From Tannerellaceae bacterium (GTDB lineage: Bacteria; Bacteroidota; Bacteroidia; Bacteroidales; Tannerellaceae), in the NCBI GenBank assembly GCA_021201295.1, contig JAJQFE010000063.1, forward strand, positions 1 to 64,000: a stretch of 64,000 bases of DNA. The letters run 5' to 3'. This document shows positions 1 through 64,000 of this stretch, in pieces (position 1 is the first letter of the stretch; each line of letters starts with the position of its first letter). The translations under genes were made by a program, and so were the position numbers. The notes below the pieces were generated by a model that did not search any database, had not been told where the DNA came from, and saw only the letters and a list, made by a program, of their open reading frames with translations.

Positions 1-807
1 GTATTAAAAGTGCTCGATTACTCCAATGTTTTTATCGCAAGTTATTTTACCGACGAAATGTGCCCATCCGAACCGCGAACACTCCCTCATCTATATCCTC
101 TCCGGAGAGTTGGAGATAAACGAGCGTGGAAAAATCACCCACCTGCACCAGGGAGACTGTGCCTTTATCCGCCGCGATAACCGCGTCATACTATCAAAAA
201 TCGTAAAACCCGGCACACCTTACCGCTCACTCGTATTGAAATTCTCCCGGCAATTCCTGCGGGAATATTACCACACCATGGACAGAAACACCATCCCCCC
301 GGAGTAAAAAGAGACCAATACAGTCTCGTAGTCCTTCCATCCCGCCGTCCCGACATCGTGAGCCTCTTCGAATCAGTAACCCCTTACTTAGACTCCGGCA
401 TAAAACCATCAGAAGAAATCCTGAAACTGAAAATGGCCGAAGGACTCCACATACTACTCCATACCGACTCCAACCTATACGCCTCCCTCTTCGACTTCTC
501 CGAACCGTGGAAAATAGACACAGGGGAATTCATGAACGAAAACTACATGTACGACCTCTCCATGGAAGAAATAGCCGCCTACACAGGCCGGAGCCTCTCC
601 ACATTCAAACGCGATTTCAGGAAATTCAGCGACCTGCCACCCCAGAAATGGATTCTCAAACGCAGGCTCCAGGCCGCACACGAACTCATCAGAGACGAAA
701 AAAAGAAAATCTCAGAAGCATGCTTCGATGTAGGCTTCAAAAACCTATCCCATTTTTCCAAAGTCTACAAACAAATGTACGGATTTGCACCCACCAACAA
801 CCTGTAA
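1..807 (+). pseudogene. AraC-family transcriptional regulator, 5' partial and frameshifted
   Basis: The N-terminal part is a cupin-like sensor segment with the motif EHSLIYILSGEL. The C-terminal part is a normal AraC double helix-turn-helix (SMEEIAAYTGRSLSTFKRDF, then KISEACFDVGFKNLSHFSKVYKQMYG). The gene runs in from the left edge of the window in frame 1, moves to frame 2 near 75-80, and returns to frame 1 at the six-C run 295-300. One extra C there restores continuous reading through VKRDQYSLVVLPSRPDIV. The regulator is therefore broken, or carries sequencing errors. It lies directly upstream of relic genes preceded by a duplicated direct-repeat operator (887-954 and 3458-3525), so it is probably the activator that binds those sites. 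The family is certain from the HTH; the ligand is unknown. Confidence 0.8.
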
Positions 808-886
808 AACAACCATTCACCCTATCAGCTCTGCGGCATAAATTTCCCGGAGCTTTTTTATCCCCATCCCTTTTTACTTTTTTATG

Positions 887-954
887 TTGACCCTCCCGGC
901 AAAAACATTTGACCCTCACAGTATAACCATTGCCCGATACACACCCTACCTTTG
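887..954 (+). promoter_or_regulatory. Operator/promoter block, copy 1
   Basis: Two direct repeats TTGACCCTC start at 887 and 909, 22 bp apart (about two helical turns). The second repeat starts 38 bp upstream of a Bacteroidetes -7 box, TACCTTTG, at 947-954. The same layout with identical spacings recurs at 3458-3525. Direct repeats about two turns apart just upstream of the promoter are typical of AraC-type activator sites, and an AraC gene ends 80 bp upstream. Binding by that regulator is inference. Confidence 0.65.
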
Positions 955-974
955 CCCTAAATCATACAAACAAG

Positions 975-1749
975 ATGAAAGCAACCATACGGGAAATAAA
1001 AAATAAGATGGACAGGCGAAATCCGTCTCTACGGATGCCCGGCAGAAGAAGGAGGCGCCGGAAAAATATACCTCGTACGGGAAGGCTTCTTCAACGGCGG
1101 ACAAGCATCCAACGTCGTCCCCGAATGGGCAGAACTCGACTTAACCGTATGCCACGCAGACCCACAAATTGTAAACCAAATATGGCAACGCATCATCAAA
1201 ACCTCAGAAGGCGCAGCCCTCGCAACAGAAACCACATCCGGATATGAAATAACCAGTGGTTACCACCCCCTGCTAATCAACCACACCTTAGTAGAAATAG
1301 CCGCCCGGAACTTCAACACCCTGACCATTCCCGCATGGAACGACGAACAAATAGAATTTGCCCGGAACATAGCCGCCACACTACAGACCCCCGGCGAACT
1401 CAATCCCGCAATCATCCAGCCCCCATATCCAGCCAGAGAAGTAAACGCATCAACCGACGTAGGAGACATAAGCTGGGTAGTACCCACAGTAGGCATCTTC
1501 ACCATGTCATGGATACCCGGAACAGCAGCCCATTCCTGGCAGGCAGTAGCAGCCAGCGGCTCCTCCCTCGGTATACAAGGAGCCTATGTCGCCGCTGAAG
1601 TAATCGCAGCAACCACAGCCGATTTACTCCTCAACCCCGGATTAATACAAACCGCACAACAGGAAATGCAAAAAGCCAGAGGAGAAACATTTATTTACAA
1701 ACCCCTGTTAGGAACCCGTGAACCAGACTTAAACTATTACAATAAATAA
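975..1749 (+). pseudogene. Relic of an M20-family amidohydrolase (AbgB-like)
   Basis: A start (MKATIREIKNKM, 975) is followed almost at once by a frame change at about 1008-1012 into an M20/AbgB-like body. Recognisable pieces are GEIRLYGCPAEEGGAGKIYL, then SNVVPEWAELDLTV, and a C-terminal part with ISWVVPTVGIFTMSWIPGTA and AHSWQAVAASGSS. Compared with aminobenzoyl-glutamate utilisation B proteins, most of the N-terminal metal-binding domain is missing. So is the middle lid domain, between REGFFNG and GQASNVV. These are large deletions, so this gene is truly dead and not a sequencing artefact. It sits downstream of operator copy 1 and was probably once under its control. Confidence 0.7.
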
Positions 1750-1769
1750 CGATAAAAATAAAAAAAACA

Positions 1770-1965
1770 ATGGACAGAAAAATAGTATTAATAACCGGAG
1801 CTGCAATGGGCATCAGATGAAAAAAAATGAATACGCGACATTCCGGCCGGACGATTAGGACAGCCCACAGAAATTTCCAAAGCAGTACGCTGGCTATGTA
1901 GTCCCGCAGCCAGTTTCGTTCACGGACACGCACTCCTGGTAGACGGAGGCTTTACGATTCATTAA
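1770..1965 (+). pseudogene. Relic of a short-chain dehydrogenase/reductase
   Basis: Only the two ends of an SDR remain. An N-terminal MDRKIVLITGAAMGI (Rossmann TGxxxGI-type start) runs into a TGA at 1818-1820. A C-terminal end follows in GRLGQPTEISKAVRWLCSPA and HGHALLVDGGF, the classical SDR ending. About 180 residues including the catalytic Tyr-Lys region are absent. It follows the AbgB-like relic by 20 bp, so both probably belonged to one operon driven from 887-954. Confidence 0.7.
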
Positions 1966-1966
1966 A

Positions 1967-2524
1967 CTACCACCTACTTATCAATTGTGATCCGTAGCAC
2001 GTTTTCCCATCAACTGATAAATAATAATATGTATTAAATCCGGCAAAGAAAGGAGTATCTTCGAAACTGAGTATATAAGCACATTGTATAACCCTCATCA
2101 TCTTTTTCCCGTTACGGATTCCTTTCATCTGAATCTGGCAGGGCAGGTAGACCTCGTCTTCAGTTAACCCTTCACCCTCGTAAACCCATTCCTGCCGGTT
2201 TTTCGGAAATCCCGCAAGCCTGCCGATCACATCGATTGGTATATCCTTCCTTTCCAGACCCCTTTCTTCCTTAATTATTTCCCGTATATCACCAGCCGTA
2301 TAGACCCGCTCCACCTTCAATTCATTAAAAACAATATCCGGTGACACAAGCGAATTCTCATAACTTGTGATTATATGATCACTTATGGTTTGTTTATATA
2401 ACTTTTCAGTAGGTGCACAACCCACCAATGCCACGAACAGGAACACGGCAAAAGCCCCACCCTTTAACAAGCACACCAGGTCAGAAGTAAACATATTCAG
2501 CCATTTCCTCATACCTTTTTTCAT
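1967..2524 (-). CDS. Hypothetical lipoprotein
   Basis: A 185-residue product with a hydrophobic N-terminal segment (AVFLFVALVGC) ending in a lipobox, so it is probably exported and lipid-anchored. I recognise no domain in the remainder. The protein is acidic with a short tail rich in Tyr. An alternative start (MRKWLNMF) lies 12 bp inside the reading frame. Its first 44 bp overlap the end of the upstream gene (2481-3101), which suggests translational coupling of two envelope proteins. The function is unknown. Confidence 0.6.
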   Translation of the reverse strand: MKKGMRKWLNMFTSDLVCLLKGGAFAVFLFVALVGCAPTEKLYKQTISDHIITSYENSLVSPDIVFNELKVERVYTAGDIREIIKEERGLERKDIPIDVIGRLAGFPKNRQEWVYEGEGLTEDEVYLPCQIQMKGIRNGKKMMRVIQCAYILSFEDTPFFAGFNTYYYLSVDGKTCYGSQLISRW

Positions 2525-3101
2525 CTAAATAAATAACAGGTTCGTCCGACAAAGCAGGATAATCATAGGTATAAACCTGGTACGATACACCCCTGCGGAG
2601 CCAGTTACCCACCTCATCGAATTCAAGATATTTATAATCCATAATACGAAACGACTCTCTCCTCTCATCGGTCAGGCGGGTAATAGTCCTTACAGGAAAG
2701 CGTGACAGTTCATCCGGGTAAATATATTTAGTATCCGATTGACCAACATACCGGTACCGGCTTTGACTGACAACCACACGCCGGCCGGAATTGAAAATCC
2801 ACCGGTCCAGAATCAGGTCAGAATCATTCTTATCCCAAACCTCCCCTTTATTATGCTGTTCCCGGGTAAATTTATCCGGAAACACAAGCGAGCTAACCTC
2901 ATAAATATCCGGTACCGCAAGTTTCCCCCCCCTCTCATCAAACTTAAACTCAGTCCCATTTGAATACCGTACCGACTTTACCCTCCCCAGCAAAGGCAAA
3001 GTTTCCCTGAACGAATAGTTAATTCCATTCTCCTGTGCAGACGCAGACCATACAGGTAAAAGCAACAGTCCGGTAATCAAATAAAAAATCACCTTTTTCA
3101 C
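2481..3101 (-). CDS. Hypothetical secreted protein
   Basis: A 206-residue product with a clear signal peptide (MKKVIFYLITGLLLLPVWSA, cleavage near ASAQE). The mature part is rich in beta-type sequence, Tyr and Arg, with no recognised motif. It is the first gene of a two-gene minus-strand operon with the lipoprotein at 1967-2524, which it overlaps. An intergenic region with degenerate direct repeats (3135-3350) lies immediately upstream. The function is unknown; periplasmic or surface location is inferred from the signal peptide. Confidence 0.6.
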   Translation of the reverse strand: MKKVIFYLITGLLLLPVWSASAQENGINYSFRETLPLLGRVKSVRYSNGTEFKFDERGGKLAVPDIYEVSSLVFPDKFTREQHNKGEVWDKNDSDLILDRWIFNSGRRVVVSQSRYRYVGQSDTKYIYPDELSRFPVRTITRLTDERRESFRIMDYKYLEFDEVGNWLRRGVSYQVYTYDYPALSDEPVIYLDEKRYEEMAEYVYF

Positions 3102-3134
3102 AGCAGAAATATAAGAAAATTATAGAATTTAAAA

Positions 3135-3350
3135 ATATACAAGCTCTTTTCCGGGAGATACACAGTAACTTTTTACCACCTTATACAGTAACCTTGTAGA
3201 AAAGATACTTGCTCCTTTTCTCCAACATACAGCACCTTTTTTTCAATATACTTGCTCCTTTTAGGCTCTTTTACATGTTCTTTTCAGGGTAATATACAAG
3301 CTCTTTTTTAAAAAAGGTGGTTAGATAATAGCACAAAAGAGCTTGTAAAT
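3135..3350. repeat. Cluster of degenerate repeats, consensus near ATACTTGCTCCTTTT
   Basis: Related 15-17 bp units occur at 3135-3150 (ATATACAAGCTCTTTT), 3205-3219, 3226-3240, 3246-3262, about 3271-3285, and 3292-3309. One unit is inverted, at 3335-3350 (AAAAGAGCTTGTAAAT). Units 3296-3307 and 3335-3346 form a perfect 12-bp inverted repeat. The cluster lies upstream of the secreted-protein operon on the minus strand and contains no coding sequence. It could be a set of regulator sites or decayed tandem repeats. Confidence 0.5.
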
Positions 3351-3843
3351 CCGAAAAAATTCGCCTACCCATAGTCCTTAATAATCATTCCCCTATCAGC
3401 TTTATGCCATACATGGTCCCGAAGCTTTTTTATTCCCATTCCTTTTTATTTTTTAAATTGACCCTCCCGGCAAAATCATTTGACCCTCCCAGCACAAACT
3501 ATACCAGATACACACCCTACCTTTGACAAATCAGAAAACCAATTATGTAAGATATGAAACATACATCCACTTTTTTAACGAACCTGCTTCATACATGCAG
3601 TTACCTACGTATGGTACTACCCATATCCGTAAATTGCAGCAATCCCTCATCCGTCCGGACAACAGAAACAATACTGTAAAGCAGTAAACACCATCTACCA
3701 CTCAGCACAATATCCGTCAGCCATCATACTATCAATCATAGAAAGAACAGATAACAAATAACCGGACACCTCCGGAGATACTTTTCCGGTTCACATAAAG
3801 CCGTCAGAGTAGTTTGGATGCATGCCGCCCGCCTTACCCCCTA
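3351..3843. other. Non-coding stretch with operator copy 2, otherwise decayed
   Basis: The only clear content is the second copy of the operator/promoter block (3458-3525) and the leader-like sequence around it, which also resembles 820-960. A short open frame from 3554 (about 41 codons) follows the promoter, but I cannot assign it. The rest looks like the eroded 5' half of the aldo/keto reductase whose 3' half is recognisable from 3844. Confidence 0.5.
3458..3525 (+). promoter_or_regulatory. Operator/promoter block, copy 2
   Basis: TTGACCCTC direct repeats start at 3458 and 3480 (22 bp apart), and TACCTTTG lies at 3518-3525. Every spacing equals that in copy 1 at 887-954. Flanking sequence is also similar over roughly 150 bp (for example the shared TACACACCCTACCTTTG). 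The block therefore looks like a second regulon member's promoter, or a duplicated control region. Confidence 0.65.
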
Positions 3844-4193
<350 letters not shown>

Positions 4194-4350
4194 TCATAAA
4201 ATCACAGGAAACACATTCCCGGTTCCTTTCCAGAGGAGAAATGAACAGTTTGTCTTTCAAACATTTAATTATATAGCAAATCTTCCGACCACGACTGATT
4301 GCAAATCCTTACGTCTACTACCCTTGACCTGTGAACTTTTTAACAAGACT

Positions 4351-6684
4351 TTAAAACCGAATCTGATTTTCTGTGCCGGTCAGGAGAATGTCATCACCTG
4401 TCGCCAGCATGGTTTTCCCGTTTAGTTCATATTCTTTTCCGGAAAGTCTTTTGATCCGGATGATGTTTTTCCAGTTGGCTTCCTGAGATTTGATGAGATA
4501 AATTGTTTTGCCACCGGATCTGCTAATTTCTATATCATAACTATTAGAGCCGATCCGTTGGTTTTCCAGTTTTGCCTCTTTCCAGGAAGTAGGTAGGGCA
4601 GGGGAGATGATGGCTTCTTTATGATAAGCATCCGGAGTGATCCCGAACATATGCATGATCAACGGAACTGTTAGGCTATAAATCGTCCATGCCTGAACCG
4701 GACAACCGTAGTCCGGCATCATCTCATTTATGGAGCCTGGCAGTGTTCTGTGTAGGGTGGCAGCTATGCGGTTCATATACCATAGGCACTCATCCATACG
4801 CCCGTACTGTGCTTCACTGACTGCCTGGACACCCATTGAAATGGTCATCATCCGGTTTCCTTCCACTGCTGAAAGATAGGGACCATATTCCCCACAGTGC
4901 TCGTTACGGATTTTATCCAGACTTCTGAGGGCTTTGTCTGGTGGTGCGATCGCCGTCTCAAGTGGAGTCGTGATGACCCAGTTTTTATTAGTAAACTATC
5001 CCTGTTGTGTACCGTCAGGAAGTTGACGGAAACGGGTCAGCAATGATTCATAAAAGCGGATAGTTTCCTTTTCCGCATCTGAAGTTCCGGAACGGAGTTG
5101 ACGGATAGCACCTTTTGCCACGGAGACTGCTTGTTCTTTGGTTCCAAAAAAGTCACAATAGATCCCTTCGGCTTCATCCCAGAAATCTCTGTTAATCTTG
5201 TCTTTCAGGAGAGTTGCCTGTCTGGCATATGCATCAGATACGCTGTCTTCATGGAATAATTTAGCCATCTGGGAGGCTGCTTCCAGTGCCTGTTGGGTAT
5301 AGACGGCAACATCTATCAATTCAGCATTTAATCCATGCACTTCCATAATGCCATACCCTTCCGGAAAAAGGTTTTGGTTGGCATCCATATCGACTGTTAA
5401 CCAGTGAATTTCTTTTTTTACATACGGATATAAGTCCTGTAGGAAGGTGATATCTCCTGTCCATAAAAAGGCTTTCCATACGGCTATGATAAAATGAGCT
5501 GTTTCCTGTGTGTTTCCCTTATTATAGACATATCCGTTACTGGACATTTCATGAATGATACGGCCATTTCCATTTACTTTTTCTGAAATATTTTTCAGCA
5601 TGGTGAAGGTGGATTTTGCCAGTTCAAAGTCACCCGTAGCTAAAACGCCTTGCAGGGCATAGGAATTATCGCAACCAAATAACCAGGGGTATTCGATCGC
5701 TCCGGCTCCTAAAAAGTGGCCATACCCATCCAGGTCCATTTCGAGCCAGCGGGTGTTTAACCTTACCCAGTTGTAGGTATTCTCCAGGTGTTTGTCCGGA
5801 AGGGAAATATGGGAGACCTCCAGTAAGTTCGCAAGGGATTGTTGCTTTTCATGCAGTAGTTTTGTTTTTTCTTTTAGTAGCCGGGTATAGGTTTCTATGG
5901 CATCCTCTTTACTAAGTAGCGAACCGCTGACAGCATAAGAAATGACCTGGGTTTCTCTTGCACCCAGTTGTAACGAAGTCCGGATCAGACCGCTTTTTTC
6001 CATGCCTTTTGTTCTTTCCGGTCCTGGAGAATCTGTTTCATAGGACAGTACCGGATTGTCTGTGCCCCAGGCCATATACCACTCCTGTAAGGAATCACGG
6101 GCAGAAAACAACTGATGGTTGGTATCCCATATGACTTGATCCGGGTAATCCGGAATGCCATTTTCCTTTGAAAACCAAACCGGGCTTAGATCGGTTTTCA
6201 CCACGAAATCTAAAAAGAGATTCCGGACCTGACCGGACGTATTCTGAATGGTATATTCAATGATGACTCCTTTTTCCTGGTCCGGAGCAAACTGGAAACG
6301 TTTCACCTGAAGGTCGTTCTGGTTATAAATGAATCCGCTGCCATAGGGATAGGTGATATATTCTTCTGCTTCCATGAGCCATACACCTTCCTGTTGACCT
6401 TCTTCCCGGATCTTCATCCAGTATCCGTCGGCTAATTTGACAGGATGTGTCCAGATTCCTCCCATTTCTCCCGGCACATGTCATCCCATATCCGGGAAGA
6501 GTCCGTTTTGTGTTTCGATGATATGGGCTTTATCTCCTGCTGTGAGGTAGGGTTCTTCTTTTGTTTTTTCTTCGTTACTGATGCTTTCTATCGGGTAGGA
6601 GAGATGGCCCGGTTTACCTGTGGATTGATAATCCATGAAACAGACTCCTGTTAGCATGAGTAAAAGAGATAGGTGTTTATTCAT
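4351..6684 (-). pseudogene. Six-hairpin glycosidase (amylo-alpha-1,6-glucosidase-like) with two in-frame stops
   Basis: One continuous frame of about 778 codons is broken by TGA at 6481-6483 and TAG at 4996-4998. It begins with a short lipoprotein-like signal (MNKHLSLLLMLTGVC). A beta-rich N-terminal domain follows, then an (alpha/alpha)6-type catalytic barrel with segments such as EYPWLFGCDNSYALQG and IIHEMSSNGYVYNKGNTQET. The C-terminus is a small beta domain. Similarity is maintained across both stops with no frame change. It lies downstream of susD and susC in the same direction, so it is probably the glycan-degrading enzyme of this locus. The exact GH family is unsure; glycogen-debranching-like or related six-hairpin enzymes fit best. 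Confidence 0.65.
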
Positions 6685-6723
6685 AGTATATAAATGTTTG
6701 TTTTATAATATATAAATTAGGAG

Positions 6724-6863
6724 TCAGAGTAGTTATCAGTCGTTGAGCTCCTTAGGAGTTATTAGAAACTACGTTTCTTAGTAGTAAATAGAATAGATGA
6801 ATTTATAATCTTTTTCTTATCTGATTACTCCTTTAACTCCCAGCGAAGCGATAACTACTTTGA
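6724..6863. repeat. Intergenic palindromic element, copy 1
   Basis: The ends pair as a near-perfect 14-bp inverted repeat (6724-6737 with 6850-6863, one mismatch), with a smaller inner hairpin around the AAACTACGTTTCTTAGTAGT segment. The core AGTTATCAGTCG (6731-6742) recurs at 41183-41194 in a similar setting. It lies between susD and the glycosidase, so it could act as a processing or attenuation element. Confidence 0.5.
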
Positions 6864-6910
6864 CTACTGAGAAGATGTTCAAAAGACTTTTTGAACATCT
6901 TCTTTCATAC

Positions 6911-8668
6911 TTAATATCCAGGGTTTTGTTTCAGGATCGGTACACCATCTTTATAACTTCTGTCAATTTCGATCAGTGGGATGGCGAAATAGCGGTCGTT
7001 TTCCGTAAAAACCACTCCTTCGAGGTATCTGATATATTTCTTTTCCCGGGCGATGTATGCATTGATATATTCTTCTGCAATATCCCAGCGAACCAGGTCA
7101 AAGAAGTAGTGGCCTTCATCGGCAAACTCCAGGCGGTGTTCGAACCTTACCCGTTTGCGTAGCCATTCCTTGTCCTTGCCTCCCCACGATTCGTTGTATA
7201 CATCTACTTTATAATTGGCTGCCGTCTCTCCGTTACCAAAAGGAGCTTCTTCACTGAGGCGGACATAGATTCCGTCCCTGGCTCTTGCCCGTACCCTGTT
7301 TACATATTCCCGTGCTTTTTCCGGATCTCTGATTTCAATTTCACATTCTGCTGCCCAGAGTAATACGGCGGCATACCGGATGATGTTGAAATTAAGCGCG
7401 TTGAATTTAGCTGTGTTGTCGTAGGAGTATTTCTCTAACTGACTTTTTTGTATCACATATTTCTTCTGATTATAGGGGCCGGCACTGATCTGATCCCGTA
7501 TCCAGTCTTTTCCGGGATGGACCGCCCAGTCATGATAAGGAACTCCCCGGCGTCCAACTGTCCAGTCTAACCGCGGGTCTACCGGCGTTACCTGGTCCGG
7601 TATGAATTCTTCCGTGGATTCAATTCCCATATCGTTTTTGAAATCACTCTCAAAATAGGAATCAATCAAAGGTAATCCGTCCGGATCTGTTTGATAAGCA
7701 TTCACCAGGTCAAACGTAGGCTGGTTGAATCCGGCTCCGCTTAAATTCGGCTGATCCGGTGCATTGGGAAAAGAGAGGTCACCCCCTCGCTGGCTACGAT
7801 CATAACCTGCTCCTGCCACGTTCACTGCTACCTGGTTTTGCCAGACGGCTTCTGTGTTATTATTTTTTTCCGGATTGAAATTGTCATAGAAGTTAGGCGT
7901 CAATTCATATTTACCGCTGGCAATTATTTCATCCAATAACTCTTTTGCAGGTGCGTACTTTTGCTGGAACAGATAGGCTTTGGCGAGGAAAGCCTGTGCT
8001 GCACTCTGTGTGGGTCTTCCCGGTTCATTCTGTGAAGCAGGCAGTTTTTCAACAGCGTAAGCAAAATCAGCTTCAATGTCCGGCCAGATATTCCAGTCAT
8101 TGGAAACTCTTCTCTGGGGGTCTTCTACCGTTTCGTCGATATAGGGTACCATATTCCAGAACTTTTTGGCTTCGAAATGATAGTATGCCCGCAGGAACCT
8201 GGCTTCTGCTATCACCTGGATCCGGTCCGCTTCAGACAGATCGCTGATCTCATTGGCATCCAGGGTTCTCAACACATCATTGCAACGTTCTATGGCACCA
8301 TAGACAAGTACCCATTTTTCCCTGACCCGGTCATTTTCTGATGTAGCACTGAATTGTTCCAGTTGCAGCAGTTCTCCCAGGTCGCCTGTGGTGCTGCCTT
8401 TATGAATATTACCCGAACAGAGGTCTCCGAAAAAACAGTTATCTGGTCCGCTGGAGATTCCCCATACTCCGTTTATATATCCATTTAACGGGCTGTAACA
8501 GGAGATCAGGAGTTTATTGATGGCATCTTTCGTGGTGAAAACCGATTCATCTAATTTCCCTAAAGGATTTTTGTCTAACATGTCACTACAACTATTGAGA
8601 AGGCAAAGTGTGGCGACTGCTATGGTGATAGCTGCCATTTTTCCTGATTTTTTAAATATTTTCATCAT
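6911..8668 (-). CDS. SusD/RagB-family nutrient-binding outer-membrane lipoprotein
   Basis: A 585-residue protein with signal peptide and lipobox (VATLCLLNSC). It has the SusD hallmarks: an N-terminal DMLDKNPLG segment, TPR-like helices (RFLRAYYHFEAKKFWNMVPY, AAQAFLAKAYLFQQKYAPAK) and a C-terminal RXXFEHRLEFADEGHYFFDL block. In the SusCD pair it caps the SusC barrel and binds glycan at the cell surface. The gene is intact and lies 16 bp downstream of susC, ahead of the glycosidase. The substrate cannot be deduced; a starch- or glucan-like polymer is possible given the glycosidase. Confidence 0.93.
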   Translation of the reverse strand: MMKIFKKSGKMAAITIAVATLCLLNSCSDMLDKNPLGKLDESVFTTKDAINKLLISCYSPLNGYINGVWGISSGPDNCFFGDLCSGNIHKGSTTGDLGELLQLEQFSATSENDRVREKWVLVYGAIERCNDVLRTLDANEISDLSEADRIQVIAEARFLRAYYHFEAKKFWNMVPYIDETVEDPQRRVSNDWNIWPDIEADFAYAVEKLPASQNEPGRPTQSAAQAFLAKAYLFQQKYAPAKELLDEIIASGKYELTPNFYDNFNPEKNNNTEAVWQNQVAVNVAGAGYDRSQRGGDLSFPNAPDQPNLSGAGFNQPTFDLVNAYQTDPDGLPLIDSYFESDFKNDMGIESTEEFIPDQVTPVDPRLDWTVGRRGVPYHDWAVHPGKDWIRDQISAGPYNQKKYVIQKSQLEKYSYDNTAKFNALNFNIIRYAAVLLWAAECEIEIRDPEKAREYVNRVRARARDGIYVRLSEEAPFGNGETAANYKVDVYNESWGGKDKEWLRKRVRFEHRLEFADEGHYFFDLVRWDIAEEYINAYIAREKKYIRYLEGVVFTENDRYFAIPLIEIDRSYKDGVPILKQNPGY

Positions 8669-8684
8669 GATAGTACGTTTAAAA

Positions 8685-11600
8685 TTAGAATGTAATATTA
8701 AATTCGGCAGAGAATACCCGGGCTAAAGGTATGTTATCAATATAGTCTACACCCATTTCCAAATCATTTGTATTTTTCACTTCTGGATCCATATTATTAT
8801 AGCCTGTCAGTGTGAAGAGATTTTCCGCATTCAGGTAGACCCGGCATTGTTTGAGGTTTAGTTTGGATATTACCCGGGTGGGTATGGTGTATCCTATTTC
8901 TAAAAATTTCAGCCGGAGATAGGATCCGTCTTCAATCAGGTAAGTGGAGACTTTATTGGCTTCATCGTTGGGATTCAATATGTTGATCTCCGGTAATTTA
9001 GCATTTCTGTTGTTCTCCGTCCAGGTATCCAGGATCCGGGTACTTTTGTTGAAATAATCTCCCCAGAAATCTGTCCCGTTATTTCCTCCTTTGGAAGCGA
9101 AGCAAATATCATTTCCATAGGTTCCCTGAATATAGAGTGCCAGGTCAAAGTTTTTATAATAGAACCGGCCGTTGATTGAATATTCAAATTTGGGGTGTAG
9201 ATTACCGATATAGGTTCTGTCTTCATCATTTACTACCCCGTCGCCGTTCACATCCCTGTATTTCCATCTTCCGATTGCTTTATCATCCTGGTCTGCATGA
9301 TTATCTACTTCTTCCTGGGTTTGAAAAATACCATCAATGATATAACCGTAAAAGGAAGAGATGGGACGTCCTACTTCTGTCCGGTTATAATCACCACTGG
9401 CAATAAATTGATTCGAAGCCAATTTTTTCACTTTATTTCGATAACCGGATAAAATGACTCCTGTTTCAAATGAAAAGTCTTTACTCGTTGTTTTTCTGTA
9501 ATTTGCATTGAATTCAAACCCGTTGTTCCGCATTTCCCCTATGTTTTCATACGGAGAACTAGCTACTCCGCCCGTTGCAGGATAGGTCACCTGTTGCAGA
9601 ATGTCAGAGGTGTATTTATGATATAGGTCTAATTCAAAAGTGAGGTTGTTATTCAGGAAACCCACATCCAAACCTATATTTGCCTGAGTGGTTTTTTCCC
9701 ATTTGATATCCGGATTACCGATTGTTTCTTTACTGATTCCCTGGGTCACACTGTTCGGATCGCCTGCTATCGGATAGCTGCTGGTTGAAATATCCGTGTA
9801 GTACATGGAGGTAAAGGCATAATTCTCGATTTCCTGGTTACCGGTTATCCCGTAACTGGTTTTTAGTTTTAGATCACTGACCACCCCTTGTCCGGACATA
9901 AATGCCTCTTCAGAAATCCTCCATGCGGCATTTACTCCCGAAAAATAACCATACCTGTTATTTTGTCCGAAACGGGAAGATCCGTCTCTTCTCAGAATAG
10001 CACTGATATAATATTTGTTTTGGTATTGATAATTAATACGGGCAAACAGGGAGAACAGGGCGTATTCATACCCATTTTCTGCATTGTCTTTATTTTCTTC
10101 TCCTGCGTCCAGATACCGGTAGTCCACCTCTTCTACCAGAAAATTGCTTCTGGATGCCTCCAGGGTTTCTCTTTTATGGGTAAGGGCTTCTGTGCCGACC
10201 AAGGCCTGAATGCTGTGATGGTTCATAAATTTAGTCGAATAGGTGAGGGTGTTGTTCCAGACTAATTCCATGACCTTTTCTCTTTCCAGTGACAGCGAAT
10301 TTACCAGGGTGTTTTTATCTCCTTTATTCCAGTAGGTTGTTGGACTGAATGCTTTGCTGGAGCCGTTTTCAATGTTTGCTCCGGCTGTTGTTTTAAACTG
10401 GAATGCGTTCAGGAAATTTATTTCCAGGAATAGATTTCCCAGAATATTTAAATTTCCATGTAATTGTCTTTCTGATTATAAAGACTGGCTACCGGATTGA
10501 CTGAGTCTCCTAATCCGTTTGCTTTGGTTCCGGCCTAGTTTCCCATCACATCGTAGACAGGTAATAAGGGAGCCTGAAATGCGGCTTCCATGTCGGAAGT
10601 GCCTCCTTTATATTTTGAATAGGATGCACTTAGGTTACTTCCTACTATGACATTTTTCAGGATCGTAAAGCTGGAATTTCCTCGCATGGAGAAACGGTCA
10701 TATCCGGCCCATTTAATCACAGCATCCTGGGAAAAATAGTTGGCATTTATGAAATATTTGGAGTCTGTGCTTCCTCCGCGTGCACTGAGGTCTATATTGG
10801 TTGTCTGTGCAGGGCGATAGACCTCTTTGGTCCAGTTCGTTCCTTCTTTATTGGCTCGCATGTATTGGTTTTCGGCCAGATTATAATCGCTGAGATCAAT
10901 CTCACCAAAAGTTCCGGCTGGTAAGATATAATCAGGGATGACCGGGTATTCCCCGCTTCCGTACTGGCTGTGGGAAGGGGTCAGTCCTGCATTCTTCATG
11001 GCACTCCACAATACTTCCCCATATTGCTGTGAATTCAGCATCTTCGGTAGATTACTGGCTGTCTGAACCCCTGCATTTACCCTGATATCCAGTTCTGCTT
11101 TGCCTGCTTTTCCCTGTTTGGTCGTGATCAGAATGACACCGTTTGCAGCTTGTGCTCCATAAATGGAAGCAAAGGAGGCATCTTTCAGTACCTGTACGGA
11201 TTCGATGGTGGAAGGGTTAATCTGGGATGCTAATTCACTCTTGGTCGGAAAGCCGTCAATCACATAGAGAGGCTGGTTGTTACTCATGGTTCCAATTCCC
11301 CGGACACGGATGGAAGGAGCTTCGCCGGGTACTCCTGAAGGTGAAACGGATACGCCTGACAGTCTTCCCTGCAGGAGGTTTTGTATATTGCTGGCAGACT
11401 GGATCGCCAGGTCTTTACTGGATACGGAAGAGATAGAGCCTGCCACATCCCGTTTGCGTTGGGTTCCGTATCCGATCACCACCACATCCTCTAATGTCTG
11501 GGCGTCTTCTTTAAGAATGATTTGAAGAGTGGTCTGGTTCCGGACGGAAACCTCTTGTTTTTCATATCCGATAAATGAAATGATTAATATGGCATTATCG

Positions 11601-12139
11601 GAAACGGATAGTGTGAAATTACCGTCTATATCGGTAATAATCCCGGTTGTCGTCCCTTTTTCCACGATATTGGCACCAATGACAGGGAACCCTTCTTCAT
11701 CGAGCACTACCCCGGAGATTTGTCTCCTGTTCTGCTGCGGGCCGGGAAGCATGGAGGCTCCTGTACGTAATGAGATGTAATTTTCACTGAATGAATAGTG
11801 GATATCTGTTTCTGAAAAAGCCTCTTTTAATACATCTGTAACTGGTTTATTCTTCCCTTTCAGATGGATTTGCTGTTTTAAATTGATATCTTTTTCGTTG
11901 TACAGAAATAAATAACTGGTTTGTTCCTCAATCGCATCGATCAGTTCTTCAATTGACAGTTCATTCTGAGGAATATTCACTTTTGCATTTTGCGCATTTG
12001 AATGAACAGCCTGCAACTGAAAAACAGTAATGAGCAGGAGTACGGTAGTCATTTTCATAATTCGTATTAAATGTGGATGTGTGCTCCTGTTATGGAAATA
12101 TTTCCACACATGAAAGGTTAGCAAACTATTTTTTTTCAT
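8685..12139 (-). pseudogene. SusC-type TonB-dependent receptor with STN domain, interrupted
   Basis: About 1,150 codons. Domains in order: signal region, STN (Secretin/TonB short N-terminal) domain, carboxypeptidase-D-like repeat (ISGVVLDEEGFPVIGANIVE), plug (DVVVIGYGTQRKRDVAGSIS, IRVRGIGTMSNNQPLYVIDG) and a 22-strand-type barrel. An in-frame TAG at 10535-10537 lies inside the conserved DVMGN-x-AGTKANGLG segment. A one-base deletion near 10459 then shifts the frame; adding one base restores NYNGNLNILGNLFLEINF. The STN domain is the part that contacts FecR anti-sigma factors, and a fecR gene lies just upstream. The receptor is either broken in this strain or affected by sequence error. Confidence 0.88.
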
Positions 12140-12345
12140 AACTTTACTGTAATTTAAGATTGATACTATTTATTGAACTTGTAGTGAATAAAAAGAAATG
12201 GTATGGATCTTCCGGGGTGAGTGCTGTCAACACTTGCCCCTTTTCATTCCCACTCTTTCAGGTCAGAGCGATTTCAGATTAACCCTTTCGCCAGGTTGTT
12301 AATCCTTTTTTGTATAAGCCTTTGTTTTAGAGGTGAAACCTGTGT

Positions 12346-13313
12346 TTAAAAAATCTCTATTTCTTGTTGATTTTCTATTTCTTCAAACTTGAAAGGATGC
12401 ACTCCCTGCAGAGCTTTAAGAATATTCTGTATGTCATCATTCCTGCGGAACTTACCGGATATCTGTAAATCCTTTTGAGCCGGGTCCTTTACTACGAACC
12501 GGAGGTCAAACCATAGGGATAGATTTTCCAGGATCTCTCCGAAGGGTTTATTAGTAAAACTAAACAGGCCGTTCTTCAGATCTTCTTCATTATGGAGTCC
12601 GGAGATCGATTTGATAAGTTTTCCCTCTTTTAGCGTCACTCGTTCCCCAGGTTCCATATAAATGGTTTCCTCCGGATGATCCCGGTGGGTGATTTCTATT
12701 TTGCCGGATAATAACTCTGTTCCAAATCGTGTGGATGCTGAATAAGAAAATACGTGGAAACTGGTTCCTGTTGCCTTGATCTGATAGGGTCCTGTTTCGA
12801 CAATGAATGTTTTTTGTATGTCTTTCGGAACAGAAAAGTAGCCTTCCCCATCCAGTTTGACTATGCATTCTTTCTTTCCTGACTTGTCCGGTATACAGAG
12901 GAGGGAACGGAATCCTACCCAGACTTCCACTCCGTCGGTTAAGGTCGTACTGACCCGTTGTCCTTTGGGCACTTCCACTAATGCATACCCGGGCTCTTTT
13001 TTTATCTCTGACACCTGCATCCATACCAGGGCACCGTTTATCATAAGAAGTAGGATGATGGCTGCATACCGGAGGGTTTTCCGGAAGATATGGTGGATTT
13101 GTTTTGCATGGATATTCCGGAATAATTGCTCCATCATCAACCTGGATAATTCAGGGTCCTGCTTTTGAGTATAGAGTTTGCTGAGAGACATGGTGTTTTG
13201 CAAACGAATAAACTCTGATTTATAATCTTCATTGGATTTAATTTTATCGAAAAGAGTTTTTTCTCTTCCTCACTTAACTCTCCCAGAAAATATTTTTCTA
13301 ACTCTTCCTGCAT
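12346..13313 (-). CDS. FecR-family anti-sigma factor
   Basis: A cytoplasmic N-terminus, one membrane segment (AAIILLLMINGALVWM), a FecR domain (KATGTSFHVFSYSASTRFGT, LLSGKIEITH) and a C-terminal DUF4974-type domain. The conventional ORF starts at 13203. The family's N-terminal motif continues upstream (MQEELEKYFLGELSEEEKKL, ATG at 13313) after a missing T in the run at 13250-13253. With that base the protein reads continuously into DKIKSNEDYKSEFIRLQNT. It would hold an ECF sigma factor inactive until the STN domain of SusC signals substrate. Unusually, no sigma-factor gene lies next to it; the nearest is at 24286. Confidence 0.85.
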
Positions 13314-13381
13314 ATTTTTGTTGTTTTCTATTTATAAGACGAAAAAGATAAAAACATCTACTATTCAAAAAATAAAAAAAT

Positions 13382-13421
13382 AAAAGCGGATGTGCAAAAA
13401 AGTTTTTGCACATCCGCTTTT
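13382..13421 (-). terminator. Rho-independent terminator
   Basis: A perfect 19-bp stem (13382-13400 with 13403-13421, AAAAGCGGATGTGC ends) lies just downstream of the minus-strand flavoprotein gene. The T-rich flank fits termination on that strand, and it may act in both directions. Confidence 0.75.
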
Positions 13422-13445
13422 AAGTAGTAAACAGAAAAGAGGAAA

Positions 13446-14057
13446 TCAACGGATGAAGTTGGTCCAGGCACGTTCCGGTTCCGGACATGGGGCGGTTTCC
13501 AGCTGGAGCGTTTTTAGCATCCATGCCATATTTTTCCCCAGGGTTCTCATGGTCTGAAGTCCTTCCGGGTCCTGTTGGATTTCACCAGGCAGCAGTCCGT
13601 GTACTATATTCCAGTATTGGGAGGGCACTACTGGCATATTTTGAATAGTAAAATATTTATTCAACCGGTCTAATGCCGCGCTGGCTCCTCCCCGGCGGCA
13701 AACTGCAATGACTGCTCCGGGTTTATATTCAAAAAATTCGGAAGCCGAATAGAAAAGCCGGTCCAGTAGTGCACAAAGTGATTCGTTAGGTCCTGCATAA
13801 TATACGGGAGAGCCAAAAATTAACCCATCGGCTTCTTTCATCTTTTCACGGACCGTATTATACAGCTCATCCTGAAATATACACCGTCCCAGTTCATTAC
13901 ATTTATTACAGGCAATGCAGCCTTGTACTGCTTTGGTTCCGATTGACACAATTTCTGTTTCCACACCATTTGCTTCCAATGCAGAAGCTACTTCTGACAA
14001 AGCGATGAAGGTATTCCCCTGACGTTTAGGGCTACCGTTTATTAATAACACTTTCAT
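13446..14057 (-). CDS. Flavodoxin-like NAD(P)H-dependent FMN reductase
   Basis: A 203-residue protein starting MKVLLINGSPKRQGNTFIAL, the phosphate-binding loop of the NADPH-dependent FMN reductase/iron-sulfur flavoprotein group. Next comes the Cys segment CIACNKCNELGRC, then GSPVYYAGPN for the isoalloxazine ring. Length and motifs are complete. The clustered Cys residues suggest a metal or redox site as in iron-sulfur flavoproteins. It lies upstream of fecR in the same direction but is separated from it by a strong terminator at 13382-13421. Its start overlaps the end of the 73-codon gene at 14032-14253. The physiological electron acceptor is unknown. Confidence 0.88.
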   Translation of the reverse strand: MKVLLINGSPKRQGNTFIALSEVASALEANGVETEIVSIGTKAVQGCIACNKCNELGRCIFQDELYNTVREKMKEADGLIFGSPVYYAGPNESLCALLDRLFYSASEFFEYKPGAVIAVCRRGGASAALDRLNKYFTIQNMPVVPSQYWNIVHGLLPGEIQQDPEGLQTMRTLGKNMAWMLKTLQLETAPCPEPERAWTNFIR

Positions 14058-14253
14058 AATCCCAATTTATTTTTACAAAGATAACCATTTCTATCGTAGA
14101 TTGTTTGCCTGTTACTTCTTCCATGATTTCTCCGAACGACCGGGAAGAAAAGGTAAGCTTCATGAAGTCAGGATACTTCTTCTCTGATGTAGCATATATG
14201 TCGTTAAATACTAATTTTTCAAGAATTATTTTCCTGAATATTCTTTCTATCAT
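14032..14253 (-). CDS. Small hypothetical protein, third gene of a membrane/zinc-ribbon operon
   Basis: A 73-residue product with no recognised motif, with basic and hydrophobic patches (IFRKIILEKLVFNDIY). I consider it real because its ATG overlaps the frame-corrected stop of the upstream membrane protein in an ATGA arrangement at 14250-14253, a sign of translational coupling. Its 3' end overlaps the start of the flavoprotein gene by 26 bp, so the true end may differ if a frameshift is present. Confidence 0.4.
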   Translation of the reverse strand: MIERIFRKIILEKLVFNDIYATSEKKYPDFMKLTFSSRSFGEIMEEVTGKQSTIEMVIFVKINWDYESVINKR

Positions 14254-14659
14254 GTCTTACTGAAAAAACCTACAATAAGTTCTTCTATGATGGTACCTAT
14301 TCCGCTTACAAGACAAAAGGCACTGCTCCATAAATACGTTCTTTTATGTTTCAACGTTTTTTCTTTATGAGTTTTTATATCCTGGGGTACATCCAGTATT
14401 ACTTTTTTTCGTACGGTAAAATTCCCAAAAAAGCGATTATTAAACTTGTAAAGAATAAAACCATCACAAGAAGCTTCAAAAAATATACTGTAATAATTGT
14501 ATCAAAAATGATTGTTACGCCTAATAATGTTGTACTAAGGGTAATTAGCTGTTTGAGAATATCGTTGCAAAGATTAATATTATTCTTCAAAGTTTCTTTT
14601 TCCCAGGTAGTATAGAAAAACTCTTCTTCTGTCGGTGGTCTTCCTTGTTGATGTTCCAT
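14250..14659 (-). CDS. Small multi-TM membrane protein (frameshifted)
   Basis: The N-terminal 86 residues are a hydrophilic head (PPTEEEFFYTTWEKETLKNN) and two adjacent membrane helices (ITLSTTLLGVTIIFDTII and LLVMVLFFTSLIIAFLGIL). One missing A in the run near 14404-14410 hides the rest. With it restored, the protein continues through DVPQDIKTHKEKTLKHKRTY and a third helix (LWSSAFCLVSGIGTIIEELI), ending at 14250. The hairpin-plus-cytosolic-helix plan is reminiscent of SLATT-type effector membrane proteins, but I cannot assign it. It starts 2 bp after the zinc-ribbon gene. Confidence 0.55.
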
Positions 14660-14661
14660 CT

Positions 14662-14868
14662 TTAAAGGTATTTTATCGTCACCATGTTTTTATGTCTGCA
14701 GGTAGGATTTTTGCACATAATTGAAACTTCCTTTGTTTTGTAAATCAGCATACCCAAAAGAAGCTGTCCTTTTGTATTATTGTCTACATAATCATATATA
14801 TTATAATAATTCACTTGACTACAATTGTAGCAAATAAAACTTGATTGGTTGTTATTTGTGTCTTCCAT
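14662..14868 (-). CDS. Small zinc-ribbon-like protein
   Basis: A 68-residue protein with two Cys pairs, CYNC near residues 13-16 and CKNPTC near residues 52-57, spaced as in a zinc ribbon. The linker is hydrophobic (GQLLLGMLIYKTKEV). The family is not recognised. It is the first gene of a compact three-gene minus-strand operon with the membrane protein at 14250-14659 and the 73-residue protein at 14032-14253. The tight spacing suggests a joint function. Confidence 0.55.
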   Translation of the reverse strand: MEDTNNNQSSFICYNCSQVNYYNIYDYVDNNTKGQLLLGMLIYKTKEVSIMCKNPTCRHKNMVTIKYL

Positions 14869-15020
14869 ATATTTATAATAATTTGTTCTATTTATTATTC
14901 TAAATTCTGCCCCTAAATTTAGTAAATACTTAATAAATAGTTTATAGGAACTTTAAGTTAGTTTACTTGTAATTGTTTATTTTTTCGGACCGGGATAATT
15001 CTTAAAACTGCCGTATATGC

Positions 15021-15057
15021 AAAAACAGGATGCCAATATGATCTCTTGGCATCCTGT
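15021..15057 (-). terminator. Rho-independent terminator
   Basis: A 12-bp stem (ACAGGATGCCAA at 15025-15036 with TTGGCATCCTGT at 15046-15057) is followed on the minus strand by five T. It lies about 55 bp past the corrected end of the rubrerythrin gene. Confidence 0.75.
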
Positions 15058-15111
15058 CAAATATTTTATTTATAAATATAAAATATTTCTTTTTATTGAG
15101 TAGATTAATTT

Positions 15112-15664
15112 TTATTTGAAATAGCGGTTATAAAGACCTTCAAAACCTTTTCCGTGACGAGCTTCGTCTTTTGCCATTTCATGCACTGTATCGTGAATGG
15201 CATCCAGGTTTTGTTGTTTGGCTAATGTAGTAATACGTTTTTTTGTCTTCACATGCACCACATTCTGCCTCCATACGTTTTTTCAGGTTTGTTTTAGTGT
15301 CCCATACCACTTCTCCGATCAATTCGGCAAATTTAGCAGCATGTTCTGCTTCTTCCCAGGCATAGCGTTTAAATGCTTCTGCAATTTCAGGATATCCTTC
15401 ACGGTCTGCCTGACGGCTCATGGCCAAATACATTCCTACTTCCGTACATTCACCTGTGAAATGTGCCTGTAGGCCTTCCCAGATTTCCGGATCGCATCCT
15501 TTCGCTACACCTAAAACGTGTTCATCTACAAACTGAAGTGCGCCTTCTGTTTCTATCAGTTCTTTGAATTTATCTGCCGGTTGTTTATATTGAGGACATT
15601 TTTCCGGTGCTGTTTCTCCTTCGTGTACATACCCGCATACGGTACAAATCCATTTCTTTGCCAT
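15112..15664 (-). CDS. Rubrerythrin (reverse-type, rubredoxin domain first), C-terminus frameshifted
   Basis: The rubredoxin-like domain comes first ([12 protein letters not shown], then [11 protein letters not shown]). A four-helix diiron domain follows, with glutamates and His in [20 protein letters not shown] and [18 protein letters not shown]. Rubrerythrins reduce peroxide in anaerobes. One extra A in the seven-base run at 15238-15244 breaks the frame. Without it the protein continues through [20 protein letters not shown] and [16 protein letters not shown] to a TAA at 15112. One of the four iron-ligand cysteines of the rubredoxin site is replaced by Tyr (CPQY where CPQC is expected). This would impair that iron centre if real. 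Its own terminator is at 15021-15057. Confidence 0.88.
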
Positions 15665-16103
15665 GTTAGTATAATTTTATTGGTTATAGAATAAAGTAAA
15701 TTAATATTGATTTTTTTCTCTTACAAACTTAGGGAAAGTTCCTGATAAAACGTCTACATATTTTGATAGATTTATTCAATTGGTCCATAAATCATGTCTA
15801 TCATTCTAATATATATACTTACCCTACCGGTTACTTGTTCCATCCATGCATAGAGCGGTTGAAATAAGAGAAAAGTGAAAAAAAGTTGCAAATAAAGGAC
15901 ATGGCTGGAAGAAGGAATCCGGTAGTTTTCAATGTTTTTTTTATCGGGTAAAGACCTTTTTTATGGAGAGAATATATTGTTAAAGATTAGAAAAAATATA
16001 TATGAATAGCGGGAAGTCAGCAATTCTTTCCGGGGTTAAAAGGATATTTATAGAGAAGTTATTTGTTTCTTCGCATACTGAAATGCGAAAAAAACTCTAT
16101 ATC
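15665..16103. other. Intergenic region, no feature recognised
   Basis: AT-rich divergent region between rubrerythrin and the tyrosine recombinase. I see no inverted repeats, tRNA or clear attachment site. A frame from 16002 extends the recombinase N-terminus by 34 codons, but it does not look like protein of that family. Confidence 0.4.
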
Positions 16104-17258
16104 ATGGAAAAAGTAATTTACAATTTAATTTTTAACAGGAAGAAGCAGTTGAATGCAGAAGGAAAAGCCCTGATTCAGGTGGAAGCGTATTTGAATAAGC
16201 AGAAAAAGTATTTTTCAACCAAGGTCTATGTGAAGCCTTGCCAGTGGGATAAAAAAAGAAGGCTTATCAAAGCACATCCGAATATGGAGGCTTTAAACCA
16301 GTATTTGCAGGATTATATAGCAGAGCTGGAACGGCTGGAGTTGAATCTGTTACAAAGTGGAAAGGCATTAACTTTAGAAAGTCTAAAAGAAAGGACCGTG
16401 TCTGAAAATGAATCTTTTACTTCGTTTATGAAACAGGAAATCGATAAATCCAATCTGAAATCATCTACCCTGAAAAATCATGCTTCTACCTGGAATTTGC
16501 TGTATCAGTTCAGGCCGGTAGTCGGTTTTGAGGATATTAATTTCAATTTTTTATGTACCTTTGAGGATTATTTGCTGAAGAACGATTATCACCGGAATAC
16601 GATTGCCAAGCATATGAAACACCTGAAGCGGTATGTAAACCTGGCGATTAATATGGATCTGTTTGAGATGCAGAAGTATCCTTTCCGGAAATATAAGATC
16701 CGGTATATGGAAACAAAGCGCACCCATCTCACCCCGGAAGAATTAAATTTACTGGAGAACCTGAATCTGGGAAGATGGAGGACCTTGTGCCGGGCCTTGG
16801 ATATGTTTTTGTTCAGTTGTTACACCGGACTGCGTTTTTCGGATATTGTGAGCATTACGAATGATAATTTCCTGATGATAGATGATAAGTTGTGGTTGAT
16901 CTATTCTTTCGTTAAGACGGATGTGCACGTCCGTTTACCTCTTTTCCTGTTATTTGACGGAAAATCTATTTCTATTTATGAACGTTATAAAAATAATCCC
17001 CATACTTTATTTAATGCTTCTCCAGATTCGAATTCCAATGTAAATAAGCAACTTCTCCGGATCTGCCAGATGGTAGGCCTGGAGAAACGGATCTCTTTTC
17101 ATACGGCTCGCCATACAAATGCCACTTTATTACTTTATAATGGCGCTAACATTACCACTGTACAGAAACTGTTAGGACATAAAAGCGTAAGAACCACTGA
17201 GATTTATAGCAATATTATGGATATGACAATTATCCGTGACCTGGAAAAGATCCGGTAA
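16104..17258 (+). CDS. Tyrosine recombinase / site-specific integrase
   Basis: An arm-binding N-terminal beta domain (IYNLIFNRKKQLNAEGKALI), a SAM-like core-binding domain and a catalytic domain. Catalytic residues visible: Arg in CYTGLRFSDI, the HxxR box in HTARHTNATLLL, and the Tyr nucleophile in TTEIYSN. I chose ATG 16104 (MEKVIYNL) because family members begin about here. ATG at 16083 and 16002 are also in frame. No element ends, cargo genes or inverted repeats were seen nearby. It may therefore be a remnant or an invertase acting elsewhere, and its target is unknown. Confidence 0.88.
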   Translation: MEKVIYNLIFNRKKQLNAEGKALIQVEAYLNKQKKYFSTKVYVKPCQWDKKRRLIKAHPNMEALNQYLQDYIAELERLELNLLQSGKALTLESLKERTVSENESFTSFMKQEIDKSNLKSSTLKNHASTWNLLYQFRPVVGFEDINFNFLCTFEDYLLKNDYHRNTIAKHMKHLKRYVNLAINMDLFEMQKYPFRKYKIRYMETKRTHLTPEELNLLENLNLGRWRTLCRALDMFLFSCYTGLRFSDIVSITNDNFLMIDDKLWLIYSFVKTDVHVRLPLFLLFDGKSISIYERYKNNPHTLFNASPDSNSNVNKQLLRICQMVGLEKRISFHTARHTNATLLLYNGANITTVQKLLGHKSVRTTEIYSNIMDMTIIRDLEKIR

Positions 17259-17481
17259 ATATAGTTTGTGCATATTCAGCCTGTGTTTTTATCCGTAAGG
17301 AAATTCTATGTTTATAGTGTACTATGGGGATACAATCGGTATTGGCTTTAGCCGTTATATACGTCAGGAATGGTTTAAGGTTTCAGCATACAGAAAGTAG
17401 ATAGGTAATAATAACTTTTCTAATAGGTATTTTAAGATTGTTTCCTTTGTTATATAGGGAAAACTTCCGATTTTTGTATAT

Positions 17482-18753
17482 ATGATAAATCAACCATTAG
17501 CCGAACGTATGCGTCCTAAAACGCTGGACGATTATATAGGGCAGAAACATTTAGTAGGGCCGGGGGCTGTTTTACGGAAGATGATTGAAGGGGGACGTAT
17601 TCCTTCATTTATTTTATGGGGACCCCCTGGGGTAGGAAAAACTACGCTGGCACAGATTATTGCGAATAAGCTGGAAGCTCCTTTTTATACACTGAGCGCT
17701 ATCAGTTCAGGGGTAAAGGATGTACGCGAAGTGATTGAGAAAGCGAAAAGTAACCGGTTTTTTAATACGGTTTCTCCTATTTTATTTATTGATGAGATCC
17801 ATCGTTTCAGTAAATCCCAACAGGATTCTCTGTTGAATGCCGTGGAGACCGGGGTGGTGACTTTGATTGGGGCTACTACGGAAAATCCTTCCTTTGAGGT
17901 GATCCGGCCGTTATTATCCCGTTGCCAGGTCTATGTATTGAAGTCGCTGGATAAAGATGACCTGTTGACTTTATTGCATAAGGCTATTACTGAAGATATA
18001 ATATTGAAGGAGAAAACTATTGAGTTAACGGAAACGGATGCTTTGTTACGTTACTCTGGTGGTGACGCCCGTAAACTGCTGAATATCCTGGATCTGGTAA
18101 CCCATGCGGAAGAAAGTGATACGATTGAGATTACTGATGAGAAGGTGGTGGAGCGCTTGCAGGAGAATCCGGCGGCATATGATAAAGGAGGGGAAATGCA
18201 TTATGATATCATTTCTGCCTTTATCAAATCCATCCGGGGAAGTGATCCGGATGCTGCTATTTACTGGCTGGCCCGTATGGTTGCCGGTGGGGAAGATCCG
18301 GAGTTTATTGCCCGCCGCTTAGTCATTTCGGCTGCGGAAGATATCGGGCTGGCAAATCCGAATGCTTTATTATTAGCAAATGCCTGTTTTGATGCTTTAA
18401 AAAAGATCGGCTGGCCTGAAGGGCGTATCATTTTAGCAGAGACGACTGTTTATCTGGCAAGTAGTCCGAAAAGTAATTCTGCTTATATGGCAATTGATGA
18501 GGCTTTGCAACTGGTGAACCGTACCGGTAATCTCCCGGTGCCGCTTCATTTGCGGAACGCTCCTACCAAACTGATGGCAGAACTGGATTACGGGAAAGAG
18601 TATAAGTATGCCCATAGTTTTGAACATAATTTTGTGAAACAGGACTATTTGCCGAAGGAGATACTGACTGAGCGGTTCTGGAAAAGCCAGTCTAATCCTG
18701 CGGAACAAAAAATGGTGGAGCATTTAAAAAGATTATGGAAAGATCGATTTTAA
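17482..18753 (+). CDS. rarA: Replication-associated recombination protein A (AAA+ ATPase)
   Basis: A 423-residue clamp-loader-like ATPase with Walker A GPPGVGKTT, Walker B LFIDEIHRF, sensor motif GATTENPSFEV and an arginine finger near RPLLSRCQVY. The C-terminal MgsA/RarA tetramerisation domain carries GGEDPEFIARRLVISAAEDI. The length matches the family. RarA acts at stalled replication forks with SSB. It stands alone between the integrase and the serine biosynthesis operon. Confidence 0.95.
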   Translation: MINQPLAERMRPKTLDDYIGQKHLVGPGAVLRKMIEGGRIPSFILWGPPGVGKTTLAQIIANKLEAPFYTLSAISSGVKDVREVIEKAKSNRFFNTVSPILFIDEIHRFSKSQQDSLLNAVETGVVTLIGATTENPSFEVIRPLLSRCQVYVLKSLDKDDLLTLLHKAITEDIILKEKTIELTETDALLRYSGGDARKLLNILDLVTHAEESDTIEITDEKVVERLQENPAAYDKGGEMHYDIISAFIKSIRGSDPDAAIYWLARMVAGGEDPEFIARRLVISAAEDIGLANPNALLLANACFDALKKIGWPEGRIILAETTVYLASSPKSNSAYMAIDEALQLVNRTGNLPVPLHLRNAPTKLMAELDYGKEYKYAHSFEHNFVKQDYLPKEILTERFWKSQSNPAEQKMVEHLKRLWKDRF

Positions 18754-18888
18754 TGATAATCTGTTTTTAGGAATGAATTATTCCTTACGAAATGATGTTC
18801 AGTGTTGAAAAAATCTGTACATTAGCCGCCTGTTTTGAGAAAATGTCTAACTTATAATGAAATTCTATAATATTTAAAAGAGATTGGT

Positions 18889-19956
18889 ATGAAAAAGCAC
18901 AATTTTTCTGCAGGTCCGTCTATCTTAAGCGAGTATACTATTAAGCATGCTGCTGCTGCGGTAGAGAATTTTGCTGGTACCGGATTGTCTATCCTGGAAG
19001 TTTCTCACAGAGGAAAAGAGTTTGTTGCTGTATGTGGAGAGGCGAGAGAGTTGGTGAAAGAACTATTGGATGTGCCGGCAGGTTATGAAGTTGTATTTTT
19101 AGGAGGGGGTGCAAGTCTCCAGTTTTGCATGGTTCCTTATAATCTGTTGAAGAACAAAGCAGCTTACCTGGATACAGGAACCTGGGCTTCGAATGCCATC
19201 AAGGAAGCTAAATTATTTGGCGAGGTGGATGTGGTAGCTTCTTCCAAAGAGGCTAATTACAGTTTTATTCCGAAAGATTATGTCATCCCGGAAGAGGCAG
19301 ATTATTTCCACTTTACTTCTAATAATACTATTTTTGGTACGGAGATGAGGTATGATCCGGATGTGAAAGCCCGGTTGGTAGCTGATATGTCTTCCGATAT
19401 TTTCTCCCATCCGGTGGATGTGTCTAAATATGACATTATTTATGCCGGGGCTCAGAAGAATCTGGCGCTGGCAGGGGTTACGCTGGCTATTGTGCGTGAA
19501 GGTGCTCTTGGCCAGGTGGAGCGGCCTATTCCAACCATGTTGAACTATAGTACGCATATTAAAAAGGAGTCTATGTTCAATACTCCTCCGGTTTTTCCTA
19601 TTTTTGCTGCTTTACAGACTTTGAAATGGTATAAGGAACAGGGTGGTGTAGCTGCGATGGAAAAGAAAAATATTGAAAAAGCGGCTATTTTGTATGATGA
19701 AATAGATCGTAATAAATTATTTAAAGGAACAGCTGCTGTAGAAGACCGTTCTATTATGAATGTATGTTTTGTTATGAATGACGAATATAAAGAATTGGAA
19801 CCGGAGTTCAGTGCATTTGCTACTGCGGCAGGTATGGTAGGCATCAAAGGCCATCGTTTTGTGGGTGGTTTCCGTGCTTCTATTTATAATGCCATGCCTA
19901 AGACTAGTGTGGAAGCCTTGATTGATACCATGAAAGAATTTGAAAAACAGCATTGA
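18889..19956 (+). CDS. serC: Phosphoserine aminotransferase
   Basis: A 355-residue class V PLP enzyme converting 3-phosphohydroxypyruvate and glutamate to phosphoserine and 2-oxoglutarate. Signature segments are [15 protein letters not shown] at the N-terminus, [20 protein letters not shown] for substrate/PLP binding and [19 protein letters not shown] with the PLP lysine. The C-terminal [20 protein letters not shown] is also diagnostic. It is intact and is followed 2 bp later by serA. Together they make the first two steps of serine synthesis; no serB is present. Confidence 0.97.
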
Positions 19957-19958
19957 TC

Positions 19959-20885
19959 ATGGCAAAAGTATTAATTGCAACCGATAAACCCTTTGCAGCT
20001 GTGGCTGTAGATGGGATCCGTAAAGTGATTGAAGGAGCTGGTATGGAACTGGCTTTATTGGAAAAATATACAGAAAAGGCCCAGTTGCTGGGCGCTGTGA
20101 AAGATGTGGATGCGATCATTATCCGTAGTGATATTATCGATGCGGAGGTTTTGGATGCCGCTAAACAGTTAAAAATTGTGGTGCGTGCCGGTGCGGGATA
20201 TGATAATGTGGATCTGGAGGCAGCTACTGCACATCATGTGTGTGTAATGAATACTCCAGGGCAGAATTCAAATGCTGTGGCTGAACTGGTGTTTGGCTTA
20301 TTGGTTTTTGCTGTCCGTGGATTCTTTAATGGTGCTGCCGGAACGGAATTAAAAGGGAAGAAACTGGGTATTCTGGCGTATGGTAATGTTGGACGGAATG
20401 TGGCCCGCATTGCCAAAGGGTTTGGTATGGATGTATATGCTTATGACGCTTTTACTCCAGTCTCTGCTATTGAAGCGGACGGAGTGAAAGTAGTGGAGTC
20501 TACTGCTGATCTTTTTAAAATGTGTCAGGTGATTTCCCTTCATATACCGGCTACAGCTGAAACCCGGGGCTCGATTAATTTTGAATTAATGAACTCCATG
20601 CCGAAAGGTGCTATTGTAGTCAATACTGCCCGTAAGGAAGTTATGGAGGAGGCGGAGTTAGCAGAGATTATGAAAGCCCGTCCGGATTTTAAATATGTAA
20701 GTGATATTAAACCTGCCATAGATGCGGAACTGGCGGCAGCTTACCCGGACCGGTATTTTGCCACGCCTAAGAAAATGGGTGCACAGACTGCTGAAGCAAA
20801 TATCAATGCAGGTATTGCAGCCGCTAAGCAGATCGTGGATTTCTTACAGAACGGGAACGAAAAATTCAGAGTGAATAACTATTAA
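19959..20885 (+). CDS. serA: D-3-phosphoglycerate dehydrogenase (short form)
   Basis: A 309-residue D-2-hydroxyacid dehydrogenase. The Rossmann motif is AYGNVGRNVARIAKGFGMDV. The catalytic Arg lies in VVRAGAGYDNVD and conserved blocks include TPGQNSNAVAELVFGL. It lacks the C-terminal ACT regulatory domain found in E. coli SerA, as is usual in Bacteroidetes. I chose ATG 19959 over a TTG six bases earlier. It sits directly after serC, and both share a terminator at 22168-22203 with the DUF1015 gene. Confidence 0.94.
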   Translation: MAKVLIATDKPFAAVAVDGIRKVIEGAGMELALLEKYTEKAQLLGAVKDVDAIIIRSDIIDAEVLDAAKQLKIVVRAGAGYDNVDLEAATAHHVCVMNTPGQNSNAVAELVFGLLVFAVRGFFNGAAGTELKGKKLGILAYGNVGRNVARIAKGFGMDVYAYDAFTPVSAIEADGVKVVESTADLFKMCQVISLHIPATAETRGSINFELMNSMPKGAIVVNTARKEVMEEAELAEIMKARPDFKYVSDIKPAIDAELAAAYPDRYFATPKKMGAQTAEANINAGIAAAKQIVDFLQNGNEKFRVNNY

Positions 20886-20895
20886 ATAATCTATT

Positions 20896-22146
20896 ATGGC
20901 TGTCATCAAACCTTTTAAAGGAATCCGTCCACCCAGAGAGTTGGTGGAACAGGTAGCATCGCGTCCGTATGATGTGTTAAACTCCGAAGAGGCCCGGGAA
21001 GAGGCTCTGGGTAATGAAAAATCCCTTTATCATATTATTAAACCTGAGATAGATTTTCCGGTAGGCACAGATGAGCATGATCCGGCTGTCTATGAAAAGG
21101 CGGCTGAGAATTTCCGGATGTTCCAGGATAAAGGCTGGCTGGTACAGGATGATAAAGAACAGTATTATGTCTATGCGCAAACTATGAATGGCCGTACGCA
21201 ATATGGTCTGGTTGTTTGTGCTTCTGTAGAAGATTATATGAACGGGAATATCAAGAAGCATGAGCTGACCCGTTGTGATAAAGAAGAAGACCGTATGAAA
21301 CATGTCCGTGTGAACAACGCGAATATTGAACCGGTATTTTTTGCTTATCCGGATCATCCCGAACTGGATGCTATTGTGAAGAAATACGCCGTAAAAACTC
21401 CGGAATATAATTTTGTAGCAGAGTTGGATGGTTTCGGCCATATCTTCTGGATTATTGATAATGATGAGGATATTGATCGTATTACGGAATTATTTGCAGG
21501 CATCCCTTCTCTGTATATTGCAGATGGTCATCACCGTTCGGCTGCTGCTGCCTTAGTGGGAGCGGAAAAAGCCAGGCAAAACCCTAATCATCGTGGAGAT
21601 GAAGAATATAATTATTTTATGGCGGTTTGTTTTCCTGCTAATCAGTTAACTATCATTGATTATAACCGGGTTATAAAAGATCTGAACGGATTGTCTGATG
21701 AGGAATTCGTATGCAAGTTGTCTAACCATTTTATAGTGGAAGAAAAAGGAGAGGAGATCTATAAACCGCTTGCCTTACATAACTTTTCTGTTTATTTATC
21801 CGGAAAATGGTATTCTCTGACTGCTAAACCGGGTACATATGATGATAACGATCCGATAGGGGCACTGGATGTGACCATCTCTTCTAACCTGATCTTAGAT
21901 GAGATACTGGGAATTAAAGATCTGCGTTCAGATAAACGGATTGACTTTGTGGGTGGTATCCGGGGGTTAGCTGAATTGAAACGGCGTGTGGATAGTGGTG
22001 AAATGCGGGTGGCACTTGCCTTATACTCGGTGTCGATGAAACAGTTGATCGATATTGCTGATACAGGCAATATTATGCCTCCGAAGACTACGTGGTTTGA
22101 GCCTAAACTGAGATCAGGCCTGGTGATCCATAAGTTAGAAAATTAA
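20896..22146 (+). CDS. DUF1015-family protein
   Basis: A 416-residue protein with the family's opening KPFKGIRPPRELVEQVASRP-YDVL. The internal motif YIADGHHRSAAAALV marks the family. It is encoded 10 bp after serA. Linkage of DUF1015 genes to serC and serA is widespread in Bacteroidetes and Clostridia, which suggests a role near serine metabolism. The biochemical function has not been established. Confidence 0.92.
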   Translation: MAVIKPFKGIRPPRELVEQVASRPYDVLNSEEAREEALGNEKSLYHIIKPEIDFPVGTDEHDPAVYEKAAENFRMFQDKGWLVQDDKEQYYVYAQTMNGRTQYGLVVCASVEDYMNGNIKKHELTRCDKEEDRMKHVRVNNANIEPVFFAYPDHPELDAIVKKYAVKTPEYNFVAELDGFGHIFWIIDNDEDIDRITELFAGIPSLYIADGHHRSAAAALVGAEKARQNPNHRGDEEYNYFMAVCFPANQLTIIDYNRVIKDLNGLSDEEFVCKLSNHFIVEEKGEEIYKPLALHNFSVYLSGKWYSLTAKPGTYDDNDPIGALDVTISSNLILDEILGIKDLRSDKRIDFVGGIRGLAELKRRVDSGEMRVALALYSVSMKQLIDIADTGNIMPPKTTWFEPKLRSGLVIHKLEN

Positions 22147-22167
22147 TTTGTTTGATACAATAGTCAG

Positions 22168-22203
22168 AAGCCCGGTAGACCAGATTTTACCGGGCTTTTT
22201 TAT
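22168..22203 (+). terminator. Rho-independent terminator of the serC-serA-DUF1015 operon
   Basis: A 10-bp stem (AAGCCCGGTA at 22168-22177 with TACCGGGCTT at 22188-22197) is followed by a run of T. It lies 21 bp after the DUF1015 stop. Confidence 0.85.
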
Positions 22204-22250
22204 TGAGATAATTTCTTTTAAAAAATAGGGGCTATCCGGTAGATTCGCCG

Positions 22251-22258
22251 TATCTTTG
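22251..22258 (+). promoter_or_regulatory. -7 box TATCTTTG upstream of the HAD gene
   Basis: A perfect match to the Bacteroidetes TAnnTTTG box, 35 bp before the ATG at 22293. No clear -33 TTTG was seen at the usual distance. Confidence 0.5.
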
Positions 22259-22292
22259 ATAGTGTAATCTGATTTATATAAATAGTTGTATT

Positions 22293-22913
22293 ATGTCATC
22301 CATTAAAAATGTGGTGTTTGATTTGGGTGGGGTAATTATTACTCTAAACCGGGACTGTGCTGTAAAGCGTTTTGAAGAAATTGGTATCAAAGATGCTGCT
22401 GAACTGATTGACCCGCATGAACAGAAAGGTTTCTTTCTGGAAGTGGAAAACGGCCGGATATATGTGGAGGGGTTTCGCCGGAAATTATCCGAACATGCCG
22501 GAACAGAAATTACTAAAGAGCAGGCAACTTATGGCTGGATGGGCTTTGTTGTGGATGTACCCCAGTATAAACTGGACTATATTCTGGCATTAAGGAAGAA
22601 CTATCATGTGTATTTATTAAGTAATACCAATCCAATTATCCAGGAGTGGACACGGTCTTCTGCTTTTTCTGCTGCGGGGCATCCAATCGGAGACTATTTT
22701 GATAAGATGTATGCTTCTTATGAAATAGGAATTACAAAACCGGATCCGGCGATTTATGAATATATGTTGAAAGATTCAGGAATGATCCCCTCGGAAACCT
22801 TGTTTATAGATGACGGACGATTAAATATTGAAGTTGCCCGGTCTTTGGGAATCCATACTTACCAGCCGGAAAATAATGAGGATTGGAGAGAAGCGATTGA
22901 CCGCCTGTTATAA
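22293..22913 (+). CDS. HAD-family hydrolase (phosphatase)
   Basis: A 206-residue HAD subclass IA protein. The motif I aspartate lies in VVFDLGGVIITLN, motif II in YLLSNTNPI, the motif III lysine in GITKPDPAIYEYML and motif IV in TLFIDDGRLNIEVA. These proteins dephosphorylate small phosphorylated metabolites such as sugar phosphates. The substrate here is not known. It is a single-gene unit with its own promoter box and converges with the SRAP gene on the other strand. Confidence 0.88.
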   Translation: MSSIKNVVFDLGGVIITLNRDCAVKRFEEIGIKDAAELIDPHEQKGFFLEVENGRIYVEGFRRKLSEHAGTEITKEQATYGWMGFVVDVPQYKLDYILALRKNYHVYLLSNTNPIIQEWTRSSAFSAAGHPIGDYFDKMYASYEIGITKPDPAIYEYMLKDSGMIPSETLFIDDGRLNIEVARSLGIHTYQPENNEDWREAIDRLL

Positions 22914-22920
22914 ACTGCTT

Positions 22921-23621
22921 TTATTCTGCTTTCTCCACAATAGAAGGATCGTGGGGATTTTTGGCGAGAAAACTGCGATCCACCACATAGGCTGCCATTT
23001 TATCTGCATCATATGGAGTAAGAAGTGATTGGATCTCTTCTTTCCCTAAGTCCGGGGATAGCCATTTTTCTTCCTCTTCACGGGAGATAATAGCCGGCAT
23101 TCTCTTTTTTGTATTATGGATATAGCCAGTTAGCGGATTGGCATCTGTGGTGATCTGTGTAAAAGTCATGATGCTACTATTGGTTTTTTCATCCACCCAT
23201 ATATCATACAATCCTGCCATAGAGAAAACTTCTTCATCTTTAAGAAAGATATAATAGGGGATCTTTTGTTTTCCTTCATGTCTCCACTCAAAATATCCGG
23301 TACTTGGTATCAAACAACGTTTGGTCAGGGCTGGTCTGGAAAAGGAACGTTTCTGAAATATGGGCTCTGCCCGTGCATTTAATGTCATGTTACATATCTC
23401 TTTGGCTTGTTCTTCTGTCCGGACCAATGGGGAATTAATCCCCAGTAGAAAGGTTGTATCTCCTGATCTCTGGTAATAATAGGATACACGGGATAATTGA
23501 AAGCATTGATATGGTATTCTTCTTCCACTATCTGGTTTACCATTTCTACCAGATCTGTTTTCCTGCCATACCGTCGGGCCAGTTGGCGGATTCTTTTAGA
23601 CATTGAATTATGAAAGCACAT
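22921..23621 (-). CDS. SRAP family protein (YedK/HMCES-like), frameshifted
   Basis: The protein begins Met-Cys, and Cys2 is the catalytic residue that forms a covalent link to abasic sites in single-stranded DNA. Conserved blocks include QPFYWGLIPHW, NARAEPIFQKRSF, RCLIPSTGYFEW and RMPAIISREEEEKWL. The frame breaks at the GG near 23431. One extra G joins GLIPHW to VRTEEQAKEICNMTLNARAE. The family protects replication forks at abasic lesions. It converges with the HAD gene, leaving only 7 bp between the two stops. Confidence 0.88.
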
Positions 23622-24285
23622 GATCCGTTTATATTTTTGTATATAACAATTTAACTGGTAAGTTGTTGGATAGCGTGAATCTAATAAAGATAATTTACTA
23701 TGGTGTCCTCAAATACTAAATTTATTTAAAGAAGATGTAAGTAATAAAAATAGACTTGCTTAAATCGTTTTTATTAATGAAATAAAGAAGGATTTTTTGT
23801 ATATCGTCCATAGTATTCCTCATTTTTTGTCATAAAATTTATCTGTTTGATTTTTTTATTTATTATGTCGTTGAAAATGTAATAAAGTATGTGGGGATTA
23901 CCCATTATCTGGAAATTCTAATAAATAGATGGTAATTTATTAATTATCAGAAGTATACCTATTGAATTATTTGAATTCTTCATGAAGCTTTTAAGCTAAA
24001 GTGTTGAATGTTAGTTTATTGTTTGAAATGTAAAGAGTCTTTTGGTATATATTAATATAAATAAAATTTATAAATATCTGATATTTAGTAAATTAATTTA
24101 TAAATTAGAAATAAGGGAATTTTTCATTAATTAGTAAATTTTATGGCAAATCCCTAATAAATAAAAATATTTCCCCTTATTTGATTAATATAAGTTAATG
24201 AGTTTATCAATTATGGATATATAATTTTACATTTGTGCACATTTAAACCGTAGAACAAAATAATTTGCAACTTAATTCTCTTATT
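23622..24285. other. Long AT-rich intergenic region
   Basis: About 660 bp without coding signal, with A+T by eye above 70%. It separates the SRAP gene from an ECF sigma factor transcribed the other way. A -7 box TACATTTG at 24228-24235 is the only clear control element. Confidence 0.5.
24228..24235 (+). promoter_or_regulatory. -7 box TACATTTG upstream of the ECF sigma factor
   Basis: It matches TAnnTTTG, 51 bp before the ATG at 24286. The -33 element is weak. Confidence 0.5.
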
Positions 24286-24798
24286 ATGAATAAGACGCAA
24301 TTTCAAAAGCAATTGCTTGGCATGTCCAACAGCATGAGGAAGTTGGCATTCATTTTAACCGCTAACAGGAATGATGCTCACGATCTATTTCAGGAAACCT
24401 ATCTTAAAGTCTGGATTAACAGGGAAAAATTTACTGATAATAGAAATTTTAAAGGATGGGTATTAACCGTTATGAAACATATTTTTATCAATAATTATAA
24501 CAAGATCATTCATAGTCATACTGTAATTGAATAGGAAGCGGATATTTATAATCTGAATACAGTGAATGATTCCGGATTCAATTCTCCGGAGAGTGCTTAT
24601 CGTATTCAGGAAATTAATAAAGCTATAGGAAGTCTGAAACCCGAATATAAGAAACCTTTTTCCTTGTATGTCATGGGCTATAAATACAATGAGATTGCCG
24701 ATATGCTGGGTATGCCTCTTGGAACAGTAAAAAGTAATATTTTCTCTGCCCGGCAGGAGTTGAAAAGAAGACTGGATGATGACCATAGTGCAGATTGA
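24286..24798 (+). pseudogene. ECF RNA polymerase sigma factor with an in-frame TAG
   Basis: Region 2 is seen in NRNDAHDLFQETYLKVWINR and region 4 in LKPEYKKPFSLYVMGYKYNE plus IADMLGMPLGTVKSNIFSAR, so the family is clear. The frame is continuous except for TAG at 24532-24534 between regions 2 and 4 (HTVIE-x-EADIYNLN). The interruption lies in the variable linker, where Gln is common in relatives, but any residue could fit. No anti-sigma gene is adjacent; the fecR at 12346 has no sigma partner beside it. A hairpin followed by T lies at 24830-24859. Confidence 0.85.
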
Positions 24799-24829
24799 GA
24801 AATTATTGTCATAAAATAAGATATATCGC

Positions 24830-24859
24830 ACCTGTCCGGTCTCGGAGAGGTACTTTTTT
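24830..24859 (+). terminator. Probable Rho-independent terminator
   Basis: ACCTGTCCG (24830-24838) pairs with CGGAGAGGT (24843-24851) with one mismatch and is followed by a T run. It lies 32 bp after the sigma factor stop. Confidence 0.6.
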
Positions 24860-25085
24860 ATTAAAAAGAGAGATTTTTTCAGGAAAGCTTTTGCTATTGA
24901 AATAATATATATACTTTTAGCTACTTACTTTATGTGCGCAAAAACTATAGATAATTGAAAAATACTTTGGATAGATCCCCATATTTGTGTCATAGATATA
25001 CGAAGGGCACCTATAGAAATACGGACTCCTCCAAAGATAGCTTGGCAGGCGTCGGTTTGAATGCAATTAGTAAACCATATATACC

Positions 25086-25899
25086 ATGAAAGATTTATTT
25101 ACTATCCAAGATAAAGTCATTGTCATTACGGGCGGGTATGGTGTGTTAGGACATGCGATTTCCGCCTATCTTGCCGGGCAGGGGGGCAGTAGTGGTGATC
25201 CTGGGACGGAATCAGCAGAAGGGCACAGAGTTGATAACACAAATAAAAGCGGATGGAGGAGAAGCTCTTTTTCTTCAGTCAGATGTGATGAATGAACAAT
25301 TGCTGGAACAAAATAGAGAAGATATTATACAGGTTTATGGTAAAATAGATGTTCTTATTAATGCAGCAGGTGGTAATATGCCGGGAGCTACTATTGCACC
25401 GGATAAGACTGTTTTTGACCTGCAGGTGGATGATTTCAAAAAGGTTGTGGACCTGAATCTGTTTGGAACTGTATTACCCACAACTGTTTTTACTAAAGCT
25501 ATGGTTAGGAATGGAGCGGGAAATATTGTCAATTTTTCCTCTATGTCTGCCTTACGTCCGTTAAGCCGGGTGGCAGGCTATGGAGCAGCCAAAGCAGCAG
25601 TTTCCAATTATACTAAATATATGGCAGGAGAATTAGCCCTGAAATTCGGAGAGAATTTTCGTGTAAATGCCCTGGTGCCTGGTTTCTTTATCACAGAGCA
25701 GAACAGGACACTGCTGACTAATGAAGATAGTTCTTATACAGCCCGGGGGAATACGATTCTGGAACATACTCCTTTCCGCCGGTTTGGGAAACCGGAAGAA
25801 TTACTGGGTTCTATTCATTATCTGGTAAGTGATGCTTCGAAATTTGTTACGGGAACCCTCTTAGTGGTAGATGGAGGCTTTGATGCTTTTTCAATTTAA
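25086..25899 (+). CDS. SDR oxidoreductase, probable D-mannonate oxidoreductase (fructuronate reductase), frameshifted
   Basis: Cofactor motif TGGYGVLGHAIS, NAAGGNMP, and the catalytic Ser-Tyr-Lys set in FSSMSALRPL and GYGAAKAAVSNY; it ends in LLVVDGGFDAF. The six-G run at 25181-25186 is one base too long. With five G the reading continues AGQG-AVVVILGRNQQKG. As first gene of a hexuronate operon, and with no classical uxuB present, it most likely reduces D-fructuronate to D-mannonate. The exact substrate is inferred from context. uxuA follows 28 bp downstream. Confidence 0.85.
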
Positions 25900-25927
25900 T
25901 AAATAGAATAACCTTATATAAAATATC

Positions 25928-27101
25928 ATGATATTAAGTGAACAAACATGGAGATGGTACGGGCCCAATGATCCCGTATCACTTGCAGATATACGCCAGG
26001 CTGGTGCTACAGGAATTGTAACGGCACTCCATCATATTAAAAATGGGGACGTGTGGACAGTAGAAGAGATCCTGAAACGTAAACAGCTGATTGAATCTGC
26101 CGGATTAGTTTGGTCCGTGGTAGAAAGTATTCCTGTACATGAACATATTAAAACCCGGGAGGGTGCATATAAAGAATATATAGAAAATTATAAAGAGAGT
26201 ATTCGGAATTTAGCTGCTTGTGGAATCCGGATTGTTACTTATAATTTTATGCCTGTACTGGATTGGACCCGTACGGATCTGGCTTATAGAATGCCGGATG
26301 GCTCCAAAGCACTCCGGTTTGAGAAAGATGCTTTTGTTGCTTTTGAACTTTATATCCTGAAACGTCCCGGTGCTGAAACTCTATATACGGATGTTGAAAA
26401 AAGGAAAGCAAAAAAAATGCTTTGACAGGATGACACAGGAAGAGAAAAAGGTACTGGTAAGAAATATAATTGCCGGGCTTCTGGGAGCTAAAGAGAGTTT
26501 CGCGTTAGAGGAATTTCAGATCCAGTTAGATAGATATAATACTATTGATAAAAAACAACTAAGGGGCAACCTGATCGATTTTCTGAGGGAAATTACACCC
26601 GTTGCGGATGAAGTCGGAGTGAAGCTGGCGATCCATTCGGATGATCCTCCCTATCCTATCCTCGGTTTGCCACGTATACTAAGTACCGAGAAGGATTTTA
26701 ATGCATTGGTGGAGGCTGTTCCTAACTCATCCAATGGCTTGTGTTTTTGCACCGGATCTTTTGGAGTAAGAGCTGATAATGATTTGCCGGCTATGATTCT
26801 TCGTTTGGGAGACAGGATCCATTTTGTACATCTCCGTTCTACTCAACGGGATGAAGAAGGCAATTTCTACGAAGCAAATCATCTGGAAGGAGATGTAGAT
26901 ATGTATGGCGTTATGAAAGGCTTTTTAGAGATCCAGAATAAAAGGCAGACCTCTATTCCTTTCCGTCCAGATCATGGCCACCAGATGCTGGATGACCTGA
27001 ATAAAAAGACCAATCCCGGTTATTCAGGGATCGGACGCCTGAGAGGCCTGGCTGAGTTAAGAGGATTGGAATTAGGGATTGCAAAAACCTTATACCAGTG
27101 A
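25928..27101 (+). CDS. uxuA: Mannonate dehydratase, frameshifted
   Basis: Dehydrates D-mannonate to 2-keto-3-deoxygluconate (KDG). Conserved pieces are [29 protein letters not shown], the metal-site region [36 protein letters not shown] and [10 protein letters not shown]. The run of eight A at 26410-26417 is one too long. With seven the frame passes from RKAKK into [14 protein letters not shown]. Corrected length is about 390 residues, normal for the family. It lies second in the hexuronate operon and its stop overlaps a potential GTG start of uxaC. Confidence 0.93.
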
Positions 27102-27106
27102 ACCGT

Positions 27107-28512
27107 ATGAAATCTTTTTTAGACGATAATTTTGTGTTGGAGAGTCTCACTGCAGAAAAACTTTATCACGAACACGCGAAACATTTACCTATTATTGATT
27201 ATCACTGTCATCTGGATCCCAGAATGATTGCAGAAGATTATCAGTTTGATAATTTAGGTGAAATCTGGCTCAGTGGAGACCATTATAAATGGCGTGCCAT
27301 GCGTACGAATGGTGTGGAAGAGCGGTATTGTACAGGAAAAGAGACTACAGACTGGGAAAAGTTTGAGAAATGGGCAGAAACCATTCCCTATACTATGCGG
27401 AATCCGCTTTATCATTGGACACACCTGGAATTGAAAACAGCGTTTGGCATACATAAAATACTGAAACCGGAAACTGCCTGTGAGATATTTGAGGAATGTA
27501 CAGCTAAATTACGTACCAAAGAATTTTCCGCCAGAGGACTGATGAAAAAGTATAAAGTGGAAGTGGTCTGTACTACGGATGATCCGGTTGATTCCCTCCA
27601 GTATCATCAGGCCTTAAGGCAGGAAGGATTTGAGATAAAAGTACTTCCCACCTGGCGGCCTGACAAGGCTACGGCTGTTCATGATCCGAAAACTTACAGG
27701 GAGTATATAGAAAAATTGTCGGAAGTCTCTGGCGTGAGTATTACTACCTTTTCAGATCTGATCGAAGCGTTAAGAAAACGCCATGATTTCTTTGCTGAAG
27801 CAGACTGTAAACTTTCGGATCACGGGATAGAAGAGTTTTATGCTGTAGACTATACCTCTCAAGAAGTAGAGGAGATATTCAATAAAGTGTACGGAGGAAA
27901 AGACCTGACGATAGGCGAGGTGGTGAAATTCAGGTCAGCCATACTATATGAAGGAGCCCTGATGAACCATGAAAAGGGCTGGACACAACAATTTCATTAT
28001 GGTGTCATGCACAATAATAACGCCCGGTTATATAAACAGATAGGTGCAGATACCGGCTTTGATTCTATGGGAGATTTTACAGTAGCACAGCAAATGGCCA
28101 GATTCCTGGATCGATTGGATATAAACAATAAGCTGGCAAAAACAATTATTTATAATCTGAATCCGAGGAATAATGATTTAGTAGCTACTATGATCGGGAA
28201 TTTTCAGGACGGATCTGTGGCCGGAAAAATGCAATTTGGGTCAGGTTGGTGGTTCCTGGATCAGAAAACAGGTATGGAAGCACAGATGAATTCACTTTCC
28301 AATCTGGGTTTGTTAAGCCGTTTTGTTGGTATGTTGACAGATTCCCGGAGCTTCCTGTCTTATCCGCGTCATGAATATTTCAGAAGAATCCTGTGTAACC
28401 TGATAGGTTCGGATGTGGAAAAAGGTTTATTACCTGCCTCGAAACTTGATTTTATAGGGCAACTGGTAGAGCAGGTCTCTTACTATAATGCCCGGAACTT
28501 TTTAAATTCTAA
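27107..28512 (+). CDS. uxaC: Uronate isomerase, C-terminus frameshifted
   Basis: Interconverts glucuronate and fructuronate (galacturonate and tagaturonate). The amidohydrolase-like barrel shows PIIDYHCHLDPRMIAEDYQF with the metal His pair, VVCTTDDPVDSL and HYGVMHNNNARLYKQIGADT. The raw frame runs on to 28675 and into kdgK. One more T in the run near 28499-28503 gives the family's short ending YYNARNFFKF with TAA at 28510-28512. The apparent 134-bp overlap is therefore an artefact of a one-base deletion. ATG 27107 is preferred to GTG 27098. Confidence 0.93.
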
Positions 28513-28541
28513 ATTCGTCAAACGAACCAGTATATATACAA

Positions 28542-29579
28542 ATGAAAAAAGTCGTTACTTTCGGAGAGATTATGTTACGTCTGGCAACTCCAGGTTACAA
28601 CCGGTTTATTCAATCCACCCAGCTGAATACTACTTTCGGAGGGGGAGAGGCGAATGTTGCCGTTTCTTTGGCTAACTATGGAATTCCAACTGAATTTGTG
28701 ACCCGCCTGCCGGAGAATGATATTGCAGACTGGTGTCTTTCCGATCTCCGGAAATACCATGTCGGAACAAACCATATCGTACGCGGAGGAGATCGGGTAG
28801 GGGTTTATTTTTTAGAAACAGGAGCAGTTGCCCGTGCCTCCAAAGTTGTCTATAACCGTGCGCATTCTTCCATGTCGGAAATTAAGCCAGGTATGGTAGA
28901 CTGGAAAAAGGTTTTTAAAGAGGCACACTGGTTTCACTGGACAGGGATTACTCCGGCTATCTCGCAAGGTGCTGCAGATGCTTGTCTGGAAGCCATCGAG
29001 ATGGCAAATGAAATGGGAGTGACGGTTTCTACGGATCTAAACTTCCGGAAGAACCTGTGGAAATATGGTAAAACAGCTCAGGAAGTGATGCCTGTTTTAG
29101 TGGAAGGGTGTGATGTAATCCTGGGAAATGAAGAAGATTTTGAAAAAGTATTTGGGATTAAGCCGGAGGGTTTTGAGGTGACGGCAACCGGAGGTGAGGT
29201 CAATGCCGGTGAATTTGAATCCGTCTGTATACAAATGATGAGGAAATTTCCTCGTGCTAAAAAAGTAATCATTACACTTCGGGGGTCTGTGAATGCTAAC
29301 CATAATACCTGGGGCGGATGTTTGTATTCCGATAGATTGTATCTTTTCAAAAGATATGATATTACTCATATTGTAGACCGTGTAGGAGGAGGAGATTCTT
29401 TTATGGGCAGTTTGATTTACGGTTTGCTGACCTATCCGGAAGATGACCGGAAAGCATTGGAATTTGCTACGGCTGCGTCCTGTTTGAAACATACCATCTA
29501 TGGTGATTTTAATTTGGTGACTGTGGCTGAGGTGGAAAATCTGTTAAAAGGGGATGGCTCAGGGTGTGTATTACGATGA
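28542..29579 (+). CDS. kdgK: 2-keto-3-deoxygluconate kinase (PfkB family)
   Basis: A 345-residue PfkB sugar kinase that phosphorylates KDG to KDPG. It starts KKVVTFGEIMLRLATPGYNR and has the substrate segment TTFGGGEANVAVSLANYG. The C-terminal signature DRVGGGDSFMGSLIYGLL carries the catalytic Asp. It is intact, and lies between uxaC and the KDPG aldolase gene, which fits the assigned substrate. It starts 29 bp after the corrected uxaC stop. Confidence 0.92.
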   Translation: MKKVVTFGEIMLRLATPGYNRFIQSTQLNTTFGGGEANVAVSLANYGIPTEFVTRLPENDIADWCLSDLRKYHVGTNHIVRGGDRVGVYFLETGAVARASKVVYNRAHSSMSEIKPGMVDWKKVFKEAHWFHWTGITPAISQGAADACLEAIEMANEMGVTVSTDLNFRKNLWKYGKTAQEVMPVLVEGCDVILGNEEDFEKVFGIKPEGFEVTATGGEVNAGEFESVCIQMMRKFPRAKKVIITLRGSVNANHNTWGGCLYSDRLYLFKRYDITHIVDRVGGGDSFMGSLIYGLLTYPEDDRKALEFATAASCLKHTIYGDFNLVTVAEVENLLKGDGSGCVLR

Positions 29580-29611
29580 ACAATCAGAAGTAGAAAATAA
29601 ACAATATAAGA

Positions 29612-30283
29612 ATGGCAAGATTTAGTAGACTAAATGTATGCGGCACAATGATAGAGACAGGGATGGTGCCTGTTTTCTATCATAATGATCTGGAAGTCGC
29701 CAGACAAGTGGTAAAAGCCTGTTATGAGGGAGGTGTGAGAGTATTTGAATTTACTAACCGGGGAGATTTTGCACATGAAGTGTTCGGGGAGTTACTTAAA
29801 TGGACAGCCCGGGAATGTCCTGAGATGATCCTGGGTATCGGCTCTGTTGTGGATCCGGGAACGGCTTCCCTTTTTCTTCAGTTAGGAGCCAATTTTATAG
29901 TAGGCCCTTTGTTAAATCCGGAAATTTTTAAAGTATGTAACAGAAGGCAGGTAGCCTATGTGCCGGGTTGTGGTTCTGTCACAGAAATAGGCATGGCACA
30001 GGAACTCGGAGCAGAATTTATAAAAATATTTCCTGCCGGGAGTGTCGGAGGACCTTCTTTTGTAAAAAATATAAAAGCCCCTATGCCCTGGAGTAATATT
30101 ATGGCCACGGGAGCGGTAGAACCTACTGAGGAAAATCTGAAAGCCTGGTTTGAAGCTGGAGTAGGATGCGTAGGGATGGGATCCAGACTATTTCCCGGTG
30201 AAGTTATTAAAGCAAAAGACTGGGGGAAAATTACTCAGATTTGCAAAGAAACATTTGCCATCATACACCGGGTAAGATCATAG
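29612..30283 (+). CDS. eda: KDPG/KHG aldolase
   Basis: A 223-residue class I aldolase cleaving 2-keto-3-deoxy-6-phosphogluconate to pyruvate and glyceraldehyde 3-phosphate. Visible blocks are [60 protein letters not shown] and [20 protein letters not shown] with the Schiff-base lysine. It completes the hexuronate-to-pyruvate path of the operon. It ends in TAG, one of the few natural TAG stops in the window. Confidence 0.93.
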
Positions 30284-30313
30284 AAAAATAAGAAAGACCT
30301 TAAAGAAAATACC

Positions 30314-31759
30314 ATGAATCAATTATTGAATGCCACCCATCAGACCTTGACCAAATACAGATGGACCATCTGTACGTTGTTATTTTTTGCTACTACCATT
30401 AATTATTTGGACAGACAGGTATTATCCCTGCTACAAACGGAGCTGGAAACCATTTTTCATTGGTCTAAGAGTGACTATGGAACTATTACCTCCATCTTCT
30501 CCCTGTCCTATGCCATTAGTATGATCTTTGTCGGACGGTTTATTGATCGGATAGGAACTAAAAAAGGATATGCATGGGCTATCGGATTATGGTCGTTTGG
30601 AGCTTGTATACATGCACTGTGTGGTATTGTTACAAAACAATATGTCGGAATTGAAACGACAGCAGGATTAAAAAATGCTCCATCGGATATGTTTCCGGTC
30701 ATAGCAACCGTAAGTGTCATTGTGTTCGTAATAGCCCGTATCATTCTGGCAATAGGTGAAGCCGGAAACTTTCCGGCAGCTATCAAAGCTACTGCGGAGT
30801 ATTTTCCTAAAAAAGACCGGGCTTTTGCTACCGGTATATTTAATTCCGGATCAAATGTCGGAGCTATTCTTGCGCCTCTGTCCGTTCCTTTTATGGCAAG
30901 AGCATGGGGATGGGAAATAGCTTTCTTAGTTATAGGCATATTAGGCTTTATCTGGTTAGGGTTTTGGTTGGTTTTCTATAAAAAGCCGGAAGATAATCCC
31001 TGGATGAATGATGCTGAGCGAGCCTATGCGAATCAGGATGAGATAATAGAAAAAGAATGGAGAGAACAAGAGCAGGTTTTGGAAGCAGAGAAAAAGAAAG
31101 TCACCTTTCTTCAATGTCTGAAATACAGACAAACCTGGGGATTATTTCTTGGGAAATTTATTACGGATGGGGTATGGTGGTTTTTATTCTGGACACCGGA
31201 TTATCTGAAAGAAGAATATGGTATGACCGGAGGAGAGATCGCTTTGCCTTTGGCCGTTTTATATACGATCACCGTATTTGGGTCTGTTTTTGGAGGTAAA
31301 TTCCCTGAATTCTTTATTAATAGAGGTATGCATCCGTATGATGGACGTATGAAAGCTATGCTGTTGATCGCAATGGTGCCGCTCGTCGTTTTGTTTGCCC
31401 AGCCTTTCGGGCATATTCCTGCACTTGGAAACCAGGCGTTTTGGGTTCCTATCATTCTGATCAGAATAGGAGGGGCTGGCCATCAGGCATGGTCTGCCAA
31501 TTTCTTTACCACCGGCAGTGACCTCTTCCCGAAAAAAGCCGTAGCAACCATTACCGGCATTACCGGATTGGCGGGAGGGTTAGGTTCTTTCATTCTGACT
31601 AAAGGTAGCGGGATGCTTTTTGACTATAGTATCAAACAGTGGGGAAGCGCCAACACAGGCTACACCATTATCTTTTCCTATTGTGCCGTAGCCTATATCA
31701 TCGACTGGACCTGTATGAAAGTCTTTACCCCTACATTTAATCCGATCAAGGATCTGTAA
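30314..31759 (+). CDS. MFS transporter, probable hexuronate uptake (ExuT-like)
   Basis: A 481-residue protein with about 12 membrane segments. N-terminal TTINYLDRQVLSLLQTELET and SLSYAISMIFVGRFIDRIGT are typical of the ACS/anion:cation symporter group that includes ExuT and GarP. GEAGNFPAAIKATAEYFPKK is the characteristic motif of that group. As last gene of the hexuronate operon it most likely imports glucuronate and/or galacturonate. The 3' end has no obvious terminator. Confidence 0.88.
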   Translation: MNQLLNATHQTLTKYRWTICTLLFFATTINYLDRQVLSLLQTELETIFHWSKSDYGTITSIFSLSYAISMIFVGRFIDRIGTKKGYAWAIGLWSFGACIHALCGIVTKQYVGIETTAGLKNAPSDMFPVIATVSVIVFVIARIILAIGEAGNFPAAIKATAEYFPKKDRAFATGIFNSGSNVGAILAPLSVPFMARAWGWEIAFLVIGILGFIWLGFWLVFYKKPEDNPWMNDAERAYANQDEIIEKEWREQEQVLEAEKKKVTFLQCLKYRQTWGLFLGKFITDGVWWFLFWTPDYLKEEYGMTGGEIALPLAVLYTITVFGSVFGGKFPEFFINRGMHPYDGRMKAMLLIAMVPLVVLFAQPFGHIPALGNQAFWVPIILIRIGGAGHQAWSANFFTTGSDLFPKKAVATITGITGLAGGLGSFILTKGSGMLFDYSIKQWGSANTGYTIIFSYCAVAYIIDWTCMKVFTPTFNPIKDL

Positions 31760-32126
31760 ACCGGTATTTCAGCAAGATTTTTTACTTATTACAAATATTG
31801 GTTGCGATATATAGGTATGCTTATGTTTGAATCGTTTTAGATTAGGGTATTTGTGATATAAATAAAAATGTTTTATAAAAAGTTTGTTTAGGATGGAGGC
31901 AATATTTTATTCAATTTCTGCAAAGAGTTGGCAGGGAAAAACGATAGGATACTAATTACACCGGGCATTTCTCTACCAGGCTGGGAAATGTCTGGTTTTT
32001 AACTGCTATTACTGGGAACAGGAGGAAGCAGATAGGAAGAAAAAACAAATCCAGCCATTTTGTTTTAATGTTTAAAAGACTTAAAACCATGCCCCGTACT
32101 GGACTGGGTAAGATGAGGATGATTCT
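31760..32126. other. Intergenic region, no feature recognised
   Basis: Lies between the convergent MFS transporter and the CAT-like gene. I see no conserved gene fragment, strong hairpin or repeat. Confidence 0.4.
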
Positions 32127-32762
32127 TTATTTTATCTCATCCAGATATTTTTGTAAGTTATTAATATAATTCCCTACGTGGAGGCCGTCGGCGAGAGCGT
32201 GGTGTACCTGTACGGAAAAGGGAAGGAGAATTTTCTTTTCTTTTTGGATGTATTTACCCCAGGAGATACGGGGGACGGAGTCATTGCGGTTGAGAGTGAT
32301 GGTATGTGACAGGTGGGTGAAATTGATCCAGGGGAGACAGGTGATGTAAACAAGGTCATCACGTCCGGCCAGATTAGTTGGGTCGAAGTAAATTTGCTGG
32401 TTATTACTAGCCTGGCGGGCAGCATGGGTGAACTGAGACAGGGTTCCGTCGAGATTAAGAGTTACTATTTTGAAGAGGTCGTCCTCCGGGTCATTGCTTG
32501 TATCGGTGAAGGAGGGGTGGACCTGGTCGTGAAGTATAACCTTGCCATCGCGGATACGGTAACGAAACTCTTCGATAGTGTTAAGTACATGCATGGCTGC
32601 GTAGATCATTGAATAGTAAAAGGGAAGATGTTGTTCTTTGGTATAGGCGAGGAAGTGGGTGATATCGATATCCATGCAGATATTATATTGAAGATAATCC
32701 ATGCGGTAGAAAAAGTTGAAGTGTTGTTTCTGTTTCCAGTTTTCTATGTCGATCTGTTTCAT
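32127..32762 (-). CDS. Chloramphenicol acetyltransferase-like (CAT superfamily) acyltransferase
   Basis: A 211-residue protein of the CAT fold. The catalytic HHxxxDG motif is present near the C-terminus (SVQVHHALADGLHVGNYINN), with FYYSMIYAAMHVLN and PWINFTHLSHTITL in family positions. Length is close to classical CAT. Chromosomal CAT-like proteins in Bacteroidales often have no proven resistance role, so acetylation of chloramphenicol is possible but unproven. It stands alone, downstream of the AraC/ketopantoate-reductase pair. Confidence 0.85.
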   Translation of the reverse strand: MKQIDIENWKQKQHFNFFYRMDYLQYNICMDIDITHFLAYTKEQHLPFYYSMIYAAMHVLNTIEEFRYRIRDGKVILHDQVHPSFTDTSNDPEDDLFKIVTLNLDGTLSQFTHAARQASNNQQIYFDPTNLAGRDDLVYITCLPWINFTHLSHTITLNRNDSVPRISWGKYIQKEKKILLPFSVQVHHALADGLHVGNYINNLQKYLDEIK

Positions 32763-32796
32763 TTAAGATATTTTTTGTTGGTATGAAGGTAAGCAT

Positions 32797-33752
32797 TTAT
32801 TCTTTGAAAGCTACTTTATATAATTCTGTTAAATAAGGAATAGGAAGATTAAGTTCCTGGCCTGACTGGATCAGATCTTGTAGCATGCTTTTTATTTCTA
32901 TAGGTGCGTGTTGCGTATGTCCGTCAAACATTTGGCACAAACTTTCATGCTGATAAATTTTTCTTGCTATAGGAATTCCTATCCATAGAGGTAGAGTATA
33001 GAGGCGATTGGATTTTTCTCTACCGGGCTTATAACCTTTCCGGGAACATATGGCAAACCCTTCCCGAATGGCATAGAACACTTTTTTCATCATTGGTTTA
33101 TTTTAACGAAAGATTTCCCACTACCCATTGCTGTAATTCCTGCCGATAATCCTGCTGCTACCACATAATGGGTAATCAGCCACTCCTGGATCCGGGGATG
33201 GATTATTGGTTTTAATCCTGCTTCCTGAAAAGCATTAGCCAGCTTCTCTACGCGGGGAGTGATTTGTCCGTTTACTTCTCCTAATGGTGTATGTGAGGTT
33301 TTAAACCCGGATATGGTACAATGGATCTCTTCATCATTTTTTCCTCCACCGCACATAAAAGGGAAACCAAAAAAATATTGCTCAGGTCTCAGATACTGAG
33401 CGATCTCTTCGAAATCATTCCATATGTTTTGCATAAAAACAACGGGAGTTTTTCCAGCTCCTTTTTTTAATAGGGGTAGGATCTCTTTTATAAACAGGCA
33501 ATTAGTGGTTACTAATATATACTCAAAAGGATGATCTTCTGTTAAAGTTTCTATTATGTGTGGGCGAAAAGTCACCTTTTTTTCCTGTTTTTTTCCGGAA
33601 CGATAATCGAGGCAATGAATTTTTATTCCATTTGTTTCTGCAGATTTTTTTATCTCCGGACGTACCAGCAGTGTTATCCGGTGTCCTGCTTCCGATAATT
33701 GCCAGCCGTAGGTAGTCCCTATCACACCGGCTCCGTAAATTAACATATTCAT
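32797..33752 (-). CDS. Ketopantoate reductase family oxidoreductase (PanE/ApbA), frameshifted
   Basis: The N-terminal Rossmann motif is LIYGAGVIGTTYGWQLSEAG. The ApbA C-terminal domain includes WLITHYVVAAGLSAGITAMG. The frame breaks at the CC near 33102-33103; one more C gives FVKINP-MMKKVFYAIREG and continues to 32797. The corrected length of about 318 residues is normal. It lies 9 bp after an AraC gene on the same strand. That is an unusual place for the vitamin B5 enzyme, so a different 2-keto substrate is quite possible. Confidence 0.82.
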
Positions 33753-33761
33753 AAGGAGTAA

Positions 33762-34598
33762 CTATAGAGATGTATGGATAAAATGTTTTTGGAATAGTGC
33801 CAGCTCTTTCCGGTAAGGATCACTGTGATGGAGAATCTCTTTGGGAGTATAACCTGAAAACTGGCGGACTTCACGGATCAGATGGGATTTATCATAGTAA
33901 CCGCATTCGGTTACCAGTTGATTTATAGTAGATGCCGGATGAGTTTGCAGATAGTGAAGTGCTTTGCTGAAACGGGTGATCCGGATATATGCACCTGGAT
34001 TTACACCGGTATAGTCTGTAAAGATCCGGTGGAATTGTTTATAGCTCAGGCAGGCGGTCTGAGCGAGTGCCTGTATGTTTTGTTCTCCCTGACTAACAGA
34101 ATGGACTACTGCAGTCATCCTGTTTAGGTGGTAATCAGTTTCTGTAATCGTCAGCCGTTTGATTAGATGTTTTTCAATAGATTGTACACATTTATAAGGA
34201 TCCGGGTTCTCCATCACCTGGTTTTGTAATTCTTTCCATAAAGGATCACATAGGGCATCTATGGGGATATATTGTTCCTGTAGCAGATGAGCGGGTTGTT
34301 GGAAAAGTATTCTTGCTCCTATGGGATGTAAAATTACAAATAAATGTTCTAATGGACCTCTGAAAAGTAAATTGGAGTAGGTCTTCATTTGTCCATAGAT
34401 ATAGGCATCAGGCAAAGGGACCTCTTGTTCTTTTTGTATATTAAAAACTTTTCCTCCCCGGTTAAAAACCAGGCCCATTCCGTTAGCCGGTAATACCCGT
34501 TGGCTACCCTTTTCCATATCGGGAATGGATAAAAACCAGTATTGCTTTACCCAGGAAGTAAGTAGTGGAGTAGGATTTATGGCTAAAAAAGTTTCCAT
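33762..34598 (-). CDS. AraC-family transcriptional regulator
   Basis: A 278-residue regulator with an N-terminal DUF6597-like sensor (NPTPLLTSWVKQYWFLSIPD) and a C-terminal AraC HTH pair (QALAQTACLSYKQFHRIFTD, TINQLVTECGYYDKSHLIRE). It is cotranscribed with the downstream ketopantoate-reductase-like gene and is divergent from the P-type ATPase gene, either of which it may regulate. The ligand is unknown. It ends in TAG. Confidence 0.9.
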   Translation of the reverse strand: METFLAINPTPLLTSWVKQYWFLSIPDMEKGSQRVLPANGMGLVFNRGGKVFNIQKEQEVPLPDAYIYGQMKTYSNLLFRGPLEHLFVILHPIGARILFQQPAHLLQEQYIPIDALCDPLWKELQNQVMENPDPYKCVQSIEKHLIKRLTITETDYHLNRMTAVVHSVSQGEQNIQALAQTACLSYKQFHRIFTDYTGVNPGAYIRITRFSKALHYLQTHPASTINQLVTECGYYDKSHLIREVRQFSGYTPKEILHHSDPYRKELALFQKHFIHTSL

Positions 34599-34806
34599 GT
34601 TTTATAAGCATTTTCTGCAAAAGTAAGATTTCCGGCAGGAAAGCTGGTGTATGAAAAGGACATTCTTTCATAATGTACGGTTATGGGTTTGTTAAGCTAC
34701 CCTCTATTCAGGCCGGATCTGTTTATTCAGTATAAAAAATAGTCCGGCCGGAAAACTATCAGTCCGTTGATTTGTTGAGAAAAGAGAACCAATACCTTGT
34801 TGTCAT

Positions 34807-37506
34807 ATGAAGAAAAATGATTCTCCCCGGTATGGAGAGTGGTATAGCCAGGATGTGGATACTGTAGTGCAGGTGCTGGACACTAACCTGCAGACTGGAC
34901 TAACGGATGAGCAGATACGGGAGCGGAACGCGCAGTTTGGTGAAAATGAGCTTCCTAAAAAGAAGAAAGAATCTACTTTTATCCGTTTTCTGAAACATTT
35001 TAATGATATTCTCATTTATGTCTTACTGGTAGCCGCTGTTATTACGGCTATATTGGGACATTATGTGGATACTATAGTAATCGTTCTGGTGGCTTTCATT
35101 AATACACTGATTGGTTTTATTCAGGAAAGTAAAGCTGGAAAGGCATTGGAGAACATCCGGAGTATGCTTTCATTACAGGCCCAGGTGATCCGGAACGGTG
35201 AACGGATGGAGATTGATTCTACAGAACTTACGGTCGGCGATGTAGTGTTGTTAAGTCCCGGTGATAAGGTTCCTGCTGATACGCGGCTGGCTGAAAGCAG
35301 TAACCTGAAAATTGAAGAATCCATCCTGACGGGAGAATCTGTCCCATCCGATAAAAGTGTGGAACCATTAGCTTCAGATACTCCTTTAGGGGATCAGGTA
35401 GATATGGCATTTACGAGTACCACGGTCAGTGCGGGAACCGGACTGGGAGTCGTTACTTCTATAGGGGCTTACACAGAATTAGGAAAGATCAACCAGCTTA
35501 TATCTGACACGCAACCCATTACAACTCCTTTATTACGTCAGACTGCCCGGTTAGGCAAAACTATTTCTATTGCTATTGTAGCCATTTCCATCCTGGTATA
35601 TCTGTTTGGTTATTTTTACCGGGACTATCCCCCTCAGGAATTATTATTAGCTGTGATCGGACTGGCTGTAGCGGCTATTCCGGAAGGATTACCGGCTATT
35701 CTGTCCATTATTCTGGCGATTGGGGTGCAGAATATGGCTAAACGAAATGCCATTATCCGTAATTTACCATCCGTAGAAACCTTAGGAGCAGTGTCTGTTA
35801 TTTGTTCAGATAAAACCGGGACACTGACCAAAAATGAAATGACGGTTCGGACAGTCATTACTAAAGATCATGTTTATAATGTATCGGGAACAGGATATGC
35901 TCCGGTTGGTTCGATTACGCTGGAGGAGCATCCGGTAGATGCTGATCATGATAATGTACTGAGAACCTTGCTTAACTGTTTTGAATTTTGTAACGATTCC
36001 ACTGTGTCAGAAGATGATCAGGGAAACTGGCGGGTAAATGGGGATCCTACAGAAGGAGCGTTGATCACTTTATATGAGAAAGCTGATCTGAAAGACCGGA
36101 ATGTAGAACGTATAGCAACTATTCCATTTGACTCTGAATATAAATATATGGCTGTCTTAGTCAAGGCGAGAGACCGGAAATTTATTTTTGTCAAGGGTGC
36201 GCCTGACCGTCTGTTAAATCATGTTTGTCAGGAGAAAAACATTTCCGGGATACACCCGTCTGATGAATCCTACTGGAACTGTATGATCTCTGAAACGGCT
36301 AATAAAGGACAACGACTGATTGGTGCAGCTTATAAAGAGGTGGACCCGGGAAAAACAGACCTGACACATGCGGATCTGGAGGATTGTCCTGTCTTTTTAG
36401 GTATGGCAGGAATTATTGATCCGCCTCGTGAAGAGGCTACGGCAGCTATTGAGGCCTGTAAGAAAGCTAGTATAACAGTTAAGATGATTACAGGTGACCA
36501 TATCGATACGGCGAAAGCCATCGGCCGGGAAATGGGGATCGGTAATGGTAAAGAGGCTATGGAAGGAAAAGAATTGCAGCGAATGTCCGATCAGGAATTG
36601 CAACAGGTGGTTCAGGAGTGTGATATTTTTGCACGTACCAGCCCAGAGCACAAGATCCAGATCGTCACTGCCTTGCAGAATGACGGTTATATATGTGCAA
36701 TGACAGGGGACGGAGTAAATGATGCCCCTGCTTTAAAAAAAGCGGATGTAGGGATTGCTATGGGAATCAAAGGAACTGAAGTGACAAAAGATGCGGCAGA
36801 AATGGTATTGGCGGATGATAATTTCAGTACCATTGTATCTGCCGTGGAAGAGGGAAGGAGAGTCTATGATAATCTGAAAAAAACTATTTTATTTATTCTT
36901 CCTACTAATGGTGCGGAAAGTTTTCTGATTATGGCGAGTATTCTGTTTGGGACTATCATGCCTTTGACACCAGTACAGATTTTGTGGGTAAATATGGTCA
37001 CTTCTGTTACCGTTTCGTTAGCGTTGGCATTTGAGAAAATTGAGCCGGATACCATGTTACGTCCTCCCCGGTCTCCGAAAGAACCGTTATTGAATGGTTA
37101 TTTTTTATGGCGCATCCTGTTTGTTTCTATTATTATAGGTGGAGGAGCGCTATTTATCAGTACACTTCTGATTCACTACGGCTGGGATCAGAATGTAGTG
37201 AAAACCATTACTTTGAATGCGATTGCTATTCCGCAGATGTTTTATTTGTTTAATGTAAGAAACATACGAAATTTTGCCCTGAACCGGGATTTCTTTTCCA
37301 ATAAAGTGGCTTTTATGGTGTCTGGCGTTTTGATCCTGTTGCAAATAGCCATTACCTATTTTCCTTTTATGAACCGTGTATTTGGAACGTATCCTATTGC
37401 TCTCCATGACTGGCTCTATCCTTTTGGATTAGGAATCACTGTTTTTATCCTGGTGGAAATCGAAAAAGTGATTGTACGTTTAGTAGAAAAAGGAAGAAAG
37501 AAATAA
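34807..37506 (+). CDS. P2-type cation-transporting ATPase (Ca2+-ATPase-like)
   Basis: An 899-residue integral membrane pump. It has an N-terminal cation-ATPase domain, an A domain with ILTGESVP, the TM4 motif [10 protein letters not shown], the phosphorylation site [13 protein letters not shown], the nucleotide domain KGAPDRLL and the hinge [20 protein letters not shown]. About 10 membrane helices are expected. TM5 reads [11 protein letters not shown] and TM6 [16 protein letters not shown]6 lacks the acidic NLVTDG motif of SERCA pumps, so ion specificity is uncertain; Ca2+ or Na+ are the usual suggestions for this group. It is divergent from the AraC gene. Confidence 0.92.
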
Positions 37507-37529
37507 TTCTCTTTGCCGGTAAATGTAAG

Positions 37530-38035
37530 TTATGGGACGATCCGTTTACCTACAATCTTTAAGGACTGTTCCACTCCATCCAGCAGGGCTATATCCGGCA
37601 AGAGTGCCCAATCTTCAAAACCGAAATGATAAAAGAGCTGCAGGCTGGGTTCATTATGGGCAAAAATAAAGCCTAAAAGTGTTTTAATCCCACAGGCCAG
37701 AGCGTGTTGGATACTATATTCCAATAATTGTTTTCCATATCCTTTGCCACGTTGTTTTTCGTGTAGGTAAATACTGATCTCCACTGTTCCTTCATAAGCA
37801 GGCCGTCCATAAAAAGATTGAAAACTTACCCAGCCAATCATCTCTCCCTGATGATTCTCCACAACCCATAAAGGTCTTTTTCCGGCGTATGTTCCTCAAA
37901 CCAGGCTATCCGGCTTTCGACAGTGACGGGTTTTGTATCAGCCGTCACTATACGCGAAGGTACGGTAGAATTATAGATAGCTACAATTTCCGGTAGGTCT
38001 GTCCGGATTGCATTCCTATATATGAGAGGTTCCAT
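37530..38035 (-). CDS. GNAT N-acetyltransferase (phosphinothricin acetyltransferase-like), frameshifted
   Basis: Starts [20 protein letters not shown] and has the acetyl-CoA loop [18 protein letters not shown] missing A in the run near 37885 splits the gene. With it, EEHTPEK reads into [20 protein letters not shown], the usual order in the PAT/yncA-type family. Corrected length is about 168 residues. The upstream frame to 38161 does not look like this family, so ATG 38035 is chosen. The substrate is probably a small amine or amino acid. Confidence 0.85.
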
Positions 38036-38240
38036 GTTGTCTTTTATTTCCATACGGGATACAAATGTATAGGATTTTTTTGTTATTGAAACAACAGAAT
38101 ATAGAACGTATCTTTTCCGGCACTTTTTCTTTGGGGAAGTTTGTGGGATGGGATTCCCCAATAATATATTTACTATCGTTAGATAATAAACTTATTAATG
38201 GAAGATAATAAGTTTATTATTAAGCGATCCTATCAGACAT

Positions 38241-38278
38241 AAAAAAGCAAGGTTTCCTGTATGGGAAACCCTGCTTTA
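38241..38278 (-). terminator. Rho-independent terminator of the TonB-receptor operon
   Basis: The stem pairs AAAGCA-GGTTTCC with GGGAAACC-TGCTTT, with a T run on the minus strand. It lies 38 bp after the stop of the TonB-dependent receptor gene. Confidence 0.75.
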
Positions 38279-38315
38279 GAAGTATATAAGGAATTTTATT
38301 CAGAAAACTGCAGAA

Positions 38316-41150
38316 CTAAAATTCAATATTTATCTGCATTACATAGGTCCGGGGAGCGGCTACGGCCATCGGACGATAGCTATATTCCGTGTTCAGCAGA
38401 TTGTTGATAATGAAACGGAACTGTACCTCTTTGGTTACGCTGACCCCTGTCCGCAGGTCCATCGTAAAGTGACCTTTGTTCGTCCGTATCCAGTAATCAG
38501 TCAGGTTTTCACCATCTGCATATCCATATAACATGCTCCGTAGATAATCCATCAGGCTTCCTCTGGATTCCGGGCGTTCATCAACCATCAGATAATCCAC
38601 AGCCAGGATTTTACTCTTCCAGTTGAGGTTAGTTCCCAGTGAGAGGCGTTTCCAACGATAATCCAAAGATGCCTTGGCTGAGTGTTTCTGTCTGTATTTA
38701 AGATATTTGCTGTTATTAGATTTTTCCTTCATCTGTAATGGATCCGTATAGGTGGCTTCCAATTCATTGATCTTTTTGTAATCGACACTCCTGGGTTCCA
38801 GATATACATATCCTACATTGAAAGTCAGGTCCATATCTTTATTCAATAGTACATTTCCGAACGTACTGATTTCTGTCCCATAGATCCGTGCTTTCGACAC
38901 ATTATAGAACTGGGCACCGAATTCCGGCATATTTCCTGTCATCAGCATTCGGATCAGGTCTGGAGTACTACTGATATACTCAAATGTGGTGTTATTAAAT
39001 ACCCCGAAACGGAACTCGATCATATTCGTATACTGTGTATAGAAACCGGTAATGTCGAACATTCCCTGTACCGGACCCAACTTATATCCCTGTTTGAATC
39101 CCAGTTCCGCATTGATCCCTTTTTCTGCTTTTACTTCATTATTCGGATATACCCCAATTCCTCCAATGCTCCTGCGAGCATATTTTTCTGTAAGGGAAGG
39201 ATACCGGTAGCCCTGTCCGAAAGAAGCACGCAGATAACTGTAATCAGCTAACTGATAATTTAATCCCATACGGAAAATTGGTTTTACCGGAATACTTGTT
39301 CCAAACAGTTTAGTCTCTGCTTCCCGGTAATGTTTGTCTACCCGGTAGTATTCCGCACGTACACCGGCCGATACGCTGAGACGGTCCCAGAAACGGTGGT
39401 CATACTGGAAAAAGACGGCAGCATTGTCGCTGTTATGTAGCCCGGTTGTTTTCGAGTTGCTTCGCATCCGTTCATAGGTGGTTCCTGCAGTGATCTGGGC
39501 TCCTCCATCAAATTTTTTATTAAACTGGTAATCCAGATAATAGGTATAGTTTTTGCCAATTAATACTTCGTCACCCTGAGAATACATCGCATTACTTAAC
39601 CAGGGGATCAAGTTTGACGGGATTCCTCCGCTACTGATTGAGCTTAAGGATGGAAGTCCGTTGTTCATCATCCAGCCGAGCAGGTCCATATAATCAGCGG
39701 CTGTTGCAGTCGGGAATATCTTATCTAAGATACCTATACCCGCATTGATCCCTCCATCCAGGTCACCTTGCAGAATGGGTTGCCAGAGGGCATCTAAAGA
39801 ACTCAGGTTGCCATTCTGAAAGTCATTCACCAGCCCCATCAGGGCATTCGCATCTGTACCCATATTGCCTAAAATTTCAATGGCAGATTTTCCGTCACTG
39901 GGTTTCATGATATTATCTCCCCGGTAATAGACCCGTCCTTTGATTTTATGGGAAGTATTTTTTTCTGTATTGATAAAATTGAAAAAAGGATCAATATAGA
40001 AAGTGTTCCCTTCACGTCCCATATTACTGAGGGGAGAGGGTTGATAAACCTCTTTCGGAGAACGCCACAGAAAAAAATCCCCGTATTTATTGGATAACAT
40101 ATTTACATTGAATCCGTAATTCACGATCTTTTCACCCATATCCGGCTGATGATAGGTCAGATTTCCTCCGATACGAAACCGTTTATTATAGTCGTCCTGA
40201 CGGTAGCCTTCATCTGTGAATAGGTTTACTCCTCCTGTTACGTCAAAATTCCCGATCCTCCGGGAGTGGGTCGCATCTACTCCTTCATAGATAGGCTGAC
40301 GGATACCACTTAATACGCTACTACGCAAAACAGGCGTTACTCCATATTTTCCCTCTTCCCAGAAACCTTTGTCACTCCATTGATAGCTTTCATCCTTAGC
40401 ATCACCATAGATCCCTACATACGCCCGGATATTCGTTTTCGGGATCAGTCCCGGCCGTGCGGTACGGACATTGATCACTCCATTCAAAGCTGATGACCCA
40501 TATAATACGGACGAGGCACCTTTTATGACCTCTACCTGTTCCACCTGCTCCATAGGGATCGTGTTCCAGTTAATATCGCCGGTACCCGAATTCAAGGCGC
40601 TTAGCCCATCCACTAAGATTAAACTCCGGGCTCCTACACTGTAAGTCCAGCCCCCACCTCCACGGATAGAAGGTTGACGGTCATTGACATCTACTCCCGG
40701 GAGTGTATTCAGGGAAGTGGTCAGGTCAGTAGGAGTCTGGCGACGGATATCAGCAGCTTTCAGCAGGTCCATCGATACGGTAATATCACTTAACTTCTGT
40801 TCAAAACGCCCGGCACTGATTACTACTTCATCCATCAACATGGAAGACATTTTCAGGTAGATATTTTTTACACTGGTTTTTCCCCGCCCTATCACCAGAG
40901 GGATTTGCTGGGCTTCATAGCCGATGTAGCTGAAATTTACTTCTACTCCACCATCTGTCAGAAGAATTTTATAGGCTCCATCCATATCTGTGACCGTTCC
41001 AACATCTGTTCCTTTGATCTTTGACGTAATATTCACCCCGATCAACGGTTCGTAGGTCTGGGCATCATATACATGTCCTTTCAGGATTTGTCCATCTGCC
41101 ATATGGCATAGGAAACATACTAATGTGGTTAGTAGTACTATTTTTTTCAT
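38316..41150 (-). CDS. TonB-dependent outer-membrane receptor
   Basis: A 944-residue protein. Signal peptide (MKKIVLLTTLVCFLCHMADG), a carboxypeptidase-D-like repeat (LKGHVYDAQTYEPLIGVNIT), a plug (DEVVISAGRFEQKLSDITVS, TLPGVDVNDRQPSIRGGGGW) and a beta barrel ending in the aromatic terminus NIEF. It lacks the STN domain, so it is not a sigma/anti-sigma type receptor. A DUF4925 lipoprotein is encoded just upstream in the same direction and an AraC regulator diverges from that. The three probably form a small uptake system; the ligand is unknown. It ends in TAG. Confidence 0.92.
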   Translation of the reverse strand: MKKIVLLTTLVCFLCHMADGQILKGHVYDAQTYEPLIGVNITSKIKGTDVGTVTDMDGAYKILLTDGGVEVNFSYIGYEAQQIPLVIGRGKTSVKNIYLKMSSMLMDEVVISAGRFEQKLSDITVSMDLLKAADIRRQTPTDLTTSLNTLPGVDVNDRQPSIRGGGGWTYSVGARSLILVDGLSALNSGTGDINWNTIPMEQVEQVEVIKGASSVLYGSSALNGVINVRTARPGLIPKTNIRAYVGIYGDAKDESYQWSDKGFWEEGKYGVTPVLRSSVLSGIRQPIYEGVDATHSRRIGNFDVTGGVNLFTDEGYRQDDYNKRFRIGGNLTYHQPDMGEKIVNYGFNVNMLSNKYGDFFLWRSPKEVYQPSPLSNMGREGNTFYIDPFFNFINTEKNTSHKIKGRVYYRGDNIMKPSDGKSAIEILGNMGTDANALMGLVNDFQNGNLSSLDALWQPILQGDLDGGINAGIGILDKIFPTATAADYMDLLGWMMNNGLPSLSSISSGGIPSNLIPWLSNAMYSQGDEVLIGKNYTYYLDYQFNKKFDGGAQITAGTTYERMRSNSKTTGLHNSDNAAVFFQYDHRFWDRLSVSAGVRAEYYRVDKHYREAETKLFGTSIPVKPIFRMGLNYQLADYSYLRASFGQGYRYPSLTEKYARRSIGGIGVYPNNEVKAEKGINAELGFKQGYKLGPVQGMFDITGFYTQYTNMIEFRFGVFNNTTFEYISSTPDLIRMLMTGNMPEFGAQFYNVSKARIYGTEISTFGNVLLNKDMDLTFNVGYVYLEPRSVDYKKINELEATYTDPLQMKEKSNNSKYLKYRQKHSAKASLDYRWKRLSLGTNLNWKSKILAVDYLMVDERPESRGSLMDYLRSMLYGYADGENLTDYWIRTNKGHFTMDLRTGVSVTKEVQFRFIINNLLNTEYSYRPMAVAAPRTYVMQINIEF

Positions 41151-41165
41151 GTGTTTGTTTTTTAT

Positions 41166-41275
41166 ATATCAGGAGTTAAAGGAGTTATCAGTCGCTTGGC
41201 TTCTTTAGTAGTTAAGGAGTTAAGTATACCATATTCCTACTTAACTACTGACCTCCTTTAACTTCTTTAACTACT
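41166..41275. repeat. Intergenic palindromic element, copy 2
   Basis: Shares the core AGTTATCAGTCG (41183-41194) with the element at 6724-6863. It holds nested inverted repeats: GGAGTTAAAGGAG near 41172 with CTCCTTTAACTTC near 41253, and AGTAGTTAAG near 41207 with CTTAACTACT near 41240. It lies between the DUF4925 gene and the TonB receptor gene. Both copies therefore sit inside outer-membrane transport operons. Confidence 0.5.
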
Positions 41276-42564
41276 TATTTATTAAGAAATAATCCAATGT
41301 CAAACGAACCACCGTCCAATTCCTGCTGAAGCTGGATTAAGAGAGTTTCCAGTGTCATGTTCCCTAATAACATGTCTATAAGCGCCTGGTATTCTTCCGG
41401 AATATTTAATCCCATACCTGCCAGCACATAGGATAGGGGAGCAGTCATGGTCTGTTCATCGAGAAACAGCGGGAGCAGATCCAGTAAAGCAAATATCTCC
41501 TGTATCTCTGATTTATCTATATAGAGTAAGTAATCCCCGGCTTGTCTCTGCTGGGAAATAGAACTGGCAGTGATATACTCTTTATAGGGATTCGGTTTGA
41601 CAATCAGCCGAATTCCCTCTGTACTCCATTTATTTAATTTTGCATAGAGTGCTAATAAACTCTGGGTGTCCAGATCATCCAGTGGGCTTGCTTTTGTAGA
41701 AGCATTCCGGATTTGCTGAATAATCATGTCTATATGAGGAAGTACATATAATACGGTATCGTCTTCCAGATAATAAGTTGCCAGATTTACAGGAGAAGTT
41801 TGCCATACACTGGCAGGACGTTCGTCTGTGACATAACTCATCAGCATGCTGGAAATAGGAGTTTCTTCCGGTAGCCCGGCATATGAAATAGTTACATTTC
41901 CATCTTCCAGAAAATTCACCTGATCCAGGGTCAGGCTGAAAATATTAGATAGAAGTGGATTCAGAATCATTCCATTCAGGGTACTCAGCAGGCCATTAGT
42001 TGTTCCTATTTCAGTATGGGCCGTACGGGTATAGGTATAATAGGTGATATATCTGCCAGACCCGGCATCCTGTTCCCGGTAGCTTTCCACCTCTGCATTA
42101 TGAACTACCTTCCAGTTTTTTGTTTGTGTCAGAGAATTGGTTGGATATTGGATATCTGAAAGTGTGAGGGATAATTTCCCTTCCGTTACTACGCCTTCAT
42201 AAGACAGACCAATTCCCTGCGTGGTAGTAGCAGTACCGGAAAAACTATATCCATTTTCATCTGCCTGTTTAGCGAGCTGAACATTCTCCAGTACGGTTTC
42301 CGGCTGATTGGGGAAAACATACATAAGGGTAAGAGTAGCGGTGGAACCATCCGGAGTTTCAAAATAGATGTCTTTGCCGATCATTTCATGGCCACTATAC
42401 ATAAATGTCAGTTGGTTTGCATTGGCCGGCGTGCTAAGTTTATTGGAATACGTCGCTATAGCTTTCTCCGGAGTAAGTCCTTCCGCTTTATCATCACTAC
42501 ATGCAATGAAGAAGCCTGGAAGAAAGATTAGCATGAGGCAGTTCAATAAAAATTTGTTGTTCAT
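41275..42564 (-). CDS. DUF4925 domain lipoprotein
   Basis: A 429-residue exported protein with lipobox (LPGFFIACSDD). The N-terminal region (ATYSNKLSTPANANQLTFMY, then GKDIYFETPDGSTATLTLMY) fits the DUF4925 family of Bacteroidales surface proteins. The C-terminus contains several Leu/Asp helices. It is encoded directly upstream of the TonB receptor, separated only by the palindromic element. It may be a surface-exposed partner as SusD is for SusC, although it has no SusD similarity. Confidence 0.75.
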   Translation of the reverse strand: MNNKFLLNCLMLIFLPGFFIACSDDKAEGLTPEKAIATYSNKLSTPANANQLTFMYSGHEMIGKDIYFETPDGSTATLTLMYVFPNQPETVLENVQLAKQADENGYSFSGTATTTQGIGLSYEGVVTEGKLSLTLSDIQYPTNSLTQTKNWKVVHNAEVESYREQDAGSGRYITYYTYTRTAHTEIGTTNGLLSTLNGMILNPLLSNIFSLTLDQVNFLEDGNVTISYAGLPEETPISSMLMSYVTDERPASVWQTSPVNLATYYLEDDTVLYVLPHIDMIIQQIRNASTKASPLDDLDTQSLLALYAKLNKWSTEGIRLIVKPNPYKEYITASSISQQRQAGDYLLYIDKSEIQEIFALLDLLPLFLDEQTMTAPLSYVLAGMGLNIPEEYQALIDMLLGNMTLETLLIQLQQELDGGSFDIGLFLNK

Positions 42565-42865
42565 TTTGCCTTAAGTTTAATCAATTAATAATAAGTATTT
42601 TTCCGGTCCTGTAAGTTGAAAGGTATAGGTGTTCTGTTTTTTATATTTGATATGTGATTTTAAATAAGTACTAATAATCTGAATCATATAAAGAACCTGT
42701 TACCTGTAATCAAAGACTGTAAAACCAGATAAATACAGGCTACAAATATCCTGGTATATTTCCTGATCATCAATGCCTGTTTTTGGGTTTGTATGTTCTG
42801 TTTTTAAGATGGGTTGTTTTTTTTCAATTCTTTCTTATCTTTGAACCGGATTAAAAAACAAACTG
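42565..42865. other. Divergent control region between DUF4925 and AraC genes
   Basis: A 301-bp region with no coding sequence. It contains the AraC promoter at 42814-42843. A corresponding box for the minus-strand DUF4925 gene was not clear. Confidence 0.5.
42814..42843 (+). promoter_or_regulatory. Promoter of the AraC regulator
   Basis: TTG at 42814-42816 and TATCTTTG at 42836-42843 are separated by 19 bp, which matches the Bacteroidetes -33/-7 arrangement. The ATG at 42866 follows closely. Confidence 0.65.
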
Positions 42866-43756
42866 ATGATATATGATAATATTCCCCGCTTTGACCTTCC
42901 GCGTGATTTTATTGCAGGAGAAATCGAAGGTAATAGTTTGCTGAAATTATACAGTAATTTCCCCTGCCGGATTAAAGCGGGTATTTTTGTGCTATGTCTG
43001 CGGGGAACGATCCGTGCAACGATTAATCTGACGGAAAAAATGATCCGGGCCAATGATCTGGTGATCCTGGCTCCGGATAGTTATATCCAGGCCTATGAGG
43101 TATCCGAAGATATTCAGCTTTGTTTTGCAGGTTTTTCATCGGAGTTTGTCAGCTATACGGATTTTGTCCAGACCACTATTGAATTTTTATCATCAGCCTA
43201 CCAGGCTCCGGTAATTTCTTTACCGGACCAGACAGTCGGCCTGTATGTCCGTGCCCTGCGTTTATTGGCGGATATATGCGTTATACCGGAAGGGATTACC
43301 GGCCGGAAAACTATTCAGGCCATTCTGAACTTGTTTATTCATACTGTTTCTGAATTATATAAAAAGGATTTTGCTCAGCCACAACAGCCACATTTCCGGC
43401 AACAGGAAATATATAAAGAGTTCCTTTCGTTGTTAATGAAGCATTATCATGAAGAGCATCATGTGAGTTTTTATGCCGGAAAGCTGGGCTTATCCCTACA
43501 GCATTTCAGTTCTACTATCCGCAAAGTATCCGGAAGGAATCCGATGGAGATCATTAATAATATGATTGTTATGGAAGCCAAGGTACAATTGAAAACTACG
43601 AATCAGCCTGTAAAAAATATTGCTTTTAATCTGGGGTTTACCAATGTCTTTTTTTTTCATCGCTATTTCCGCCGCCACGCAGGTGTCACTCCTCAGGCAT
43701 ATAGAGGGGGAGAAGTTTTTGTCAGTAGTAAACGTCAGATAAAAACTCCGAAATAA
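42866..43756 (+). CDS. AraC-family transcriptional regulator
   Basis: A 296-residue regulator: cupin-type sensor (GIFVLCLRGTIRATINLTEK), then a helical linker and a C-terminal HTH pair (HHVSFYAGKLGLSLQHFSST and VKNIAFNLGFTNVFFFHRYF). It is intact. Transcribed divergently from the DUF4925/TonB-receptor operon with 301 bp between, it is the obvious candidate regulator of that operon. Confidence 0.9.
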   Translation: MIYDNIPRFDLPRDFIAGEIEGNSLLKLYSNFPCRIKAGIFVLCLRGTIRATINLTEKMIRANDLVILAPDSYIQAYEVSEDIQLCFAGFSSEFVSYTDFVQTTIEFLSSAYQAPVISLPDQTVGLYVRALRLLADICVIPEGITGRKTIQAILNLFIHTVSELYKKDFAQPQQPHFRQQEIYKEFLSLLMKHYHEEHHVSFYAGKLGLSLQHFSSTIRKVSGRNPMEIINNMIVMEAKVQLKTTNQPVKNIAFNLGFTNVFFFHRYFRRHAGVTPQAYRGGEVFVSSKRQIKTPK

Positions 43757-43806
43757 ATGCTGAATAGTCTTTTTTCCGGAATAAGTCCGGAAGAAAAAGA
43801 AGCAGT

Positions 43807-45290
43807 TTATTTGAACCAGTAAGTAAGCATTAATTTACTCTCGGAAGTGGAAGAGTAGACATTCTCATAGTATTTATAGTAGGTTCTCCGGACATAACTG
43901 CTGAAATTACCTGTCAGATACAGGTTTTTCCTGAGGCGGTAATCCATGCGGAAACTGGTATGGTATAGCTGGGCACGGGAACGGTCTCCCTGTGCATTCA
44001 GAGTTTTAGGATTAAAATTCTCCCAGTCCATTTGTTCAGGATAGTCTTTCCAGGTAAACATATAATAGGTTTGCGAATGGATTCCTATCTGTATTTTCCG
44101 GTTAAAAGAAGAATAGTTGAAACTGAATTTAGTACTCAATCCATTAGCCAGATTATAATTTCGTTCATCCACCCGGTAATAATCACTGAGAGCCGCTCCC
44201 AAAAGAATGCCATTTAAATGAAAAGCGCCCTCTATATACCCTCTTTTAAAGGTCTCATTCCTGTAGAATAGTCCACCACCGAAAGAGGCGGGTGTACAGA
44301 ACTTATAGGGAGTTTTCAGGGAAATATCCGAGATGGTGTCCGAGTCATAATAATCAAAATGTTGGTATAATCCGGTACTCAGGGTTTGTTTCTCTTTTTC
44401 CAGTAATTCTTTGCCTGCAATCCGTCCGATAATGGATAATTCTCCTAAAACCGGTTGGGAAGCCTGTATATTCAGGTTGGTTTGAATAGAAAAATAATCA
44501 TAGGGTGTTCCTCTGTCCGCTTCAAACTTGTCACCATATTCAATTCGTACTTCCGATCCGAAACCGATCCCCTGGTCAAATATATCGTCCTGTAATTCCA
44601 GGATCCGGATGCCGGCTGAAACTTCTACACTGACCGGAGGCAAACCAAACTACCTGCCTGAAGTAGGACGTTTTCTCCAGGCATCTCCGTTAATGATACG
44701 GGTGAGTCCCCGCATCGGTGAGGTAAGAAAAGCTATCGTTTCCCGGCCCAGCCGTTCCTTTCCGGAAGTCCGGTCATCAAGGATCAGGTCAGATGCCCTG
44801 TAAAAAACTTCTCCCAATGCCATTCCTCCTAATGGAGTTGCAATAATATCATTGGTAGAGGGATATTCACATTCCATAAACAGCTCCCACATGGTACTTC
44901 CCGCCAGGGAGAACAGTCCGGATTGCCAGTAATTATATCCGTTGGAGCGGGCGGCATTATAGTATAAACTTCCATGGTAAGGATGAAGGAACATATTGGT
45001 ACCCATCCGGTCATTATCCCAGATAAATCCATGACGGAAATTTTCTTTGATGGTATGCCCGTTAATATAGGCAAAATCTCCTTTTTGAATAAAGCGGTCG
45101 AAAATCCACACACCCATATTGATCCCAAAAACCGTAGTTCCTGCCTGAAATCCTTTTTAGAAGAAGAGTAATGATGAATATCTGCGGAGTCTGGTGGTAG
45201 AATAAAAAAGAACCGTCTATCCTGAGTATGTTGTCCGGAAGAGTAAAAAGAGAATACCAGAAACAGGAGAATAATAGTAGTTTGTTTCAT
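43807..45290 (-). pseudogene. DUF3943 outer-membrane-like protein, with a frameshift and an in-frame TAG
   Basis: Signal peptide MKQTTIILLFLVFSFYSSGQ, then GINMGVWIFDRFIQKGDFAY, HGFIWDNDRMGTNMFLHPYH and GSLYYNAARSNGYNYWQSGL, all diagnostic for DUF3943. A C-terminal beta-barrel-like region ends in LTYWFK. The frame breaks near 45147; an extra T gives KKDFQAGTTVFGINMGV. A TAG at 44650-44652 interrupts RPTSGR-x-FGLPPVSVEVSAG without change of frame. The role is unknown; the family is thought to be outer-membrane located. Confidence 0.75.
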
Positions 45291-45348
45291 TGTTTAGGAT
45301 TAGATGCAGGAATATACATCTATAGAGATGCTCATCAATCATACATAC

Positions 45349-45392
45349 AAACAGCTTCTTACCGGAACAGAAAATCCGGTAAGAAGCTGTTT
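45349..45392 (-). terminator. Rho-independent terminator
   Basis: A perfect 18-bp stem (45349-45366 with 45375-45392, AAACAGCTTCTTACC type) lies between the small NifX-like gene and the DUF3943 gene, both on the minus strand. Confidence 0.75.
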
Positions 45393-45415
45393 TGGTATTT
45401 ATACAAGGCAAACAG

Positions 45416-45708
45416 TTAACACACAATGTAGTTTTTAAAGAGTTGATCTTCTGCCAATTCTTCGTAACTTTTCAGGGTGATCCCTAATGACAGGAATAAT
45501 TTCTCTATGCTGTCATTAATCACCGGGATATAGATCTCATTGATTTTTTTGTCAGTGCCCATAAAGACAGATGGCCGATTTTCTCTATATCAACTGTGTC
45601 GTTCTCTACTCCAACGACTTTGTTTTCTTTTACAGTAAAAACCACAACCTTACCAGTATTCTCAACTCTTTCTTTCGGGTCCTGTTTCAGGAATAATGCA
45701 ACTCTCAT
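45416..45708 (-). CDS. Small NifX/NifB-type dinitrogenase-cofactor-like domain protein, frameshifted
   Basis: MRVALFLKQDPKERVENTGK, then KVVVFTVKENKVVGVENDTV, fits the fold of the dinitrogenase iron-molybdenum cofactor family. The raw ORF stops at 45520. One more A in the run near 45547-45553 continues it as TKKINEIYIPVINDSIEKLF and LKSYEELAEDQLFKNYIV to TAA at 45416, about 97 residues. Small proteins of this type are common in anaerobes without nitrogenase and have no agreed function. It has its own terminator at 45349-45392. Confidence 0.6.
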
Positions 45709-46011
45709 ACTTTTTCTTTTTTAAAGGTTTTATTAAAGGTGAGGTTTTTAATTTAACTAAAAAAGGGCAAAAACACCTTTCTATTGTTCCAAAATGCAGA
45801 TTACGGGTTTGAAGAATATAAAAAAATACAACAGGCGTAAAAATTAGGATAGATCTGTTTATTTATGCTATAATCCCTTTTCATTTCTTATTTATACGGG
45901 ATATATACCGTAATGTTCGATAGACTCCTACTTTGCATCCCTTTTATATCTGAAGTTGTTTTCTATATACAGATATTTAATGTGTAATTTTAATTTGTAT
46001 AGGAGATAGAC
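45709..46011. other. Intergenic region upstream of the recombinase
   Basis: AT-rich divergent region. The near-palindrome ACGGGATATATACCGT (about 45897-45912) is the only visible motif. A TACTTTG just after it could be an imperfect -7 box for the recombinase. Confidence 0.4.
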
Positions 46012-47019
46012 ATGATGGAGAATAGAAATTGTTCTTACAATTCAGTACCGTTAATCAAAGCCATACGCAGGAAGCCTATTCGTCCGGATATTTCTCTCCG
46101 GACATTAACAGGTATCCTGGAGAGGGAAATAAAAAGTCTGTCCCGGGAACGGACAGCCCGGGCGTATCGGTCAGCAATGAGTAGTTTTCTGAATTTTTAT
46201 GGAAAAGAAGACTTAGCATTAAGTCAGTTAAATGGAAGGCTTTTAGTAGAATATGAACAATATTTACTGGTCGGTTCCCGGAGCCTGAACACCATTTCTT
46301 TTTATATGCGTAATTTACGTGCTATTTATAATAAAGGGATTAGTCGGGGATTATTCACCCCTGTAGAGGAGGAATTATTCCGGCTGGTTTATACCGGCAA
46401 CCACCCGACCCGGGAAAGAGCGATTCCGGCTAAAGATATTTGGCAACTGGAATCATGGATAAGAAAAAGAGAGCTTGGTGCACAGGCCGTACCGGATCCG
46501 CATCTTTTTTCCGCCTATTGTTTTCTGTTCTGTTTCTATGCCCGTGGTATGTCTTATGTAGATATGGCCTATTTAAAGAAAACCAATATCCGGGATGGCC
46601 TGATTTGTTATCGACGCAGGAAAACAGGACTGTTCCTGAAGGTGAAATTGATCCAGGAACTACAGAAAATCATTGATCTTGTTGCTCCCTATGTAAAAGA
46701 CTCCCCGTATGTTTTTCCTATCATTCTCCGAAAAGAAGGGAAGGAAAGATTACAATATGAAAGCGGATTGAGGTTGCAGAATAAGCGTTTGAAAGAGGTT
46801 GCCATTCAGGCAGGACTGAGATGTTCCCTTTCTACACATGTGGCGCGCCATAGCTGGGCTACCATAGCAAAGAAAGAACATATCCCTTTGCCGGTCATCA
46901 GTGAAAGCCTGGGACATGCATCGCTCAAAACAACTACGATCTATCTGGCATCTTTTGACAATAACCTGCTAGATAAGGCAAATCTAAAAGTGGTAAGAGC
47001 TATTAAAAGAGCTGGTTAA
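46012..47019 (+). CDS. Tyrosine recombinase, probable DNA invertase of the adjacent switch
   Basis: A 335-residue recombinase with a SAM-like N-terminal domain (RTARAYRSAMSSFLNFYGKE) and a catalytic domain. The catalytic Arg lies in CFYARGMSYVDMAYL, the beta-hairpin Lys in YRRRKTG, the HxxR box in HVARHSWATIAKKE, and the Tyr in SLKTTTIYLASF. It ends 58 bp before the left arm (47078) of a perfect 29-bp inverted repeat that encloses an AraC gene and an outward promoter. Bacteroidetes recombinases of this size next to such repeats act as invertases for surface-structure phase variation. The role here is inferred from position. Confidence 0.9.
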   Translation: MMENRNCSYNSVPLIKAIRRKPIRPDISLRTLTGILEREIKSLSRERTARAYRSAMSSFLNFYGKEDLALSQLNGRLLVEYEQYLLVGSRSLNTISFYMRNLRAIYNKGISRGLFTPVEEELFRLVYTGNHPTRERAIPAKDIWQLESWIRKRELGAQAVPDPHLFSAYCFLFCFYARGMSYVDMAYLKKTNIRDGLICYRRRKTGLFLKVKLIQELQKIIDLVAPYVKDSPYVFPIILRKEGKERLQYESGLRLQNKRLKEVAIQAGLRCSLSTHVARHSWATIAKKEHIPLPVISESLGHASLKTTTIYLASFDNNLLDKANLKVVRAIKRAG

Positions 47020-47077
47020 GAAACTGGTAGGATGATAAAAAACTCTATATTTGTAACCTTTGGAAAAATCAATAATC

Positions 47078-47106
47078 ATTCTGTCACTTCGCAAGTGACA
47101 GAACCA
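47078..47106. repeat. Left inverted repeat of invertible segment
   Basis: 29 bp, exact reverse complement of 48090-48118. The arm is itself a near-palindrome: TTCTGTCACTT and AAGTGACAGAA around a central three-base CGC. This is the usual layout of a tyrosine recombinase crossover site. Confidence 0.88.
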
Positions 47107-47132
47107 TGAAAGAAAACTCTATTTTCCTGCTG

Positions 47133-47140
47133 CAAATATA
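47133..47140 (-). promoter_or_regulatory. Outward promoter box inside the invertible segment
   Basis: TATATTTG on the minus strand is a perfect TAnnTTTG -7 box, reading out through the left repeat towards the recombinase 3' end. No good -33 TTTG lies at the expected distance, so an activator may be needed. After inversion the box would lie at 48056-48063 on the plus strand, about 130 bp upstream of the fimbrial operon. Confidence 0.6.
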
Positions 47141-47184
47141 CTGGGTAAAAAATAATTCCAGCTTCTGAAAAAACGTATATTTTT

Positions 47185-48026
47185 TCAATATTTACGACCC
47201 TTTCTGATCTGACTCGGAGGCATCCCTATATGTTTTTTACAAAAATCGGTCATATGGGAAAGTGTTGCAAATCCGCATTTGTCTGCGATTACCGCAAGAG
47301 GCAGGTTAGAAGAAATAATTTCCCGCAAAACTTTTTCCCTTTTTTTCCGATCATCCATCTTCCGGGAGAGGTCCCAAATACCAGGTTGAATCGGTTCTCA
47401 AAACTTTTCAGGCTCATATTTGCCGCACTTGCCAGTTCCTGCACTGTTTTTACATGCATATAATTCGTGTAGATAAATTTTGCAAATGAACTTTCTTTTC
47501 TTAAGACAGGATAAAATAATCCAGCCAGTTCCTGTGGTGTGTAACAGGATTTTAAGAGATAAAATAATTCATAAATCTTGATTCGCCGGAAAGCAGCACT
47601 TACCTGGCATTCCTCAAACAGGATATGCAGATGTCGGCAGTATTCCCAAATCAAGGGTGCTATTTCTACCGGATTAAAAGAGGTATTCCAGGCACTTTTT
47701 TTGTTTGCCAGTCCAGAGGGTAAGAAATATTCACATAACGCCAGACAATCCGGGAGATAAAATCCCGTTAAATGGCTTCCCTGTTCAATCGTTAAAGTAC
47801 ATACGGATCCTATGGGCAGAAAAAAGAGCTGTCCATTTTGTATAAATTCTTTTTTCCCGTTCGCAAAAACGAGTGAAAAAGACCCCTTTTTTACGATCCA
47901 GAGCACATGCTCAGTTGGTTCAAAAGAGACCATTTCTCCTTTATACAGGTAAAGGCTTTCAATAGTGGCTGCTTCTTCCCTGAAAAGCTCTGGTAATTCC
48001 ATAGAATGATAGTTTTCTCTATACAT
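47185..48026 (-). CDS. AraC-family regulator inside the invertible segment, frameshifted
   Basis: A cupin-like sensor (ESLYLYKGEMVSFEPTEHVL, GSFSLVFANGKKEF) is followed by an AraC HTH domain (TVQELASAANMSLKSFENRF). The raw ORF stops at 47289. One more A in the run at 47340-47346 continues it through REKVLREIISSNLPLAVIAD and CGFATLSHMTDFCKKHIGMP to TGA at 47185. The upstream frame to 48185 crosses the right repeat and is not family-like, so ATG 48026 is preferred. The whole gene lies between the inverted repeats. It may activate the outward promoter that is inverted together with it. Confidence 0.85.
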
Positions 48027-48040
48027 GTTTTTCTTTTTAT

Positions 48041-48070
48041 TAAAGGTTAGCTCTTTCATTTTCAGACAAA
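48041..48070 (-). promoter_or_regulatory. Possible promoter of the invertible AraC gene
   Basis: On the minus strand TTTG (48067-48070) precedes TAACCTTTA (48041-48049) by 17 bp, close to but not a perfect Bacteroidetes promoter. It lies inside the inverted repeats, so the AraC gene would be expressed in both orientations. Confidence 0.35.
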
Positions 48071-48089
48071 TGTTTTTCCCGGGAAAAAC

Positions 48090-48118
48090 TGGTTCTGTCA
48101 CTTGCGAAGTGACAGAAT
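48090..48118. repeat. Right inverted repeat of invertible segment
   Basis: 29 bp, perfect reverse complement of 47078-47106, lying 72 bp before the first fimbrial-operon gene. The segment between the arms is 983 bp. Confidence 0.88.
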
Positions 48119-48189
48119 CCGGATAAAGAAGGAAGATATTAGGCACAAAGGCCTTATTCATGACAAAGGGCTGTGAGAATAACAAACTT

Positions 48190-48774
48190 ATGAACTTACG
48201 AAAGACAATAATCCTTGGGGTTTCCCTGTTGCTCCTATCTCCTGTATATAGTCAGGAGATGATCCAACTGGCACCTGTTACGCAAGTTGGATTGAAAGCG
48301 AATCTGCTTGGTTATGCAACCACCACATTAAGTGTAGGGGCTGAAATAAAACTGGCTCCCCGCTATACACTGGATTTGTCTCTTACCTATAATCCATGGT
48401 CCTTTACGGAAGAAAAAATGAAGCATATCCTCTTTCAGCCGGAACTACGGTATTGGTTTTGTGAAGCGTTTCACGGAGCCTTTGCCGGGTTACATGCCCA
48501 TGCCGGTTATTATAATGTAGGAGGAATGGGATTGTCGGATTATATAAAAGAACACCGTTTTGAAGGCTGGCTGGCAGGAGCAGGAATTTCTTACGGATAC
48601 CAGTGGATCCTTTCGGAACGCATTTCCCTGGAAGCCACTATCGGAGTGGGGTTTGCCTATATGGACTACGAAATATTTCCTTGTGAAAAATGTGGAGCTA
48701 AAATCAAAGATAAAGCTTCTACCTATTTCGGACCAACCCGGGCGGGGATCTCACTAATCTATATATTAAAATAA
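48190..48774 (+). CDS. DUF3575 outer-membrane-like protein, first gene of the fimbrial operon
   Basis: About 194 residues from ATG 48190 (MNLRKTIILGVSLLLLSPVY signal peptide). The body (GLKANLLGYATTTLSVGAEI, FQPELRYWFCEAFHGAFAGL, then alternating strands ending ISLIYILK) is a small beta-barrel DUF3575 protein. DUF3575 genes normally open fimbrial operons of the Mfa type in Bacteroidales. A frame from 48160 adds 10 non-signal-like residues and was not used. No promoter box lies between it and the right inverted repeat, so its transcription probably comes from the invertible segment. Confidence 0.88.
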   Translation: MNLRKTIILGVSLLLLSPVYSQEMIQLAPVTQVGLKANLLGYATTTLSVGAEIKLAPRYTLDLSLTYNPWSFTEEKMKHILFQPELRYWFCEAFHGAFAGLHAHAGYYNVGGMGLSDYIKEHRFEGWLAGAGISYGYQWILSERISLEATIGVGFAYMDYEIFPCEKCGAKIKDKASTYFGPTRAGISLIYILK

Positions 48775-48793
48775 CAGATAAAATATCTCATCA

Positions 48794-50326
48794 ATGAAAA
48801 ACAATATATACGCACCGGCTGCTTTCAGGAAAAATTATGTGTCTCGTATCCAGGTCTATACAACTGTTCTTGCCGTGTTTTTATTTGCTGGATTTCTATC
48901 TGCCCAGCCGCAGGTTGATAACCGTTTCAGAAATGCCTGTTTAGACAGAAATGGAGAACAGATGCAGGTGAAATTTGATCTTCCCGTCCATGGAAAAAGT
49001 GTAGGGAAAATGGAAAGTGTTTTTTTAATTCCTCAATTACAGAACGGGGACTCCATTCTTTTCCTGCCTTATGTCCGCCTGAATGGGAAAAGTCGCTGCA
49101 AAGCGCTCTGTAGAAATGAAGCCACTCAACGGGTAGGAGTAGCGGGTACACAGGATATTTATACCGAAGAAGAGATCATCTCCACCCGTTATCAGCAACT
49201 AATTCCTTATCAGACAGAAGTCGCTTTTGCTCCCTGGATGACATCTGCCCGTTTAGTGATACGGGAAGAGATCTACGGATGTGCTGGTGCAAAGAAAATC
49301 CAGCTATCGACCCTTATCCATTCCCCGGTAGAAGAAATGCCGGTTTCCGCTCTTCATTACACAACGAAACAGATATTAGACGGAATCCGTCCGCAGGTTT
49401 CCTACATCACTCCTCAGATAGAAAATAAACAACGTTCAGAAACCGGAAGTGCCTATTTGGATTTTCCCCAGGGACAATCAGTTATATTGCCCGATTACCG
49501 CAGGAACCGTACGGAGTTAAACAAGATCCGTGAGACATTGGAAAAGACCCGGAAAGATACGAACGTAGAGATACAGGAGATTGTCATTACCGGGTTTGCC
49601 TCTCCTGAAGGCAGCTATGCGGCGAATGAACGTCTCTCCTGGGACCGTGCCCATGCAGTGAAAAACTATTTGCAGCGGGTAAGTAATATTTCCTCCCGTT
49701 ACTTTGAAGTACAACCCGGAGGGGAAGACTGGGAAACCCTGCGGGAATTGGTAGAAGACAGCCATCTGCCGGATAGCCGGCAAATCCTGGCTATCATCGA
49801 TAGTCCGGAAGATTATGACCGGAAAGAGGTACGTTTGCGGAATATGGGAATGACCTATGATATGCTTCTGTCTGATATTTATCCTGCCCTTCGCCGGGTG
49901 GACTACCGGATTGAATACTGGGTAAAAGATTTCACAGTCCAGGAATCCCGGGATATGTTGATCCGTAATCCGGGTCATCTGAGTACCTACGAGTTGTATC
50001 GTGTGGCAGGTAACTATACCAAAGAATCTGATAAGTGGAATGAGATCATTGAACTGACGGTGCGTCTTCATCCCGAAGATGATGTGGTTAACATTAATGC
50101 CGCAGGAGTCCTGCTGAACCGGGGAGACCTGGTTGCGGCAAAGATCTGTCTGGATAAGGTAGCAGATTTACCGGCAGCCTGGAATAATATGGGAGTATAC
50201 TATCTCTATCAGGGTGATCTGTTGAAAGCTACTGAATATTTTACAAAAGCATTAGTCATGGGAGTGGATGAGGCAATGTACAATCTGGATATTCGTCGTC
50301 AGATGGAATTATATAAAGAAGAGTAG
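48794..50326 (+). CDS. DUF3868 / OmpA-like fimbrial operon protein
   Basis: A 510-residue exported protein. An N-terminal DUF3868 part (LVIREEIYGCAGAKKIQLST) is followed by an OmpA-like peptidoglycan-binding domain (VITGFASPEGSYAANERLSW, DRAHAVKNYL) and C-terminal TPR-like helices (NAAGVLLNRGDLVAAKICLD, NNMGVYYLYQGDLLKATEYF). The protein probably links the fimbrial assembly to the cell wall. It follows DUF3575 by 19 bp, the conserved order of Mfa-type loci. It ends in TAG. Confidence 0.88.
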   Translation: MKNNIYAPAAFRKNYVSRIQVYTTVLAVFLFAGFLSAQPQVDNRFRNACLDRNGEQMQVKFDLPVHGKSVGKMESVFLIPQLQNGDSILFLPYVRLNGKSRCKALCRNEATQRVGVAGTQDIYTEEEIISTRYQQLIPYQTEVAFAPWMTSARLVIREEIYGCAGAKKIQLSTLIHSPVEEMPVSALHYTTKQILDGIRPQVSYITPQIENKQRSETGSAYLDFPQGQSVILPDYRRNRTELNKIRETLEKTRKDTNVEIQEIVITGFASPEGSYAANERLSWDRAHAVKNYLQRVSNISSRYFEVQPGGEDWETLRELVEDSHLPDSRQILAIIDSPEDYDRKEVRLRNMGMTYDMLLSDIYPALRRVDYRIEYWVKDFTVQESRDMLIRNPGHLSTYELYRVAGNYTKESDKWNEIIELTVRLHPEDDVVNINAAGVLLNRGDLVAAKICLDKVADLPAAWNNMGVYYLYQGDLLKATEYFTKALVMGVDEAMYNLDIRRQMELYKEE

Positions 50327-50478
50327 TGCGTAGATGGTTCGTATAAACACAGCTTCAAAAGATCTGCCAACTACCCCATCTAGGGACTACTCACGGAAAT
50401 TCTACATTAACCGACTCATATACATACACTTTTACATAACTATACAGCTAACTAATTATTAATTAAAATTTGGGATTT

Positions 50479-51863
50479 ATGAAATTTAAAAGTTTTTATG
50501 TAGCTGCTTTAGCAGCCTCTGTCCTCGTTTCCTGTAATAAAGATGAGGTGTCAGATTATCCTGGTGGAAATGGTGAAGCCAGTGAGGAAACAGTCATGAA
50601 AATCGGTATTACCCAGGAAACAGCAACCACCCGTGCTTTTCCTTCTGGTGAAGAAGTGGCTACTACTCCGGAAAAAGAAATTAAAACTGCCCGAATCCTC
50701 GTCTTTGACGGAGATGGTAAACTGGAACATGACATGGATCTGACGGTAACCGCAGGGGTACTGGAAGAACCGGTATTTAAGACCACAACCGGTAAAAAAC
50801 AATCTATGCCCTGGTAAATCTGCTGGCAAAATCAGACTTACTGGCAAGTTTGGAACCCGGTAGTGCTATCGGACAGGTGCAGAAAGTGATCAGCTCAATT
50901 GAAGCCATGGCAGATGTAGCATCTTCGGCTTCCAGTGGCACAGGTTACTTTATGACAAACTTCGATAAGAACCATGTGGTTACTACTATCCAAAAAGGAG
51001 TTACCGAAAAAGAAGTACGGGAAGATGGTGAAAATGAAATTACAGTTCCCGTAGGTCGTGCCTTTGCGAAAGTGAACCTTCGCCTGGGAGACGATGTGGA
51101 ATACCTTCAGGGTAAACTGGAAGACATTACCTATCGTGTACGTAACAATCCAAATGCTATGTTCACCGTGCAGAAATATGAAGCATCTTATGGATACCTG
51201 CTGACTCCTTATTTTGATCTTTCACTGACTACAGTAGTAGAAAAAGCGGATTACTATTTTGACAACGGCGCTCCGGTACCACCGGCAACAGAACCTACAT
51301 TTACAGCCATCAGAACTGCTACCTATGCCATGGAAAACAGCCATGGAACTCCTAAATATCACCAATCTACCTATTTGTCATTAAAAGGTACATTCATGCC
51401 GGACAATATGTTTGATAGTTACGGAGAGTTAGTGGGACCAGCCACCAAAGGTGACGACTTTTACCGTATTCGTAGTATTGTTGATGATGAATACACCAGC
51501 AAAATCTATAATACGGCAGCTATCGAACCTTCTGAGTTAGCAAGAGCGCTAGAAGGCTTCAATGCAGATCCGGAAGATAATACTACTTTCGAACTGGTGA
51601 AATACGAAGATGGTATCTGCTATTATGGTATCTGGATAGAAGATTAGGATTATTATGAAAAAGGTGACCTGGTAAATACATATACAGTAAGACGTAACTA
51701 CTACTACTATGCAGTGATCAATCAGGTATCAGGGCCGGGTTCTAATAATGAAGATGGTGTGTTGCCAACAGATCCGGAAGAGCCGATTAAAGAATCTACC
51801 TGGATCAAGGCAATTATTGAAGTACAGCCCTGGGTAGGCAAAAACCTGAACTCTGTTATCTAA
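50479..51863 (+). pseudogene. Mfa1/FimA-type major fimbrillin, frameshifted and with an in-frame TAG
   Basis: A lipoprotein precursor (MKFKSFYVAALAASVLVSC). It begins with TRAFPSGEEVATTPEKEIKT and ARILVFDGDGKLEHDMDL, typical of fimbrillins (Mfa-like). One missing A at about 50792-50797 breaks the frame; with it TTTGKK reads into TIYALVNLLAKSDLLASLEP. TAG at 51645-51647 interrupts YYGIWIED-x-DYYEKGDLVNTY. The remaining strand-exchange tail continues to TAA at 51861-51863 and ends in VQPWVGKNLNSVI. It is probably the main shaft subunit, since a strong hairpin follows it. Confidence 0.82.
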
Positions 51864-51891
51864 ATGGTTTATGTAAAGTGTATATAAAAAC

Positions 51892-51926
51892 AGATCCGGC
51901 CTGGCATTACCTGGCAGGCCGGATCT
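51892..51926 (+). terminator. Hairpin between major and minor fimbrillin genes
   Basis: A perfect 12-bp stem (AGATCCGGCCTG with CAGGCCGGATCT) is followed by a short T stretch. Placed 29 bp after the major subunit gene, it probably attenuates transcription so that the shaft protein exceeds the anchor and tip proteins. Confidence 0.7.
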
Positions 51927-51956
51927 TTATCTACTAATTCTCCTATGTCCCGAAAT

Positions 51957-52877
51957 ATGAAAAAGTTGGAAATCCTGATATATTCTTTTTTGTTATTCTT
52001 TATGGCCACCTCTTGCCTGCATGATGACCTGTCTGATTGTCATGAACAGATCTGGTTGAAAATGAGCTATACGCTGAATGCTGATTATATCGATAAATTC
52101 AGTCAATCAGTGGAGGAGGTGACGGTGTTGATTTACGATAGAGAGGATCAGTTTTTCAAAACAGAAGAAGCGAAAGTCAGTGACTTGTTGAATAAGAATT
52201 CCATGCCCCTGCATCTTCCGGCCGGAGAGTATACCGCAGTTGTTTGGGGAAATGCTCTTGCAGATGACTATGAAATAACCGGAACAGAATCTTTATCTAC
52301 CCTGCGTCTAAAACTACTGACACAGGGAAACCAGCCCTTACATATGGAACTGGCAGAACTTTTCCACGGAATAGTCACCTTTGAAGTAACAACGGAAAAG
52401 GGACAGGAGATAACTGTGGATGTAGTGAAAAATACCAACCATGTCCGTATTGTACTGAAAGGTATCTATGACACCCGTACCGCTCCTGGAAGTGACTATG
52501 CTGTGCACATCACAGGAAGTAACGGAGTCTACGGGTATGATAATAATAAGGAACCGGATCAATCCGCATTGCAATATCTACCTGACTATAATCAGCAAAG
52601 CCAGTCACTCTCCGTCTGGGCTGATTTCACCGTGTTACGCCTGATGCGGGATGATGACATGAGAATCCAGGTTTCCGAAAACGGAAGCAGTAAAATCTAT
52701 GAATTGCTGACCGAACGCCTGTTCCGTTCAGCGTATGTAACCACTGATGAAGACCTGGACCGCTATGATAATTTTACCCTGACTTACACTTTCTATGAAG
52801 AATTAGATGAATTTTACCTCACTTCCCTTAAAGTGGAAGACTGGGAAATGAAAATCGACCCGGGGATCAATATCTGA
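51957..52877 (+). CDS. FimB/Mfa2-family minor fimbrial anchor lipoprotein
   Basis: About 306 residues with a lipobox (LLFFMATSCLHDDLSDCHEQ). The CLHDDLSDC start followed by VTVLIYDREDQFF, LPAGEYTAVVWGN and a mid FHGIVTFEV block is typical of FimB/Mfa2 anchors that terminate the shaft in the outer membrane. It is intact. An in-frame start 12 bp earlier exists, but the signal peptide fits 51957. Confidence 0.88.
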   Translation: MKKLEILIYSFLLFFMATSCLHDDLSDCHEQIWLKMSYTLNADYIDKFSQSVEEVTVLIYDREDQFFKTEEAKVSDLLNKNSMPLHLPAGEYTAVVWGNALADDYEITGTESLSTLRLKLLTQGNQPLHMELAELFHGIVTFEVTTEKGQEITVDVVKNTNHVRIVLKGIYDTRTAPGSDYAVHITGSNGVYGYDNNKEPDQSALQYLPDYNQQSQSLSVWADFTVLRLMRDDDMRIQVSENGSSKIYELLTERLFRSAYVTTDEDLDRYDNFTLTYTFYEELDEFYLTSLKVEDWEMKIDPGINI

Positions 52878-52926
52878 CCCATTCCGGAATTAACTGTGTA
52901 TATACAAGGAAACAATAGAGATAATC

Positions 52927-55900
52927 ATGAAAAAAAGAAACGAACCTACTATATCTTATCTGCATATCCTGTCTGGATGGTGTGGCTTGTTCCTGCTGTT
53001 CCTACTGGCAGCCTGTCTGGATGACCGTTATGATTCAACCGTAAATCCGGAAGTCCCCGAAGACAGGGTAGCTGTTAATTTTACTACCCAGGTTTCCGGA
53101 AAACAGGACACATCAACCCGTTCTTTATCCATGGATGGCGAGTATCGTCCGTCACAAATCGACCTGTTGGTATTTAAGATAGATCCCCAGACGGGTGAAG
53201 AAACCTATTTCTATCATACCCATGGTTCAGATATTCACGATCTGGAAGATCAGGGAGGAAAGAATTTATATGGGTTCAGTGCACAGTTACGTCTCCGGGA
53301 AAATGAAGAAAAACACCGGATTGCTATTTTTGCCAACCTCAGGAAAGAGATCACCACACTGGCCCAAACGTTGCCGGAAGGAATTTCTAAAGAAGAAACA
53401 GAAGAAAAAGCACTATTCGAAGCTACACAGAAATGGACAGATGAACGACAGGATTATCTGCCGATGTGGGGAGAGTCCGACCCCGTGGAAGTGACGATGG
53501 ATATGTCAGATATAAACGGAACTATCCGGATGGTCCGTGCTGTTGCCAAAGTGGATGTCGGTATGAAAATAAATGAAAACGAAGGCTGTCTGGCGGCAGG
53601 CGGATTAGACAATTTTATTATTAAACAGGTGGTGGTCCGGAATGCCATGGACTATGGCCGTGTAGTACTGGAAGAGGGAACGATAAACGGAGATGTGGCA
53701 ACTGCTATCTCGCTGCCGGAACAGATGGGCAGAAAACGTCTGGCTTATCTGCCGGATGCGGACGGAAGATCTGTTTTTGGGAAAATCTATCTGGCGGAAT
53801 CCGCCAATAAAGCAGGTCAGACGCTGGATGAAAAAACCTGTGTGCTGATCGAAGGATACTATTCGGAAGATCCGGATCTGCCAAATACAACAACCCCAGG
53901 CTGGTATCGTATAGATTTCTATGACCAGGAAGATCAGGAAGACCTGGATGTACTTCGTAATTATCAATATTAGATCAATATTACCCGGGTAGATGGTCCC
54001 GGCTATGATTCGGAAGAAAAAGCATATAATTCTAAAGCAATGAACATCACTACGGAAATCCTGGCCTGGGAAGAGTGGGATATGGGAGATATTACCTTCG
54101 ACGGACAATACCAGTTAGTCGTGAATACGGATAGCTTTTTCTTTTATAATAACGGACGGGCACAGGAGTTAAAGATATATACGGATCATCCGTCCGGATG
54201 GTATATTGAATCCAGTGAAAAACCGGATTGGTTAGTGATTAGTCCTCTCTCAGGAAATAATCCGGATGAAAGTTTTGAGGTAACCGTTTCAGCAGAACAA
54301 ATGACTACTCCTCTGGCAGACCGGGACGGCTACTTTTATATTCGTTCCGGACGCATGAAAAAGAGAATGAAAGTATATCAATCCATGGAAGCAGATCTTT
54401 ATATTGAAGTAACACCGACAACCCTTATTTTCCGGAAAAGTGCTACCAGCCCGAAAACAGTTATTGTCACGAAAGAACCGGCTGATCAACCCGTCTATTT
54501 TTCGTCAGCCAGGCTGATCCAATGGTTAACCACCGGAGGTTTCCCGACAGACGGACAGACCGATGTAACAGCATATAGTTTTTAGCCAACAGTCAACACC
54601 TCCGGAAATCTGCTGACCAATACAGTCACTGTCTTTATTACAGATCTAACCGGAAAAACGGCTTCCCGGTCTATCTCAGTCATACAGTTAGCAACCGATA
54701 TAAAATATGAAGTGGAATTTCAGTATGACAAGTATCCATCGACTGCACAAAGTGACCTGTGGATGAGGGTTTCTGCGGAATTGGCATGGCAGATCCTGTC
54801 AGAGAATATTACACCTGCCGGTATTCTTACTCCCGAAATGTTTGATGTACAACCGGCCGAAGATAACCGGACCTACCGGTTCGCACTCAAACAGAATCCA
54901 ACGTTTGCTGAACGGGAGGTCTATCTGTATGTCACCTCACCGGAACCGGACTTCGAACCGTTGACCGTTACCATCACCCAGGATTATATCCGCCCTGAAT
55001 TAACGGTTACTGATCCAGCCGAAACAAGTAAGATGATTGATTTTGGGATAGTAGAGGAAAATAATGTAACTTCGCTGCCTGTCTCTCTGCATGTGAATTC
55101 AGACTGGAAATTCTCCACAGGTACAGACTATGATAAAGTGGTTGCTTCTTCTGATATTCCGGCAGGCACGGATCAGATAGGCGGTATGCCGAATGAACCG
55201 GTAGATGCGACTGTTTATTTTACACCGTTTGTCTATCAGCCTGTCACAGGAACTCCTGCGGAGGGTACTATCGTAAGTACGACAGCCACCTTTACGACCG
55301 CCAACCATCTGAGTGCGAATGCCTTCTCACAGAGTGTAACTTTTCAGACCATAGTTCCTCCATTCTTTGATCACACCAGTGTGAAAATTAAAAAGGAATC
55401 GGGTGATACGGAAGCTATCCCCCTAACTGAAAAGCTGGACAGAACGTCCCATAATTACTATATGGAAGCGACCTCCAATATAGCCTGGAGCGGCCAGACT
55501 TCTTTGAATGTGACCCGTACTCATACAAAAACAGCCTGGGGGACTCATTCGGAAGTTTTACAGGTGGCTGCAAACACTGAATGGGAAGAACGGGATATCA
55601 CTTTCTTCTATACCTATGACGGAGAACAAAAAGAAGTGGCTACCTATACCCAGAAAAGTTATCATTTTGACCGGATTGAAATGGAATATGATGAAACATA
55701 TCTGAAAGGATTTAACAGGACCTATACATTTACTGTCTACGGATCTATCCCTAATTCAAGAGTCAGAATAAAAACTGATCTGGATACTGAACAAATCTTT
55801 ACAGCTACAGAGGAATCTTCATCTGTGGAATTAAGGGTTCCTCAGAACAGGACCGGAGATCTGAGAGAGGTCACTTTCAGTTATTCGCTGGATAACGGAA

Positions 55901-56439
55901 CCACCTGGAAAGAATGGGGTGTAATGACTCAGAATAAAGGAAATAAAAGACTTTCTACCGGGGTTTACGTAGCCATCCAGGATATAAATGCAGGAGACTA
56001 TATTCCGGAAGCCACCTATAATCATTATACCCGTACCACTATGTCATGGAATGAAGCCATGGGTATAGATGAGAAATTCAATACGGAAGCCTTTAACGGT
56101 TCAGATGCGGACGGTAATTATGTAGCCACTCAGCAGACGGGTTGCGCCGCGTATGCAGAAGCCCGGGGTCCTGCAGGTACATGGCGTTTGCCGACAGCAG
56201 CAGAATTGGAAGAAATACATTACTGGCGGTCTGCAATAGATATATGGGATGGTGTTGGATTACCGATTCTCTCTACCTACTGGAGCCAGGATGAAGTAGA
56301 GGGAGATGCCGGAAGAGCACATTCGTTGCATTATTCTGTTAACCAGGCCTATACTCCTACTACAACCTCTAAGACTGCTAAAGCAACCGTACGATGTGTA
56401 AGTATAGATAATACCCACGAAGAAGAAATACAGCCATAA
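52927..56439 (+). pseudogene. Large fimbrial tip-type lipoprotein with BACON repeats, two in-frame TAGs
   Basis: One frame of about 1,170 codons with TAG at 53971-53973 and 54583-54585, and no frame change. The N-terminus is a lipoprotein (LLFLLAACLDD) with a fimbrillin domain (SQIDLLVFKIDPQTGEETYF, MVRAVAKVDVGM). Several BACON-like Ig modules follow (GWYIESSEKPDWLVISPLSG; SVIQLATDIKYEVEFQYD). A C-terminal DUF1566/FISUMP-like domain has GTWRLPTAAELEEIHYWRSA and TYWSQDEVEG. Such mosaic proteins cap Mfa-type fimbriae and may bind host or glycan ligands. A terminator follows at 56466-56500. Confidence 0.8.
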
Positions 56440-56465
56440 TACCGGTTGGCAAATCTACTTATATC

Positions 56466-56500
56466 AAGGCTGTCTCCCCTAATGAGGCAGCCTTCTTTTT
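56466..56500 (+). terminator. Rho-independent terminator of the fimbrial operon
   Basis: AAGGCTGTCTC pairs with GAGGCAGCCTT (one G-T pair) around a CCCTAAT loop, followed by T5. It lies 27 bp after the stop. Confidence 0.85.
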
Positions 56501-56670
56501 GCCCTTTAAGAGAAGATTTTCTTTTTGTAGTAAGTGAAAGTACAGAGATCCGGAGTAAAGTGCCTCCGAAAAGATGGACGGACAAATAACTTAAAACCCA
56601 GAAGTCCGGTAATGTACCAAACCCATGGGTTCCTATATACACAAAAGTATCTTATTTTAATAATTTGGAT

Positions 56671-56678
56671 TATATTTG
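56671..56678 (+). promoter_or_regulatory. -7 box TATATTTG of the type III CRISPR operon
   Basis: A perfect TAnnTTTG match 115 bp before cas6. A good -33 element was not seen. Confidence 0.5.
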
Positions 56679-56792
56679 TATATTTTAACTTAAAATAGTT
56701 TGAAATAGCGTTTCAAATAGAATATAGTTAAGAAAGATTCTTTATATTTAATTTTTATTCACTACTAACTTAACTAATACAATTAAAAATCC

Positions 56793-57828
56793 ATGGAGCA
56801 CAATCTATATAACACGGTAATTAAACCTTTCTATAAACTCCATGCCCGGCTGAAATATCATCAATTAGATGTTTCTATCTGTTTTCAGGAAGATTTTACT
56901 TCCACCACCTGGATCGGGGCTGTTTTACGGAATCATTTTTTTGTTTGCCTGTGAGCAGGTAAAGATAACAGGAGCGATTCGTCTCCGGCAGGTATTGGAG
57001 GAATTCCTTCCGGTCTCTAACCAGCATTCCTTGTATAATGAATGGAAAGGCGGTTATCCCCGGGGCTATGGTTTGTTTGTCCATATATCCGGACCCGAAA
57101 AAGGGAACCAGTGTTTCAAAAAAGGGGAACAGTTATCTTTTTCTTTGGTCATATATGGACATTGCGATGAGTACGGAGAGGCATTTTTACAGGCACTAAC
57201 AGGTATGTGCCGGAATGGATTGAATAAAGGAACCATTCCTTTGCATTTGGCATGTGTGAGTGAACGTCAGGAAGACGGCTCAGTTCAGATGCTATATCAT
57301 GAAGACGGCGGAGCCTTTTTTCAGTTGCGGAATCCCATTACACTGGGCCGGTATATTCATAGTAAAATGACCCCTGAAGAACAAACTTTATCTATTCATT
57401 TTGATACACCGGTAGATCTGTATGGGGGGCGTAAAAAAATATACAAACCCGGTTATGTCTATCGGGATCATCAATTTCCGGGTTTTTATCAATTAGTGTT
57501 ATCCGCTGCTAACCGGATTTCCAAATTGACCGCATTATATGCCTGTCCGGACATGTGGAGTTTTACGAGTGAGGCAGAAAAACTGATCGACCGCTTTGCA
57601 GAGCCGGCTGGTGCCATGCTACTCTCCTCTGCACAAATAAAACGGGTGGATCTTCATGCTCCTTCTCAATGGGATAAAAAGAACCCGGTACGGTTAAGTG
57701 GCTATACCGGAAGTGTGGAATTTATGGGAAACTATAACTATTATCTACCGCTATTATTGTTTGCGGCTGATATGGGAGTGGGAAATCATACGACTTATGG
57801 ATTCGGAAAGTTCCGGATCACTACATAA
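56793..57828 (+). CDS. cas6: Cas6-type pre-crRNA endoribonuclease, frameshifted
   Basis: A RAMP protein that cuts the CRISPR transcript into guides. It starts MEHNLYNTVIKPFYKLHARL. The seven-T run at 56936-56942 is one base too long; with six T, WIGAVLRNH reads into FLFACEQVKITGAIRLRQVL. The C-terminus has the typical strand GYTGSVEFMGNYNYYLPLLL and glycine-rich loop GVGNHTTYGFGKFRI. Corrected length is about 344 residues. It is first in the operon; the repeat it cuts lies outside the window. Confidence 0.88.
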
Positions 57829-57867
57829 AGGGATCGCCATTTGGCTACCTATATAATTCAGAAGCCT

Positions 57868-58628
57868 ATGAATTACTTTTTTTACTGGGAGGAAAAGATC
57901 TGGAAATGATCACAATCCGTGAGATGTTAGAACGGGAGGGAATTTCCTTTGCCGACCGGGAACTACGATGGGATAATGCAGAACTGAATGCCTATCAGGA
58001 AGAACTGGATCAGTACGGCAACCAGCCGGATATCCGGATCTATGGGATTGAACTCCATTCCGGAGAGGAATCTTCCTACACCAATTACACACTGATTGAC
58101 CATCACAATGAATATGCGTACCGTCCAGCTGCTTTGGCGCAGGTCGCAGAAATACTGAATATTCCCCTTAGCCGGTATGAGGAGCTGGTTGCTGCTAATG
58201 ACAGCCACTATATTCCCGGTATGCAGGCCCTCGGCGCCACCCTCGAAGAGATCTGGGAGATCCGCCTTCGGGACCGTGCCGCCCAGTGCGTAACAGCCCG
58301 GGATGAAGAACTGGCAGAAAAAGCCATTGCCGGCCAGCGATGCCTGGCCGGAGACCTGCAGGTGGTCTATTCGGAAACCCCTTGTTTCTCTCCCATCTGT
58401 GACCGTCTCTATCCTTACAAAAAGTTACTGGTCTACACCAATACGGAATGGATGTACTACGGGGAAGCCATCTGCCAGGTCATTGCCCTGTTTCCGGGAG
58501 AGAAGGCTTCCGGCATCCTCTACCACGAAGGAGGCGCCAACGGCTTTACAGGAATAGCTTCCGGATCTCGTACAAAAGAGCAGATCCGGCAAATGATCGA
58601 ACAAATTATCCACACAATAACCCACTGA
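57868..58628 (+). CDS. nrn: DHH-family phosphodiesterase, NrN-like (SAM-AMP degrading), frameshifted
   Basis: The motif LIDHHNEY carries the DHH signature of the DHH/DHHA1 phosphodiesterases. AANDSHYIPGM and a C-terminal GGANGFTGIASGSR follow. The conventional ATG is 57906. An extra T in the run at 57877-57883 joins ATG 57868 to give MNYFFLLGGKDLEMITIREM, a more natural N-terminus. The gene lies between cas6 and the CRISPR corA, as in type III-B loci of B. fragilis. There the DHH enzyme NrN hydrolyses the SAM-AMP second messenger and so turns off the effector. Residues near 58200-58560 have an unusually G+C-rich codon choice. The family is clear; the exact substrate is inferred. Confidence 0.78.
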
Positions 58629-58629
58629 T

Positions 58630-60147
58630 ATGAGTAAACCCTACAGTTATCACATTTTCTATTTTCCCTTTAAATGGGAAATCGAAAACCGGAAAGACAA
58701 ACTCTTTTCCGAACAGGTGAACCTGGAAAGTCTGCATTTTTCGGAAAATGATGGTTGGGAGCGGGTACAGTATAACCAACCCGGTGATTTCCGGTTAATG
58801 AATGAACAGCAAAAGCAGGAAGTCCGGGAGTTATTCGCTGAGCAGAATTATTATTTTGATTTTGTGCATCCAGTTTTGTATGACATCCAAGGCAAACCGG
58901 ATCCGATGATCGCCCATTTTGAACGGAAGGAAACAAAAGAGGAGTCGCGGAAAGTTACTTACCAGATCAAGGTAAAAGATAAGCAGGAGTATGTCCTGGA
59001 TCTGGAAGCTATCAATCTGAATCTCTATTCAACGGGTGTAGGAGTACTTTCATTTTTTCTGGCTAATAAAGCGACTACCCATTGTGAAGAAGAGCACATC
59101 AGAGATATTAATCAGTTCGGACGCCGGATTATGCCCCCTCATTATGGAGAGATCATCTCCCGTGGTATGCTGAGTGAATATATTTGTATTGAGGGACTTA
59201 ATGGATATGCTGGTAAATACCGGGAGGACTTTTCCGGCTATACTCCTGCAGATATCTGGAAGCCGGCTTCATTTATTTGTCAGTTGATTGCAGATCTTCA
59301 TCCCGGGATGATAGCAACACCTGTGATCGATGACCGGATGTTTGTGAATAGTTGTTATGTGAATAAGGATCTGTCAAAAGAAATAGCGGTGGATGATCCT
59401 TCTTTGGAAAAGGAGCGGTTAAAGGAATTCATTCTGGGGAAATTCTGGTATAAATACGTCTATGTGGATAATGGTCAGTGGGATATGTGTCAACATGATC
59501 CTATGAAAGAACAATTGTTGAACAGAGCGACTTACTTTCGTTGGCAGAAATATGGAACCCTGTTTGGGATTTCCCGGTACTCTTTTGTGTTGTTGAAAGG
59601 GATAGGGGCTGAATACATAGAAACCCATATGGCCACCCTCTATTCCCGGATGATCGAACTGGCTCTGGTACAACGGGCATCGATGTTACGTTTTTCATCT
59701 GAAGTGACTTCGCTTAGTAATCTGACGGGACAGGACCGGCAGAAACTCCTGCAAAAGATCAGTTCACTCTATAAAGAATACATCCGGTTTGTCAATCAGG
59801 TCTATTTCCGGGAGGTGACGGCACAGGAACAGGGCATCGAGCTATACGATCTACTGCTGCAACAATTAAATTCGGAAAAACAAATCGAATATCTGGAAAG
59901 TGAGATCCGGGAACTGCATCAGTATGTTGCTATTGTCGAAGAACAGACCCGGACCGGAAGGATGGAATGGTTTAGCTGGCTGGCAATCATTTTTGTGCCG
60001 GTTTCCCTGATCATCGGAGTATTGGGAATGAATAGTATTTTCGATAAAGAGTATTTGTTTTTGTGGGATTATTTTTTATATCATCTACTCTTTTTAGGAG
60101 GGATGATCTATCTGACTTATTTAATATTTAAAAGAAAAAAATGGTAA
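58630..60147 (+). CDS. CRISPR-associated CorA-like membrane effector
   Basis: A 505-residue protein. It has a large cytosolic domain, a helical stretch rich in Glu/Gln (QQLNSEKQIEYLESEIRELH) and two C-terminal membrane helices. The CorA signature Gly-Met-Asn (VSLIIGVLGMNSIFDKEY) lies near residues 466-468 at the end of the first helix. This matches the CorA family effectors of type III-B systems, which open or disturb the membrane when the messenger SAM-AMP is bound. It starts 1 bp after the phosphodiesterase stop, in the same operon. It is intact. The N-terminal ligand domain has no other recognised motif. Confidence 0.88.
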   Translation: MSKPYSYHIFYFPFKWEIENRKDKLFSEQVNLESLHFSENDGWERVQYNQPGDFRLMNEQQKQEVRELFAEQNYYFDFVHPVLYDIQGKPDPMIAHFERKETKEESRKVTYQIKVKDKQEYVLDLEAINLNLYSTGVGVLSFFLANKATTHCEEEHIRDINQFGRRIMPPHYGEIISRGMLSEYICIEGLNGYAGKYREDFSGYTPADIWKPASFICQLIADLHPGMIATPVIDDRMFVNSCYVNKDLSKEIAVDDPSLEKERLKEFILGKFWYKYVYVDNGQWDMCQHDPMKEQLLNRATYFRWQKYGTLFGISRYSFVLLKGIGAEYIETHMATLYSRMIELALVQRASMLRFSSEVTSLSNLTGQDRQKLLQKISSLYKEYIRFVNQVYFREVTAQEQGIELYDLLLQQLNSEKQIEYLESEIRELHQYVAIVEEQTRTGRMEWFSWLAIIFVPVSLIIGVLGMNSIFDKEYLFLWDYFLYHLLFLGGMIYLTYLIFKRKKW

Positions 60148-60163
60148 TGGTGATGAAAAAATT

Positions 60164-60709
60164 ATGATTGGGTCATGTGTGACTATTGGTATAATAGGAG
60201 GATGTACTTTGGCTTTAGGATATGTTCTAAAGCCATTTACAACCTTTCATGCTTTTCTTTTCCATGATTACGTAGGTTTGGCCTATTATTTGTCCGTTCT
60301 GATTATATGGACCCTGTTTCTGACTTTTGTTTATAAAATCGGAGAACACTTCTTTTTCTGTTACCGACAGGAAAAAGAGGAAGAACTACAAAAAACAAAA
60401 TTGAATGAAAGGATGATCTGGGAATCTTTTATCCATGAGATTTCTTTGGAACAAGAAGAGAAAAACTATTTATATCAATTACCAGATAAGATCGAAGAAC
60501 TGGAAAAACAGTTAGAAAAATATAAAGAAAGGGGAGAATCCATCCTGGTAAAAAAGGAGAGCCTTGAATTATTGATCTCTCTTTATACAGTGGAGATCTT
60601 AAGCAAAAAACTGGATACTTTTCTAAATGATAAAAAAGATATCCTAAATAAAAGGGAAATTCTGGAAAAACACCTGAAAGACAGGGGATATATAGAAGAG
60701 GATAAATAA
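60164..60709 (+). CDS. Two-TM coiled-coil protein of unknown function in the CRISPR operon
   Basis: A 181-residue protein. Two membrane helices (VTIGIIGGCTLALGYVLKPF near residues 6-25 and LSVLIIWTLFLTFVYKIG near residues 43-60) are followed by about 115 cytosolic residues of coiled-coil character (LPDKIEELEKQLEKYKERGE, NKREILEKHLKDRGYIEE). I recognise no family. It lies between the CorA effector and the Cmr genes with gaps of 16 and 11 bp, so it belongs to the operon. Upstream, ATG 60153 would join the frame if one base were added. It may be a second membrane effector or a CorA partner. Confidence 0.75.
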   Translation: MIGSCVTIGIIGGCTLALGYVLKPFTTFHAFLFHDYVGLAYYLSVLIIWTLFLTFVYKIGEHFFFCYRQEKEEELQKTKLNERMIWESFIHEISLEQEEKNYLYQLPDKIEELEKQLEKYKERGESILVKKESLELLISLYTVEILSKKLDTFLNDKKDILNKREILEKHLKDRGYIEEDK

Positions 60710-60720
60710 AAGGTCTGAAT

Positions 60721-62204
60721 ATGAGAAAGATTATCGTAAAATTAAAACAACATAGCCCATACATTCATTTTCATCCGGAACAGCAAGGGGCAACTCTGCG
60801 GGCTTCGGAAATTAAACCCCGGTTGGATCGGTATATATTAGAAAAAGTAGGAAAACGGGTAAAAAAAGAATGGCTTTTGGATGAAACTAATGGGAAGGAT
60901 GCCCTTAATTATAAATTGAAAATAAGAAATAAAGGCAGAAGCTTTTCCTATAAGAATAAAATTATAAATGCAGAAAAAGAAATGTTATTTTATGAAAAAC
61001 CGGAACTGACATTCTTAATATGGAATAGCGAGTTGTGTGAAGAAATTTGTACCTATATAGAAGCCTTTTTTATTATTCATAATTTAGGGTTTCGGCAGTC
61101 GAAAGGGTATGGGTCTTTTACTGTGGATTCTATTTTTGAAGGAAATAAACCGAAAGAGATTATAAAAAAATCTGTAGAAGATCGTAAAAAGATTCTTTCT
61201 GAATTTTATTATTTCAAAATCCTTTATGGACATTTTTATAAAGATAATTTGACTTCTTTTCCTCCTGTATGTTATAAAAAAATGAATTTCAAAACAAAAC
61301 AGACTTTAAGTATATCGAAAATTTTAAATTTGAGATTTCTAATTATATTTCTTTACTACAGCAGTCTCCATTTATTGATATAGAAAATCTTATAAAAAGT
61401 TTTAAAAAAGAATTAGAACAATATCGAAAGAATATCTCTATTGTAGGAAATGAGGATAAAAACGACAAAATCAATAGAACTTTAGATAAATTATTTAACG
61501 GGCTACAGGAAACAAAAAAAGAAAAATTGCTCTCTTATTTTTACAAGCAAAGAATGGAGAAAATAGAAAAAGAATCACATCTGTTAAAATCAGGAAATAA
61601 TTATCCTTATCAAAAATCCATCTTATGGAAGTTTTTTGAAAAGAGTGGACCAAAATGGGAAAAGCGATATATAAAACAACGATATAATAAATTATTGCTT
61701 GATAGAAAAATTTGTCATCCATTAAAATGTAATAAGGAAAGGGAAACAGAAGAAAAGAAAATGGATGATGAAAATCAATCGTATATTTATATCAGACCAC
61801 TTTTGGGATTAGCCGAGCATTATGAGTTTTTATTGCAGGATGAAGCCCCTTTTAGAAAAGCAATTATAAAAGTGAAAAGTGTAAATCCAAAACCCAACAT
61901 GATCGAACGTATACAATCTCCGATTATATATAAGATCATTGAGAATGATATTTTTATTTGTTTCAGGAAGAAGGAATATCTGGAAAATCTAAAGGGTAAA
62001 CAGTTTAAATTTAATCTTAGCTTTAAAAACCTGGATTATAAAGAAGAGTTTGACCTGAAACCACCTCCGGATGGATTAAAAGTACCTGAGAATTTTGACG
62101 TAGAATTATTATATGAATATCTATTGAAGTATTATCCGAATTTGGGACCGGATATGAATGTGAAAAAGTTAAATCAATATTGTATTTATGGCTCATCAAA
62201 ATAA
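60721..62204 (+). CDS. Cmr1-like RAMP subunit of the type III-B complex, frameshifted
   Basis: About 495 residues after correction. The N-terminus IIVKLKQHSPYIHFHPEQQG, then ATLRASEIKPRLDRYIL, and the glycine-rich loop GFRQSKGYGSF (near residues 123-133) mark a RAMP. The frame breaks at AA 61308-61309; one more A joins KQTL to KYIENFKFEISNYISLLQQS and the rest reads on to 62204. The middle is Lys- and coil-rich. Base composition is very low in G+C (about 20% in parts). It overlaps the start of cas10 by 17 bp. The Cmr1 assignment is by position and RAMP features; another Cmr subunit is possible. Confidence 0.65.
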
Positions 62205-63952
62205 AAAAAAGTATATAGGAATCACGATCGGCCCTATCATTAAAACTCTGGCAATGGCTCGTAGGCCCAGAGAATTATGGTCAGCGAGTTATATGTTTTC
62301 TTATTTGATGGAACAAGTACTAAAAGCTATCACCGGATATGGAGAGCTGTTGTCACCTGCTGTTTTAAATGAAGAGAAGGATAGAAAACCAGTGGGTGTA
62401 GGATTGTACCCGGACTGGGCCTTTTTGAAATGTAACAGCGATTTTCAGATAATGAAAGTGATTCTAGAAAAAGCTGTCTCGTTTTTTAGTGAAAAAACCG
62501 GATTATCTGAAGAAACAGTAAAAAGTTATTTTAATATCTATGCGACCTATGTGGAAGAGTCAATAGATACAGATGCCATCAAAAAATTAAACCGCCAGCT
62601 GGATTTTTTGGAATTAAATAATTTGCTGTTCAGGATCCAGAATTTAAGGAAGTCTTGTCACTGGTTAAGAAAAAATCGGATTCTAAACTCTTTCAATCAG
62701 GTCTGGGAGAAAAAAATATGCCGGTTTCTATGCTTGCGGAAATTGCGGCATATCCACTACGTTTTAAACATAAAGATAGCTGGGAAGTTATACGTGAACT
62801 ATCTGCTGTCAGGAATGAGGTAAGGAAACAGACGGCTATGAAAAAAGAAGAAGATGTTTTTTTGAAAATTTGAAAAGAGAATTTCCTGCAGAATTCAAGT
62901 CTTATCATAAGTATGTCTGTATTGTACAGGCTGATGGAGACAATATGGGTAGGGTCATTGCAGGGTTAAAAGAGGGGGAGTTAAAAACTCTATCCGAAAA
63001 ATTACTGGATTTTGGCAGTAAGGCTGTTCAGTTGATAAAAGCATACGGTGGTCTTCCGATATATGCAGGTGGAGACGACTTACTTTTTATTGCACCTTCC
63101 GTATCTATGATTAAAAGTGAAGCAGAAGCCGCGGGTAAAGAATGTCATATTTTCGATCTGATCGACCAGTTGGATCGTGTGTATGAATCTGCTATACAGG
63201 AAAAACAAACCGCTCTTTCTTTTGGAGTTGCCATCACTTATTATAAGTATCCTTTATATGAAGGATTGGAATTAGCCCGTACCTTATTATTCAATGTGGC
63301 AAAAAATATAGAAGGTAAAAATGCAGTAGCCTGGAAATTGCGTAAAAATAGTGGTTCTTCTTTTTCCGGGGAATTAGCTAAGGGAGAAGATCCGGTATAT
63401 AAGTCCATGAAGAATCTGGTCGCTCGGGATAGTGAAGCCGGATTGATCTCTATCGTCGCACACAAATTACGTAATTTAGAAGGTTTATTACACCTGCTTG
63501 TTCCTTTACACACAGAAGAAAGAGAAAAGAGATTAGATGCTTTGTTTGATAATGTTCTTGATTCCGGCATGACCAATAAAGCCCAACAGACTTATCTGGA
63601 GCAGGTTCAGAAACTTCTTTTTGCCCTATATGAAAAAGAATATGTTTCGGATTGGACAGATGAAGAAATAAAGGTTGTTAATGCCTGTCTATGCTTAGGT
63701 GGTGAAGACCTTAGTAGGGAGAAGATAACTATAGGTGAAATAAACAGTTGGTTGAAGGAACCGGATGGGGATAACCTTTTTATGGAATTAGAAAAAAGTA
63801 TGGGTTGTTAGAAAATAGTTCTCTGAAAAAATGCGGAAGAAAAAATCAGATCGCTATATGCAACTAAAAAATCGGAATGGATCATACAGAATATGTATGG
63901 AATGTTACGTACAGCTAAATTCTTAAAAGGACTGGAGGAAGACCATGAATAA
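62188..63952 (+). CDS. cas10: Cas10/Cmr2 large subunit with GGDD cyclase motif, frameshifted
   Basis: Starts YIGITIGPIIKTLAMARRPR, ELWSASYMFSYLM, so no HD nuclease domain precedes the first palm region. The second palm shows VQADGDNMG and PIYAGGDDLLFIAP, the catalytic GGDD motif. Frame breaks at 62640 (G), the T run 62857-62863, TT 63805-63806 and the A run 63826-63831 split the gene. Corrected, it ends RSLYATKKSEWIIQNMYGML, LKGLEEDHE with TAA at 63950-63952, overlapping the next start. The polymerase domain makes the second messenger after target RNA binding. In B. fragilis this is SAM-AMP, which the neighbouring corA and nrn support here. The last two breaks are inferred. Confidence 0.88.
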
Positions 63953-64000
63953 TACCAAAAAAGTATTGATCACACTGGAACCTTTAGGGCAGTTTTTCTT
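63945..64000 (+). CDS. Cmr3-like RAMP subunit, 3' truncated by window edge
   Basis: The first 18 or so codons, NNTKKVLITLEPLGQFFF, fit the start of a Cmr3/Csm4-type RAMP. The ATG at 63945 overlaps the corrected cas10 stop (ATGAATAA), as expected for coupled operon genes. Only the N-terminus is visible. Confidence 0.5.
   Translation, partial: MNNTKKVLITLEPLGQFF

Follow-up and report, generated by a model that had tools for sequence, protein, structure and literature searches.

Our results suggest that a cassette of about 1 kb, lying between a recombinase gene and a fimbrial operon in the window (the whole stretch of 64 kb analysed here), is an inverton, a segment that carries both an araC-family gene and an outward promoter and is flipped by the tyrosine recombinase encoded at 46012-47019. 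We consider it likely that this segment works as a coupled switch. Two of the features by which invertons are recognized were found, namely inverted repeats bounding an outward promoter and a recombinase with its catalytic residues. The original prediction was right that the regulator moves together with the promoter, and this arrangement recurs at other loci, which it had not mentioned: about 26 cassettes in which inverted sites enclose araC, from at least eight genera, were found in the neighbourhoods examined. Their hosts are the genus of the window (G000, the genome of the window, to G003), G005, G012, G022, G023, G250, G411 and a Butyricimonas (L017). The sites are spaced 1.0-2.0 kb apart, and araC keeps the same internal place and orientation throughout, including at loci with non-fimbrial targets; most targets are fimbrial, while in G022 and G411 they are mostly other large surface proteins. 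Plasmid records gave no match.

Recombination sites and recombinases

A repeat search bore out the perfect 29-bp inverted repeats that had been predicted at 47078-47106 (plus strand) and 48090-48118 (minus strand). Their arms are separated by 983 nt and form the longest inverted repeat within the 9 kb searched. Each arm is also a dyad in itself, a trait absent from the earlier description: the left one reads TTCTGTCACTT-CGC-AAGTGACAGAA (dyad core at 47079-47103), the right one has the core GCG, the reverse complement of the left core, and the arms are asymmetric only at this triplet in the centre and at a few flanking bases. The general dyad of 25 nt, TTCTGTCACTT-NNN-AAGTGACAGAA, has no further copy anywhere in the 64-kb window, and 100 shuffled windows gave no match to it. 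Among relatives the site drifts, with ACACTT..AAGTGC in Butyricimonas, ..AAGAGAC in G022 and an unrelated sequence in G005.

We scanned 125 genomes of the same family with the pattern GTCACTTNNNAAGTGAC, without preselecting loci and taking pairs 250-1250 bp apart. Sites were present in six genomes, and the triplet cores were reverse-complementary in all 13 intact pairs, while varying from locus to locus, with several different cores per genome; further pairs came from the neighbourhoods examined. If the triplet is the crossover region it must match within a pair, and matching within pairs together with variation between loci is then expected; the ends of a transposon should be alike among copies, and such variation between loci would not be expected of them. 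This bears on the possibility that the cassette is not an inversion switch but a small mobile element, bounded by terminal inverted repeats and carrying araC. Repeat-bounded cassettes of similar size do recur within one genome (five in G022), as such an element might, but besides the behaviour of the cores we found no transposase ORF inside the cassette, the promoter arrangement described below spans both sides of the boundary in a sharply defined way, the flanking genes are co-oriented targets, and one cassette is flipped. We thus regard a mobile element as very improbable.

The inverton reading requires a recombinase, and the predicted gene was confirmed to the left of the cassette. Its ORF (46012-47019, plus strand, 335 aa, PF00589 and PF13102) ends 58 bp before the left arm, is intact, and has the catalytic residues R..K..HxxR..H..Y readable in its translation. 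Paralogues with 41-58% identity to it adjoin cassettes with like sites. Judging from these sequences, this enzyme is probably the invertase that flips the 1-kb cassette. A more distant second tyrosine recombinase is encoded in the window at 16413-17234 (PF00589, PF13102).

In the genome of the window, dyads adjoin recombinase paralogues on contigs C12, C56, C71 and C70/C22. Those on C12 and C56 bound araC cassettes of about 1 kb, those on C71 a short cassette of 250 bp, and the pair of C70/C22 is divided between two contigs. A lone degenerate dyad lies by the 3' end of an araC gene at the end of contig C68 (L023), next to a cytochrome-like gene and without a recombinase; this is possibly a solo cassette. 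Short cassettes of 250-350 bp with the same or similar dyads and adjoining recombinases were seen at L021 (on C71, where the recombinase is decayed), L055, L016 and L072, and are probably plain promoter switches. In G023, six sister fimbrial loci (L067, L068, L077, L081, L082, L084) share this recombinase group; where both sites were recognized, the cassettes measure about 650-680 bp, lack araC and carry other inward boxes. Conversely, the cassettes of G022 and G250 have no recombinase alongside, which implies action in trans. G022 contains five stand-alone araC invertons, mostly before large non-fimbrial surface proteins (L168, L169, L170, L171, L176), and one recombinase may serve all five in trans.

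Promoters, orientation and a probable coupled switch

The operon that had been predicted to the right of the cassette is present, with a likely first ATG at 48190. All its genes are on the plus strand: a DUF3575 gene, which is the first gene and the target of the switch (48190-48774, PF12099, 1.5e-66), a DUF3868/OmpA/TPR gene (48794-50326, PF12984 and PF00691), a fimbrillin-like gene split by a frameshift into two adjoining ORFs in different frames (50470-51647), an Mfa2-type anchor (51945-52877, PF08842, 1.1e-46), and one or more probable tip or accessory subunit genes in several frames (52927-56439), whose only match is a sub-threshold one to Lcl_C, in the last piece. The fimbrillin-like assignment follows from position and N-terminal sequence, the second piece having no Pfam match, and the tip gene is probably also split by a frameshift. 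PF08842, PF12099 and PF12984 together identify a type V (FimA/Mfa) pilus. Just 3' of the operon lies a gene for a protein with a CRISPR Cas6 domain (56869-57828, PF10040).

The predicted outward -7 box, TATATTTG, is inside the cassette at 47133-47140 on the minus strand, aimed away from the fimbriae, and would face them once inverted. A second TATATTTG, previously overlooked, lies outside the cassette at 47046-47053 on the plus strand and is aimed inward; this fixed box is predicted to read araC only after inversion. For 21 cassettes in the OFF orientation, we counted the Bacteroides-type -7 box, TAnnTTTG, in fixed windows about their sites and compared the counts with shuffles. The box outside the cassette on the non-target side, aimed in, is present in 20 of the 21 (shuffle mean 1.5, maximum 6), and the box inside on the same side, aimed out and 26-43 bp from the site, in 17 (shuffle mean 1.0, maximum 4). 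A -7 box precedes araC within the cassette only once in 21, the same holds for the target outside the cassette, and the remaining control windows gave 0-2 of 21. G411 retains both boxes and G250 the internal one only. The two-promoter layout recurs at more than 20 surface-protein loci of gut Bacteroidales.

A search for TAnnTTTG between 48119 and 48189 found no plus-strand box, and a sigma-70 scan of the region gave sites no more frequent than in shuffles, as expected if the promoters use TAnnTTTG. No clear canonical -33 TTTG was seen at either the fixed or the internal promoter, which is compatible with dependence of these promoters on an activator. A candidate operator is the non-coding DNA that separates the stop codon of araC from the internal -7 box (47141-47184, minus strand): its mean pairwise identity among six window-type cassettes is 71%, against 46-49% for other non-coding DNA and 67% for araC coding sequence.

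These features suggest the following mechanism. The recombinase would exchange strands at the two dyad sites, and the segment between them, which carries araC and, behind its 3' end, the outward promoter, would flip. In the OFF state araC would lack a promoter to itself, the fixed one at 47046 would read antisense through it, the internal promoter would fire toward the recombinase, and the fimbrial operon would be left without a promoter. In the ON state the order would be recombinase, fixed promoter, araC, internal promoter and fimbriae; araC would be transcribed from the fixed promoter, and the internal promoter would face DUF3575 and drive the operon, probably activated by AraC. We infer this activation from the constant place of araC immediately upstream, from the putative operator and from the lack of a -33 element; the activity of the recombinase and the expression states are likewise predictions from sequence. 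The original suggestion of a constant gene dosage with a changing target is probably beside the point: since araC lacks a conserved promoter of its own and the fixed promoter would read it only after inversion, expression of araC itself should switch. We found no terminator on the strand read by the fixed promoter in the OFF orientation, and some read-through to the operon might occur in this state.

Another account is an ordinary invertible promoter: flipping the internal promoter would be enough to switch the fimbriae, AraC would be a mere passenger or have its targets elsewhere, and the fixed promoter would have some other use. The same recombinase group flanks segments without araC, of 250-350 bp (C71, L016, L055, L072) and 430-740 bp (G023), so that site and enzyme work without the regulator, and the araC of the window is frameshifted. 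Yet about 26 loci from at least eight genera, some with non-fimbrial targets and no adjacent recombinase, keep the placement of araC, the operator-like stretch and the fixed inward promoter, and araC has been under purifying selection as judged by codon position (see below). This account seems to us unlikely.

Comparison supports well the claim of an invertible cassette caught in the OFF orientation, given the paired cores, a flipped homologue and a contig break in a relative. The proposed search of sister genomes for the flipped layout was rewarded by one homologous cassette, L069 in G023. Directly readable there are the recombinase, the fixed boxes and a site, then an intact araC pointing the same way, the internal box GACATTTG, which lies 27 bp before the second site and is one base off TAnnTTTG, this second site and DUF3575; an in silico reversal of the window leads to this order too. 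Overall, 25 of 26 cassettes are OFF like the window, with the start of araC beside the target, and one is ON, counting among the 25 some that were read across contig breaks and two whose target is not visible (on C3 of G022 and C7 of G001). Such an excess means that switching must be rare, biased or selected. The inverted junction is absent from all assembled contigs of G000. In G003, contig C55 stops exactly at the last base, on the inner side, of an arm of 28 bp, and contig C23 begins with the same 55 nt, an exact overlap made up of 27 nt of left flank and the arm. A de Bruijn assembly broken at this arm implies that the unique left flank and arm had more than one continuation, as with both orientations in the sample; with no contig found to hold the inverted junction, this sign is indirect. 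Two other breaks were rejected as inversion breaks: that of C70/C22, because C70 ends in a 55-nt sequence common to C68, and that of C114/C119, because it falls in the middle of a cassette.

Relation to known invertible systems

Precedents exist for invertible promoters, for inversions that carry genes and for phase-variable regulators. Among known switches of Bacteroidales, most flip nothing but a promoter. The Hin H-segment of Salmonella is an invertible segment of about 1 kb with a whole gene and an outward promoter, in which the carried gene is a serine recombinase. Our cassette resembles this segment in size and content, but its gene encodes a transcription factor and its recombinase is of the tyrosine type and lies outside; Hin is located inside its segment (PMC5903667). 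The closest parallels within Bacteroidales include the Tsr/Fin-type tyrosine-recombinase invertible promoters of Bacteroides fragilis, such as BF2766/tsr19 with IVp-I and IVp-II, where IVp-I, beside the recombinase, is mostly OFF in culture and ON in about 1% of the inoculum (PMC4747536). Both systems have an adjoining tyrosine recombinase, inverted repeats, a promoter turned toward a surface-structure operon and a bias to OFF, but the B. fragilis unit is described as a promoter, whereas here a regulator gene lies inside and a second, fixed promoter is aimed in. In Clostridioides difficile, pdcB/pdcC and Cdi6 are regulators or signalling genes behind invertible promoters (PMC11868660, PMC5903667). 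There too the flip alters expression of a regulator, as predicted here, but the genes are outside the flipped DNA, while here the regulator is inside and the target promoter flips along. Type V (FimA/Mfa) pili of Bacteroidota are under inverton control (PMC12632263, PMC11892184), and our DUF3575/DUF3868/fimbrillin/Mfa2 operon similarly lies downstream of a putative inverton.

Among the papers searched, which cover part of the field, none was found to describe a Bacteroidales inverton that bears a transcription factor along with its probable target promoter. What flips here appears to be a regulatory module complete in itself, with regulator and target promoter inside and a fixed promoter outside, reused before different surface proteins. 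If so, ON would require two coupled events arising from a single recombination, which would make OFF tight and could allow AraC feedback or gating by a signal. PhaseFinder is described as limited to intergenic invertible regions (PMC11868660), and surveys with this limit could miss gene-carrying modules. The two-promoter arrangement provides a concrete search rule and testable predictions.

The reading frame of araC

The araC gene had been described as complete, but this did not hold. An uninterrupted gene would span from about 48002 to about 47185 (minus strand), and the frame breaks at an A7 run (T7 on the plus strand) at 47340-47346, as seen in the cassette alignment and the list of runs. 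The assembled ORF has an ExsA_N-like N-terminus and no Pfam match to HTH_18, hence not the C-terminal double HTH that defines the AraC/XylS family; in the alignment the HTH region is legible in a shifted frame, and HTH_18 is matched in the intact full-length homologues L069, L062 and L170. Besides the window, frameshifted araC genes occur at L018, L019, L056, L057, L058 and L053. All six aligned copies of the window type in G000 and G003 are interrupted, with every indel in a run of at least six (6-7), and a seventh (C23) changes frame in the HTH part. Cassettes of the other genomes have open araC genes.

One might then see the cassette as a locked relic, a former inverton fixed in OFF whose araC is decaying by frameshift. 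These interruptions, the missing inverted junction and the predominance of one orientation would fit, but in the window the two arms agree at all 29 bp and the ORF of the recombinase is unbroken. Moreover, differences among the six araC copies at codon positions 1, 2 and 3 amount to 0.25, 0.20 and 0.50, an excess at third positions implying that the protein was under purifying selection until recently. Together with the restriction of indels to such runs, this suggests that the loss of araC is recent or reversible, and we judge a relic quite improbable.

A working inverton could also have two layers in the lineage of the window, inversion coupling araC with an AraC-dependent promoter and homopolymer slippage acting as a second, independent ON/OFF layer; we hold this to be conceivable, if rather doubtful. 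Slippage-based switching, a relaxation of selection and the assembly itself are each possible sources of the frameshifts. Recurring 55-nt overlaps of contig ends suggest that these are de Bruijn assemblies of short reads, where errors in run length are uncommon. Genome-wide counts of frameshifts with a codon-usage HMM were tried twice and abandoned, as they either could not tell operon junctions apart from frameshifts or overlooked known cases, and a comparison of ORF lengths was only suggestive. As assembled, further genes of the window are broken between frames: the fimbrillin and tip-like genes, and a DUF3943 gene at 43807-45290.
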